DNA from: Methanobacteriota archaeon
GTDB taxonomy: Archaea; Thermoplasmatota; Thermoplasmata; RBG-16-68-12
Length of the DNA stretch: 35,118 bases
Assembly (NCBI GenBank): GCA_005878385.1
Contig: VBMN01000059.1
Location: 1 to 35,118, forward strand
Direction: 5' to 3'
The translations under genes and the position numbers were made by a program. Below, piece after piece: positions 1-35,118 of this stretch. How positions within the stretch are numbered: position 1 is the first letter of the stretch; each line of letters starts with the position of its first letter. The notes beneath the pieces are model-generated. The model had not been told where the DNA came from and did no database searches. It saw only the letters and a program-made list of their open reading frames with translations.

Positions 1-52
1 TCTAATGAACGTTTGCTCGCTCTGTACATTCAGGACCGTTTGGCCCTGCAGG

Positions 53-916
53 TCAGGTCGCGGCCAGGAGGGTCGCGACTTCTCCAGGGTACTGGGCGAC
101 CGGCACGCCGGCATCCTCAAAGGCCTTCGTCTTCGACTCTGCTGTGCCTTTTCCGGCCTGGATGATCGCCCCCGCGTGCCCCATCCGTTTGCCAGGGGGC
201 GCGGTGCGTCCTGCGACGTAGGCGACCACGGGTTTCGTCACTTTCTTTTTGATGAAATCTGCTGCCTCTTCTTCTGCGGTTCCGCCGATTTCGCCAACGA
301 GGACGATCCGTCTTGTTTTGCGGTCCTTCTGGAACAACGTCAGAGCCTCGACCATATTCGTGCCGTTGATCGGATCCCCGCCGATGCCCACGCAGGTCGA
401 TTGACCGAAACCCGCTTGGCTCATCGCGTACACGATCTCGTAGGTGAGCGTGCCGCTCCGGGATATCACGCCGGTGTCCCCTTCTTTGAAAATGAGGTTC
501 GGGATGATGCCCATCTTCGCCTCCCCCGGGGAAGCGATGCCGGGGCAGTTCGGCCCGATCACCGTGACACCTTTGCTGCGAGCGTAGGGGATGAAGTCGA
601 GGCAATCGTGAAAGGGAATGCGCTCCGTAATGATCACGACGAGCTTGATCCCCGCTTCGATTGCCTCTACGGCCGCATCCTTCGCGTACGGGGCGGGGAC
701 GAACAAGATCGACGCGTTCGCCTTTCGCCGGAGGACCGCATCCCGTACCCGATCAAAGACGGGAACCCCCTCGATCTTTGTGCCGGCTTTGCCCGGCGTC
801 ACACCCGCCACGACCTTCGTCCCAAAGTCCCGCATCGCACGCGTGTGGAACTGCCCTTGATGACCCGTGATGCCTTGGACGACAACGCGGGCCTTCTTTG
901 TCAGGAGGACGGCCAA
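53..916 (-). CDS. sucD: Succinyl-CoA synthetase (ligase), alpha subunit
   Basis: Alpha subunit of the succinate-CoA ligase, which interconverts succinyl-CoA and succinate with formation of a nucleoside triphosphate; cytoplasmic, TCA cycle. The 287-residue length matches the family (about 290). The N-terminal part is a CoA-binding Rossmann domain. Visible motifs are GPNCPG (121-126), SRSGTLTYE (152-160) and the phosphohistidine loop GHAGAII with active-site His247. The start is TTG at 914-916, one base after the TGA stop of sucC (918-920), so the two subunits are translationally coupled in one operon. The 52 bases downstream of the stop hold no visible gene. Nucleotide specificity (ADP or GDP) cannot be read from the sequence. 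Confidence 0.96.
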
Positions 917-917
917 C

Positions 918-2027
918 TCAGGGGCCCCCCGCTTTGAGCTTCACCGCAAGTTCGGCGGCCTCCTCGATCGTCTCCGCGGCGTGGCTGCCAATGGACCCGA
1001 GGATTTCCTTCGCCGCGGCTTCGTTCACGCCCTTGATCCGTGCGACGACAGGGATCTTCGCTTGCATCTCCTCGAGAGCCTGTTTCACACCGGTCGCGAC
1101 CGTGTCCGCCTTCGTGATTCCGCCAAAGATATTCACCAGGATCACCGACGGGCGCGCCTTGATGAGGAGCTCGAAGGCCTCTTTGACTTTCGCCGGATCA
1201 TCGGTCCCTCCGAGATCCAGAAACACGCCACCCTGTCCGCCTTTCAGATTCAGCGCGTCGAGCGTCGCCATCGTGAGACCGGCGCCATTCGCGATCACTC
1301 CGATGTCGCCGTCCAGCTGGATGAACACGATCCCCTTCTCGTGGGCCTCCTGCTCCAGGGGCGTGCGGTCTTGGTCGAGGTTCGCATATTCCGGATGCCG
1401 GTATTCGGCGTTGTCGTCGATCACGAGCTTCGCGTCACCCGCTACGACGCGCCCGTCCCCCGTCACGATGAGAGGGTTGATTTCCACAAGCTCGGCATCC
1501 TCCTTTCGGAAAAGATCGTACACGCGGCGGGCGATCGCCGCGACCTGTTCACCGATCTCCTTGTCCAGCGAGAGGCCAGCCTGGAGCGATCGGATCACGT
1601 ATGGCTGGAGACCGACCATGGCGGGAATGTGTTCCATGTAGAGGTCCTGCCGCGGGACATCCTCCACGTCCATGCCGCCCATCGCGGTCGCCATCAGGAG
1701 CGGCTCGCGCGCGGACCGGTCGATCGTGAGTCCCAGGTAGAGTTCCTTCGCGATGTTGAGCCGCTCCTCCAGGTACACCTGCTTCACGCGGTACCCGTGG
1801 ATGTCCATGCCGAGTATCTCGTCCGCGACCCGGCGCGCTTCGTCCAAGGTCTCCGCCGGTCGGATTCCGCCGGCTTTCCCGCGGCCACCCACGAGTACCT
1901 GGGCCTTCACCATGCAGGGGAGGGGAGGGTCGACGATGTCCTCGGGACGAGACGCCAGGACGCCGCGAGGGACCGGGATTCCATAGCGTGCGAAGATTTC
2001 CTTCGCCTTTTGTTCGAGGAACTTCAT
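918..2027 (-). CDS. sucC: Succinyl-CoA synthetase (ligase), beta subunit
   Basis: Beta subunit (ATP-grasp) of succinyl-CoA synthetase; binds nucleotide and partners with SucD encoded immediately downstream. It has 369 residues, slightly shorter than the bacterial ~388. The ATP-grasp glycine-rich segment GGRGKAGG lies at 47-54. The C-terminal ligase/CoA-binding domain carries the motifs [11 protein letters not shown] and [14 protein letters not shown] typical of SucC. The start is ATG at 2025-2027. The gap to ilvE upstream is 60 bases with only a weak TATA-like stretch, so the gene may be read through from ilvE. The pair ilvE-sucC-sucD would link amino-acid carbon skeletons to the TCA cycle, but co-transcription is inferred. 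Confidence 0.96.
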
Positions 2028-2087
2028 CGCGGACCGCCCCGGCGATGACGACGGTCTCCTTTAGATTTGCCTTCGCGGCCGGATTCG

Positions 2088-2963
2088 TCAGATGGGGGTT
2101 CCCGTCGACATCACGAGGTCTCGAAAGGCCTTCATGATCCTCTTCGTCGTCGGCCCGGGCTTGCCGTCGCCGATCGTTCGGCCGTCGACCTCGACGACCG
2201 GTGCGACTTCTGCCGCGGAACCCGTGATGAAGGCCTCATCCGCCGCCCACATGTCGTAGAGGGTGAAGAATTGCTCCTTCGAATCCAGGTCGAGCGTCGG
2301 GGCGAGCTCGAGGACGGTCTCGCGAGTCACTCCAGGAAGGTTCGTGGACGTGAATGGCGTCACAATCGTATGGTTGCGGACGATGAAGACGTTCTCCGCG
2401 CTCGCTTCCGACACATACCCGTGGATGTCGAGCATGAGGGCCTCGTCCGCTCCGTATTGATTGGCCTCCACCTTCGCCATGATGTTGTTCAGGTAGTTCA
2501 GGGACTTGATGGAAGGGCTGAGGCTCTGCGGTGGTACGCGCCGATAGGAAGACGTCACGACCTTGAGACCGCGCTCGTAGACCTTACCGAGGAGATTGAT
2601 GCTCGGCTGTGCGATGACGACGATACTCGGTCCGGACTTGCACTTCCGCGGATCTAGGCCGAGATCCCCCGGTCCGCGCGTAATGATGGGACGAATGTAC
2701 CCTTCTTTGATGTCGTTGCGCCGGCATGTATCGAGGACGATTTTCGCGACCTCGCCTTTCGTGTGCGGGATCTTGAGGTCAATCGCCTTCGCACTGTGGA
2801 ACAGCCGGTCCATGTGGCGCTCGAGTTTGAACACTCGGCCGTTGTACGCCCGAATGCCTTCGAAGACCCCGTCCCCGTACAGGAGGCCGTGGTCGAAGAC
2901 GCTGAGCTTCGCCTCCGATTGGGGGAGGAACTTACCGTTAATGTAGACACTCAACTCCATCAT
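2088..2963 (-). CDS. ilvE: Branched-chain amino acid aminotransferase (class IV, PLP)
   Basis: Fold-type IV PLP aminotransferase, transferring amino groups between Leu/Ile/Val (or related substrates) and 2-oxoglutarate. Typical features are the N-terminal VYINGKFLP strand, FDHGLLYGDGVFEGIRAY, the catalytic lysine in SIKSLNYLNN (about residue 153) and the cofactor region EASAENVFIV. A reading frame extends to a GTG at 2999, but family alignment begins at the Met pair at 2963/2960. A TATA-like AAAGTATTTT at 3001-3010 would place transcription start near 2975, which also favours the downstream start. This gives 291 residues, within the usual range. D-amino acid transaminase or aminodeoxychorismate lyase are less likely because the general architecture is IlvE-like. 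Confidence 0.92.
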   Translation of the reverse strand: MMELSVYINGKFLPQSEAKLSVFDHGLLYGDGVFEGIRAYNGRVFKLERHMDRLFHSAKAIDLKIPHTKGEVAKIVLDTCRRNDIKEGYIRPIITRGPGDLGLDPRKCKSGPSIVVIAQPSINLLGKVYERGLKVVTSSYRRVPPQSLSPSIKSLNYLNNIMAKVEANQYGADEALMLDIHGYVSEASAENVFIVRNHTIVTPFTSTNLPGVTRETVLELAPTLDLDSKEQFFTLYDMWAADEAFITGSAAEVAPVVEVDGRTIGDGKPGPTTKRIMKAFRDLVMSTGTPI

Positions 2964-3000
2964 GCGGCCCCCGACTGCGTATGTATTCATCGCCTTCACT

Positions 3001-3010
3001 AAAATACTTT
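3001..3010 (-). promoter_or_regulatory. TATA-like box of ilvE
   Basis: Reads AAAGTATTTT on the minus strand, about 40 bases upstream of the chosen ilvE start. Its position decides against the longer GTG start at 2999. Prediction by eye only. Confidence 0.4.
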
Positions 3011-3035
3011 GGTCTCGAATCTACGGGCAGCGTCG

Positions 3036-3917
3036 TCAGCGGAACTTTTCTCCCGTGAGTCGCTCGAACAGACCCACGTAGAGATCGCTCACCTGCTTCG
3101 TCACGTCGTCCGGGAGAGGCGGGATGTCCGGCTCGGGTTTCCCGGCGGCCCGGGCATCCATCAGCGACTGATGGTACCCGATCTTTCGGTAGTACTGCCG
3201 GACGAATTCCTTACTGAGTTCGACTTGTTTTCCTCTCTCATACTCGGACCGATCCCAGAACCGATCCTCGTCCGCCGTGCCGAAGGTATCGACGAGCATG
3301 AGCCGCCGCTCGCCGTCCATGGCGAACTCTTTCTTCCCGTCGACATGGATGAGCCCTCTTCGTTTCACCTCGTCGTTCAGGCGCGAATCAATCATGACGA
3401 CGGAATCGACCATCGTGTCATATTCGCGAGGACTGAGCTTCGAGATCGCGAGGGCCTCCTTCGTCGTGAGCTCTCGGTCCACCTTCTCCAGTTTGGTCGT
3501 GACCTCCACGAACGGTTTCGGGAGCGGCTCTCCGTAACGAGGCGTCCGGCCGGGTGGAAATCCCGCGTCTTCGGGTCGAATCCGCCCCTCCTTGAGGCGG
3601 TCGTGAAACGATCCCGCGACATAGTACCGAGCGATCACCTCGAGCGGGATGAGGAAGTTCGTCGTCTTCGACGTGATCTTGTCGTAGTCCGGGATCACCT
3701 GGACGCGGCGTACCCGCATGCGGTTCCCGCCTTCGAGCCGGAGGAAATGTGTCCGGATCCCCAAGTCCGCCACGACCTGGAACCAATGGGCCGAGGTGCG
3801 ACAGAGCGTCTCTCCCTTGTGCGGCACCTTCGTGGGGATGACCTTGTCGAAGACACTAATCTGGTCCGTGAAGAAGAACTCGAGTTCCTCCGGCGAGACC
3901 TCGTAGACCTCCTTCAC
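3036..3917 (-). CDS. purC: SAICAR synthetase (phosphoribosylaminoimidazole-succinocarboxamide synthase)
   Basis: Purine biosynthesis enzyme joining CAIR and aspartate with ATP to give SAICAR. Recognised from FTDQISVFDKVIP, KGETLCRTSAHWF, IPLEVIARYYVAGS and the SKLSPREYDTM region near 160-170. The coordinates given run from the first canonical start (GTG, 3915-3917). However, the same frame upstream encodes IRFLRKGKVKEVYE, which is the conserved N-terminal nucleotide-binding GKxKxVY motif of the family. The real protein should therefore begin about 8 or more codons earlier. No ATG, GTG, TTG or CTG exists in frame between 3917 and the upstream in-frame stop near 4071. The best-placed candidate is ATT at 3939-3941. 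Function is certain; the start is not. Confidence 0.93.
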   Translation of the reverse strand: MKEVYEVSPEELEFFFTDQISVFDKVIPTKVPHKGETLCRTSAHWFQVVADLGIRTHFLRLEGGNRMRVRRVQVIPDYDKITSKTTNFLIPLEVIARYYVAGSFHDRLKEGRIRPEDAGFPPGRTPRYGEPLPKPFVEVTTKLEKVDRELTTKEALAISKLSPREYDTMVDSVVMIDSRLNDEVKRRGLIHVDGKKEFAMDGERRLMLVDTFGTADEDRFWDRSEYERGKQVELSKEFVRQYYRKIGYHQSLMDARAAGKPEPDIPPLPDDVTKQVSDLYVGLFERLTGEKFR

Positions 3918-3976
3918 CTTGCCCTTCCGAAGGAACCGAATCGTCCCGCCCCGGAAGCGGAAGATGAACGCACTTC

Positions 3977-5032
3977 TTAGGGGTTTTGGTTCTCCCGGTA
4001 CTCGAGATGCTCCGCGACCTCGTCGGCGAGCTCGGGGCCGAAGTGCTTCCGCAGGAGTTGGAGGCCCAGGTCAATCGAGGCGGTGACGCCGCCGGCCGTC
4101 GTCACCAGGCCATCCTCGACGATCCGTTGGTCGACGACCTGTGCAGTCCCGCGAAGTTCGTCCATTGCGCTCCGGTGCGTGGTCGCCTTGCGTCCCGCGA
4201 GGAGACCCGCGGCCATCAGGATCAGCGCTCCGGTGCAGACGCTGGCCACGGGTTTCTCCGTTCCGAAATCCAGAAGGGATTGCAACCACTCGGAGTCTTT
4301 CACGACTTCCGCTCGACCTTGCCCCCCGGGCACGATCACGAGATCCAGATCCGCCAGATCCCGTCGAACCTCGTGCGCGAGGAACTTCATCCCGAGGGCG
4401 CCCGTGATCTGCTCCTTCAACGCTCGGAAACGCACCGTGAGATCGAGCGGCGGATGCAGTTGCTTCGCCTTGGCGAGGACCTCGTACACGCCCACCGCGT
4501 CGAGTTCCTCGACTCCGTCGAACAGGACCGCGATAATCTCGTCCTTGCGGATCCCCCATTTTGCCGCGAGCTCTCGGACGATTTCGCCTTTCCGTCGGGG
4601 GCTCACATGGATCGTCACCGCGCCCGTGAAGATGCCGTCCTCATAGTGGAATTCGTTGCTGAACACCGTGTCCGCATCGAACAGGGCGAGGGCCGATTCC
4701 GCGACCTCCCGCGGACCCCCGGTGACCAGGACGACCTTACTCGACTCGGCCTGCAACCAGGGCACGAACTCCTTCGCGCCCGGCATCGGTCGGAGTTCTC
4801 TCGCCGCTCGTATGATTTGCGCTTGCGTGAGTCCCCGGAGGCGTTGCGCCCGCATCCGGAATCCCTCTTCCCAATCGATGTGTCCGTCGATCCCCGCCTG
4901 CGTGATCGCGGCGACTTCCTCCTCCTTGCCGAGGAGGGCGGCGAGTTCGGGCAGGAACTCGTTGAAAATCAGTGTGTTCTCTAAGTCGAAAACAACGAGC
5001 TTCAGTTGCGAGTGCCCTATCCCAGGAGACAA
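3977..5032 (-). CDS. Fusion of a HAD (SerB-like) phosphatase N-half and a DJ-1/PfpI domain
   Basis: Chimeric protein of 351 residues. Residues 10-167 are a SerB-like HAD domain: motif I appears as FDLENTL (Asp16, with Glu18 where a second Asp is usual), motif II as VLVTGG (Thr104), and motif III as a Lys near 148 in SPRRKGE. Where HAD motif IV (GDxxxD, metal binding) should follow DEIIAV, the sequence continues as LFDGVEELDAVG, the start of a DJ-1/PfpI domain of the isonitrile hydratase/AraC-type subgroup. That domain (about 166-350) has nucleophile Cys266 in SVCTGAL, then AGLLAGRKATTH and DGLVTTAGGVTASIDLGL. The HAD half probably lacks phosphatase activity; the DJ-1 half looks intact. The start is TTG at 5030-5032, just after a TATA-like CATATAA (about 5039-5045), so the true start may be slightly downstream. 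Substrates are unknown. Confidence 0.85.
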   Translation of the reverse strand: MSPGIGHSQLKLVVFDLENTLIFNEFLPELAALLGKEEEVAAITQAGIDGHIDWEEGFRMRAQRLRGLTQAQIIRAARELRPMPGAKEFVPWLQAESSKVVLVTGGPREVAESALALFDADTVFSNEFHYEDGIFTGAVTIHVSPRRKGEIVRELAAKWGIRKDEIIAVLFDGVEELDAVGVYEVLAKAKQLHPPLDLTVRFRALKEQITGALGMKFLAHEVRRDLADLDLVIVPGGQGRAEVVKDSEWLQSLLDFGTEKPVASVCTGALILMAAGLLAGRKATTHRSAMDELRGTAQVVDQRIVEDGLVTTAGGVTASIDLGLQLLRKHFGPELADEVAEHLEYRENQNP

Positions 5033-5094
5033 CAGGGGTTATATGAGTCCTCTCTCGGGCGGTGCGCGACATGGCACGAGAGCAGCGGGGAGTT

Positions 5095-5844
5095 TCAGAA
5101 GACTTCCATGTCTCCGTGGACTTCGAGTCCCTGATCCGTGATGCTGTACGGTTTCACAGATCGCGGGTGCTTGAGCCGCCGCATCTTGATGACCTGGATC
5201 ACGAGCTGAACCTCGCCGTTCTCTCGCTCGTTGAAGCGCATGCCGATCACGCCGTCCGAGACGTACTCCACGAGGCCGTCCCGAGAGGACCGCGGGTTTT
5301 CGTCCTTCACCTCCGCCGTGAAGACGCAGGTGGCCCCGGTGGACTTGAGCTGCTTGCATAACGCGAACAGCTTCTCCCGCCGTTCGGTGTCGTCGGCGAA
5401 AAGCATGTTCAGCAAGCTGATCGAATCGATCGCGACGCGGGAGGCGCCGCTTCGCTTGATGAAATCCGGAAGCTCGGAGCGAATCCGGGTGACGGTCGTC
5501 TTCGCGTCCACCGGCTCGAGTTTCACGATGTGGAGCTTCTTTTCCTTCAGATACCGTTTGAGATCCCAACCGAACGACGCGGCGTTTGCGACCACGGAAT
5601 CGACGTCCTCCTCAAGGGAGATGAAGACCGCTTTCTCTCCGTTGATCAGGCCCTGCATGAGGAACTGCAGAGCGAACGTGGTCTTGCCGGTCCCGAAGGA
5701 ACCGAGGACCGTGATGATGTGTCCCGCCGGGACGCCGCGGCCGAGCATCTCGTCGAGCCCGTCGATCCCTGTGAGCACAAACCCTTCTTGGATTCCTTCG
5801 TCTGTCGCTTCCGTCGCTTTGGGAGCTGCTTCCGCGTCCGCCAT
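5095..5844 (-). CDS. KaiC/RadA-family ATPase (catalytically intact member)
   Basis: Single-domain RecA-fold ATPase of the archaeal KaiC-like (RAD55) group, 249 residues. The Walker A loop is GSFGTGKT (48-55). The catalytic acidic pair is in FISLEED (Glu78, Glu79). Walker B ends at Asp140 in RVAIDSISLL. The opening GIDGLDEMLGRGVPAGHI is diagnostic of the family. The start ATG (5842-5844) is preceded by a Shine-Dalgarno GAGGTGA. It lies 9 bases downstream of a second, degenerate KaiC homologue, so the two are very likely one operon and may form a hetero-complex. Archaeal single-domain KaiC proteins are linked to signalling and motility regulation (compare ArlH), but no specific role can be assigned here. 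Confidence 0.9.
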   Translation of the reverse strand: MADAEAAPKATEATDEGIQEGFVLTGIDGLDEMLGRGVPAGHIITVLGSFGTGKTTFALQFLMQGLINGEKAVFISLEEDVDSVVANAASFGWDLKRYLKEKKLHIVKLEPVDAKTTVTRIRSELPDFIKRSGASRVAIDSISLLNMLFADDTERREKLFALCKQLKSTGATCVFTAEVKDENPRSSRDGLVEYVSDGVIGMRFNERENGEVQLVIQVIKMRRLKHPRSVKPYSITDQGLEVHGDMEVF

Positions 5845-5853
5845 CTGTTCACC

Positions 5854-6744
5854 TCAGGAGATTCGCTCCATGTAGACGACCACGAGGCCGTTGTTCGCGG
5901 AGACCATCGTCGGGAACCGGGCGATCTTGTCCCGCGGCAGGTGCGGGAGGACACCGGTGAACTTCTCCAGGTACATGTATCGCTGGCGGGTGCTCGAACG
6001 GGGCGAAGTCCGCCATTCGAACACGAGGCAGCCATCCGTGCTGTCCATGAGCAACTGCTCCTGGCGGCGTTCGAGGATGCCCCGCGTCAGGAGCAGGTAG
6101 ACGAGCCCGTTCCATCGCTTCGCGGCGCGCTGCATCCCCTTGATCGTCGTCACGAGGTCCCGGACCTCGACCAGCTCCGAGATCGCGAGATCCGTCAGGG
6201 AATCGATGACCACCATCGAGTCGTGCGCGTTCTCATCCAGGAAGGTGACGAGCTCCTCCAAGATGTTCGTGGCCGGGAGGTCGAACACGTCCTCCTGTTG
6301 CGTCCACGACGCCGGCACGACACTGTGCCGGAAATACACGCTCGAGAAATCCTTAAAGACCGTGTGGTCCCGGAACGCGCGATAGTAGTCTCCGTTGAAG
6401 GACGTCGCGAGCTCCTGCAGGATGATTTCCTTCGACCGGGAGAAAGTCACATAGCAGACCCGATCCGGGACCTCGGAGTTGTCGCAACGATCGCCGAGGT
6501 AATAGTGACGGGCCTCCGGGCGTTCGTGGACGAGGGCCGTCTTCGACGCGGCCGTGTAGATGTATTCCTGCATCCCTGCCCCGATGTCCCCGCAGAGCAG
6601 AATCGTCGAGCCGCTCGGCAATCCGCCGTCCACGATGCTGTCCAGGTCCGCAATTCCGGTGGGCACCTTCCGGACGCGGGTCGCTTCGAGCGGTTCCGGC
6701 AGAGCGTCCACGCTGAGGAAGGCGCTCTCTCTCGTTAGAGCCAT
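5854..6744 (-). CDS. Degenerate KaiC-family protein (pseudo-ATPase)
   Basis: KaiC-like protein of 296 residues, recognised from the N-terminal KVPTGIADLDSIVDGGLPSGSTILLCG and the Walker B-like SMVVIDSLTDLAISEL (Asp181). The P-loop is GDIGAGMQ (52-59): the invariant Lys-Thr is replaced by Met-Gln. The catalytic Glu pair is also missing (TFSRSKE where the partner has ISLEED). It probably does not hydrolyse ATP. The frame is open to 6831, but the ATG at 6744 is chosen because it starts just ahead of family similarity and lies 34 bases from a TATA-like CTTTATGG (6775-6782). It is followed after 9 bases by the intact KaiC gene, so a regulator/partner role for this protein is the simplest inference. 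Confidence 0.82.
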   Translation of the reverse strand: MALTRESAFLSVDALPEPLEATRVRKVPTGIADLDSIVDGGLPSGSTILLCGDIGAGMQEYIYTAASKTALVHERPEARHYYLGDRCDNSEVPDRVCYVTFSRSKEIILQELATSFNGDYYRAFRDHTVFKDFSSVYFRHSVVPASWTQQEDVFDLPATNILEELVTFLDENAHDSMVVIDSLTDLAISELVEVRDLVTTIKGMQRAAKRWNGLVYLLLTRGILERRQEQLLMDSTDGCLVFEWRTSPRSSTRQRYMYLEKFTGVLPHLPRDKIARFPTMVSANNGLVVVYMERIS

Positions 6745-7055
6745 CCCAATCGACCGTGCGAATCCCGCTCGTCCCCATAAAGCACTTTTGTAAAGGGTCC
6801 GCGCGGTGCAGTCCGATCTCGCTGGACGCATAGACGCTCGGCGTCGGCTCGGATCCGACTTTCATTCGTCATACACGATAATGATCGTTGGCGGTCGAAT
6901 CGGACGCTCATGGCAGCGCGCTGCGCTCGGTTTACGGCGTGCACATGTCATCGATCGACGGTGCCACCTGGCCCACTGATTATCACCTCCTGATAGCCAC
7001 ATCGGCACGTTGATGAGATGCACTGGCGCTCGCGTGGCTGTTCCGGAGGGACCAC
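6745..7055. other. Intergenic region between divergent genes (311 bases)
   Basis: Holds the TATA-like box of the degenerate KaiC gene (6775-6782, minus strand), a short imperfect palindrome around CGATAATGATCG (about 6880-6893), and the inverted repeat TATC...GATA at 6981-6995, whose minus strand reads as a strong Shine-Dalgarno. The Shine-Dalgarno GGAGGG for the membrane protein at 7056 is at about 7042-7047. No convincing protein or RNA gene was recognised. Confidence 0.5.
6775..6782 (-). promoter_or_regulatory. TATA-like box of the degenerate KaiC gene
   Basis: CTTTATGG on the minus strand, centred 34 bases upstream of the ATG at 6744, which supports that start over the longer open frame. 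Confidence 0.5.
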
Positions 7056-7535
7056 ATGGCGGCCGTTCGAAATCCTCTCGCGGGCTTCGCGATCACGATC
7101 TTCGGAGCCCTCGCCCTCGCGTTCCTTGTGGGCATCCCAATCCTCTTCCTGCCCCAGGCCGAGTTGGTCTTCTTCTACCTTCCTTTCGCCCTGTTCGGCG
7201 TTGGCATGTTGTCGGGTCGGAGCGGCTTCCTCGGTACGCTCGGGTTCGTGGGTGGAACCCTCGGTGGCTTCGTCGGCGTCTATGTGTTCCAGACGTTGTT
7301 CGTCCCCCAGGGATGGCCGATTTGGCCCGCCGGGTTGGCGATCCTCTTGGATTTCGCGTTCGGGACATTCTGCGGGGCGGGCGGCCTCGTCATGGGGAGG
7401 GTCGGCCTTCGGCGGATTGACCGGATGGCGGAGCACGGAATGAAGATGCGGCGCTGCCTGAAATGCGGCGCGAAGGTCGGCATCGCGGCCCGCAAATGCT
7501 GGTCCTGCCGGGCGTACCTGCCACCGACCGGGTAA
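7056..7535 (+). CDS. Small polytopic membrane protein with C-terminal zinc ribbon
   Basis: 159 residues. About four hydrophobic segments (roughly 8-31, 35-53, 58-78 and 90-114), rich in Gly, Phe and Leu, are followed by a cytoplasmic-looking basic stretch and a C-terminal four-cysteine ribbon CLKC-x10-CWSC (about 132-149). The ATG is preceded by GGAGGG at 8-9 bases, so this is a leadered gene. It ends 6 bases before the convergent RPA-associated gene. The CWSC-type ribbon resembles those of the protein at 11542-11871. The family is not recognised; a membrane-tethered zinc ribbon could act in protein or nucleic acid interaction, but this is inference. Confidence 0.8.
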   Translation: MAAVRNPLAGFAITIFGALALAFLVGIPILFLPQAELVFFYLPFALFGVGMLSGRSGFLGTLGFVGGTLGGFVGVYVFQTLFVPQGWPIWPAGLAILLDFAFGTFCGAGGLVMGRVGLRRIDRMAEHGMKMRRCLKCGAKVGIAARKCWSCRAYLPPTG

Positions 7536-7541
7536 GCGAGT

Positions 7542-8432
7542 TCAGATCTTCTTCATGCGACCGAGGATCGGCTCGTAGATCAGGCCCTTGTCGAGGAGCG
7601 CGTTGATCGATTCTTCCAAGGAGTCCTTCGACACGCCTTTCGACGTCGCGTTCTCGAGGATCCCTTCCCACGGCGCGCCCTTCCCGTCCTTGTCGAGGGC
7701 CGCGATGATTTCCAGGACCTTTGCCTCGGACTCGTCCGGTTCGCGGGGAGGCTCTTCTTTCTTCGTTTCAGCAGCGGCTTCGACGACGGGCTCGCCCGGA
7801 GCGATTGGCTCGCGGTACTCGGGGAGCAGGTAGCGTAGGCCTTCGGCGAGCATCGCGGTGTACCGGGACAAGTCCACCCGCCCGTAGTGGTTCATCGCCT
7901 GGACGATTCCGTCCGCGATCGCTTCTTTCACACCGATCTTCACGAGGCCCTCCTTCGTGAGCGGGTCCATCTTCTGGGCCTCGGCCATCGCATCGAGCCG
8001 TTTCTGGAGGGAGCGGCACGCCTCGAGGATCCAGAAGTCCCGGACCGTCTCGTCCACCGCTTTGATCGTCTCGGGCCGGATCGACGTGTACGTCGTCCCG
8101 GGCTGCGGAGAGTAGATGCGGCTCTTGCCGACGATCGCGCCGAACACGGGAGGTTTCAGCTTCGACAAGGTCCCGGCCGCCTCCGGCTGGTACTGGCCCG
8201 CGTACACGTGGAACGTGCCCGTCGGGTCCGAGACGCGGGCGCGCCACATTGGCTGCCCGTCCGTACCCACGTTCTCCACGTCCGTGATCACGCCGACGAC
8301 GAAGACCCGGTTCACCTTCGCGCCGAGCGGCGTGACGATGTACGAGGGAGGCCGTTCTCCGGTGCCCTCCGTTTCCAGGTTCGCGTCGTTGTACTCCGAG
8401 GCGAAGAGCCGCCAGGCGACCTCGCGGATCAC
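7542..8432 (-). CDS. RPA-associated protein (archaeal OB-fold partner of RPA)
   Basis: 296 residues. The N-terminal OB-fold region (about 30-135) contains RVFVVGVITDVENVG, RARVSDPTGTFHVYAGQYQPEA and IVGKSRIY, typical of the archaeal RPA-associated proteins (COG3390). A mostly helical middle and an acidic, Glu/Pro-rich linker (about 215-235) follow. The C-terminal winged-helix-like domain (about 236-296; SEAKVLEIIAALDKDGKG...INALLDKGLIYEPILGRMKKI) recalls RPA32C. The start ATG overlaps the stop of the upstream RPA gene by 4 bases (8429-8432), so the two are co-translated, as in haloarchaeal rpa operons. It presumably works with RPA on single-stranded DNA in replication and repair. Confidence 0.9.
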   Translation of the reverse strand: MIREVAWRLFASEYNDANLETEGTGERPPSYIVTPLGAKVNRVFVVGVITDVENVGTDGQPMWRARVSDPTGTFHVYAGQYQPEAAGTLSKLKPPVFGAIVGKSRIYSPQPGTTYTSIRPETIKAVDETVRDFWILEACRSLQKRLDAMAEAQKMDPLTKEGLVKIGVKEAIADGIVQAMNHYGRVDLSRYTAMLAEGLRYLLPEYREPIAPGEPVVEAAAETKKEEPPREPDESEAKVLEIIAALDKDGKGAPWEGILENATSKGVSKDSLEESINALLDKGLIYEPILGRMKKI

Positions 8433-9772
8433 GTGGATCCCTCCAGGCCTTCGAGCATCTCCCGCGCCTCCGACTGGACGTCCACCTTGAGCAGCTTCGC
8501 GGTCTCGACGATCATCATGAGCCCGTAGTCGTCCGAGGTCACGTTCCCGCGGGCCTCGATCGGCTGGGCCACCAAGAGGTCCGCGAGTTCATCCCGCACG
8601 ATCTCGGTCGACATCGCCTCCTTCGCGGCGGCGATGCAGGCGTCGAGCGATTTGTCGAGAAGCGCCTCGGTGAGTTCTCGGTCGAAGACGGCGGTGAGCG
8701 CCCCCGAGCCGTCGTCGAGGACCGCCTTCACGCGGAGGTCCGGTTCTCCCTTCACTTCCCCGTGGAGTCGGCAGGCGCCCTTTCGCAGGACCCGTCGGCA
8801 CTCCGGGCACCGATAGACGAGTCCCGAACCTTCCCGAAGATCGATTAGGATTCCGCGCACCGTCACATCGGCGGCGCCGCCGCGCTCGGCGAGGTCCTCA
8901 ATCCACATTCGGGGGCTGACGTTCAACCGGTCCGAAGGCGGAAGCAGGTCCGGTTTCAACCGGGTGATCGTCGCGCGCTCGTCGAAGCTGATCTGCGGGA
9001 TGCCCCGCCACGACTTCACGTAGGCTCCCTCGATCCGAAGGACTTCGTCGTCCTTCAGGGTGAAATCCTTCCACGCGCTGAACTGCGTCTTGCCCGTCTC
9101 GTCCGCGAGGACGCCCGAGAAGACGGCCTTGGGAGCGCCGTCCACCTCGACCTCGCGCCGCTCGACGGACAGGATCCGCGCGGTCACGGCGACGTTCGAG
9201 CCGCCCTCCCGCAGGTCCACGACGCGGACCGGGGTGGGCTTCCCGACGTACGGCTGGCCGACGCCGGGCTTGTACTCGGGCAGGGCCGTCGGTGCCTCTT
9301 TTGCAACAGCCGTGCGGCTGCCGAAGTTCACCTGGACCTGACCGCGGTACTCCTTCGTGTATGCGTTCTGCACGCGGACCACGTCTCCCTTGGCGAGGGG
9401 CACCGACAAAGGCTCCCACGCGGTGAAGGGGATCGTCGTGGTCGGGTCGCCGAGGATGCCGTAGAGGATTCGCTTCGAGCCGCCTTCGACGCTCACGTCC
9501 TTCTCGTTCACGCTCACGATGCGGGCGAGCAGATTCACGCTCTGTTCCCCTGGTAGGAGTTCCCGCAGGGTCTTGCTGACCCCCATCGCGAGGGTCGCCG
9601 GATTGCCGCCGTGCTTCTTCACGATCGACCGCTTCGCCGTGTCGAGCGACACGCGATACACGTTCAGGTAGCTCGACAGTTCTCGCTCGATCTCTTGCTC
9701 ACTCACTTTGTTTCCAAGCGCCCGGTTGATGTCCTGGACATGGGGCGCCAGTTCTTCCTTCACAGAATTCAC
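8429..9772 (-). CDS. rpa: Replication protein A (single-stranded DNA-binding protein, RPA1/RPA41-like)
   Basis: 447-residue archaeal RPA. An N-terminal helical region (1-70) is followed by OB folds at roughly 75-155, 180-275 and 300-430. The third contains a zinc finger CPEC-x8-CRLH (Cys322, Cys325, Cys334, His337), as in RPA70 family C-terminal OB folds. It coats single-stranded DNA during replication, recombination and repair. The start is GTG at 9770-9772; another GTG four codons in is possible. A TATA-like CTTTATACC (about 9823-9831) lies 55 bases upstream and may also serve the divergent acetyltransferase gene. It is the first gene of the RPA operon, overlapping the RPA-associated gene by 4 bases. 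Confidence 0.92.
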   Translation of the reverse strand: MNSVKEELAPHVQDINRALGNKVSEQEIERELSSYLNVYRVSLDTAKRSIVKKHGGNPATLAMGVSKTLRELLPGEQSVNLLARIVSVNEKDVSVEGGSKRILYGILGDPTTTIPFTAWEPLSVPLAKGDVVRVQNAYTKEYRGQVQVNFGSRTAVAKEAPTALPEYKPGVGQPYVGKPTPVRVVDLREGGSNVAVTARILSVERREVEVDGAPKAVFSGVLADETGKTQFSAWKDFTLKDDEVLRIEGAYVKSWRGIPQISFDERATITRLKPDLLPPSDRLNVSPRMWIEDLAERGGAADVTVRGILIDLREGSGLVYRCPECRRVLRKGACRLHGEVKGEPDLRVKAVLDDGSGALTAVFDRELTEALLDKSLDACIAAAKEAMSTEIVRDELADLLVAQPIEARGNVTSDDYGLMMIVETAKLLKVDVQSEAREMLEGLEGST

Positions 9773-9824
9773 GTTCCCGAGGCGTGTCTGTTTCTCGCCT
9801 CATTCTCGAGGATGATTCCGCGGT

Positions 9825-9830
9825 ATAAAG
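9825..9830. promoter_or_regulatory. TATA box between divergent rpa and GNAT genes
   Basis: TATAAA on plus, TTTATA on minus. It is the only TATA-like element in the 70-base divergent intergenic region. It is 55 bases from the rpa start but only about 16 from the GTG used for the acetyltransferase, so the latter start may be further downstream. Confidence 0.5.
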
Positions 9831-9842
9831 AGGTTCGGCGAG

Positions 9843-10685
9843 GTGGCCGAAAGTACTTCTGATAGGCACGGAAGATTCATTCCATCGATTCCCTTGGCGA
9901 CCGACGTGGACACGGACGAGATGCTCCGCGCCGTGATCGAGTTCCTTCGGATCTGGCGGGAGCAGGCCCCCGCGAAGGTGCGGACGACCTGGGGCACCAT
10001 TTACCGGGACGATCGGTTTCCCTTGATCCACCAGGCGAACCTGGGGTGGGTGGCGACACCGCCCGAAGGAGGTTCGAAGAAGATCATCGAGGACCTGGGA
10101 GAGGCGTTCCGCGGAACGGCAATCCCTCATCAGGCCCTCCTGTTCGAGGATGCGGAGAAGGCCTTCGCGCTCCAGGAGGAGTTCGTCCGCCTCGGATTCC
10201 GCCCCACCGCGGAACTCGCGTTAGCCAAGGTCGGACTCCCCGATTGCATCGTGAATACCGACTTGGAGGTCCGACCGGCCGCTGAAGGGGCAGCGTTGGA
10301 CGACTTCCGTGCGATATCGGCGGCCATCGATGCAGGCTCCGGTCATTCTCGCGACGTCATCGACCAGCTGTGGGGCCTCTGGCGCGAGCGATCCCACCGG
10401 GTGGGAATGCAGCCCTACGTGGCGTATCTGAATGGCAAGGCAGCCGGCACGATCAGTGTCTGGCCGCGGGGAATCTTCGCGTGGATTGACAACGTCGCGA
10501 CGCACCCGGACTTCCGGATGCGGGGTGTCGGTCGCACGATGCTCTTCGAAGCCTGCAAGCGCGCGATCGAGGCTCGATGCGAGTGGGTCGTGCTAATCTC
10601 GGACCTGTTCGACACTCCGAAAGAGATGTACAAGACCCTCGGGTTCGAGGCCATCGGTGAAGTCCGCGGTTTCTTGCGCGAATAA
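9843..10685 (+). CDS. GNAT-family N-acetyltransferase
   Basis: 280 residues. The C-terminal GNAT domain (about 190-280) shows VAYLNGKAAGTISVW, the motif A region IDNVATHPDFRMRGVGRTML with the acetyl-CoA loop RMRGVG, and the C-terminal MYKTLGFEAIGEVRGF. The N-terminal half (about 20-150) appears to be a second, more divergent GNAT-like lobe (LFEDAEKAFALQEEFVRLGFRPT). The acceptor substrate is unknown. The start used is GTG at 9843; GTG 9906 or ATG 9921 are alternatives suggested by the position of the TATA box at 9825-9830. The SDR gene follows after 36 bases on the same strand. Confidence 0.85.
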   Translation: MAESTSDRHGRFIPSIPLATDVDTDEMLRAVIEFLRIWREQAPAKVRTTWGTIYRDDRFPLIHQANLGWVATPPEGGSKKIIEDLGEAFRGTAIPHQALLFEDAEKAFALQEEFVRLGFRPTAELALAKVGLPDCIVNTDLEVRPAAEGAALDDFRAISAAIDAGSGHSRDVIDQLWGLWRERSHRVGMQPYVAYLNGKAAGTISVWPRGIFAWIDNVATHPDFRMRGVGRTMLFEACKRAIEARCEWVVLISDLFDTPKEMYKTLGFEAIGEVRGFLRE

Positions 10686-10721
10686 GGCCGCGGGCCGAAT
10701 CCTTCTTACGCGGCGGCTCCA

Positions 10722-11525
10722 ATGGCCGCCTTCGTGGACCTCGGTATTCGGGACAAAGTCGCTCTCGTCGCCGCGGCGAGCCAGGGCATGGGCCGTGCGA
10801 CCGCGTTCGCCCTCGCCCGCGAGGGATGCAAGGTCGCGATCTGCGCGCGGAACGAGGGGCCGCTCCAGGCAACCGTCAAAGCGATCCGCAAAGAGACCGG
10901 TGCCGAAGTCCACGGAATTACCGCAGATGTCGCCCGCGCCGAAAACGTGGCCACGTTCGTGAACGGGGCGGTCCAGGCGTTCGGAGGCGTCGACCTGCTC
11001 GTCACCAACGCGGGAGGTCCACCCACCGGCCGCTTCGAGACGTTGACCGATGAGCAATGGTCTCGGGCGTACGATCTCACCCTGCAGAGTTCGGTCCGAC
11101 TCGTGAGGACCAGTCTTCCCTCGATGAAGGCTCGCGGTGGCGGTGCCATCGTGGCGATCACGTCGATCAGCGTAAAGCAGCCAATTGAGAATCTCCTCCT
11201 CTCGAACGCGATGCGCGCCGCCGTCGTCGGGCTCGTGAAGACCCTCGCCCGTGAACTCGGGCCGAGCCGCATTCGCGTGAACGCCGTGGCTCCAGGATGG
11301 ATCGCGACGGACCGCCTTGCCGAGGTCACCAAGATCCGAGCGGAACGCGAAGGGAAAACGCTCGCGGTCGCGATGGCCGAAGATGCGAAGGAGGTCCCGC
11401 TGGGCCGAATCGGAGAGCCTCAGGAGGTCGCCGACCTCATCGCGTTCCTGTTGTCCGACCGGGCCTCCTACCTGACGGGGAACGTGATCCAGATCGACGG
11501 CGGTCTGTATCGCGGTGTGCAATGA
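10722..11525 (+). CDS. Short-chain dehydrogenase/reductase family protein, atypical active site
   Basis: 267-residue FabG-like SDR with a Rossmann nucleotide-binding loop ASQGMG (19-24), TNAGG (95-99), a serine-rich strand AITSIS (145-150), the RIRVNAVAPGWIATD segment (184-197) and the C-terminal YLTGNVIQIDGG. The usual catalytic YxxxK is replaced by SNAMR (161-165): neither Tyr nor Lys is present, while the substrate-site Ser is kept. Classical oxidoreductase chemistry may therefore be altered or lost, although similar SDR subgroups exist. The start ATG is 36 bases after the acetyltransferase stop, compatible with co-transcription. Confidence 0.88.
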   Translation: MAAFVDLGIRDKVALVAAASQGMGRATAFALAREGCKVAICARNEGPLQATVKAIRKETGAEVHGITADVARAENVATFVNGAVQAFGGVDLLVTNAGGPPTGRFETLTDEQWSRAYDLTLQSSVRLVRTSLPSMKARGGGAIVAITSISVKQPIENLLLSNAMRAAVVGLVKTLARELGPSRIRVNAVAPGWIATDRLAEVTKIRAEREGKTLAVAMAEDAKEVPLGRIGEPQEVADLIAFLLSDRASYLTGNVIQIDGGLYRGVQ

Positions 11526-11541
11526 CGGAATCGGTCGCGGG

Positions 11542-11871
11542 TCAGACGTCGCGCTTCGGCTGTTTTGTCGGCGTGTTCGAGCAAGACCAGCACGAACGGC
11601 GAGAGACGCTGTTCCACGCGCGGCACTGGCGGCACTGCCATGTCTCTGACGAAGACGCCGTCGAGGGATACATGCTGCGGCGGGCGATCGCGGCCCCGCA
11701 GGACCAGCAGATCGTCAGCTCAGCTTCGTTGGCCACCGCGCAGTGAGGGCACTCCCAGCTTGGGCCCAGGAGCCGCGGTAGTTTCCGCGTGCGAAGACGC
11801 CAGTCGACCCACGCGAAGACGACCCCGCCGACGAGAAGGATAAGGAGGGCACCCGGCAGGAGATCTTCCAC
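11542..11871 (-). CDS. Membrane-anchored protein with two RanBP2-type zinc fingers
   Basis: 109 residues. An N-terminal transmembrane helix (about 5-23, LLPGALLILLVGGVVFAWV) is followed by a basic stretch (RLRTRK) and two tandem fingers. Finger 1 is W-x-CPHC-x3-N-x6-CWSC and finger 2 is W-x-CRQC-x3-N-x6-CWSC; both match exactly the RanBP2-type pattern WxCx2Cx3Nx6Cx2C. The start is GTG at 11869-11871, with a TATA-like CCTATATTACC (11895-11905) 29 bases upstream. It is convergent with the SDR gene (16-base gap). RanBP2 fingers bind single-stranded RNA or ubiquitin in eukaryotes; the role here is unknown. Confidence 0.82.
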   Translation of the reverse strand: MEDLLPGALLILLVGGVVFAWVDWRLRTRKLPRLLGPSWECPHCAVANEAELTICWSCGAAIARRSMYPSTASSSETWQCRQCRAWNSVSRRSCWSCSNTPTKQPKRDV

Positions 11872-11894
11872 GTCCGATGACGTTCTTTCGTGGC

Positions 11895-11905
11895 GGTAAT
11901 ATAGG
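11895..11905 (-). promoter_or_regulatory. TATA-like box of the double zinc finger gene
   Basis: CCTATATTACC on the minus strand, centred 29 bases upstream of the GTG start, the spacing expected for a nearly leaderless archaeal transcript. Confidence 0.55.
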
Positions 11906-11947
11906 CTCCTCGCTCCGTATCACGTACGATACTTGTTGTGCCGCGAC

Positions 11948-12565
11948 TCACTGATTGAACGTCTCGACCTTCTCGAACGTCTGCTTCAGGTACTTGATGA
12001 GGACGTCCCGGTTTCGCCTCAGGTGGCTCTCGTACCAGACGCGGACCAGATCCGCAAAGAGTCGATGCAAGTCGTCCACATTCGTTTTGTCGAGGGGCTG
12101 GTCGTACAGCGTGTGGATCGTCCAGATCCGCTTCCATCCGCTATATTTGTAGTAATGTTCGCCCTCGCAGTATTCGAACGTCACTCGGAGATGGGCCTTG
12201 CCGTCCGTCTCGACATAATTCACCTTCAACGCGTCCCCGACGCGGCCTTGGTCCATCGAGCGGTCGAGAAGTTGAATCGATTGGACGGCCGCCGGATTGA
12301 AACCGGGGCGCCAGTGCCAGTCGCCGTCCGGGAACGTGTCCGGGAACACGGCCCAGTTCGTGTACGAAGGCTCGAGGGCGAAGTGCACGTTGATCTTGTT
12401 GAAGCGCTTCCAGACCCTCCAGAAGTCCTCGATCAGGGTCTTGTTCAATTCGAGCCGGGCGACGTTTTGTTCTCCGACGTCCTCGATGATTTCCCGAGTC
12501 TTCTTCTCAAGTTCCGCGTCCAGGGAGGAGAACCAGTCATCCCCCTTGGCCTTCTTCGCCGCCAT
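11948..12565 (-). CDS. Hypothetical protein, soluble, aromatic-rich
   Basis: 205 residues from the ATG at 12563-12565 (a TTG lies two codons earlier). Not recognised. It has a charged N-terminus (AAKKAKGDDWF), a helical stretch (about 12-60, LEKKTREIIEDVGEQNVARLEL... FWRVWKRFNKI), then a beta-rich section with many Trp/Tyr/His (HFALEPSYTNWAVFPDTF; HLRVTFEYCEGEHYYKYSGW) and a C-terminal helical region (DLHRLFADLVRVWYESHLRRNRD). There is no signal peptide or membrane segment. A TATA-like CTATATAG lies at 12606-12613. Good coding character and a clean promoter make it a real gene; function unknown. Confidence 0.75.
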   Translation of the reverse strand: MAAKKAKGDDWFSSLDAELEKKTREIIEDVGEQNVARLELNKTLIEDFWRVWKRFNKINVHFALEPSYTNWAVFPDTFPDGDWHWRPGFNPAAVQSIQLLDRSMDQGRVGDALKVNYVETDGKAHLRVTFEYCEGEHYYKYSGWKRIWTIHTLYDQPLDKTNVDDLHRLFADLVRVWYESHLRRNRDVLIKYLKQTFEKVETFNQ

Positions 12566-12605
12566 GGCCAAGTCCCTTCTCTCCGGCCTCGAATGAAATC
12601 TCTCG

Positions 12606-12613
12606 CTATATAG
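12606..12613 (-). promoter_or_regulatory. TATA-like box
   Basis: CTATATAG, symmetrical, centred 44 bases from the ATG at 12565, between the unknown gene at 11948-12565 and the M55 peptidase gene. Confidence 0.5.
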
Positions 12614-12643
12614 GTATTTGTCAGCGACATATGGAGGCCGCGA

Positions 12644-13465
12644 CTAGTCGCCGCCGGCGATGGTGACCATCGCGTAGAAGGTTCGGAACGCCTCCGGGTA
12701 GTCGGCGGCTTCGAACTCGAAACGCAATCCCCCGACACGGCGGACCGTGGGGATCATCGCGGCCCGATCGGCCGCGTAGGTGCCTCGGAACTCGACGATC
12801 ATTTGGACCGGGGTCTTCGCTCGAAGGGGCGGGATCGCCTTCGCATCCCGGACCGCTTTAGTGGCTTCGGCCCGAATCTGTTCGCGGGCCTTGTTCGGGT
12901 GCAGATTCCTCGCGGACGTGGCCCCGGTGGCGTCTTTCACGGCGACCGTGTGAACATTCGGGCTCAGGCCCTTCGCCTCCGCGGTCACCGCCCAGTCACC
13001 CGTGACGAGGACCACGGGGACGCCATAATGGCCCGCCAGGTATGCATTGATCCCTGTCTCACCGACTTCGATCCCATTTACACGGACCGCCGCAATGGTT
13101 CCGCTGTAGGTGTGGTCGAGGATCGCGCGCGGCGTACCGGCCTTCGCGTGATATCCGACGAATAGGGCGGCGTCATAGGACGCGTCGAGGTCTTGCACCA
13201 TCGAGAACCCACGCGGCGTTCCCCGGAGGAGGGTCGCTCCCTCGTGCAGCTCTTCCGGAATCAAATTGTCGAAGTTCCAATGAGAATCGGCAATCAGGAC
13301 TTCCGTGGCGCCGGCCTTCAAGCAGCCTTCGATCGCGGCGTTTCCTTCCTGCGTCATGAGGCGTCGACTCTGCTGGTACGCCTCGCCTCCCTTCGTTGGA
13401 TCCGTCTCAATCTCCCGGACAACGCCGCAGATTCCCTCCATGTCGATGGAGATGAAGGCCTTCAT
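12644..13465 (-). CDS. dppA: M55-family D-aminopeptidase (DppA-like)
   Basis: 273-residue zinc peptidase of MEROPS family M55. The expected metal ligands are present: Asp8 and Glu10 in SIDMEG, His62 in DSHWNFDN, His106 in GYHAKAG and Glu136 in GETGINA. A catalytic-type His118 occurs in ILDHTYSG. DppA from Bacillus releases N-terminal D-amino acids and assembles as a decamer; archaeal homologues may process D-residue or ordinary peptides. There is no signal sequence, so the protein is cytoplasmic. The start ATG is at 13463-13465. Upstream is a weak TATA-like GTTAAGG (about 13502-13508). No dipeptide transporter genes are adjacent. Confidence 0.92.
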   Translation of the reverse strand: MKAFISIDMEGICGVVREIETDPTKGGEAYQQSRRLMTQEGNAAIEGCLKAGATEVLIADSHWNFDNLIPEELHEGATLLRGTPRGFSMVQDLDASYDAALFVGYHAKAGTPRAILDHTYSGTIAAVRVNGIEVGETGINAYLAGHYGVPVVLVTGDWAVTAEAKGLSPNVHTVAVKDATGATSARNLHPNKAREQIRAEATKAVRDAKAIPPLRAKTPVQMIVEFRGTYAADRAAMIPTVRRVGGLRFEFEAADYPEAFRTFYAMVTIAGGD

Positions 13466-13626
13466 CGGTTTCTCTCGGTCGACCGCATGGAGCGAATCGC
13501 CTTAACGTTTCGGAAGGCGGTGTTGACTGCGGTGTCGCGGAATACCGGGCACATGTTTAAGCGTCGAGACACGCACGGTGATCACATCAACCGGGGCCTG
13601 CCCCCGAGGAGGAGTTAGACCCCACC

Positions 13627-13680
13627 ATGGCATCGAAGAAAAGCAAGACGACGAAGAAAGCGAAGAAAGGCAAGCGCTGA
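13627..13680 (+). CDS. Candidate 17-residue lysine-rich microprotein
   Basis: ATG-initiated frame encoding MASKKSKTTKKAKKGKR: 8 Lys and 1 Arg, no acidic residue. A purine-rich GAGGAGGAG (13606-13614) lies 12 bases ahead. A TATA-like GTTTAAG (about 13555-13561) is further upstream, and a strongly T-rich run (13712-13750) follows as a possible terminator. It sits alone in the divergent/convergent gap between the M55 and gatE genes. Size and composition suggest a nucleic-acid-binding or ribosome-associated peptide, but this is inference; no family is recognised. Confidence 0.4.
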   Translation: MASKKSKTTKKAKKGKR

Positions 13681-13708
13681 TCGATTCACGCTCGCTAATC
13701 TCGCTCTG

Positions 13709-13750
13709 ACTTGATTCACCTTTTTCCTTTCTTTCTTTCGCTCTTTCTCC
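13709..13750 (+). terminator. T-rich putative terminator
   Basis: Plus-strand run of T-rich sequence (TTTTTCCTTTCTTTCTTTCG and neighbouring) overlapping the 3' end of gatE on the other strand. Archaeal transcription terminates on oligo-T; this would stop plus-strand transcripts from the microprotein frame. It is partly explained by the Lys/Arg-rich GatE C-terminus. Confidence 0.35.
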
Positions 13751-15605
13751 CGCTGACGTGCGCCGTGAGTCGCGCGCGGAGGACTTCGCTCACGAGCTTC
13801 CCGTCGGCCCGCCCCCGGACCTGCTCCATGACGCGGCCCATGAGGGCCTTCTCGGCCTTTTCTCCTCGAGCCTGGATCATGTCCTCCGACTCCGCGAGGA
13901 CCGCGTCTACGATTTTCTGGAGATCCTCGCGGCTCATTCCTTTCACGCCGAGGGAGGAGAGCGCCGCGGACGCGCGAACTCCACTCCGAGCCATCTCGCG
14001 CAGGAGATCCGGGACCGCTTCCTTCGCAAACCGACCCGCCTTCAGGAGGGAGAACAATTCTCGGAGACGGTCCACGGGAATTCCATCGACGTCGAAGGAT
14101 TCGCGCCTCAGCTCGCTGAAGTTGTAGAGCAAGACCGTCGCGACGAGCTTCGGCTCCCCAAACTCTCGGGCGATCAATTCGAACAGCTCGTCCACGCCCT
14201 CCTGGACGAGTTGACGAGCTTGCTGTTCATGAACCGCGTACTCGCGCGCGAGCCGGGCCACCGTGACGTCGGGCCTCTCCGGGAGATGCTCGCGGATGCG
14301 ATCGAGGCGGTCCCGTGTCACTCGGATGGGCGGCACGTCGGTCTCGGGATACATCCGCGCTTTCCCGGGAAGGGGCCGGCTGTACACCGTGGTGCCGTCC
14401 GGTCTTGGCTCCCGCGTCTCCGGAGGAACCCCTTCGATGGCCGCGGCGGCCCGAGGGACCATCTCCTCGATGGCGGCGCGGGCCTTGACCTCTTCTTCCG
14501 CGACGATAACGAACGCATCCTGCGATCCCGTTCGAAGGGCTCTGCGGACCGCGTCGACCTCGGATGCGGTAATCCCATACGCCGGCAACTCGTCGGAGTG
14601 GAAGATTCCGGCCACCCCAGCGACCCGCGCGTGGGCCGCGAGTTCAGGCCCCAGTTTCCCCTTCAGCTGGCCCGCAAATCCGGGGAGGGACCACCCGAGG
14701 ATCACCCCGCCCTTCTTCAGGGCCGCCGCGACCACCTTAGACTGTGTCTCCTGGAAGGCCGCGCTGAGATCTTGGACACCTGAAGGGATCGATCGAATGC
14801 CCCGCCTCTTCAATTCCGCTGCCACCTCCAGGAGCATGCGCTGTCGTTCCACTTCTTTTTCCACGAACGTGGCGATGAGTCGGAGCTCTTGGACGCCCTT
14901 GATCTCGATGCGTGATCCGCCCTTGATCGAGACGTTCAGATCCTCGCGGATGGTCCCGATGCCACGCATCACCTTCCGCGTCGCACGGAGGAGGGAGCCG
15001 AATGCGAGGGCGACTTCCCGCGCTTCCTCCGGCGTCTGGATGTCCGGGCTCGTCGCGATCTCCACGAGCGGGATCCCGAGGCGGTCCAGGCGATAGACGA
15101 CCTCGCCCTCCGCCTCGCCCAGTTTCCGTGCCGCGTCTTCCTCGAGGAGGATGGTCGGGACTCCAATTCGCTTCCCGTTCGTCTCGAGGTGTCCGTCCAG
15201 GGCGACGAGAGCGGACCGCTGGAATCCCGACGTGTTCGAACCGTCGATGACGATTTTCCGCATGAAGTCCACTTCGCTCGCGCACTTCGCGTCGAGGAGG
15301 AGCGCGATCTCGAGGGCGATATCCAGGGCCTCCGGGTTCGGCGGATGGGGCGGCTCCTCGTCCGCCTCGACGAGGCAGGAGTTCGGCGTCGTCTCGTAGA
15401 CGAAGGTGAGTCGCCGCTTCGCCTCTTCGATGGCCGCGGCGTCGACCTCGCCGAGCTCGGACTGGGTCGGCCGAAGCCTTCGACGGAATCGTTGTCCACC
15501 GAGGTCGTCGACGAGGACCGACGCGTCCTCGCAGAAGAGCTTGTGCGTCGCGAGTTGCTGGTGGATCTCCAGTCCGACCTTCAGGCCGAGGGCCCGATAG
15601 TCCAT
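13716..15605 (-). CDS. gatE: Glutamyl-tRNA(Gln) amidotransferase subunit E
   Basis: 629-residue GatE, the kinase/amidotransferase subunit of the archaeal GatDE complex that converts Glu-tRNA(Gln) to Gln-tRNA(Gln) using ammonia supplied by GatD. The GatB/E catalytic fold begins GLKVGLEIHQQL. The sequence includes YETTPNSCLVEADEEPP, RKIVIDGSNTSGFQR, YRLDRLGIPLVEIAT and the IREDLNVSI motif. An AspRS-like GAD insertion lies near FHSDELPAYGIT...VIVAEEEVKA. The C-terminal tail is GatB/YqeY-like and ends in a basic stretch (SGRKSERKKGKR). The frame runs to 15695, but ATG 15605 fits the family start. A palindromic TATA-like GGATTAATCC lies 27 bases ahead. gatD is nearby but separated by three small genes. 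Confidence 0.95.
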   Translation of the reverse strand: MDYRALGLKVGLEIHQQLATHKLFCEDASVLVDDLGGQRFRRRLRPTQSELGEVDAAAIEEAKRRLTFVYETTPNSCLVEADEEPPHPPNPEALDIALEIALLLDAKCASEVDFMRKIVIDGSNTSGFQRSALVALDGHLETNGKRIGVPTILLEEDAARKLGEAEGEVVYRLDRLGIPLVEIATSPDIQTPEEAREVALAFGSLLRATRKVMRGIGTIREDLNVSIKGGSRIEIKGVQELRLIATFVEKEVERQRMLLEVAAELKRRGIRSIPSGVQDLSAAFQETQSKVVAAALKKGGVILGWSLPGFAGQLKGKLGPELAAHARVAGVAGIFHSDELPAYGITASEVDAVRRALRTGSQDAFVIVAEEEVKARAAIEEMVPRAAAAIEGVPPETREPRPDGTTVYSRPLPGKARMYPETDVPPIRVTRDRLDRIREHLPERPDVTVARLAREYAVHEQQARQLVQEGVDELFELIAREFGEPKLVATVLLYNFSELRRESFDVDGIPVDRLRELFSLLKAGRFAKEAVPDLLREMARSGVRASAALSSLGVKGMSREDLQKIVDAVLAESEDMIQARGEKAEKALMGRVMEQVRGRADGKLVSEVLRARLTAHVSGRKSERKKGKR

Positions 15606-15627
15606 TGGCTCAGGAATCGAAGGCGCG

Positions 15628-15637
15628 GGATTAATCC
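15628..15637 (-). promoter_or_regulatory. TATA-like palindrome upstream of gatE
   Basis: GGATTAATCC, perfectly palindromic, centred 27 bases from the gatE ATG. It contains the TAA stop of the upstream gene (15631-15633). Confidence 0.45.
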
Positions 15638-16080
15638 TTCTCTGGCGACGAGGCAGGAACGCCGGTTTTCCGCAAGGTTTCTTCCAGTTCCGCAATTCGA
15701 GCCCCTGACTGCTCGAGCTCCTGTTCCAGGGACGCGATCCGCGCGGCGGCCTCTTTGAGTTCCGTCCACAGGATGTGATAGCGCCGGCTCGCCCGATATT
15801 CGCGGAGCGGCTCCGGGTCGGATGGCTCCGGTTCGCCGTCCGTCGAAAGGAGGTTTTTCACATAGAAATCGCGGTCGAGCTCCTCCATCGCCGACATTCG
15901 AAGGAGGAGGTGGTGCGGATAGTCTGGCTTCAAGGTCGACGCGGCCCGCAAGGCCATTAGGACGGCGAACTCCCCGCAGCAGTTGAAATCCCGGGTCGGA
16001 GCGTGGTTCTCCCCGTGGGTTTGTCGATGCATCTGGACGAACATGTCCCAGATGCCTTCGTACTCGTCTACAGCGGACAT
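15631..16080 (-). CDS. Hypothetical protein with C-terminal coiled coil
   Basis: 149 residues from the ATG at 16078-16080 (the frame stays open to 16179, but the extension has no protein-like character). Not recognised. The N-terminal globular part (about 1-75; EYEGIWDMFVQMHRQTHGENH, DFNCCGEFAVLMALRAAS, YPHHLLLRMSAMEELDRDFY) is His/Cys-containing. An acidic Pro/Glu linker (STDGEPEPSDPEP) and a heptad-rich C-terminal helix (about 105-140, ELKEAAARIASLEQELEQ...IAELEETLRK) follow. It lies directly upstream of gatE, sharing its stop codon with the gatE TATA-like palindrome. Confidence 0.7.
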   Translation of the reverse strand: MSAVDEYEGIWDMFVQMHRQTHGENHAPTRDFNCCGEFAVLMALRAASTLKPDYPHHLLLRMSAMEELDRDFYVKNLLSTDGEPEPSDPEPLREYRASRRYHILWTELKEAAARIASLEQELEQSGARIAELEETLRKTGVPASSPEKD

Positions 16081-16190
16081 GAGGAATCCCGCCCGCAAAC
16101 GCCTCCCGTGGCGATGTACCTTTGGAATAGTCGCACCCGTGCGACTGGGACCGATGGCTTCTTGTCCTGGGGCGGCCACGGGAGCGAACG

Positions 16191-16418
16191 ATGGGCCGGG
16201 TCTTCGATTTCGCGAAGAGGCGGATCGCGGGCTACATCGTCTTCTGGATTCTGGTCCTCCTCTTCGTGGGCTTCTTCTACAACGGGAACCAACCCGCCCA
16301 AGCGGCTTGGCTGTTCGTCCTCTTCCTCGCCTTCATCGGGTCGTTGCTTTACACTCGACGGATGAAGCGAAGGCAACGGGCCCGACGGCAGGCTGCGGAA
16401 CAGAGTGGCGGCCGCTAA
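16191..16418 (+). CDS. Small two-helix membrane protein
   Basis: 75 residues: short basic N-terminus (FDFAKRRIAG), two hydrophobic helices (about 12-30 YIVFWILVLLFVGFFY and 38-55 AAWLFVLFLAFIGSLLY) and a strongly basic C-terminus (RRMKRRQRARRQ). Both ends are predicted inside by the positive-inside rule. A GGGAG precedes the ATG by 8 bases. Its TAA stop shares three bases (TA A/C T A) with the TAG stop of the convergent gene: the 4-base CTAA at 16415-16418 holds both stops. Function unknown. Confidence 0.7.
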   Translation: MGRVFDFAKRRIAGYIVFWILVLLFVGFFYNGNQPAQAAWLFVLFLAFIGSLLYTRRMKRRQRARRQAAEQSGGR

Positions 16419-16876
16419 CGATCTTCTTCTCGATACGGAGAGCGCAACGTGCCCTCCTCCCGCTTCCGCCGGTGCTCCTTTTCGTTCTTGAGCCATGCGA
16501 GCAGTCGAGACGCCGCACCGAACGGCCGGAACTCGAAGACGACCTTGCCGTGCTCCGCGTCCTTCGTCTCCAGGAGGACGCGTTTCCGCTTGTGGACCAC
16601 GTCGATCGTTTCCTCGAGCGGGATCTCGTGGTACCGTTTCCCTTTCTTGCCTCCGGGGAGGTCGAGCCATTCCATGTCCAGGAGGAGGAGCCGCCGTCGG
16701 GTCTGCCACACCCATCCCTCCCGTGGTTCGACGAGCGTCTTCTTCGCCAGGGACACAGATTTGAAGATGGCGTATTTGAGGGAGCGGTATCCGATGATTT
16801 GATCGCCGCCGGAGAGGACGGGCTCGTTCGCGTCGGTGAGGACGACCCCCACCTCACCGACCTGATCGATCTTCAT
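16415..16876 (-). CDS. Hypothetical protein, possible PH-like fold
   Basis: 153 residues. The pattern of beta-strands with one terminal helix resembles bacterial/archaeal PH-like domains: TRRRLLLLDMEWLDL, a KYHEIPLEETIDVV-like segment (RYHEIPLEETIDVVHKRK), RVLLETKD, GKVVFEFRPFG, then the helix AASRLLAWLKNEKEHRRK. This is a weak, fold-level suggestion. It starts at ATG 16874-16876, with a TATA-like CTTATCC (16901-16907) 29 bases upstream and gatD's stop 57 bases upstream. The C-terminal tail is charged (KREEGTLRSPYREEDR). Confidence 0.68.
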   Translation of the reverse strand: MKIDQVGEVGVVLTDANEPVLSGGDQIIGYRSLKYAIFKSVSLAKKTLVEPREGWVWQTRRRLLLLDMEWLDLPGGKKGKRYHEIPLEETIDVVHKRKRVLLETKDAEHGKVVFEFRPFGAASRLLAWLKNEKEHRRKREEGTLRSPYREEDR

Positions 16877-16900
16877 CCGACCTGCCGAACCCCGGGCGCG

Positions 16901-16907
16901 GGATAAG
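16901..16907 (-). promoter_or_regulatory. TATA-like box
   Basis: CTTATCC on the minus strand, 29 bases before the ATG at 16876; suggests this gene is transcribed separately from gatD. Confidence 0.4.
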
Positions 16908-16933
16908 CTTAACGAGCACGCCGCGGGCGCGGC

Positions 16934-18238
16934 TCACTCGGCAAACTCATCGAGCCCAATTCTCGGATTGATCTCGCCGGCGACGTTCGTCGTCATCGCT
17001 CGGGTGACCTCCGCGTGCTCGCGGGTGTGGCCGAGGACCCACATCAGTTTCACATACGCCGTCTCGGGCGTCATGTCTTGACCGTCGATGACTCCGGCCT
17101 TCAGGAGGTCTCGGCCCGTGTCGTAGACGCGCATGCCGACACGGCCTTGGAGGGTCTGTGTCGTCATGACGACGGCCACGCCGTCTCGTGTGGCCCGATG
17201 GAGGACCGGGATCAGGTCGTGGGCGACATGGCCCAGTCCGGTTCCCGCGATCACGATGCCATGCAGCCCCTGGAGGATCGCCTCGAGTTGGGTTGGAGGC
17301 TGGCCCGGATAGAACGTCACAAGGGCGACCTTCTGGTCGAGGGCGTCATCCACTTTTGCGGGACCTCGAGCTCGCGGCAAGGCGCGGTCCGTCAGCTCGA
17401 CCGTGCCGTCCGGAAGGACGCGGCCGAGCGGCGTCGTGTTCAGCGATCGGAATGCATCCCTCCGAGAGGAATGCATCTTGCGGACCTTCGTCCCCCGATG
17501 GATCTGGCCGAAGGTGTCGCTCGTCTCCCCATGCATCACCGCGACGACTTCGCCGAGGTTCGCCACGGAGACACGGGCCGCACTCAACAGGTTCGATGCG
17601 GCATCCGAGGACGGACGGTCACTGGAGCGCTGCGACCCGACCACGACGACCGGGCCGGTCAGATCGCGGACCATGAAACTGAGGGCCGCGGTCGTGAAGT
17701 GGAGCGTGTCCGTGCCGTGCGGGATGATGACGCCCGCCGCGCCAGAGCCGAGTTCCTTCGACACTTCTCGAGCGAGGTGTTGCCAATTCTCCGGTTTCAG
17801 GTTCTCGCTGAAGATGCTGTAGATCACCCGTGCACGGACGTTACAGACATCCAGAAGTTCGGGGACGCTGAAGACGAGTTCTTCCGCGGTCACGGCCGGA
17901 TGGACGGCGCCGGTTCGATAGTCCACGTACGATGCGATGGTCCCTCCGGTGCCCAGGACCGCGACCGTGGGCTTGCCACCGGTGGGTGGCGGCAAATGCC
18001 GTTGTACCGCAGTCGAAACGTGCTTCGCAGTCACCTCGATCGATTCGACGTCCCCCACCGCGATTCCGATGTTGTATCCGTTCGGCAGCTTCACCGTCAG
18101 GACATCCTCCCCGCTGAAGCTCGTGTGCGGCATGAGGATCCCCTCGTACCGTTCGCCTTTCGCTCGAACCGCCACGGCGTCTCCCTGGTCCGCCTTCGCT
18201 CGGTCCAAGAGGGCCCGCACGCGCGGCGGGTATTCCAT
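16934..18238 (-). CDS. gatD: Glutamyl-tRNA(Gln) amidotransferase subunit D
   Basis: 434-residue glutaminase subunit of GatDE, of the L-asparaginase I fold. An N-terminal SH3-like beta-barrel domain (about 15-75, VAVRAKGERYEGILMPHTS...NGYNIGIAV) distinguishes GatD from plain asparaginases. Catalytic elements are GTGGTIAS with Thr100, HGTDT (Thr176, Asp177) and Lys251 in RGTKVRKMHSSRRDAF. It supplies ammonia to GatE for Gln-tRNA(Gln) synthesis. The start ATG (18236-18238) lies 26 bases from a TATA-like CCATATCG (18261-18268), suggesting a leaderless mRNA. It is divergent from the DUF504 gene. Confidence 0.96.
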   Translation of the reverse strand: MEYPPRVRALLDRAKADQGDAVAVRAKGERYEGILMPHTSFSGEDVLTVKLPNGYNIGIAVGDVESIEVTAKHVSTAVQRHLPPPTGGKPTVAVLGTGGTIASYVDYRTGAVHPAVTAEELVFSVPELLDVCNVRARVIYSIFSENLKPENWQHLAREVSKELGSGAAGVIIPHGTDTLHFTTAALSFMVRDLTGPVVVVGSQRSSDRPSSDAASNLLSAARVSVANLGEVVAVMHGETSDTFGQIHRGTKVRKMHSSRRDAFRSLNTTPLGRVLPDGTVELTDRALPRARGPAKVDDALDQKVALVTFYPGQPPTQLEAILQGLHGIVIAGTGLGHVAHDLIPVLHRATRDGVAVVMTTQTLQGRVGMRVYDTGRDLLKAGVIDGQDMTPETAYVKLMWVLGHTREHAEVTRAMTTNVAGEINPRIGLDEFAE

Positions 18239-18260
18239 GGGAGGTCCGAATCGGTGTGAC

Positions 18261-18268
18261 CGATATGG
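18261..18268. promoter_or_regulatory. TATA-like box of gatD (possibly shared with the DUF504 gene)
   Basis: CGATATGG on plus, CCATATCG on minus; 26 bases from the gatD ATG and 52 bases from the divergent DUF504 ATG. Confidence 0.45.
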
Positions 18269-18315
18269 TCTTTGTGCCGCGAAGAGGAAATGCTCCGAGT
18301 CGATCCGGTTCCGGG

Positions 18316-18561
18316 ATGACGCGGACGGCCCGCGAGGTCCTCAACGAATTGCGATGGCGGGAACCCGGCCGGCTCGGGGATGCGGTCGTCTGGTATCGTG
18401 ATCGCCGCCGTCCGGAAGGGCAGCGCGTGATTCACGGCGCCGAGATTCTCGGGCTTGAGCGGCGGTACTTCACGACCGCGGGAGGACGCTTACCGTACTA
18501 CAAGATCCAGCGCATCGATCTCGGCGAGGAGACGCTCTTCGATCGGGCGAAGTCCGGCTAA
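18316..18561 (+). CDS. DUF504 / UPF0248 family protein
   Basis: 81 residues from ATG 18316. The sequence TAREVLNELRWREPGRLGDAVVWYRDR...HGAEILGLERRYF...GRLPYYKIQRIDLGEETLFDR follows the archaeal DUF504 pattern: the LxW near the N-terminus, VWYxxR, the GxEI strand and IPYHRI-like YYKIQRI. The frame is open from 18256, but the family begins at this Met. The domain is small and beta-rich; in some proteins it is linked to RNA/nucleotide enzymes, but its function is not established. It is divergent from gatD. Confidence 0.82.
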   Translation: MTRTAREVLNELRWREPGRLGDAVVWYRDRRRPEGQRVIHGAEILGLERRYFTTAGGRLPYYKIQRIDLGEETLFDRAKSG

Positions 18562-18578
18562 AGGCGACTGCCCTCGGC

Positions 18579-18980
18579 CTACTCGCGCTGCGCGCGCCGG
18601 GACCAGGGGAGGTAGGGTTTCGCCGCCGCGAGGATCGCGCCGAGGATCCCGACGACGCCGCCAATCTGGCCCGGTGCGCCACCGTAGTAGGCCAGGAGGA
18701 CGCCGATCACTGCGGCGACGATGGCACCGTTCATCAGGTTCTTGCGGGTCATCGCGGCTGAGACCCAAAGCGATCCGCCGAGGACGACGTTGACAACCAA
18801 AATTGTCACAACATTGGTGAGTTGGTTCGCCGGAATCCCTGGCGGGGTTGCCCAAGGAATCCCGTAGATCGCAGCGGACAAGAGGATTGCGAGGACGCCG
18901 CCGAGCATGAGGAGGAGTTCATGGGGCTGCTTCGCGCCGAGTTCGGCCACGGACCTTCCCGCCTGGTAACTCTGGGTCAT
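18579..18980 (-). CDS. Four-helix membrane protein, paralogue A of a tandem pair
   Basis: 133 residues from ATG 18978-18980. Begins MTQSYQAGRSVAELGAKQPHELL, then about four hydrophobic segments (roughly 24-45, 53-80, 84-104, 108-125) with WATPPGIP and LMNGAIVAAVIGVLLAYYGG, ending KPYLPWSRRAQRE. Paralogue B downstream in coordinates (19143-19535) is roughly 65% identical over its whole length. The frame stays open to 19076, but alignment with B, plus a TATA-like CGATATGG (19007-19014) and the shared upstream box (19036-19048), fix the start here. The family is unrecognised; the near-identical AAAKPYLPWS end and AELGAKQPHELL start suggest short cytoplasmic interaction tails. Confidence 0.8.
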   Translation of the reverse strand: MTQSYQAGRSVAELGAKQPHELLLMLGGVLAILLSAAIYGIPWATPPGIPANQLTNVVTILVVNVVLGGSLWVSAAMTRKNLMNGAIVAAVIGVLLAYYGGAPGQIGGVVGILGAILAAAKPYLPWSRRAQRE

Positions 18981-19006
18981 GCCTTGCGGCGACGGGTCGC
19001 CTCTGG

Positions 19007-19014
19007 CCATATCG
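19007..19014 (-). promoter_or_regulatory. TATA-like box of paralogue A
   Basis: CGATATGG on the minus strand, 30 bases ahead of the ATG, matching the location of the TATA-like box of paralogue B (19564-19571). Confidence 0.45.
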
Positions 19015-19035
19015 CTTCCGCTCCCATTGACGCCT

Positions 19036-19048
19036 GTGAGAATCAGCT
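19036..19048 (-). promoter_or_regulatory. Upstream element AGCTGATTCTCAC (copy A)
   Basis: A 13-base sequence identical to that at 19595-19607. It lies 56 bases before the ATG of paralogue A, just upstream of its TATA-like box. The matching position ahead of both paralogues suggests a binding site for an activator or repressor. Confidence 0.5.
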
Positions 19049-19142
19049 TCCCAATCGACTTAGGGCCCTCCGGCATGGATCGGACAAAAAGGGGTAGGAG
19101 TTCCTCTGGCGGAAGACGAGTGTGCGACCCGGATAGGTCGTC

Positions 19143-19535
19143 TCACTCGCGCTTGGACCAGGGGAGGTAGGGCTTCGCCGCCGCGAGGATCGCGCCGAAG
19201 ATTCCGACGACGCCGCCAATCTGGCCCGACTGGCCACCGTAGTAGATCAGGATGATGCTGATCACTCCGGCGACGATGGCACCGTTCATCAGGTTCTTCC
19301 GCGAAATCGCCGAGGAAACCCAAAGAGCTCCACCGAGGACGACGTTGATGACCAACGCGGTCGCCACGGTGGCATAATTGCCTGAGGCTATTCCTGGCGG
19401 GGTCGCCCACTGGATTCCATACTTCGCGAGGGTCAGGAGAACGGCCAAGAGGCCTCCCAGCATCAGGAGCAGCTCGTGCGGCTGCTTCGCGCCGAGTTCG
19501 GCCATAGCCCTTCCTGTCTCGTAGCTGTGGGACAT
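19143..19535 (-). CDS. Four-helix membrane protein, paralogue B of a tandem pair
   Basis: 130 residues, start ATG 19533-19535. MSHSYETGRAMAELGAKQPHELL is followed by about four hydrophobic helices (LGGLLAVLLTLAKYGI; TVATALVINVVLGGALWVSSAI; MNGAIVAGVISIILIYYGG; GGVVGIFGAILAAAKPYLPW) and a short basic tail. It is clearly a duplicate of 18579-18980, including near-identical DNA for the C-terminus (about 19150-19215 versus 18597-18665). A TATA-like CCTTATCA (19564-19571) lies 33 bases ahead. Separate promoters ahead of each copy suggest independent transcription. Function unknown. Confidence 0.8.
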   Translation of the reverse strand: MSHSYETGRAMAELGAKQPHELLLMLGGLLAVLLTLAKYGIQWATPPGIASGNYATVATALVINVVLGGALWVSSAISRKNLMNGAIVAGVISIILIYYGGQSGQIGGVVGIFGAILAAAKPYLPWSKRE

Positions 19536-19563
19536 GGTTTCGCCCCCCCACCGGGGGTGTCTG

Positions 19564-19571
19564 CTGATAAG
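19564..19571 (-). promoter_or_regulatory. TATA-like box of paralogue B
   Basis: CCTTATCA on the minus strand, 33 bases ahead of the ATG at 19535 and about 27 bases inside the upstream repeat. Confidence 0.45.
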
Positions 19572-19592
19572 GGTTCTCGCCGGACCTCGCTC

Positions 19593-19639
19593 CCGTGAGA
19601 ATCAGCTGGCGGAAGCTCCGTGAGAATCATTCGGCGGAA
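19593..19639 (-). repeat. Two tandem copies of a 22-base element, 25-base period
   Basis: CCGTGAGAATCAGCTGGCGG at 19593 and CCGTGAGAATCATTCGGCGG at 19618 (plus-strand reading), differing at three positions. The first contains the 13-base box also found ahead of paralogue A. The copies lie between paralogue B (minus) and the small gene at 19704 (plus), a good position for an operator array. Confidence 0.6.
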
Positions 19640-19703
19640 CACCGCTCGGCAGGCGGATGAGCCCAGGTTCTTGGCCTCGTCCCGCGGTGCCGCAGGCGAG
19701 AAC

Positions 19704-19985
19704 ATGGCGACATTTCCCGAGGAGGTCCTCACGCGCACGAAGAAGGGCGAGGTCGAAGTCCGATCGCTCATCGACCGCGGCCGATACGTCCGGTATCGCT
19801 ACCTCGATCCGGCGAACGGCGAATTGATGGAAGGAGGCAAGGTCAAACTCGTCCTGATATCGGAAGAGGGTCGGACGGAGGAATATTTCATCATCCCGAC
19901 GAAGTCGAAACGAGACCTGATGATTCCCGCCGCGGAAAAGGGCGCACGAAAAGTGTGGGACGGTAAACGCGCGGTCGATTTGTAA
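19704..19985 (+). CDS. Hypothetical small beta-rich protein
   Basis: 93 residues from ATG 19704 (the frame is open from 19620 but the extension runs through the repeat element). Not recognised. MATFPEEVLTRTKKGEVEVRSLIDRGRYVRYRYLD, then KVKLVLISEEGRTEEYFIIPTKSKRDLMIPAAEKGARKVWDGK: alternating beta-strand pattern with many Lys/Arg/Glu, no membrane segment or cysteine. It is divergent from the paralogous membrane pair and 103 bases upstream of the alpha-galactosidase. No clear TATA box was seen. Confidence 0.6.
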   Translation: MATFPEEVLTRTKKGEVEVRSLIDRGRYVRYRYLDPANGELMEGGKVKLVLISEEGRTEEYFIIPTKSKRDLMIPAAEKGARKVWDGKRAVDL

Positions 19986-20088
19986 CTGCACGGACGGGAT
20001 TGCGGGCCCCCGCGAATCCAATTATCACATTGCATGTGTCGGGTGCCAAGCTTGATTACGCGTGGGCCTCTGTCGCGCCGGGACGACG

Positions 20089-22506
20089 ATGGGATGGACC
20101 CTGAAGCGTCAGAGACCCAGCTTCGTCCTTTGTTTGGCGATCGGCCTGATTGGGCTCGCGATCTTCTCGGTCACACTTCATCCCCTCCCAAGTCCAAGCC
20201 AAGATGGCGCCACGCCCGGCTTCCTTCCGAGTCTGCCAAAGCCTCGCGCGATCAACGATGCGACGAACGCAACCCCTCCGTCGATGGGTTGGAACAGCTG
20301 GAACGCATTCGCGTGCGGCGGTCTGGACGAGTCGCTGGTCCGGCAGACCGCGGATGCGATGGCTAACAACGGCCTGCTCGCGGCCGGCTACAACACGCTG
20401 ACCTTGGACGACTGTTGGTCCGCCGTGTCCCGTGACAGCCAGGGCAATCTCACGGCCGATTCGGCAAAATTCCCGAGCGGAATGAAGGCGATCGGCGACT
20501 ACATCCACGCTCATGGCCTCCGATACGGGATCTACGCCTCGATTGGCACGTCGACGTGCACCGGGCACACCGCCGGAAGCCTGGACCATGAGGCACAGGA
20601 CGTCGCCACGTTCGCGGCCTGGGGGGTGGACTACATCAAAGCGGATCGCTGCAACGCAGACGGTCTCGTCATGAAAGATATCTTCGCTCGGTGGCGCGAC
20701 GCGATCGTCGCCTCGGGCCGTCCCATCCTGTTGAGCGCGAGCGACAACACCCCCACCGATGAGCCTTGGGCGTGGGGACCCATCACCGCGCACCAATGGC
20801 GTATGTCCGGAGACATTTCGGACGATTGGGCGACCATGATCCACATCCTCGACCTCAACGCCGCGCATGCAGCCGCCACCGCGCCGGGCACATCGAATGA
20901 TCCGGACATGCTCGAAGTCGGCAATGGCGGGATGACGGACACCGAGTACCGCACGCATCTGGGTCTGTGGGCGCTCATGTCCGCCCCGCTCATCGCGGGC
21001 AACGACGTGCGCTCCGTCAGCCCCTCCATCCTTGCGATTCTCACGAACCCGGAAGTGATCGCCGTCGACCAAGATGCCCTGGCGTTCCAAGCAATCAAGG
21101 CGAGCGACGACGGGATGGGCCAGCAGGTCTGGTACAAGCCTCTCGACATGCGGGGCGGCCGCGCTGTCGGCCTCTTGAATCGTGACAATGCCGCAGCTAC
21201 GATGTCCGTCGACTGGAGCGTGATCGGGCTGGCACCGGGCAACGCAACCGTCCGCGATCTTTGGGCGCGTGCCGAGCGAGGGACGTTTCTGGACCAATAC
21301 AGCGCCAGCGTACCGGCCCATGGGCTGGCGTTGCTGCGAATTGTCGGAACCGATCGCACGTTCACGGACGGATTCGTCAGCGACCAACCGTGGACCTACA
21401 TGGCGAACGAATTGGGGCCAGTCGAGAGGAACATGAGCAACGGGGGCCAGGGAACGGGCGACGGTCGGACCCTCACCTTGAACGGCGTCAGCTATGCGAA
21501 GGGTCTGGGAGGTTACGCACCTTCGGCCGTCGAGTTCCGACCGGGGGTGGGTTGTTCGAACTTCACGGCCGACATCGGCGTGGACGACGAGGTCGGGAAC
21601 CGCGGCAGTGTCATCTTTCAGGTCTGGGGGGACGGGCACAAGCTCCACGAGAGCGGGGTGCTGACCGGGACCAGCGCCACGGAGAACATCACCGTGAACA
21701 TCACGGGTGTGCGGAGCCTGCGTCTCGCGTTGGTGGCCGTCGATTCGACGTCCTACGATAGCGCCGATTGGGCGAACGCCCGGGTCGCGTGCCCGCCGCA
21801 GCCGAATCAGCCGCCCCGGGCGAGCTTCACGGCGAGCGCCTCCTGGGTGAGGCCGGGTGACTCGGTGACGTTCGACGCGAGCGCCTCGAGCGACCTGGAT
21901 GGCGTCATCCGGTCGTACGATTGGGAATTCGGAGATGGTTCCACTGGGAATGGAAGCGTGATCTCCCACCTGTACGGGCAATCGGGAACGTTCCGGGTCG
22001 TCCTGACCGTGGTCGACGACAAAGGGGCCTCCGGCTCGGCGACCGCGGACATTGCGGTAAGCGCAACTCACCCACCGATCGCGGCATTCTCTGCGACGCC
22101 GAAGGCTGCGTTCCCCGGCGTCCCCATCTGGTTCGATGGATCCAACTCGACCGATCCCGATGGCGGTTCGATTGTCTCGTACATTTGGGACTTCGGCGAC
22201 ACGACCACGTCAAGTGGTGTGGTCGTGACCCACTCCTACATAAGCAAGAGGAATTTCACAGTGACCCTGGTCGTGACGGACAGCTTCGGTGCCACAAATC
22301 GGACGGAGAGTTCGGTGTGGCATGTCGACGTGCGGGCGGCGACTGTGGCTTTGCTTCCACCTCCCGAGCTCTCCGGGACCGCCGCCTCGATAGGTGTGGT
22401 CGCGCTTTCGCTCATCGGAACAATAGCGGTCCACGCGCTTCATGCACGAAAACAGTTGCGCGAAGATCTTGCCGCTCGTATGAAATGGCTCTGGCGCCGC
22501 CCATAG
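20089..22506 (+). CDS. Secreted, membrane-anchored GH27 alpha-galactosidase with NPCBM and two PKD domains
   Basis: 805-residue extracellular enzyme. A signal-like hydrophobic helix (about 11-30, SFVLCLAIGLIGLAIFSVTL) is followed by a GH27 barrel starting PPSMGWNSWN, with LDDCW, nucleophile Asp186 in YIKADRCN and acid/base Asp242 in WRMSGDISDDW, then the GH27 C-terminal beta domain (to about 420). An NPCBM galactose-type carbohydrate-binding module (about 430-568), two PKD domains (575-657 with WEFGDG, 661-749 with WDFGDT) and a C-terminal transmembrane helix (763-784) with a basic tail complete it. Many N-x-S/T sequons fit archaeal surface glycoproteins. A GTG at 20062 is an alternative start. 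The GH27 and NPCBM architecture is common in bacteria; acquisition by transfer with added archaeal-type anchoring is inferred. Confidence 0.93.
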   Translation: MGWTLKRQRPSFVLCLAIGLIGLAIFSVTLHPLPSPSQDGATPGFLPSLPKPRAINDATNATPPSMGWNSWNAFACGGLDESLVRQTADAMANNGLLAAGYNTLTLDDCWSAVSRDSQGNLTADSAKFPSGMKAIGDYIHAHGLRYGIYASIGTSTCTGHTAGSLDHEAQDVATFAAWGVDYIKADRCNADGLVMKDIFARWRDAIVASGRPILLSASDNTPTDEPWAWGPITAHQWRMSGDISDDWATMIHILDLNAAHAAATAPGTSNDPDMLEVGNGGMTDTEYRTHLGLWALMSAPLIAGNDVRSVSPSILAILTNPEVIAVDQDALAFQAIKASDDGMGQQVWYKPLDMRGGRAVGLLNRDNAAATMSVDWSVIGLAPGNATVRDLWARAERGTFLDQYSASVPAHGLALLRIVGTDRTFTDGFVSDQPWTYMANELGPVERNMSNGGQGTGDGRTLTLNGVSYAKGLGGYAPSAVEFRPGVGCSNFTADIGVDDEVGNRGSVIFQVWGDGHKLHESGVLTGTSATENITVNITGVRSLRLALVAVDSTSYDSADWANARVACPPQPNQPPRASFTASASWVRPGDSVTFDASASSDLDGVIRSYDWEFGDGSTGNGSVISHLYGQSGTFRVVLTVVDDKGASGSATADIAVSATHPPIAAFSATPKAAFPGVPIWFDGSNSTDPDGGSIVSYIWDFGDTTTSSGVVVTHSYISKRNFTVTLVVTDSFGATNRTESSVWHVDVRAATVALLPPPELSGTAASIGVVALSLIGTIAVHALHARKQLREDLAARMKWLWRRP

Positions 22507-22560
22507 AACGCCATCGACGCTGAGAGTCGTGGGGCTTCGTCCCTCGGATCCGCGACCCGC

Positions 22561-23292
22561 TCACTTTGGCAGGAGCTCGTACGTGATCCGATCTGTCTCC
22601 TTTCCCTTCGACCGCTTCTCGACAACGTGGACCCGGCCGATCTCCGACGTGTTCTTCAGATGCGTCCCGCCACATGGACAATAGTCCGCGGTCCCGACCT
22701 GAATCACTCGGAGCTGCCGGATCGACGCCGGGATCAGGTCCAGGAGAGAACGGTCTCCGATCTTCGAGTCGACGACAACGCGGTCCTCCTGAAAGATCCG
22801 GACTTCGTGGGCGGCTTCAATCGCCCGATTGCACTCGCCTTCGATCCGAGCGAGATCCTCCGGCGTGAAGCTCGCGGGCTGGAAGTCCACGCGCGCTCGG
22901 TCGGTGTACAACTGGTTCCCGACCGTGCGGGCCGCGAAGATTCTCCAGACGAGGCCCGACAACAGGTGTTGGGACGTGTGATACCGCATGTGGGCGTATC
23001 GCCGGTCCCAGTCGATCGTCCCGTGGACCAGCCTTTCTGATGGTACGCGGTCCACGTGGTGCCGGATCACGCCCTTTTCCTTCGTCACGCGAAGCACCTT
23101 CGCTGCACCGCCCGGCCACGACAGGTTGCCCGTGTCGTACGGCTGGCCGCCGCCCTCCGCATAGAAGGCGGTCCGGTCGAGGACGACGAAATCCGGTCCC
23201 CGTTCGAGGACGGTGGCGTCGAACTCCCGCAGGTAGCAGGGGTCCGGTTCCTGACCCCGGCGATCCTCCATGTACAGGACCTGGGTCGGCAT
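22561..23292 (-). CDS. alaX: Alanyl-tRNA editing protein (AlaX-like)
   Basis: 243-residue free-standing editing domain related to the AlaRS/ThrRS second additional domain; hydrolyses mischarged Ser-tRNA(Ala) (or Gly). Zinc site residues are His105 and His109 in HTSQH, Cys207 and His211 in CPCGGTH. The N-terminal part has the AlaRS-like FYAEGGGQPYDTG (43-55), indicating the AlaX-M type. The open frame runs to 23655 inside the neighbour's antisense strand; ATG 23292 is chosen because similarity begins there and a TATA-like CTTTATGT (23317-23324) is 29 bases upstream. It is convergent with the alpha-galactosidase gene (54-base gap). Confidence 0.92.
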   Translation of the reverse strand: MPTQVLYMEDRRGQEPDPCYLREFDATVLERGPDFVVLDRTAFYAEGGGQPYDTGNLSWPGGAAKVLRVTKEKGVIRHHVDRVPSERLVHGTIDWDRRYAHMRYHTSQHLLSGLVWRIFAARTVGNQLYTDRARVDFQPASFTPEDLARIEGECNRAIEAAHEVRIFQEDRVVVDSKIGDRSLLDLIPASIRQLRVIQVGTADYCPCGGTHLKNTSEIGRVHVVEKRSKGKETDRITYELLPK

Positions 23293-23316
23293 CGTCGACG
23301 CGGACACAGAACGGAG

Positions 23317-23324
23317 ACATAAAG
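23317..23324 (-). promoter_or_regulatory. TATA-like box of alaX
   Basis: CTTTATGT on the minus strand, centred 29 bases before the ATG at 23292; typical of a leaderless archaeal promoter. Confidence 0.5.
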
Positions 23325-23357
23325 CGTTGGGCCGAGCGCCAGGAACGCGGCTGCGAA

Positions 23358-24494
23358 TCAGCGGCCCAGGATGGCGCGGGCAATGACCAAACGCTGGATC
23401 TCCGACGTCCCCTCGTAGATTTCTGTCACTCGCTGGTCGCGGTACAACTTCTCCACGACGTAGTCTTTGATGAATCCGTATCCGCCGTGGATCTGGACGG
23501 CGGCATCGACGGCGCGGTGGGCCGCCTCGGAAGCGAACAGCTTCGCGACGCTGGATTCGTACGTGTGTCGACGGCCGAGATCCTCCAGGTGTGCGGCCCG
23601 GTACATGAGGAGCCGAGCCGCCTCGATCTCCGTCGCCATATCGGCGAGCTTCCATTGGATGGCCTGAAAATCCGAGATCTTCTGGCCGAACGCGTCCCGC
23701 TCCTTCGCGTACTTGACCGATTCGTCGAACGCCCGTTGAGCGATCCCGAGGGCCTGGGCCGCGATGCCGATTCGCCCTCCGTCCAACGTGGCCATCGCGA
23801 TGTTGAACCCCTTATGCAGCTCGCCCAACAGGTTGTCCCTGGGAATCCGCATGCCGTCGAAACCGAGAAGGACCGTGTCGCTCGCGCGGATCCCCATCTT
23901 GTCCTCTTTCTTGAGGACGGAGAATCCGTCCGCATCCGTCGGGATGATGAACGCCGAGATCTCGTGTTTCTGACGTCCCGTCCGGGCGTAGGCGATGATG
24001 ACCTTCGCGACGGAGCCGTTCGTGGCAAAGGACTTCGTCCCGTTCAAGACCCATTCGCTCCCCTTGAGGTCGGCGGTGGTCCGCATCGCCGCTGCGTCGG
24101 ACCCGCTCCCGGGCTCCGTGAGCGCGTACGCCCCGATCCACTCTCCGCGGGCGACCGGCTCGAGATACCGCCGCTTCTGTTCTTCCGTTCCATATCGGAG
24201 GAGAGGCTCGCAGACGAGCCCGTTGCAGACCGCCGCGATCACCCCGGCACTCGCGTCGGCGCGGGACAGCTCCTCGATCGTAATCGCGTAGCAGACATAG
24301 TCGAGTCCGGCCCCGCCGTATTTCTCCGGGACGAAGACTCCGAACAGGCCCAGGTCCCCCATCTTCTTGGCCCAGCCGTCCGGGAATTCTTGGCTCTCGT
24401 CGAAGGCATGGGACTGGGGGATGATGTCTCGTTCCCCAAAATCACGAACCGACTTGCGCGTGATCTCCTGCGTCTCCGTGAGCGCGAAGTCCAT
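23358..24494 (-). CDS. Acyl-CoA dehydrogenase
   Basis: 378-residue FAD enzyme introducing the alpha-beta double bond in acyl-CoA thioesters (fatty acid or branched-chain amino acid degradation). Signatures are the N-terminal domain LTETQEITRKSVRDF, the FAD/substrate motif YALTEPGSGSDAA, GTKSFATNG, the RIGIAAQALGIAQRAFD helix, the QIHGGYGFIKDY segment and the catalytic-base region IYEGTSEIQR (Glu361). Substrate chain length cannot be read. ATG 24494 is preferred to a TTG at 24506 because of the TATA-like ATTTTATC (24521-24529). It could feed the TCA cycle via the SucCD/ferredoxin genes in the window; no ETF gene is present here. Confidence 0.94.
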   Translation of the reverse strand: MDFALTETQEITRKSVRDFGERDIIPQSHAFDESQEFPDGWAKKMGDLGLFGVFVPEKYGGAGLDYVCYAITIEELSRADASAGVIAAVCNGLVCEPLLRYGTEEQKRRYLEPVARGEWIGAYALTEPGSGSDAAAMRTTADLKGSEWVLNGTKSFATNGSVAKVIIAYARTGRQKHEISAFIIPTDADGFSVLKKEDKMGIRASDTVLLGFDGMRIPRDNLLGELHKGFNIAMATLDGGRIGIAAQALGIAQRAFDESVKYAKERDAFGQKISDFQAIQWKLADMATEIEAARLLMYRAAHLEDLGRRHTYESSVAKLFASEAAHRAVDAAVQIHGGYGFIKDYVVEKLYRDQRVTEIYEGTSEIQRLVIARAILGR

Positions 24495-24520
24495 GTGAGG
24501 CGTCAAAAGTCCTTCTGCCG

Positions 24521-24529
24521 GATAAAATC
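24521..24529. promoter_or_regulatory. Bidirectional TATA-like box between acyl-CoA dehydrogenase and GNAT genes
   Basis: GATAAAATC on plus, GATTTTATC on minus. It is 23 bases from the plus-strand ATG (24548) and 31 bases from the minus-strand ATG (24494), both at leaderless spacing, and it is the only AT-rich element in the 53-base intergenic region. Confidence 0.55.
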
Positions 24530-24547
24530 TCCGCGGGCCGAACCTTG

Positions 24548-25453
24548 ATGACCCGCCAGGGACTCGCCGGGGACATGTCGCTGCGACTCGAGCCCCTGCA
24601 AACGGCGGAGGCCCACGCCTATTGGCGGGTCTTCCTCTCGGGCCGCACGGACCTTCCGACGGGCGATCTGAAGGTCCACATGGACCGGTTCCTGGCCCTT
24701 CCGCCCGAGGAGCAGCGGTCGCATTTCTCGGTGAAGAAGGACGGCCGGATGATCGGGACGGTCCGCTTGGGGCCGACCGAGATTTCGGGATTCTCGATGG
24801 ATCCCTCCTCGGCGGATGACACGGCGACCGCCTTGCTCAAAGCGGTGGACCTGCTCCGCGCCGGCGGGGCGACCGCCATCGGCGCCCATTTCGAGGACCG
24901 GTATGAGCCCGCGTTCCGGTCTCTGGGCTTTCGGCGCGTGTTCGCCCGGATGCGGATGGAGGCCCCGACCAAGAAGGCGCCTCCTCCCGAGGGTCTGAAG
25001 CTGCAACCGCCCGAGGAGGACGAGGTCCTCGGGCTGACGAAGTTCCTGATCGGTGTCTACGAAGGACACTTGGAGCAACAATACGGAATGCACGTCGGGC
25101 CGGAGGAGGAATGGCGCGGCTACGTCGGCGGCCTCTTCAAGGGAGATTCCGGCCAGTTCATGCCCGATGCCTCCTACGTGGCCCTCGAAGGGGACCGCAT
25201 CGTCGGAGCGATCCTCGTCACGCATTGGATGGGGACACCCCTGGTCGCGGAACTCGGTGTCGCGAAGGACCGCCGGGGTCGGGGAATCGGTCGGGCGCTC
25301 CTGGAGGCGGCGATGGGCCGTCTCGCCAGCCGGGACGAACCGCGGCTCGCGTTGTACGTCACGTTGGGGAACGATCCCGCGATCGCACTCTATCGGGCCC
25401 TGGGATTCGTCCAGGTCGGCGGCCAGTCTGTCACGGCACGTCTCGAAGCGTGA
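24548..25453 (+). CDS. Tandem GNAT-domain acetyltransferase
   Basis: 301 residues with two GNAT-like lobes. The N-terminal lobe (about 10-140) is divergent (RMIGTVRLGPTE...AIGAHFEDRYEPAFRSLGFRRVF). The C-terminal lobe (about 150-300) is canonical: RIVGAILVTHWMGTPLVAELGVAKDRRGRGIGRALLEAAM with the acetyl-CoA loop RRGRGIG, then YVTLGNDPAIALYRALGFVQVGG. Such two-lobed archaeal proteins resemble mycothiol synthase-like or protein acetyltransferases, but the substrate is not identifiable. The start ATG 24548 fits the shared TATA-like box; ATG 24575 is an alternative. It ends 63 bases before the convergent radical SAM gene. Confidence 0.88.
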   Translation: MTRQGLAGDMSLRLEPLQTAEAHAYWRVFLSGRTDLPTGDLKVHMDRFLALPPEEQRSHFSVKKDGRMIGTVRLGPTEISGFSMDPSSADDTATALLKAVDLLRAGGATAIGAHFEDRYEPAFRSLGFRRVFARMRMEAPTKKAPPPEGLKLQPPEEDEVLGLTKFLIGVYEGHLEQQYGMHVGPEEEWRGYVGGLFKGDSGQFMPDASYVALEGDRIVGAILVTHWMGTPLVAELGVAKDRRGRGIGRALLEAAMGRLASRDEPRLALYVTLGNDPAIALYRALGFVQVGGQSVTARLEA

Positions 25454-25516
25454 TTCATTCTCACGATGGGTCTCGAACCACCGACTTAACGACGGATTCG
25501 CCGAGCCTGATTGCGA

Positions 25517-27079
25517 TCACGCCGCCGGGAAGCTGACCGTGTGGCCTTCCGCTTGGCGTCGGCTCTTCGCCGGGGCGCGGATCCGGAATCCCCTCTGGCG
25601 CGCGAAGCGCTGCATGATTCCGAGGATGTATCTCCCTCCAATCCGGGCCGTCGCGACGATGAGCGACTTCATCGGCTGCGGAAGCGCCGTAAGCCGCCAC
25701 AGGTCCTCGTCCACCTCGGTGAGGATATGGCGCCAGGCCCGGTACGCCACATTGAACCGGGCCTCGTCGATCATCTCGTCGAGATTGTAGAACTCCTCCC
25801 CGCGGAGTACGCCGATCGGCACGAACGTGAGGGGCGCGGTCACAAAGTGGCTGTCCGGGATCTGTTCCATCCGGTCGATCAGATCGACGGTCATCCACGC
25901 GTCTTCCGCCGTCTCCCCTGGTAAACCCAGGATGATGGTGTACGCCGGATACCAGTAGTTGCGGTTCAGGATCTCGGTGCCCCGTACGACGAGGTCCGGC
26001 CACTCTTCCGCCGCGAACGGAGCCGCTTTCCGGTGGAGGACTGCGCGGGAGAGGGCGGGGCTGCCCGTCTCGATCCCGCTTTGGATTCCGATCCACTTGT
26101 TGGGGCCTCCGCGGACGATGCGCGTCAGGTCGGCGATGAGGTCCGGGTTCGACACCGCGGCGCTCACCGTGCCGTGGGTCGGATAACAATGGGCCACGCC
26201 CGGCTGCTCCATCGCGAAGCGGAACAGGTCCTTCACCGCGTCCACGTTCGGCTCCATGGTCTTCCAGTTCTCGAGTTTGTAGAGGAAGATGTCGTCCGAG
26301 TGCAGTTGAATCGAGGACTGGCCGTCCCTCGTGTTCATCGCGATTTCATCGCCGATGTAGTCCAGCGGGAAGTACCGCGGACGGCGCAGGGTGACTTCGC
26401 AGAACTCGCAACCTCGGCCACAGCCTCGCATCACCTCGTTCATCGCGTTCATCGTCGGCCCGAGGATTTTCGGGATCTGATCGACGGACGGCGCGGTCGC
26501 GTTCGTGAAGCGCATCACGGGAGGCGCATCTCCATGAGCGATGCGATCGAAGATCTCGGGCACCAGGTGGTCGACCTCTCCGTGGACGATGTGGTCGATT
26601 CCGAGCGACTCTTGCATCCCCTCGCGGCAGTCGAAATGCCATCCCCCGGGTCCTCCGAGGACGACCTTGTACTTCCGGTTCGGCCGCTGCACCCGGCGGG
26701 CGAGTTCGAGGAACTTCGCCTTCGTGTACGGGGTCAAGACCCCGCCCATCGTGAAGGACATGCTGACGGGTCCAAGGCCGAGCGGGTCCATCGAATGCAG
26801 CCCCACGACCTCCGTATCGTCACCGATGAACTGCTCGACGTGCTCCGGGTCCGCGATCACGACCGAATCCCGGCCGTTCGCGCGGACCAGGGACGACTCG
26901 ATTTTCCGGAGACCATAGGGCGCGCGGATCGGTCGGCCCTGATCATCGACCCTCGGAGGATTCGCCAGGATTCGGAACGCCAGGCGGGACGGCCAGCGGT
27001 CCGTCGGGATGCAGCTGAAGAACGTGGCCAGCGGGACATTTCGATAGTCCGTCATCAGTGTATAGTCCGCGGCAAGCAC
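25517..27079 (-). CDS. Radical SAM protein with N-terminal B12-binding-like domain
   Basis: About 520 residues. The radical SAM cluster motif is CGRGCEFC (Cys220, Cys224, Cys227 counted from the GTG), a CxxxCxxC. SAM-barrel features follow (IQLHSDDIFLY, IGIQSGIETGSPALSR, YTIILGLPGETAEDAW). The N-terminal region (about 70-180; VVGLHSMDPLGLGP, YKVVLGGPGGWHFD, IDHIVHGEVDHLVPEIFDRI) has a Rossmann shape like the B12-binding domain of this enzyme class, but no DxHxxG cobalamin-ligand motif was seen. It resembles archaeal radical SAM proteins of unknown substrate. The coordinates start at GTG 27077-27079; the in-frame sequence just upstream (AKYVLAADYTLM) looks conserved, and a strong Shine-Dalgarno precedes an ATC at 27089-27091. 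Confidence 0.88.
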   Translation of the reverse strand: MLAADYTLMTDYRNVPLATFFSCIPTDRWPSRLAFRILANPPRVDDQGRPIRAPYGLRKIESSLVRANGRDSVVIADPEHVEQFIGDDTEVVGLHSMDPLGLGPVSMSFTMGGVLTPYTKAKFLELARRVQRPNRKYKVVLGGPGGWHFDCREGMQESLGIDHIVHGEVDHLVPEIFDRIAHGDAPPVMRFTNATAPSVDQIPKILGPTMNAMNEVMRGCGRGCEFCEVTLRRPRYFPLDYIGDEIAMNTRDGQSSIQLHSDDIFLYKLENWKTMEPNVDAVKDLFRFAMEQPGVAHCYPTHGTVSAAVSNPDLIADLTRIVRGGPNKWIGIQSGIETGSPALSRAVLHRKAAPFAAEEWPDLVVRGTEILNRNYWYPAYTIILGLPGETAEDAWMTVDLIDRMEQIPDSHFVTAPLTFVPIGVLRGEEFYNLDEMIDEARFNVAYRAWRHILTEVDEDLWRLTALPQPMKSLIVATARIGGRYILGIMQRFARQRGFRIRAPAKSRRQAEGHTVSFPAA

Positions 27080-27095
27080 GTACTTCGCGATCGTT

Positions 27096-27105
27096 CTCCC
27101 TCCCC
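27096..27105 (-). promoter_or_regulatory. Strong Shine-Dalgarno upstream of the radical SAM gene
   Basis: GGGGAGGGAG on the minus strand. GGAGG ends 7 bases before ATC (27089-27091) but about 19 bases before the first canonical start (GTG 27079), so it decides against the canonical start. A TATA-like TGTATATCTAA (about 27178-27188) is further upstream. Confidence 0.45.
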
Positions 27106-27239
27106 ATCGAGAGCGATTGGGCTCACAAGCAGGATGTGGGCTGTCCGATTAGCAACGGCCTGAATGGGCGAGAGCGGTTAGATATACATTACGTCTCGCG
27201 GTTCGGTCGGGACATGCCCCGCGGCGATGGGCAAAAGGC

Positions 27240-27246
27240 GATATTC
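27240..27246 (+). promoter_or_regulatory. TATA-like box of the peroxiredoxin gene
   Basis: GATATTC on the plus strand, centred 30 bases ahead of the GTG at 27273. Confidence 0.4.
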
Positions 27247-27272
27247 TGCCTGTCCGTTGCTCGTCGGGTAGG

Positions 27273-27758
27273 GTGGCCGATACGGTCGAGGTAGGCGAGC
27301 GAGCTCCCGATTTTACGATGCTGAGCGATGAATCCAAACCGGTGACGCTGTCGAAGGAGGTGGGTCAGGGTCCCGTGGTCCTTTCCTTCTACGTCTTCGA
27401 CTTCACGAACACGTGCCAGGGGCAATTGTGCGCCCTCCGGGATTCCCTCGGCGACCTCCAGGCGATGGGGGCGAAGGTGTTCGGGGTCAGCACGGACAGC
27501 CATCACAGTCACCGGATCTTCAAGGAACAGAATCGTCTCAACTATCCGCTCCTGAGCGATTGGAATCGAACGGTCAGCCGCGCGTACGGGGTTCAGTACG
27601 ACCGCTTTGGCAGCATCGGCCTCGAAGGGGTCGCGAAGAGGTCCGTGTTCGTCCTGGACCGGAGCGGGATCGTCCGGTACAAGTGGGTGACGGAAGATCC
27701 GAAGGTCCCTCCGGACCCGAAGAGAGTCCTAGACGAAGTCAAGAAGCTCGCTGCGTGA
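27273..27758 (+). CDS. Peroxiredoxin (AhpC/TSA, BCP-like)
   Basis: 161-residue thiol peroxidase that reduces hydrogen peroxide and organic peroxides. The thioredoxin fold has APDFTMLSDESKPVTLS at the N-terminus, the peroxidatic Cys48 in FTNTC with a possible resolving Cys53 (CQGQLC, CxxxxC as in BCP-type enzymes), and RSVFVLDRSGIVRYKWV late. The Thr of the PxxxTxxC motif is present (Thr45), but the Pro is replaced by Val41. The start is GTG 27273 with a nearby TATA-like box. The 3' end overlaps the convergent threonine-synthase-like gene by 20 bases (27739-27758). Confidence 0.92.
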   Translation: MADTVEVGERAPDFTMLSDESKPVTLSKEVGQGPVVLSFYVFDFTNTCQGQLCALRDSLGDLQAMGAKVFGVSTDSHHSHRIFKEQNRLNYPLLSDWNRTVSRAYGVQYDRFGSIGLEGVAKRSVFVLDRSGIVRYKWVTEDPKVPPDPKRVLDEVKKLAA

Positions 27759-28959
27759 GGCCGAGATACGCGACGACCTCGTCCGCGGTCCGCACGGTCG
27801 GGGCGGCGAGAGGCGGCAAACTCGTCCCTTGGGCGGCGGAACCCGTGTTCACGAGGACCACACGGTCTCCGGTCATGACCACGCCTTCGTCGTACAGTCG
27901 CCGGAAGCCGGCCAAGGTCGCGGCCCCCTCGAGACACGCACTGATCCCTTCGAAGACCGCGAGGTTTTGCGCGGCGACCCGCATGGCCGCGTCGGAGACG
28001 GCGACCGCGGCACCCTGGGTCTCTCGGATCGCCTTCAAGACGAGTCGATCCCCAATCGTCGAGGGAACCCGGAGTCCCGCGGCTTCCGTCCGCGGATGCG
28101 GCCACGGTTGCACGGACTCGGCCCCCTCCTTCCATGCCTTCACGAGGGGAGCGCATCCCTCCGCCTGCACGACTCCGAACCGAGGCCAGGGACCGTCATA
28201 CCAGCCGAGGTCACGCAGTTCGTGGAGGGCCTTCCACATCCCCACGATGCCGGTTCCGCCGCCGGTCGGGAATATGATCCAATCTGGCATGCCGCCGAGG
28301 TCTTCCCAAATTTCGAAGAGCATCGTCTTCTTGCCTTCCACGCGGTACGGCTCGCGAAGCGTTGCCATGCTGAAGGTCTCCGTGGCGGCGGCGAGATCCC
28401 TGACGATGCGCCCCGCGTCTGCGATGTCCTCCTTCACCCGAAGGACCTGCGCTCCAAAGGCGATCGCCTCCCGTGCGGCGTCCTCCGGTCCATCGCTCGC
28501 CATCAGGACGATGGCCCCCGCGCCGTAGGTCGCCGCATACTGGGCGAGGGCCACTCCTGCATTCCCAGCGGTTGGGACCGCGAGACGTGTCGAACCGAGG
28601 GCGACCGCCATCGGAACCGCGACGGCCATGCCGCGGGACTTGAACGTCCCCGTCGGATTGAGTCCTTCGTCCTTCACGTGGAGGGCGGCGACCTTGATCC
28701 GCGCCACCCTGCCTCCGGCGCCCAGGGTCGTGAGTCGGTGAAGGGGCGTTGCGCCTTCGCCGCGCGACCGAATTTCGGACTCCTCGACCGGGAGGAGAGG
28801 CGCGTACCGCCAGAGGTCCTTCCTCGGAAGCAGTTTGTCCGTCCCGAGGTCGGTCCATTCGTATCGGGCGAACAGAGGACCGCCGCAATCACACGTGTTG
28901 ACGAGCCGAACCTCGTATCGCTTCGAGCACGCGGTGCACTCGAGGAACGCGGGGCGCAC
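27739..28959 (-). CDS. thrC: Threonine synthase-like PLP enzyme
   Basis: 406-residue fold-type II PLP enzyme, most like archaeal/bacterial threonine synthase (O-phosphohomoserine to threonine). An N-terminal zinc-ribbon-like segment has Cys8, Cys11, Cys23 and Cys25 (LECTAC...TCDCGG). Then come GEGATPL, the PLP lysine Lys107 in NPTGTFKSRG, the SAGNAG-type loop as TAGNAGVALAQYA and the glycine-rich phosphate site IFPTGGGTGIVGMWK. The open frame extends to 29076, but the ribbon begins just after GTG 28957-28959, which is chosen as start. A TATA-like box at 29005-29012 is shared with the divergent LarE-like gene. A cysteate or related beta-replacement enzyme is an alternative function. Confidence 0.88.
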   Translation of the reverse strand: MRPAFLECTACSKRYEVRLVNTCDCGGPLFARYEWTDLGTDKLLPRKDLWRYAPLLPVEESEIRSRGEGATPLHRLTTLGAGGRVARIKVAALHVKDEGLNPTGTFKSRGMAVAVPMAVALGSTRLAVPTAGNAGVALAQYAATYGAGAIVLMASDGPEDAAREAIAFGAQVLRVKEDIADAGRIVRDLAAATETFSMATLREPYRVEGKKTMLFEIWEDLGGMPDWIIFPTGGGTGIVGMWKALHELRDLGWYDGPWPRFGVVQAEGCAPLVKAWKEGAESVQPWPHPRTEAAGLRVPSTIGDRLVLKAIRETQGAAVAVSDAAMRVAAQNLAVFEGISACLEGAATLAGFRRLYDEGVVMTGDRVVLVNTGSAAQGTSLPPLAAPTVRTADEVVAYLGLTQRAS

Positions 28960-29004
28960 ATCGTGGTCATGTCGTGCGGGTCCATACCACTTGTCCCGCG
29001 ATGC

Positions 29005-29012
29005 CTTTATCT
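29005..29012. promoter_or_regulatory. TATA-like box between divergent thrC-like and larE-like genes
   Basis: CTTTATCT on plus, AGATAAAG on minus; 29 bases from the plus-strand ATG 29037 and 49 bases from the minus-strand GTG 28959. It is the only AT-rich element between the two starts. Confidence 0.5.
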
Positions 29013-29036
29013 CCGGCCTCGCATTCGATGCGTTCG

Positions 29037-29861
29037 ATGGCCGTCGCTCAGCGGACGGAGGACGTTCAGGTTGCATACGACCACATGGTGAGGGCCATGC
29101 GCGAACGGGGCCGTGTCCTGGTCGCTTTCTCCGGTGGCATCGACAGTGGATTGGTCGCCCGAATCGCCCACGATGCGCTCGCCGACAATGCGCTCGCGGT
29201 CCTCGCGGACGCGGAATCCCTTGCCCGGCGGGAGCTGGAAGAGGCGGTGTCGGAAGCCTCGGAGATTGGGATCCCGCTCCGGATGGTCCGGGTGTCCGAA
29301 CTCGCGAACGACCGGTACGTAGCGAATCCTGTGAACCGCTGCTACTTCTGTCGCAAGGAGCTCGGAGCGGCGCTGAAACCCATCGCCGCCGAATTGGGAT
29401 ACCACGCGATCGCGGACGGCGTGAACCTCTCCGACCTCGGGGACCACCGCCCGGGGATTCAGGCGATGAACGAGGAAGGTTTCTGGCATCCGCTCGTCGA
29501 GTTCGGCCTGGCGAAGGAGGACGTCCGAGCCCTCGCGCGCGATCTCGGTCTGAGTTTCCATAACAAACCGAGCAATGCGTGCCTCTCCTCTCGGATTTCG
29601 TACGGCGAGGTGATCACGTTGGACAAACTGCATCGTGTCGAAGCGGCGGAAGAAGCGGTTCGAGCCTTGGGTTTTCCCGTCGTCCGGGTGAGGGCCCATG
29701 AGGGGATCGCCCGGATCGAGGTGCCGAAGGAGGACCTGCCGCGGATCGTCGAACCTGCGGTGGCCGCGAAAGTCGCCCGGGCCGTTCGGGAAGCCGGCTT
29801 CGTCTACGTCACAATTGACCTACTCGGGTATCGTAGCGGCTCCATGAACGAAGCGCTCTAG
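29037..29861 (+). CDS. larE: LarE-like ATP-dependent sulfur transferase, three-cysteine type
   Basis: 274-residue PP-loop enzyme of the LarE family, which adenylates and sulfurates pyridinium biscarboxylate to make the nickel-pincer cofactor of lactate racemase-type enzymes. The PP-loop is FSGGIDS (31-37). Cys102 and Cys105 (NRCYFCRKEL) and Cys182 (NACLSSRISYG) match the three cysteines that carry a [4Fe-4S] cluster in the catalytic-sulfur LarE type, rather than the single sacrificial cysteine type. ATG 29037 is preferred (ATG 29028 and 29001 are also in frame) because of the TATA-like box 29 bases ahead. No larA, larB or larC is in the window, so the cofactor pathway partners must lie elsewhere or the protein may sulfurate another molecule. 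Confidence 0.88.
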   Translation: MAVAQRTEDVQVAYDHMVRAMRERGRVLVAFSGGIDSGLVARIAHDALADNALAVLADAESLARRELEEAVSEASEIGIPLRMVRVSELANDRYVANPVNRCYFCRKELGAALKPIAAELGYHAIADGVNLSDLGDHRPGIQAMNEEGFWHPLVEFGLAKEDVRALARDLGLSFHNKPSNACLSSRISYGEVITLDKLHRVEAAEEAVRALGFPVVRVRAHEGIARIEVPKEDLPRIVEPAVAAKVARAVREAGFVYVTIDLLGYRSGSMNEAL

Positions 29862-29951
29862 CTCACTCGATTCGTCTCACTGAAGTCTTAAGTATTACAG
29901 CGTTATCGACGCAATGGATTTCGGCGAAACGAAGTCGGGAGCGACGCGCCG

Positions 29952-30857
29952 TTGGCCACCGTGGGGATTATTCCGAGCCTGATTATCGGCGTTCGGGAAG
30001 GCATTGAGGCGGCCCTCGTCATTGGCATTATCCTCGGTTATCTCGTCAAGATCGGACGGCTCGCCCTCAAGCGCCATGTGTACGCGGGTACGATCGTCGC
30101 CTTTTTCGCGAGCGCCGGAGTCGCCGCCGTCCTGTTCGCCGCGACGGTCGAATTTCAGGGTTTTGGGGAGCAGATCTTCGAGGGCGTCACGATGCTCGTC
30201 GCCGTCGCGGTCTTGACCTCGATGGTCCTGTGGATGATGAAAGCCGCTCGAAGCATCAAGGTCCACGTCCAGGAACGGATCGAGGCGGTCCTGAAGCAGA
30301 GCGCGGTCTTCGGGCTCACGCTGCTCTCCTTCGTGGTCGTCTTTCGGGAAGGAGTGGAAACGGCCCTGTTCATGTTTGGGGCAGGCGCCCTCACGTCCCC
30401 GTTCGAGGCGATTCTGGGGGTGGGCCTGGGACTCCTCATCGCTGGAATCATCGGGGTGGGGATTGTCCGCGTCTCCTGGCGGCTGAACCTGCGGCGATTT
30501 TTTCAGGTCACCGGGATTTTCCTCGTCGTCGTTGCGGCGGGTCTCTTCGCCAACGCGGTCCACGAATTGCAGGATGCGTTCGCATGGCAATTCGGATCCG
30601 CCGCGGTCTATGATCTCCATCTCATCTTCCCGGCCGATGCATCGAACACGGTTGGATACCTGCTTCGCGGGATCATTGGGTACAGCGATGCACCGACCGT
30701 CTTGGAAGTCTCCGCGTATGTGGGCTACTGGGTTGTCGTGCTACTCGCATACCTGGGAATCCGCACAGGCAAGATCGCGATCGTGACGGTCCCTCTGCGC
30801 CGCGGATGGAACGCCCTGTTCGGGCGAAAGGCCGTTTCGAGCGCGGACGCCGAGTGA
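29952..30857 (+). CDS. FTR1-family iron permease
   Basis: 301-residue multi-pass membrane protein, about seven helices, of the high-affinity ferric/ferrous iron permease family (FTR1/EfeU). The two iron-site REGxE motifs are REGIE (15-19) in helix 1 and REGVE (132-136) in helix 4. Hydrophobic segments lie near 5-30, 43-66, 77-97, 117-137, 150-172, 182-203 and 255-272. The start is TTG 29952, in front of the first helix. A 22-codon ATG frame (29914-29982) overlaps this start in another frame and sits nearer the TATA-like TTAAGTATTA (29888-29897). No EfeO/EfeB or ferroxidase gene is adjacent. The last residues are Ser/Ala/Glu-rich. Confidence 0.93.
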   Translation: MATVGIIPSLIIGVREGIEAALVIGIILGYLVKIGRLALKRHVYAGTIVAFFASAGVAAVLFAATVEFQGFGEQIFEGVTMLVAVAVLTSMVLWMMKAARSIKVHVQERIEAVLKQSAVFGLTLLSFVVVFREGVETALFMFGAGALTSPFEAILGVGLGLLIAGIIGVGIVRVSWRLNLRRFFQVTGIFLVVVAAGLFANAVHELQDAFAWQFGSAAVYDLHLIFPADASNTVGYLLRGIIGYSDAPTVLEVSAYVGYWVVVLLAYLGIRTGKIAIVTVPLRRGWNALFGRKAVSSADAE

Positions 30858-30919
30858 AATCGAACATCATCTCGGCCGCGGGCCGGATCGATTGTTCCGT
30901 GGAGCCGGGTCCCCGGGAC

Positions 30920-31345
30920 TCAGGGGGAGATCTTGATGACTTTCGTCGGACAGGCGGTTTCGCACGCCATACAATCGATGCAGTCCGACTCGCGGATCAT
31001 GTCCGACTTGTCACAGCGATACTGTTGCCACTCGGCGCCGCCCTTCTCCACGACCTTGTCGTTGCCGGTCCCCTTCTTCCCCGGGGCGAGCAACCACTCG
31101 AACACATCCACCGGACAGACGTCCATGCAGACGCCGTCCGCGACGCATCCGTCGAAGTCGACGGCCACGTGGGTGCCGTGGATCCCCAGCCGCGTGGGAT
31201 ACGGGACGCCATTCGCGTCGAGTCGCTCCTTGCCTTCGGCGAAGACCTTGTGGTCGAAATGAACTCCCGTCTCCGGATACTCGTCCGGCTTGTTCATGTA
31301 GTCCGGGTCGATCGGTTTGGCATCAAAGTCCACTTCTCGCGACAT
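30920..31345 (-). CDS. Zinc-containing 7Fe ferredoxin
   Basis: 141-residue electron carrier closely matching the Thermoplasma/Sulfolobus zinc ferredoxin architecture. The long N-terminal extension has GVHFDHKVFAEG (His29, His32) and LGIHGTHVAVDFD (His56, His59) supplying zinc ligands. Next is the 3Fe-type motif CVADGVCMDVCP (Cys67, Cys73, Cys77, with Asp70 in place of the fourth Cys), then a central loop (LAPGKKGTGND) and the 4Fe motif CIDCMACETACP (Cys122, 125, 128, 132). It accepts electrons from 2-oxoacid:ferredoxin oxidoreductases. The open frame extends to 31465, but ATG 31345 has a GGAGG 8-12 bases ahead. A perfect 9-base inverted repeat lies in the leader (31368-31391). Confidence 0.95.
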   Translation of the reverse strand: MSREVDFDAKPIDPDYMNKPDEYPETGVHFDHKVFAEGKERLDANGVPYPTRLGIHGTHVAVDFDGCVADGVCMDVCPVDVFEWLLAPGKKGTGNDKVVEKGGAEWQQYRCDKSDMIRESDCIDCMACETACPTKVIKISP

Positions 31346-31367
31346 CGGGTCGCCTCCAAAGAGCTTG

Positions 31368-31391
31368 GCCCGGCCCTTATCCGGGCCGGGC
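31368..31391 (-). promoter_or_regulatory. Perfect inverted repeat in the ferredoxin leader
   Basis: Arms GCCCGGCCC (31368-31376) and GGGCCGGGC (31383-31391) with a 6-base loop. It lies about 22-46 bases upstream of the ferredoxin ATG, between the TATA-like GTATAC (about 31399-31404) and the Shine-Dalgarno. It could be an operator over the transcription start or an RNA hairpin. Confidence 0.6.
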
Positions 31392-31527
31392 ATTGGCTTG
31401 TATACCCCTCCCCTTTTTGACCTTTCCGGTTTAGTTTCGCGTTCCTTATGGAGGGCGCGGCCCAATTGCCATTTCCGAGTCCGTCGAGCACGAAACCTAT
31501 TTCGGTGGAAGGTGTGGTCACCGGCCG

Positions 31528-32709
31528 GTGAACAGGCGTCGGGGCGCGCGGACGCGCGCCGTCCACGGTCCGCGTCGGAGGGAGCCCGGCCCCATCGTCA
31601 CCCCGATCTACGCGAGCTCCACATGGGCCCTGGCTTCGGCCCGACAAGGCGCGGACTTCGCGGTCGCCACGGCGCCACCCGAATACTACACCCGATGGGG
31701 CAATCCGACCTTAAGAGAACTCGAGGACGCCCTCGCGGATTTCGAAGGGGGCGCCCGCGCCCTCGCGACCGGTTCCGGTATGGGCGCGATCGCGTCGGCC
31801 ATCCTTTCCTGCGTCGATGGTGGCGATCACGTCGTGGCGGGCGCGAGCCTCTATGCCGCGACGACAGAGATCTTCACCCGATTGCTGCCTCGGTTCGGCG
31901 TGGAGACGACTTTCGTCGATCCACGCCGGCCCGGGGCGTGGAAGGCCGCGGTTCGACCGAGCACCCGGTTGGTGTACATCGAAACGCCCGCGAATCCGAC
32001 GATGATGATCACGGACATCCAAGAGGCCGTCGCCGCCGCGAAGTCCGTTCGGGCGACGACCTTGGCCGACAACACGTTCGCTTCGCCGGTGAACCAGAGG
32101 CCGATTGAGCATGGCGTGGACGGCGTGATGCACAGCGCGACCAAGTATCTCGGGGGCCACAGCGACGTGGTCGCGGGTGCGGTCATCACGGCGAAACAGG
32201 CCCTGTTCGACCGAATTTGGTTCGTGTACAAGATGCTCGGGCCCACGCTCGGGCCATTTGAAGCGTTCCTCGTTCGGCGGGGGCTGAAGACGCTTCCGCT
32301 TCGGATGGCGGCCCAAACGGCAACAGCCCAGTCACTCGCCGAATTCCTCGAGAGCAAGCGGGGCGTGCGTGTCGTCCACTACCCCGGGCTGAAATCGTTT
32401 CCGCAACACGCCCTCGCCCGGAAACAGATGTCGGGCTACGGGGCAATGCTCAGCTTTGAGCTGAAGGGTGGGTACCGGGCGGGGAAACGGTTTGTCGAAT
32501 CCGTGGACGTCGCGACCCTCGCCGTGAGCCTCGGCGGCGCGGAGACGCTCGTCCAGCATCCTGCGTCGATGACACACGGTCCCCTCACCGACGAGGAACG
32601 CCGGGTCAGCGGGATCACGGACGGCCTCGTCCGCGTGAGTGTGGGCCTCGAGGATTCGGACGATCTGATCGAGGATTTCGATCGGGCGATTCGATCGGTA
32701 TCGCGATAG
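31528..32709 (+). CDS. Cystathionine gamma-synthase/lyase family PLP enzyme
   Basis: 393-residue Cys/Met-metabolism PLP enzyme (MetB/MetC/methionine gamma-lyase group) in transsulfuration or sulfur amino acid breakdown. Features are PIVTPIYASST near the N-terminus, YTRWGNPTLRELE (54-66), the cofactor loop GSGMGAI (82-88), ETPANPTM, Asp181 and the PLP-binding Lys206 in MHSATKYLGGHSDVVAG, then SLGGAETLVQHPASMTH late. Members share these motifs, so gamma-synthase, gamma-lyase, beta-lyase and methionine gamma-lyase cannot be separated confidently. The start is GTG 31528, preceded by a TATA-like CCTATTTCG (about 31491-31499). Confidence 0.9.
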   Translation: MNRRRGARTRAVHGPRRREPGPIVTPIYASSTWALASARQGADFAVATAPPEYYTRWGNPTLRELEDALADFEGGARALATGSGMGAIASAILSCVDGGDHVVAGASLYAATTEIFTRLLPRFGVETTFVDPRRPGAWKAAVRPSTRLVYIETPANPTMMITDIQEAVAAAKSVRATTLADNTFASPVNQRPIEHGVDGVMHSATKYLGGHSDVVAGAVITAKQALFDRIWFVYKMLGPTLGPFEAFLVRRGLKTLPLRMAAQTATAQSLAEFLESKRGVRVVHYPGLKSFPQHALARKQMSGYGAMLSFELKGGYRAGKRFVESVDVATLAVSLGGAETLVQHPASMTHGPLTDEERRVSGITDGLVRVSVGLEDSDDLIEDFDRAIRSVSR

Positions 32710-32750
32710 TCCTACGACCGCTGCCGCGAGCATCGCTCGGACGCTCGTGA

Positions 32751-35118
32751 TCACAGACTGACGCCGAGTTGCTGCGCAAGCGCCCGGAGTTCCTCTTCCT
32801 TTTGCCGAAGTTTCTGCTCCCGGTCGAGGAGGTCCATCGCCTTCTTCTGGATGATCTTCACCCGGTTCTCGACATCTTTCTTCCAATCTTCCATCGCGGC
32901 GGTCGAGGGACCAGCACCCTTCTCGAAGTCGGCGAGCTTCGCCTTCAGCCGGTCGATTTCGGCTTGGAGCTTCGCGGTCTTCATGTCGGACTCACTCTGG
33001 TCCGCGTCAATCGCCCGTTCCTTCCCTTCGAGAATCTCGGCCCGTGCGTCGAGGGACTTCTCGTTGTGTTCGATTCCGATTTCTCGTTCCCGGAGCTTCT
33101 CCTCCCGGTCAAGCACATCGAGTGCCTTCTTTTGGAGGAACCGCAGATTTTTCGAGACCTCGGCCTGCATCGCATCGGCTTGGATGCGAAGCTTTTCCGC
33201 CTCACTTCGCGCCGTGCCGGTGCTCTTGAGATCTTCCTCGATCCGGCCGCGCTGGTTCTCCATCTCTTGCCGCGCCTTCTCGAGACTCCGCAGGCCTTCC
33301 GACAGCTGGGCGTCTCGGGTGGTGACAGACGCCTCTCGCTCCGCGAGGTCCGACTCGAGTGCCTTGGTGGCGTCGGTTCGCACTCGGATGTCCCGGTCTT
33401 TCTTCGCGAGATCCTCCATGAGATTATCGGCTCGTTGCAGTTCGGTCGCTAGGGTCTGCTCCCGTGTCGCGACGTCGGCGAGCTTCGCCTCGAACACCGA
33501 GGTTCGTGACTCCAGGTCCTTCTGACGCATCGCCAACTGGTCTGACAAGCTCGCGATCCGCGAGGACTCCTGCTCGATCGTCGCCTTCCGGGTTCGCAGA
33601 TCCGCCGAAGCCGTTGCGGCCTCTTTCTCGGCTGTGCTGGTCTTTGTCTGGCGGACCTCAAGGTCTCGGGTGGCTGCTTTGATCTCTGTTTCCTTTGCCG
33701 CGAGTTCGCGGGATCTCTCCTGGAGCTGGGTGAGCTGGCCCTGCGCGGCGCGTTCCGCCTTGTCGGCCTCCAATCGGCGCTTCTCCAACGCCGCCTGCTG
33801 AGCCACGAGTTCGGCCGTCTGGCGTTTCGCGGTCTTCTCCGCTTCCTCCGCAACCAACGTGCGCCGCTGGGACTCCGCGGCCAGTCGCTCCACCTGCTGT
33901 GCTTGGACCGCCGCCGCGTCGCGCGTTGCCTCGAGTTGCTGGAGTTCTTCTGACCGCCTGGCGGACCAGACGGAACGCTCCGATTCGAACGACTGCCGAG
34001 CCCGCAGGAGTTCATCTTCCTTCGTCTTGAGTTCAGCTAGACGGCCCTCGGACCTGCGCCAAGACGCCTCCGCCTCCGCCGCTTTCGCGGCGTGCGCCTT
34101 CGCTTGGGCCTCCAGCTTCGAACGTTCGAGTTCGAGTTGGGTCGTTGTGGCGCGCAAGGTGCGTTCGCGGCCCTCAATCTCTTCCGCGCGTTTCGCCAGG
34201 TCCGCGGCCTGGGACTCTGTCGTCGCGTTCAGTTGGGCCTGCTGCGATCGGAGATTCGTCTGTTGAGACTCCCATTGCTTGCGTTTCTCCGTCTCCTCGG
34301 AGTGGAACTTTTTCGCGGTATGATCGAATTGGGAATCCCTTGCATTCAGGTCTTGTTCGCGCCGAACGAGGGCCATTGCTTGGGCGGACAGTTCGGTGAG
34401 CCGGGCCTCCGCCTGGTTTTCCTTCGATTCAAGTTCCCGGGTTCGGGCCTCCAGGTCCTCGGCTTCCGCCCGGACGTCGGCTTCCTGGGCAGCGACGGCC
34501 TTTTCTCGAATCGCCATCTCCTTTGCCTTCGCCCCCAACGTGTCTTGGAGCGAGGCAGCGTCGCGCTCGATTCGGTCCCGTTCCGCCCGGAGCTCAGACT
34601 CTTTGATCGCGAGGGACTGGCCGATCGCTTCGGCCTCCGTCCGGACCCGTGCGGATTCGGACTCATACCGGTCCTTGAGTTGTGCGAGTTCGAGTTGATG
34701 GGCTTCGAGCTGCTTCCCGGTCTCCTGGACAGCTGCGCGTTCCTGCTCCAGCCGGTTCTCGTTCGATCGAAGGGTTTCCTCCGTCGCGACGATCCGGCTA
34801 TCCCGCTCGGAGAGGTCGCGTGCCTTGGCCTCCAGGTCCTGCGCATTCTTCTGAAGGTCGGTGTCCATCTGGTGGATCCGCTGGGTTTGGGTCACCCGAT
34901 CCTTCTCCAGCTCCGTCCGCCGCGCACCAATCTCGGCTTCGAGGGCGTTCAAGGCGTCCGTCCGCTTCGCGAGTTCCGTGGCGTGGCGTGCGATTTCTTC
35001 CCGCAAGCCGCGCTCTCTCGAATCGATTTCGAGGGCTCGCTGCTCGACGTCGCCCTTCAGGTGCTCCGTTTCCTCCTTCAACACCGAGGCGGATCGGGAG
35101 GCCTCTTGGGCGGCCTTC
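32751..35118 (-). CDS. Very long coiled-coil protein (5' end beyond the window)
   Basis: Partial: the frame continues without a stop past the window edge, giving more than 785 residues. It is almost wholly alpha-helical coiled coil of Glu/Ala/Arg/Lys/Gln-rich heptads. There is no cysteine and only one proline in the visible part, in a short break (EKGAGPSTAAMEDW) about 60 residues from the C-terminus. Two short modules near the end look duplicated: LQKKALDVLDREEKLRERE and IQKKAMDLLDREQKLRQKE. There is no transmembrane segment in the visible part. The C-terminal ALAQQLGVSL is the stop side at 32751. Such proteins in archaea can be scaffolds or SMC-like, but no hinge or ATPase motif is seen here, so the family is unassigned. 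Confidence 0.85.
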   Translation of the reverse strand, partial: KAAQEASRSASVLKEETEHLKGDVEQRALEIDSRERGLREEIARHATELAKRTDALNALEAEIGARRTELEKDRVTQTQRIHQMDTDLQKNAQDLEAKARDLSERDSRIVATEETLRSNENRLEQERAAVQETGKQLEAHQLELAQLKDRYESESARVRTEAEAIGQSLAIKESELRAERDRIERDAASLQDTLGAKAKEMAIREKAVAAQEADVRAEAEDLEARTRELESKENQAEARLTELSAQAMALVRREQDLNARDSQFDHTAKKFHSEETEKRKQWESQQTNLRSQQAQLNATTESQAADLAKRAEEIEGRERTLRATTTQLELERSKLEAQAKAHAAKAAEAEASWRRSEGRLAELKTKEDELLRARQSFESERSVWSARRSEELQQLEATRDAAAVQAQQVERLAAESQRRTLVAEEAEKTAKRQTAELVAQQAALEKRRLEADKAERAAQGQLTQLQERSRELAAKETEIKAATRDLEVRQTKTSTAEKEAATASADLRTRKATIEQESSRIASLSDQLAMRQKDLESRTSVFEAKLADVATREQTLATELQRADNLMEDLAKKDRDIRVRTDATKALESDLAEREASVTTRDAQLSEGLRSLEKARQEMENQRGRIEEDLKSTGTARSEAEKLRIQADAMQAEVSKNLRFLQKKALDVLDREEKLREREIGIEHNEKSLDARAEILEGKERAIDADQSESDMKTAKLQAEIDRLKAKLADFEKGAGPSTAAMEDWKKDVENRVKIIQKKAMDLLDREQKLRQKEEELRALAQQLGVSL

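Follow-up and report, generated by a model that had tools for sequence, protein, structure and literature searches.

The open reading frame at positions 3977–5032 of the window (the whole 35,118-nucleotide stretch of DNA analysed here) joins the first part of a SerB-like HAD phosphatase to a DJ-1/PfpI domain, and is probably the product of a recent, lineage-specific in-frame deletion within a recurrent loss of this HAD gene, rather than an established new architecture. This account is supported by the ancestral order of two separate genes, the segment lacking here, a frame that stays open and the independent deletion or absence of the HAD gene in congeners; it is weakened by the lack of visible decay in the HAD half and by the dependence on one draft genome. 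The source is a metagenome-derived soil Thermoplasmata draft (179 contigs, 77% complete). It probably belongs to Ca. Angelarchaeales, because its congeners, also soil draft genomes, resemble the Angelo-soil Thermoplasmata described under that name (PMC9038741).

The ORF check of the window gave a single open frame on the minus strand, with 351 amino acids when counted from a TTG. In this frame, Pfam placed HAD at residues 13–168 (E = 1.1e-17) and DJ-1_PfpI at residues 166–328 (E = 4.7e-26), both far over the cut-off, so that the chimera lies far beyond chance; for the DJ-1 half, PF01965 reached 92 bits against a gathering score of 26.6. The SerB model TIGR00338 gave 114.5 bits on the ORF, under its curated cut-off of 144.15, and 148.8 and 144.3 bits on the intact orthologs of the congeners G013 and G011. 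As judged from the sequence, translation probably begins at the CTG at 5005 (MKLVVFDLENTL...) and not at the TTG at 5032, since in G008, which is the closest relative and was our reference for the window, an in-frame TGA directly precedes the conserved CTG AAG CTC, and since a TATA-like CATATAA lies ~30–40 nt upstream of the CTG. The conserved N-terminus of the HAD orthologs reads (M)KLVVFDLENTL. The features of the locus are listed in Table 1.

Table 1. Features of the fused ORF and its surroundings, in window coordinates
Feature	Position	Strand	Basis or remark
Fused ORF, probable limits (342 aa when started at the CTG)	3977..5005; from TTG reaches 5032	-	TGA before CTG AAG CTC in G008
Truncated HAD-IB (SerB-like) half	4529..5005	-	Has motif I DLENTL, motif II VTGG and the motif III K; lacks motif IV and the C-terminal ~59 residues
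Junction GACGAGATTATCGCGGTC/CTGTTCGAC (DEIIAV/LFD)	4517..4543	-	Alignment against congeners
DJ-1/PfpI domain, LFDGVEELD...SVCTGAL	3980..4528	-	First ~5–6 residues replaced by HAD residues IIAV
TATA-like CATATAA of the HAD gene, retained	approx. 5032..5046	-	Shared with G008; degraded in G016
KaiC-like ATPase, upstream neighbour	5095..5844	-	Conserved synteny
SAICAR synthetase PurC, downstream neighbour	3036..3917	-	Conserved synteny

A preliminary description of this DNA had the HAD half cut just before motif IV, and the alignment bears this out. The half ends ...KDEIIAV precisely where its relatives read ...KDEILAVGDGMMDV, that is, motif IV (GDGMMD in G008, GDGxMD in the remaining complete orthologs of the genus); the GDxxxD motif is absent from the window ORF, with LFDGVEELD in its place. 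The motif II Ser/Thr and the motif III Lys are found in VTGG and SPRRKGE, both conserved in the alignment, and the motif I nucleophile Asp is present in DLENTL, giving DxE. The same description had also remarked on this DxE in place of DxD, which is real but is not damage: DLENTL was invariant in 12 of the 12 aligned HAD orthologs, two of which belong to a different family within the order. Decay was therefore rejected as the reason for DxE; by the alignment, it is an ancestral trait of the whole ortholog group. Catalysis is possible with DxE, ThrH-type enzymes being an example. The HAD half of the window would have no catalytic activity, since it has lost motif IV and with it the aspartates that bind Mg2+.

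The DJ-1 part begins LFDGVEELD and retains VCTGAL. Its Pfam match and the SVCTGAL motif agree with the earlier view of a complete DJ-1/PfpI domain with its nucleophile Cys, and both this Cys and the acidic GVEELD are conserved in the window and in nearly all congeners. The DJ-1 half appears to be the part that is being kept. In G011, the DJ-1 copy (L043 2288–2851) has lost the nucleophile Cys and reads VSSG instead of VCTG.

The breakpoints were compared by alignment with the congeners. Between the HAD end ...GATTATCGCGG and the DJ-1 sequence TTCGACGG, the window is 221 bp shorter than G008, and the distance from HAD to DJ-1 is 242 bp in G008, 241 bp in G001 and 21 bp in the window. Relative to G008, the window lacks the HAD motif IV, the C-terminal ~59 residues and the stop, as well as the promoter box, the start and the first ~5 residues of DJ-1. 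A single ~221-bp deletion between the adjacent genes probably removed all of the HAD elements and, in the same step, the DJ-1 promoter, start codon and N-terminal residues, leaving one ORF that would be read from the HAD promoter, with the phosphatase dead and DJ-1 retained.

It had been proposed that two genes were fused by deletion between similar IAV-containing stretches, with a joint that matches both families. The deletion between adjacent genes stands, given the segment lacking against G008, whereas the role of IAV does not. The two breakpoints have no more than 2–3 bp in common, and the DJ-1 N-termini of the congeners (VRIGIFVFDG, VRVGILLFDG or VRMAIFVFDG) contain no IAV, so that the IAV of the window comes from the HAD side only and the double match is wrong at the DNA level. 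Homologous recombination between similar stretches is consequently not indicated, and the IAV-mediated deletion was rejected. In the fused protein, the IIAV of the HAD stub sits exactly at the place of the first DJ-1 strand, VGIL, and a single strand would have to serve both folds.

The gene order in the genus is KaiC, HAD, DJ-1, PurC, all on one strand. Complete and separate HAD and DJ-1 genes were found at the locus in 8 of the 18 congeners (G008, G001, G005, G013, G006, G011, G002 and G003), which, together with the 221 bp by which the window falls short of G008, supports the earlier suggestion that a recent deletion joined the two genes. In G009, HAD and DJ-1 are on different contig ends, in G004 the contig end falls inside HAD, and G012 gave no match. 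There is no HAD gene in the slot in six of the 18 congeners and in one sister-genus genome; the HAD-less G014 and G007 are 98% and 91% complete. In G014, an unrelated ORF of ~200 aa on the opposite strand (L036 3157–3798) fills the slot between KaiC and DJ-1. In G016 (L032 3159–3330), what is left of HAD is its first ~17 codons and a fragment of its tail, after which comes an intact DJ-1 gene. In the tree of KaiC, DJ-1 and PurC, the window forms a fully supported group with G008, G001 and G016. The absence of HAD is scattered over this tree, in keeping with loss or replacement having recurred at the locus. No other strong SerB match was found in the genomes of the HAD-less G007, G010, G014 and G015, and this HAD is therefore dispensable in the genus. 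The deletion in the window would be one step in the repeated loss of a dispensable gene, rescued in frame.

The promoter boxes also differ among these genomes. Congener DJ-1 genes have a conserved TTAAG-type box 25–30 nt before the GTG or ATG, and HAD has a TATA-like box of its own; the position and conservation of these boxes suggest that they are promoters. The window has lost the DJ-1 box but has the same HAD box as G008, CATATAA, which would now drive the fused ORF. G016 is the opposite of the window, with the DJ-1 box kept and the HAD box degraded, and the deletions in the two genomes are independent.

A HAD–DJ-1 fusion was found in none of the 18 congeners, and among the matches listed for 400 genomes of the class, down to weak ones, and for 293 of the phylum, no frame besides that of the window spanned both domains. 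Whether relatives carry the same fusion had been raised at the outset, and none of those covered does. Relatives with both genes whole and unfused, which the preliminary description had named as refuting it, tell against the fusion only as an established architecture. The single apparent spanning match, in G056, was rejected: the HAD gene there is of the ordinary kind, extended by chance and lacking a DJ-1 domain. Frames of ~400 aa among the distant HAD matches were likewise dismissed as fusions: the one that was opened (G055) is an ordinary SerB, with DxD and an ACT-like N-terminal extension. In G003 (L045 2561–3808), HAD and DJ-1 are in the same reading frame with a stop and a short linker between them, one stop codon away from another fusion. 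The PurC match of G010 (L040 3431–4232) is split over two frames (residues 1–36 and 55–293), which suggests an indel or frameshift. In the PurC gene of the window (3036–3917), DNA identity to G008 falls to ~69% in two adjacent 90-nt blocks at about codons 121–180, compared with ~81–94% elsewhere, with the excess changes on the window branch; this looks like local replacement or a mosaic.

The HAD half shows strong purifying selection: with G001 as outgroup, 13 synonymous changes in it fall on the window branch together with 2 unambiguous nonsynonymous ones, against ~40 expected if neutral. The neutral share of this branch is at most ~8–12%, or 27% on the harshest count, and the dN/dS of ~0.08 is similar to that of intact orthologs. 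This lack of decay means that the deletion is very recent, that the half is still constrained, or that the junction is an artefact. An assembly or library artefact, in which HAD and DJ-1 are separate in the true genome and ~220 bp are missing from the contig, is conceivable but doubtful; it would suit a metagenome-derived draft of this many contigs and such completeness, a fusion that is a singleton, and two halves still under full constraint. The junction contains no Ns, however, and the 2–3 bp that its breakpoints at most share would be far below the k-mer able to mislead a de Bruijn assembler. The junction sequence was found only in loci of the window's own genome, and the missing HAD tail is on no contig of that genome. 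The synonymous distance between the window and G008 is 0.51 for KaiC, 0.54 for HAD and 0.51 for DJ-1, and this equality on either side of the junction indicates that both halves come from one lineage and argues against the joining of two organisms. The comparable but different deletion in G016 also tells against an artefact. A strain polymorphism, with fused and unfused alleles coexisting and the assembler choosing the deleted one, would accord with a locus that is highly variable among close congeners and with the absence of decay expected of a young allele; as no second allele occurs in the source genome, we consider it very improbable.

The constraint on the HAD half also bears on a real, selected fusion, in which the truncated HAD would be retained to serve the DJ-1 domain in binding or as a structural element. 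The intact frame and the retained HAD promoter are in keeping with it, as is the dN/dS. No relative among the congeners and the listed class and phylum matches has such a protein, however, and the truncated HAD is without a central part of its fold. The AlphaFold model of the fusion had a mean pLDDT of 77 and a pTM of 0.54, with low confidence at the junction (residues 160–168) and in the N-terminal part of DJ-1 (190–214), compared with 89.7 and 0.83 for the intact HAD of G008, modelled from a shallower alignment of 12 sequences only. The low confidence at the junction may speak against such a fusion, although this comparison, which covers the fusion and the intact HAD, is suggestive only. A Foldseek search confirmed a SerB-like and an isocyanide-hydratase-like half. 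We regard a selected fusion as unlikely, and find it a little harder still to credit that purifying selection maintains the truncated HAD as a ligand-binding or folding module on the DJ-1 enzyme, which would be a new two-domain protein caught at birth. The new protein with a binding-only HAD half of the preliminary description finds no support, the form being a singleton and DxE being normal for the ortholog group.

If the deletion is accepted, the locus offers a clean, datable case in which gene loss has merged two neighbours into a single ORF while sister species still have the parents unfused. In annotation, phosphoserine phosphatase is not an appropriate name for the ORF, nor should the ORF be used as evidence of a functional link between HAD and DJ-1.

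Both halves can be placed beside known proteins. Among solved structures, the intact G008 ortholog has its best relative in SerB of HAD subfamily IB (M. jannaschii PSP, PDB 1f5s; E = 8.1e-26). Like SerB, the window has motifs I–III and a TIGR00338 match, the latter below the cut-off; unlike SerB, its entire HAD ortholog group has DxE and not DxD, and the window copy is without motif IV and the C-terminal part. For the DJ-1 half, the best solved relative is in the isocyanide hydratase/DJ-1 superfamily (P. fluorescens InhA, PDB 3non; E = 5.3e-21). The window has in common with InhA and DJ-1 (TIGR01383, DJ-1 family) the nucleophile motif SVCTG and, upstream of it, the acidic region VEELD; it scores under the curated cut-offs of all specific DJ-1 subfamilies and, unlike its DJ-1 relatives, has its N-terminal ~5 residues exchanged for HAD residues. 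The joining itself resembles gene fusion by deletion between adjacent co-directional genes, in that the parents are neighbours on one strand, a stop and a start have been removed and the frame is maintained. Unlike in a plain deletion fusion, the upstream partner has also lost a catalytic motif, which makes the event a pseudogenisation no less than a fusion; it looks like an ordinary gene loss with a clear before-and-after, and not like a new kind of protein.

Follow-up and report, generated by a model that had tools for sequence, protein, structure and literature searches.

A small archaeal protein with a predicted membrane helix and two tandem RanBP2-like zinc ribbons

Zinc fingers of the RanBP2 type (PF00641), such as those of Nup153 and RanBP2/Nup358, carry the signature W-x-C-x2(-4)-C-x3-N-x6-C-x2-C. 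A ribbon of this type has already been reported in archaea, in the ArnA protein of Sulfolobus, as set out in the available portions of two papers (PMC6509490; PMC12852372). The accessible text of the second describes the ArnA finger as a ZnF ribbon that binds the protein ArnB, mostly through hydrophobic contacts, and describes ArnA as having one finger and an FHA domain, with no membrane helix mentioned in that text (PMC12852372). Other fingers of the RanBP2 type, those of ZRANB2, RBM5, RBM10, FUS and EWS, bind single-stranded RNA (PMC6384913, available part), and all of the NZF-ubiquitin contacts described in the available part of another report use a T-Y/F-hydrophobic motif (PMC4386031).

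The window examined here, a contiguous stretch of 35,118 nucleotides of archaeal DNA, contains a short gene whose product carries two fingers of this kind in tandem behind a hydrophobic segment. Its features are as follows.

11542..11871, minus strand: gene for a predicted single-pass membrane protein of 109 amino acids with two tandem zinc ribbons (open reading frame, orthologues, dN/dS)
11785..11862, minus strand: predicted transmembrane helix, model residues 4-29 (hydropathy, model, charges)
11698..11757, minus strand: finger 1, residues 39-58, WxCx2Cx3NEx5CWxC (motif search, alignment, charge)
11581..11640, minus strand: finger 2, residues 78-97, WxCx2CxAWNx6CWxC (motif search, alignment, charge)
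11872..11947, minus strand: intergenic stretch with a TATA-like CTATA box, a putative promoter (alignment)

The initial annotation of this DNA had claimed two fingers fitting WxCx2Cx3Nx6Cx2C exactly, with the central Asn and the leading Trp, and the reading frame, coordinates and motifs all proved to be exact: finger 1 reads W39-x-C41-x2-C44-x3-N48-x6-C55-x2-C58 and finger 2 reads W78-x-C80-x2-C83-x3-N87-x6-C94-x2-C97. The corresponding DNA pattern has two matches in the window and none in 100 dinucleotide shuffles, which rules out a chance match as the origin of the tandem. Both fingers also have a Trp directly after the third Cys (CWSC). The second finger begins exactly 39 codons after the start of the first, and the protein ends 12 residues past finger 2. 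Compared with the RanBP2 type, whose signature both fingers carry, the window protein adds a CWxC in each finger, a fixed tandem spacing and a putative membrane helix. The two fingers differ in charge, finger 1 being net acidic (-2 to -3) and finger 2 net basic (+1 to +4) in each of 13 orthologues.

A single hydrophobic segment lies ahead of the fingers (best 19-residue Kyte-Doolittle mean, 2.46), and the AlphaFold model places a helix at residues 4-29, in agreement with the proposal that one N-terminal helix tethers the fingers. In 13 of 13 sequences the N-terminus is acidic (charge -2) and the stretch that follows the helix is basic (+3 to +5 among the orthologues, +5 in the window protein), charges that predict an outside N-terminus and cytosolic fingers. 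A RanBP2-type finger folds as two beta-hairpins around one zinc; the model contains strands at residues 38-40/47-49 and 77-79/86-88; it is of low confidence (mean pLDDT 65.4, pTM 0.34) and too weak to position the two fingers relative to each other.

The reading frame is a real gene under purifying selection, with dN of 0.034-0.40 against dS of 0.60-1.65 in nine codon comparisons with orthologues. Orthologues with 52-99% identity are present in 15 of the 19 genomes of the genus that were examined, the window's own included, and the four genomes lacking one are 64-78% complete. The start codon is GTG in the window; of the 15 orthologues of the genus that were read, 14 have GTG and one has ATG. 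An alignment of 13 orthologues shows no variation at the Cys, Asn, leading Trp or CW positions; one of the 13 loci on named contigs (L034, from an Eggerthellaceae bacterium, 22 residues matched) was a short ribbon match and was excluded from all alignments. Among 61 related genomes the gene is restricted to one genus, with weak class-level matches to the protein in two genomes (G055 and G058). Wherever it lies on the named contigs, it is flanked by the same gene for a 207-residue protein and the same SDR gene. A TATA-like CTATA box is located about 30 bases before the start codon, within the 76-base gap that separates the gene from that of the 207-residue protein. Because this box is kept in 13 of 13 sequences, we suggest that the two-finger gene has its own probable promoter, which would give a nearly leaderless transcript. 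Twelve of the 13 named contigs found belong to metagenome genomes from soils and sediments that carry the label Euryarchaeota archaeon, namely ten EA_ isolates, RBG_16_67_27 and RBG_19FT_COMBO_69_17. The available part of one report describes Ca. Angelarchaeales as a Thermoplasmatota order from Angelo soils and Rifle sediments (PMC9038741), and the contigs fit a placement in this order (RBG-16-68-12).

The profile and structure searches bear on the family to which the fingers belong. The window protein scored 29.2 bits against DUF7577 (PF24463; cut-off, 28) over residues 38-61, that is, finger 1, whereas it fell below the cut-offs of RanBP (PF00641; 23.1 bits against 27) and of the double zinc ribbon DZR (PF12773; 22.9 bits against 27.3, residues 41-97). 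DUF7577 is a single generic ribbon, unlike the window protein, and DZR shares with it the two consecutive four-Cys ribbons. The C-terminal FHA domain of ArnA-like regulators had no match in the protein in the Pfam search, and NCBIfam returned nothing relevant for it. All 10 members of the first alignment matched both RanBP and DUF7577 at E<=1. The RanBP cut-off was passed at this gene in 11 genomes of the same genus, while the window's genome, G008 and G006 stayed below it and G011 had no match. Across the class, the RanBP model found matches at E<=0.001 in 116 of 300 genomes but above its cut-off in only 16, and DUF7577 matches occur in 59 of the 61 relatives, in proteins of many lengths.

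Among solved structures, a single-sequence search reached Nup153 at 1.1e-4, and a profile of 13 orthologues reached human RanBP2 (E=1.1e-8) and Nup153 (8e-7), with L40e and Zn-ribbon translation proteins as weak matches. RanBP2 and NZF fingers likewise dominated the Foldseek results obtained with the low-confidence model, RanBP2 fingers ranking highest (target TM up to 0.89, no E-value below 0.001), and VIA-align of the same model gave a best Z of 2.5. A weak sequence and fold match to ArnA of Sulfolobus acidocaldarius (PDB 8s05, 5a8i; chain 8s05_C) was also obtained. These comparisons of sequence and of a predicted model support the view that the fingers resemble the RanBP2 type more than anything else of solved structure, and they do not assign the segments to a different fold devoid of zf-RanBP similarity. 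Because 23.1 bits falls short of the cut-off of 27, the window protein is RanBP2-like and is not filed as a member of PF00641; the interpretation offered in the initial annotation is partly supported. To oppose RanBP2 fingers to ordinary zinc ribbons is, moreover, a false choice, because the RanBP2 family is itself a zinc ribbon family (Zn_ribbon_RanBP in Pfam). Among the papers listed in literature searches, ArnA emerged as the archaeal precedent for RanBP2-type fingers, and those listed on archaeal zinc ribbons, transmembrane ribbons and fold classification included nothing on the window protein family. What we describe is a lineage-specific, well conserved and ordinary-looking family built from a common fold, and the archaeal RanBP2-type ribbon itself was already known.

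How special is the motif among the relatives? With the Trp omitted, Cx2Cx3Nx6Cx2C gave 535 matches (the sum of separate motif counts) in 61 of 61 related genomes, against 20 for a reversed control. The examples that were translated are ordinary zinc ribbons and a ribosomal protein that, from its type of sequence, we take to be L40e. The Asn therefore belongs to the ribbon core that these archaea use in general, and the notion that Asn and cysteine spacing mark a RanBP2 finger is not supported; a Cx2Cx3Nx6Cx2C core lacking the Trp should be read in these archaea as a common ribbon core. It is the leading Trp alone that distinguishes these fingers. When it was added to the pattern, 56 matches remained, in 22 of the 61 genomes, with none in the control, and 52 Trp-first matches also had the CWxC, in 17 genomes of the genus and one of the sister genus. 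Thus, the lineage-specific trait is the WxC...CWxC ribbon pair. Of 389 genomes drawn evenly from the phylum, two have the Trp-plus-CWxC pattern, the window's own and one other; among the genomes listed, the window's own is the sole member of its genus or family. A different Trp-first finger, AWxCxxCKLxNAPWSxxCTRC, was seen above the RanBP cut-off in genus g18 (L071, L066 and L079); at L071 it forms the end of a protein that also has a long Pro/Ala-rich linker and several hydrophobic segments.

A second, paralogous subfamily has the same layout, an N-terminal hydrophobic segment followed by two Trp-first CWxC fingers, and its more complete copies end in a basic, Ala/Pro-rich tail. It is present in 11 of 19 genomes of the genus (one copy being cut by a contig end) and in one of three genomes of the sister genus, and no copy was found in the genome of the window, whose completeness is 77%. 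Across orthologues and paralogues, 24 of the 25 exact pairs have finger starts 117 bases apart, and the remaining pair has them 120 bases apart. One paralogue (G015) has Ser in place of Asn in its second finger. Between the subfamilies, the first fingers share an identity of 0.51 and the second fingers 0.44, compared with 0.37 and 0.41 between the two fingers of one protein. The fingers thus match better across the subfamilies than within a protein, which argues that the pair is old and that its halves have specialised. The paralogue locus (L130 6114-12502; also L131, L133 and L134) contains, on the opposite strand, two ArsA/Get3-type ATPases, a 396-residue reading frame without a Pfam match and a CstA transporter.

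The hypothesis that we favour, with moderate confidence, is that the protein is a membrane-anchored docking protein that displays two cytosolic zinc ribbons to bind protein. The N-terminal helix would anchor the protein in the membrane in an N-out/C-in orientation, and a basic cytosolic stretch would lead to the two RanBP2-like, Trp-first ribbons at their fixed 39-residue spacing, each of them presumably coordinating one zinc through four cysteines. The ribbons are not interchangeable, since finger 1 presents an acidic NE..L face and finger 2 a basic AWN...R face, both with the extra Trp of the CWxC. Most likely, one or more cytosolic proteins would bind to a composite surface formed by the pair and would so be retained at the membrane, by analogy with the binding of ArnB by the RanBP2-type ribbon of ArnA, although the window protein has two fingers and a predicted helix where ArnA has one finger and an FHA domain. 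Against the docking hypothesis, no partner gene is tied to the two-finger gene, the model is weak (see the pLDDT and pTM above), and the basic finger 2 and tail would also suit RNA or an anionic lipid. If the hypothesis is true, the protein would be a small archaeal two-finger module whose RanBP2-like ribbons work without ubiquitin or the known RNA platform, and it would help to show the role of this type of finger before the nuclear pore. The protein is probably an ordinary docking protein, built on a very common fold in a variant specific to the lineage. A bolder version, which we consider very unlikely as a whole, is that soil Thermoplasmatota possess a home-grown, membrane-tethered RanBP2-like tandem, represented by two paralogous subfamilies that share CWxC cores and a fixed 39-residue register, and that this tandem brings one particular cytosolic machine to the membrane, perhaps a small GTPase or a targeting ATPase of the Get3/ArsA type; it would then parallel, in archaea, the use of such fingers by eukaryotes at the nuclear envelope.

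The initial annotation had hinted at RNA or ubiquitin binding, and the contact residues for both are almost all absent from the window protein and its orthologues (13 of 13). As a membrane-tethered RNA binder, the protein would hold mRNA or ribosome-associated RNA at the membrane by means of its tandem fingers and its basic tail, and among the fingers mainly through the basic finger 2, which has RR and Trp residues. The ssRNA-binding fingers of the same type cited above speak for this possibility, as do the basic charge of finger 2 in 13 of 13 orthologues, its three Trp residues and the role in translation of other archaeal zinc ribbons (L40e and the Zn-ribbon translation proteins found as weak matches). 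For a comparison of individual contacts, a presumed register was set with the ZRANB2 and RBM10 sequences. At the positions of the ZRANB2 contacts D4, N14, W17, R19, R20 and N24, taken from the available part of PMC6384913, finger 1 keeps none of the six residues in the 13 orthologues and finger 2 keeps one, the equivalent of R20, which is Arg in 13 of 13. The stacking aromatic residue of position 17 is replaced by Glu in finger 1 and by Ser or Gly in finger 2, and finger 1 is acidic; we therefore think RNA binding rather unlikely. Far less probable still is that the fingers bind an archaeal ubiquitin-like protein of the SAMP/Urm1 type in the manner of an NZF, gathering modified proteins at the membrane. 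NZF fingers (TAB2, HOIL1 and Trabid) are indeed among the fold matches, but, on a partly assumed register, finger 1 has G/A/S/M, V/I and S at the three motif positions, and finger 2 has R, A and S there, in every one of the 13 orthologues. Neither finger has any of the three residues of the T-Y/F-hydrophobic motif (PMC4386031, available part).

Alternatively, the protein might be a membrane stalk bearing zinc ribbons of the ordinary prokaryotic kind, with no special tie to RanBP2, its ribbons serving to stabilise or oligomerise it and the Trp being a quirk of the lineage. That DUF7577 provides its best Pfam match above cut-off and is nearly universal among the relatives would fit this explanation, as would the small share of RanBP-model matches in the class that exceed the cut-off. 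Yet the same-genus genomes that pass the RanBP cut-off at this very gene, the RanBP2-type nature of the nearest solved chains and the invariant Trp in both fingers, itself an argument for a specific ligand over structure alone, make it improbable in our view. Docking of cytosolic proteins is the reading that we retain.

A membrane protein encoded elsewhere in the window (7056-7535, plus strand) had been linked to the two-finger protein through its C-terminal ribbon. The CxxC-x10-CWSC end is present (CxxCGAKVGxxAxKCWSC), and this ribbon, CWSC included, is kept in all seven orthologue tails read, but the CWSC half is all that it shares with the fingers: the Asn position holds Val and the leading Trp is missing, again in 7 of 7 tails, so that a RanBP2 finger is ruled out here. 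Ribbons at the membrane, which had been suggested to be used lineage-wide, are indeed frequent. In a convenience sample of 30 of the 535 motif matches (loci L100-L129), a hydrophobic segment is present in 16 of the 30 ribbon reading frames from genomes of the class, and 8 of the 14 that lack one are L40e-like. Thus, ribbons on membrane proteins are common in the class and are not peculiar to this lineage.

The upstream neighbour (11948-12571, minus strand) encodes the 207-residue protein, which has no Pfam match at E<=0.001. Its family is well conserved, with 83-98% identity among full-length copies in the genus, and is spread over the class, in 52 of the 61 related genomes. Because this range extends far beyond the single genus that has the two-finger gene, we rejected the neighbour as a dedicated partner. 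At one locus (L033 7289-7865) it matches in two pieces with the middle unmatched, as a result of divergence, damage or assembly error, and at another (L026 8349-12884) the SDR and GNAT genes are separated by about 4.5 kb more DNA than in the window.
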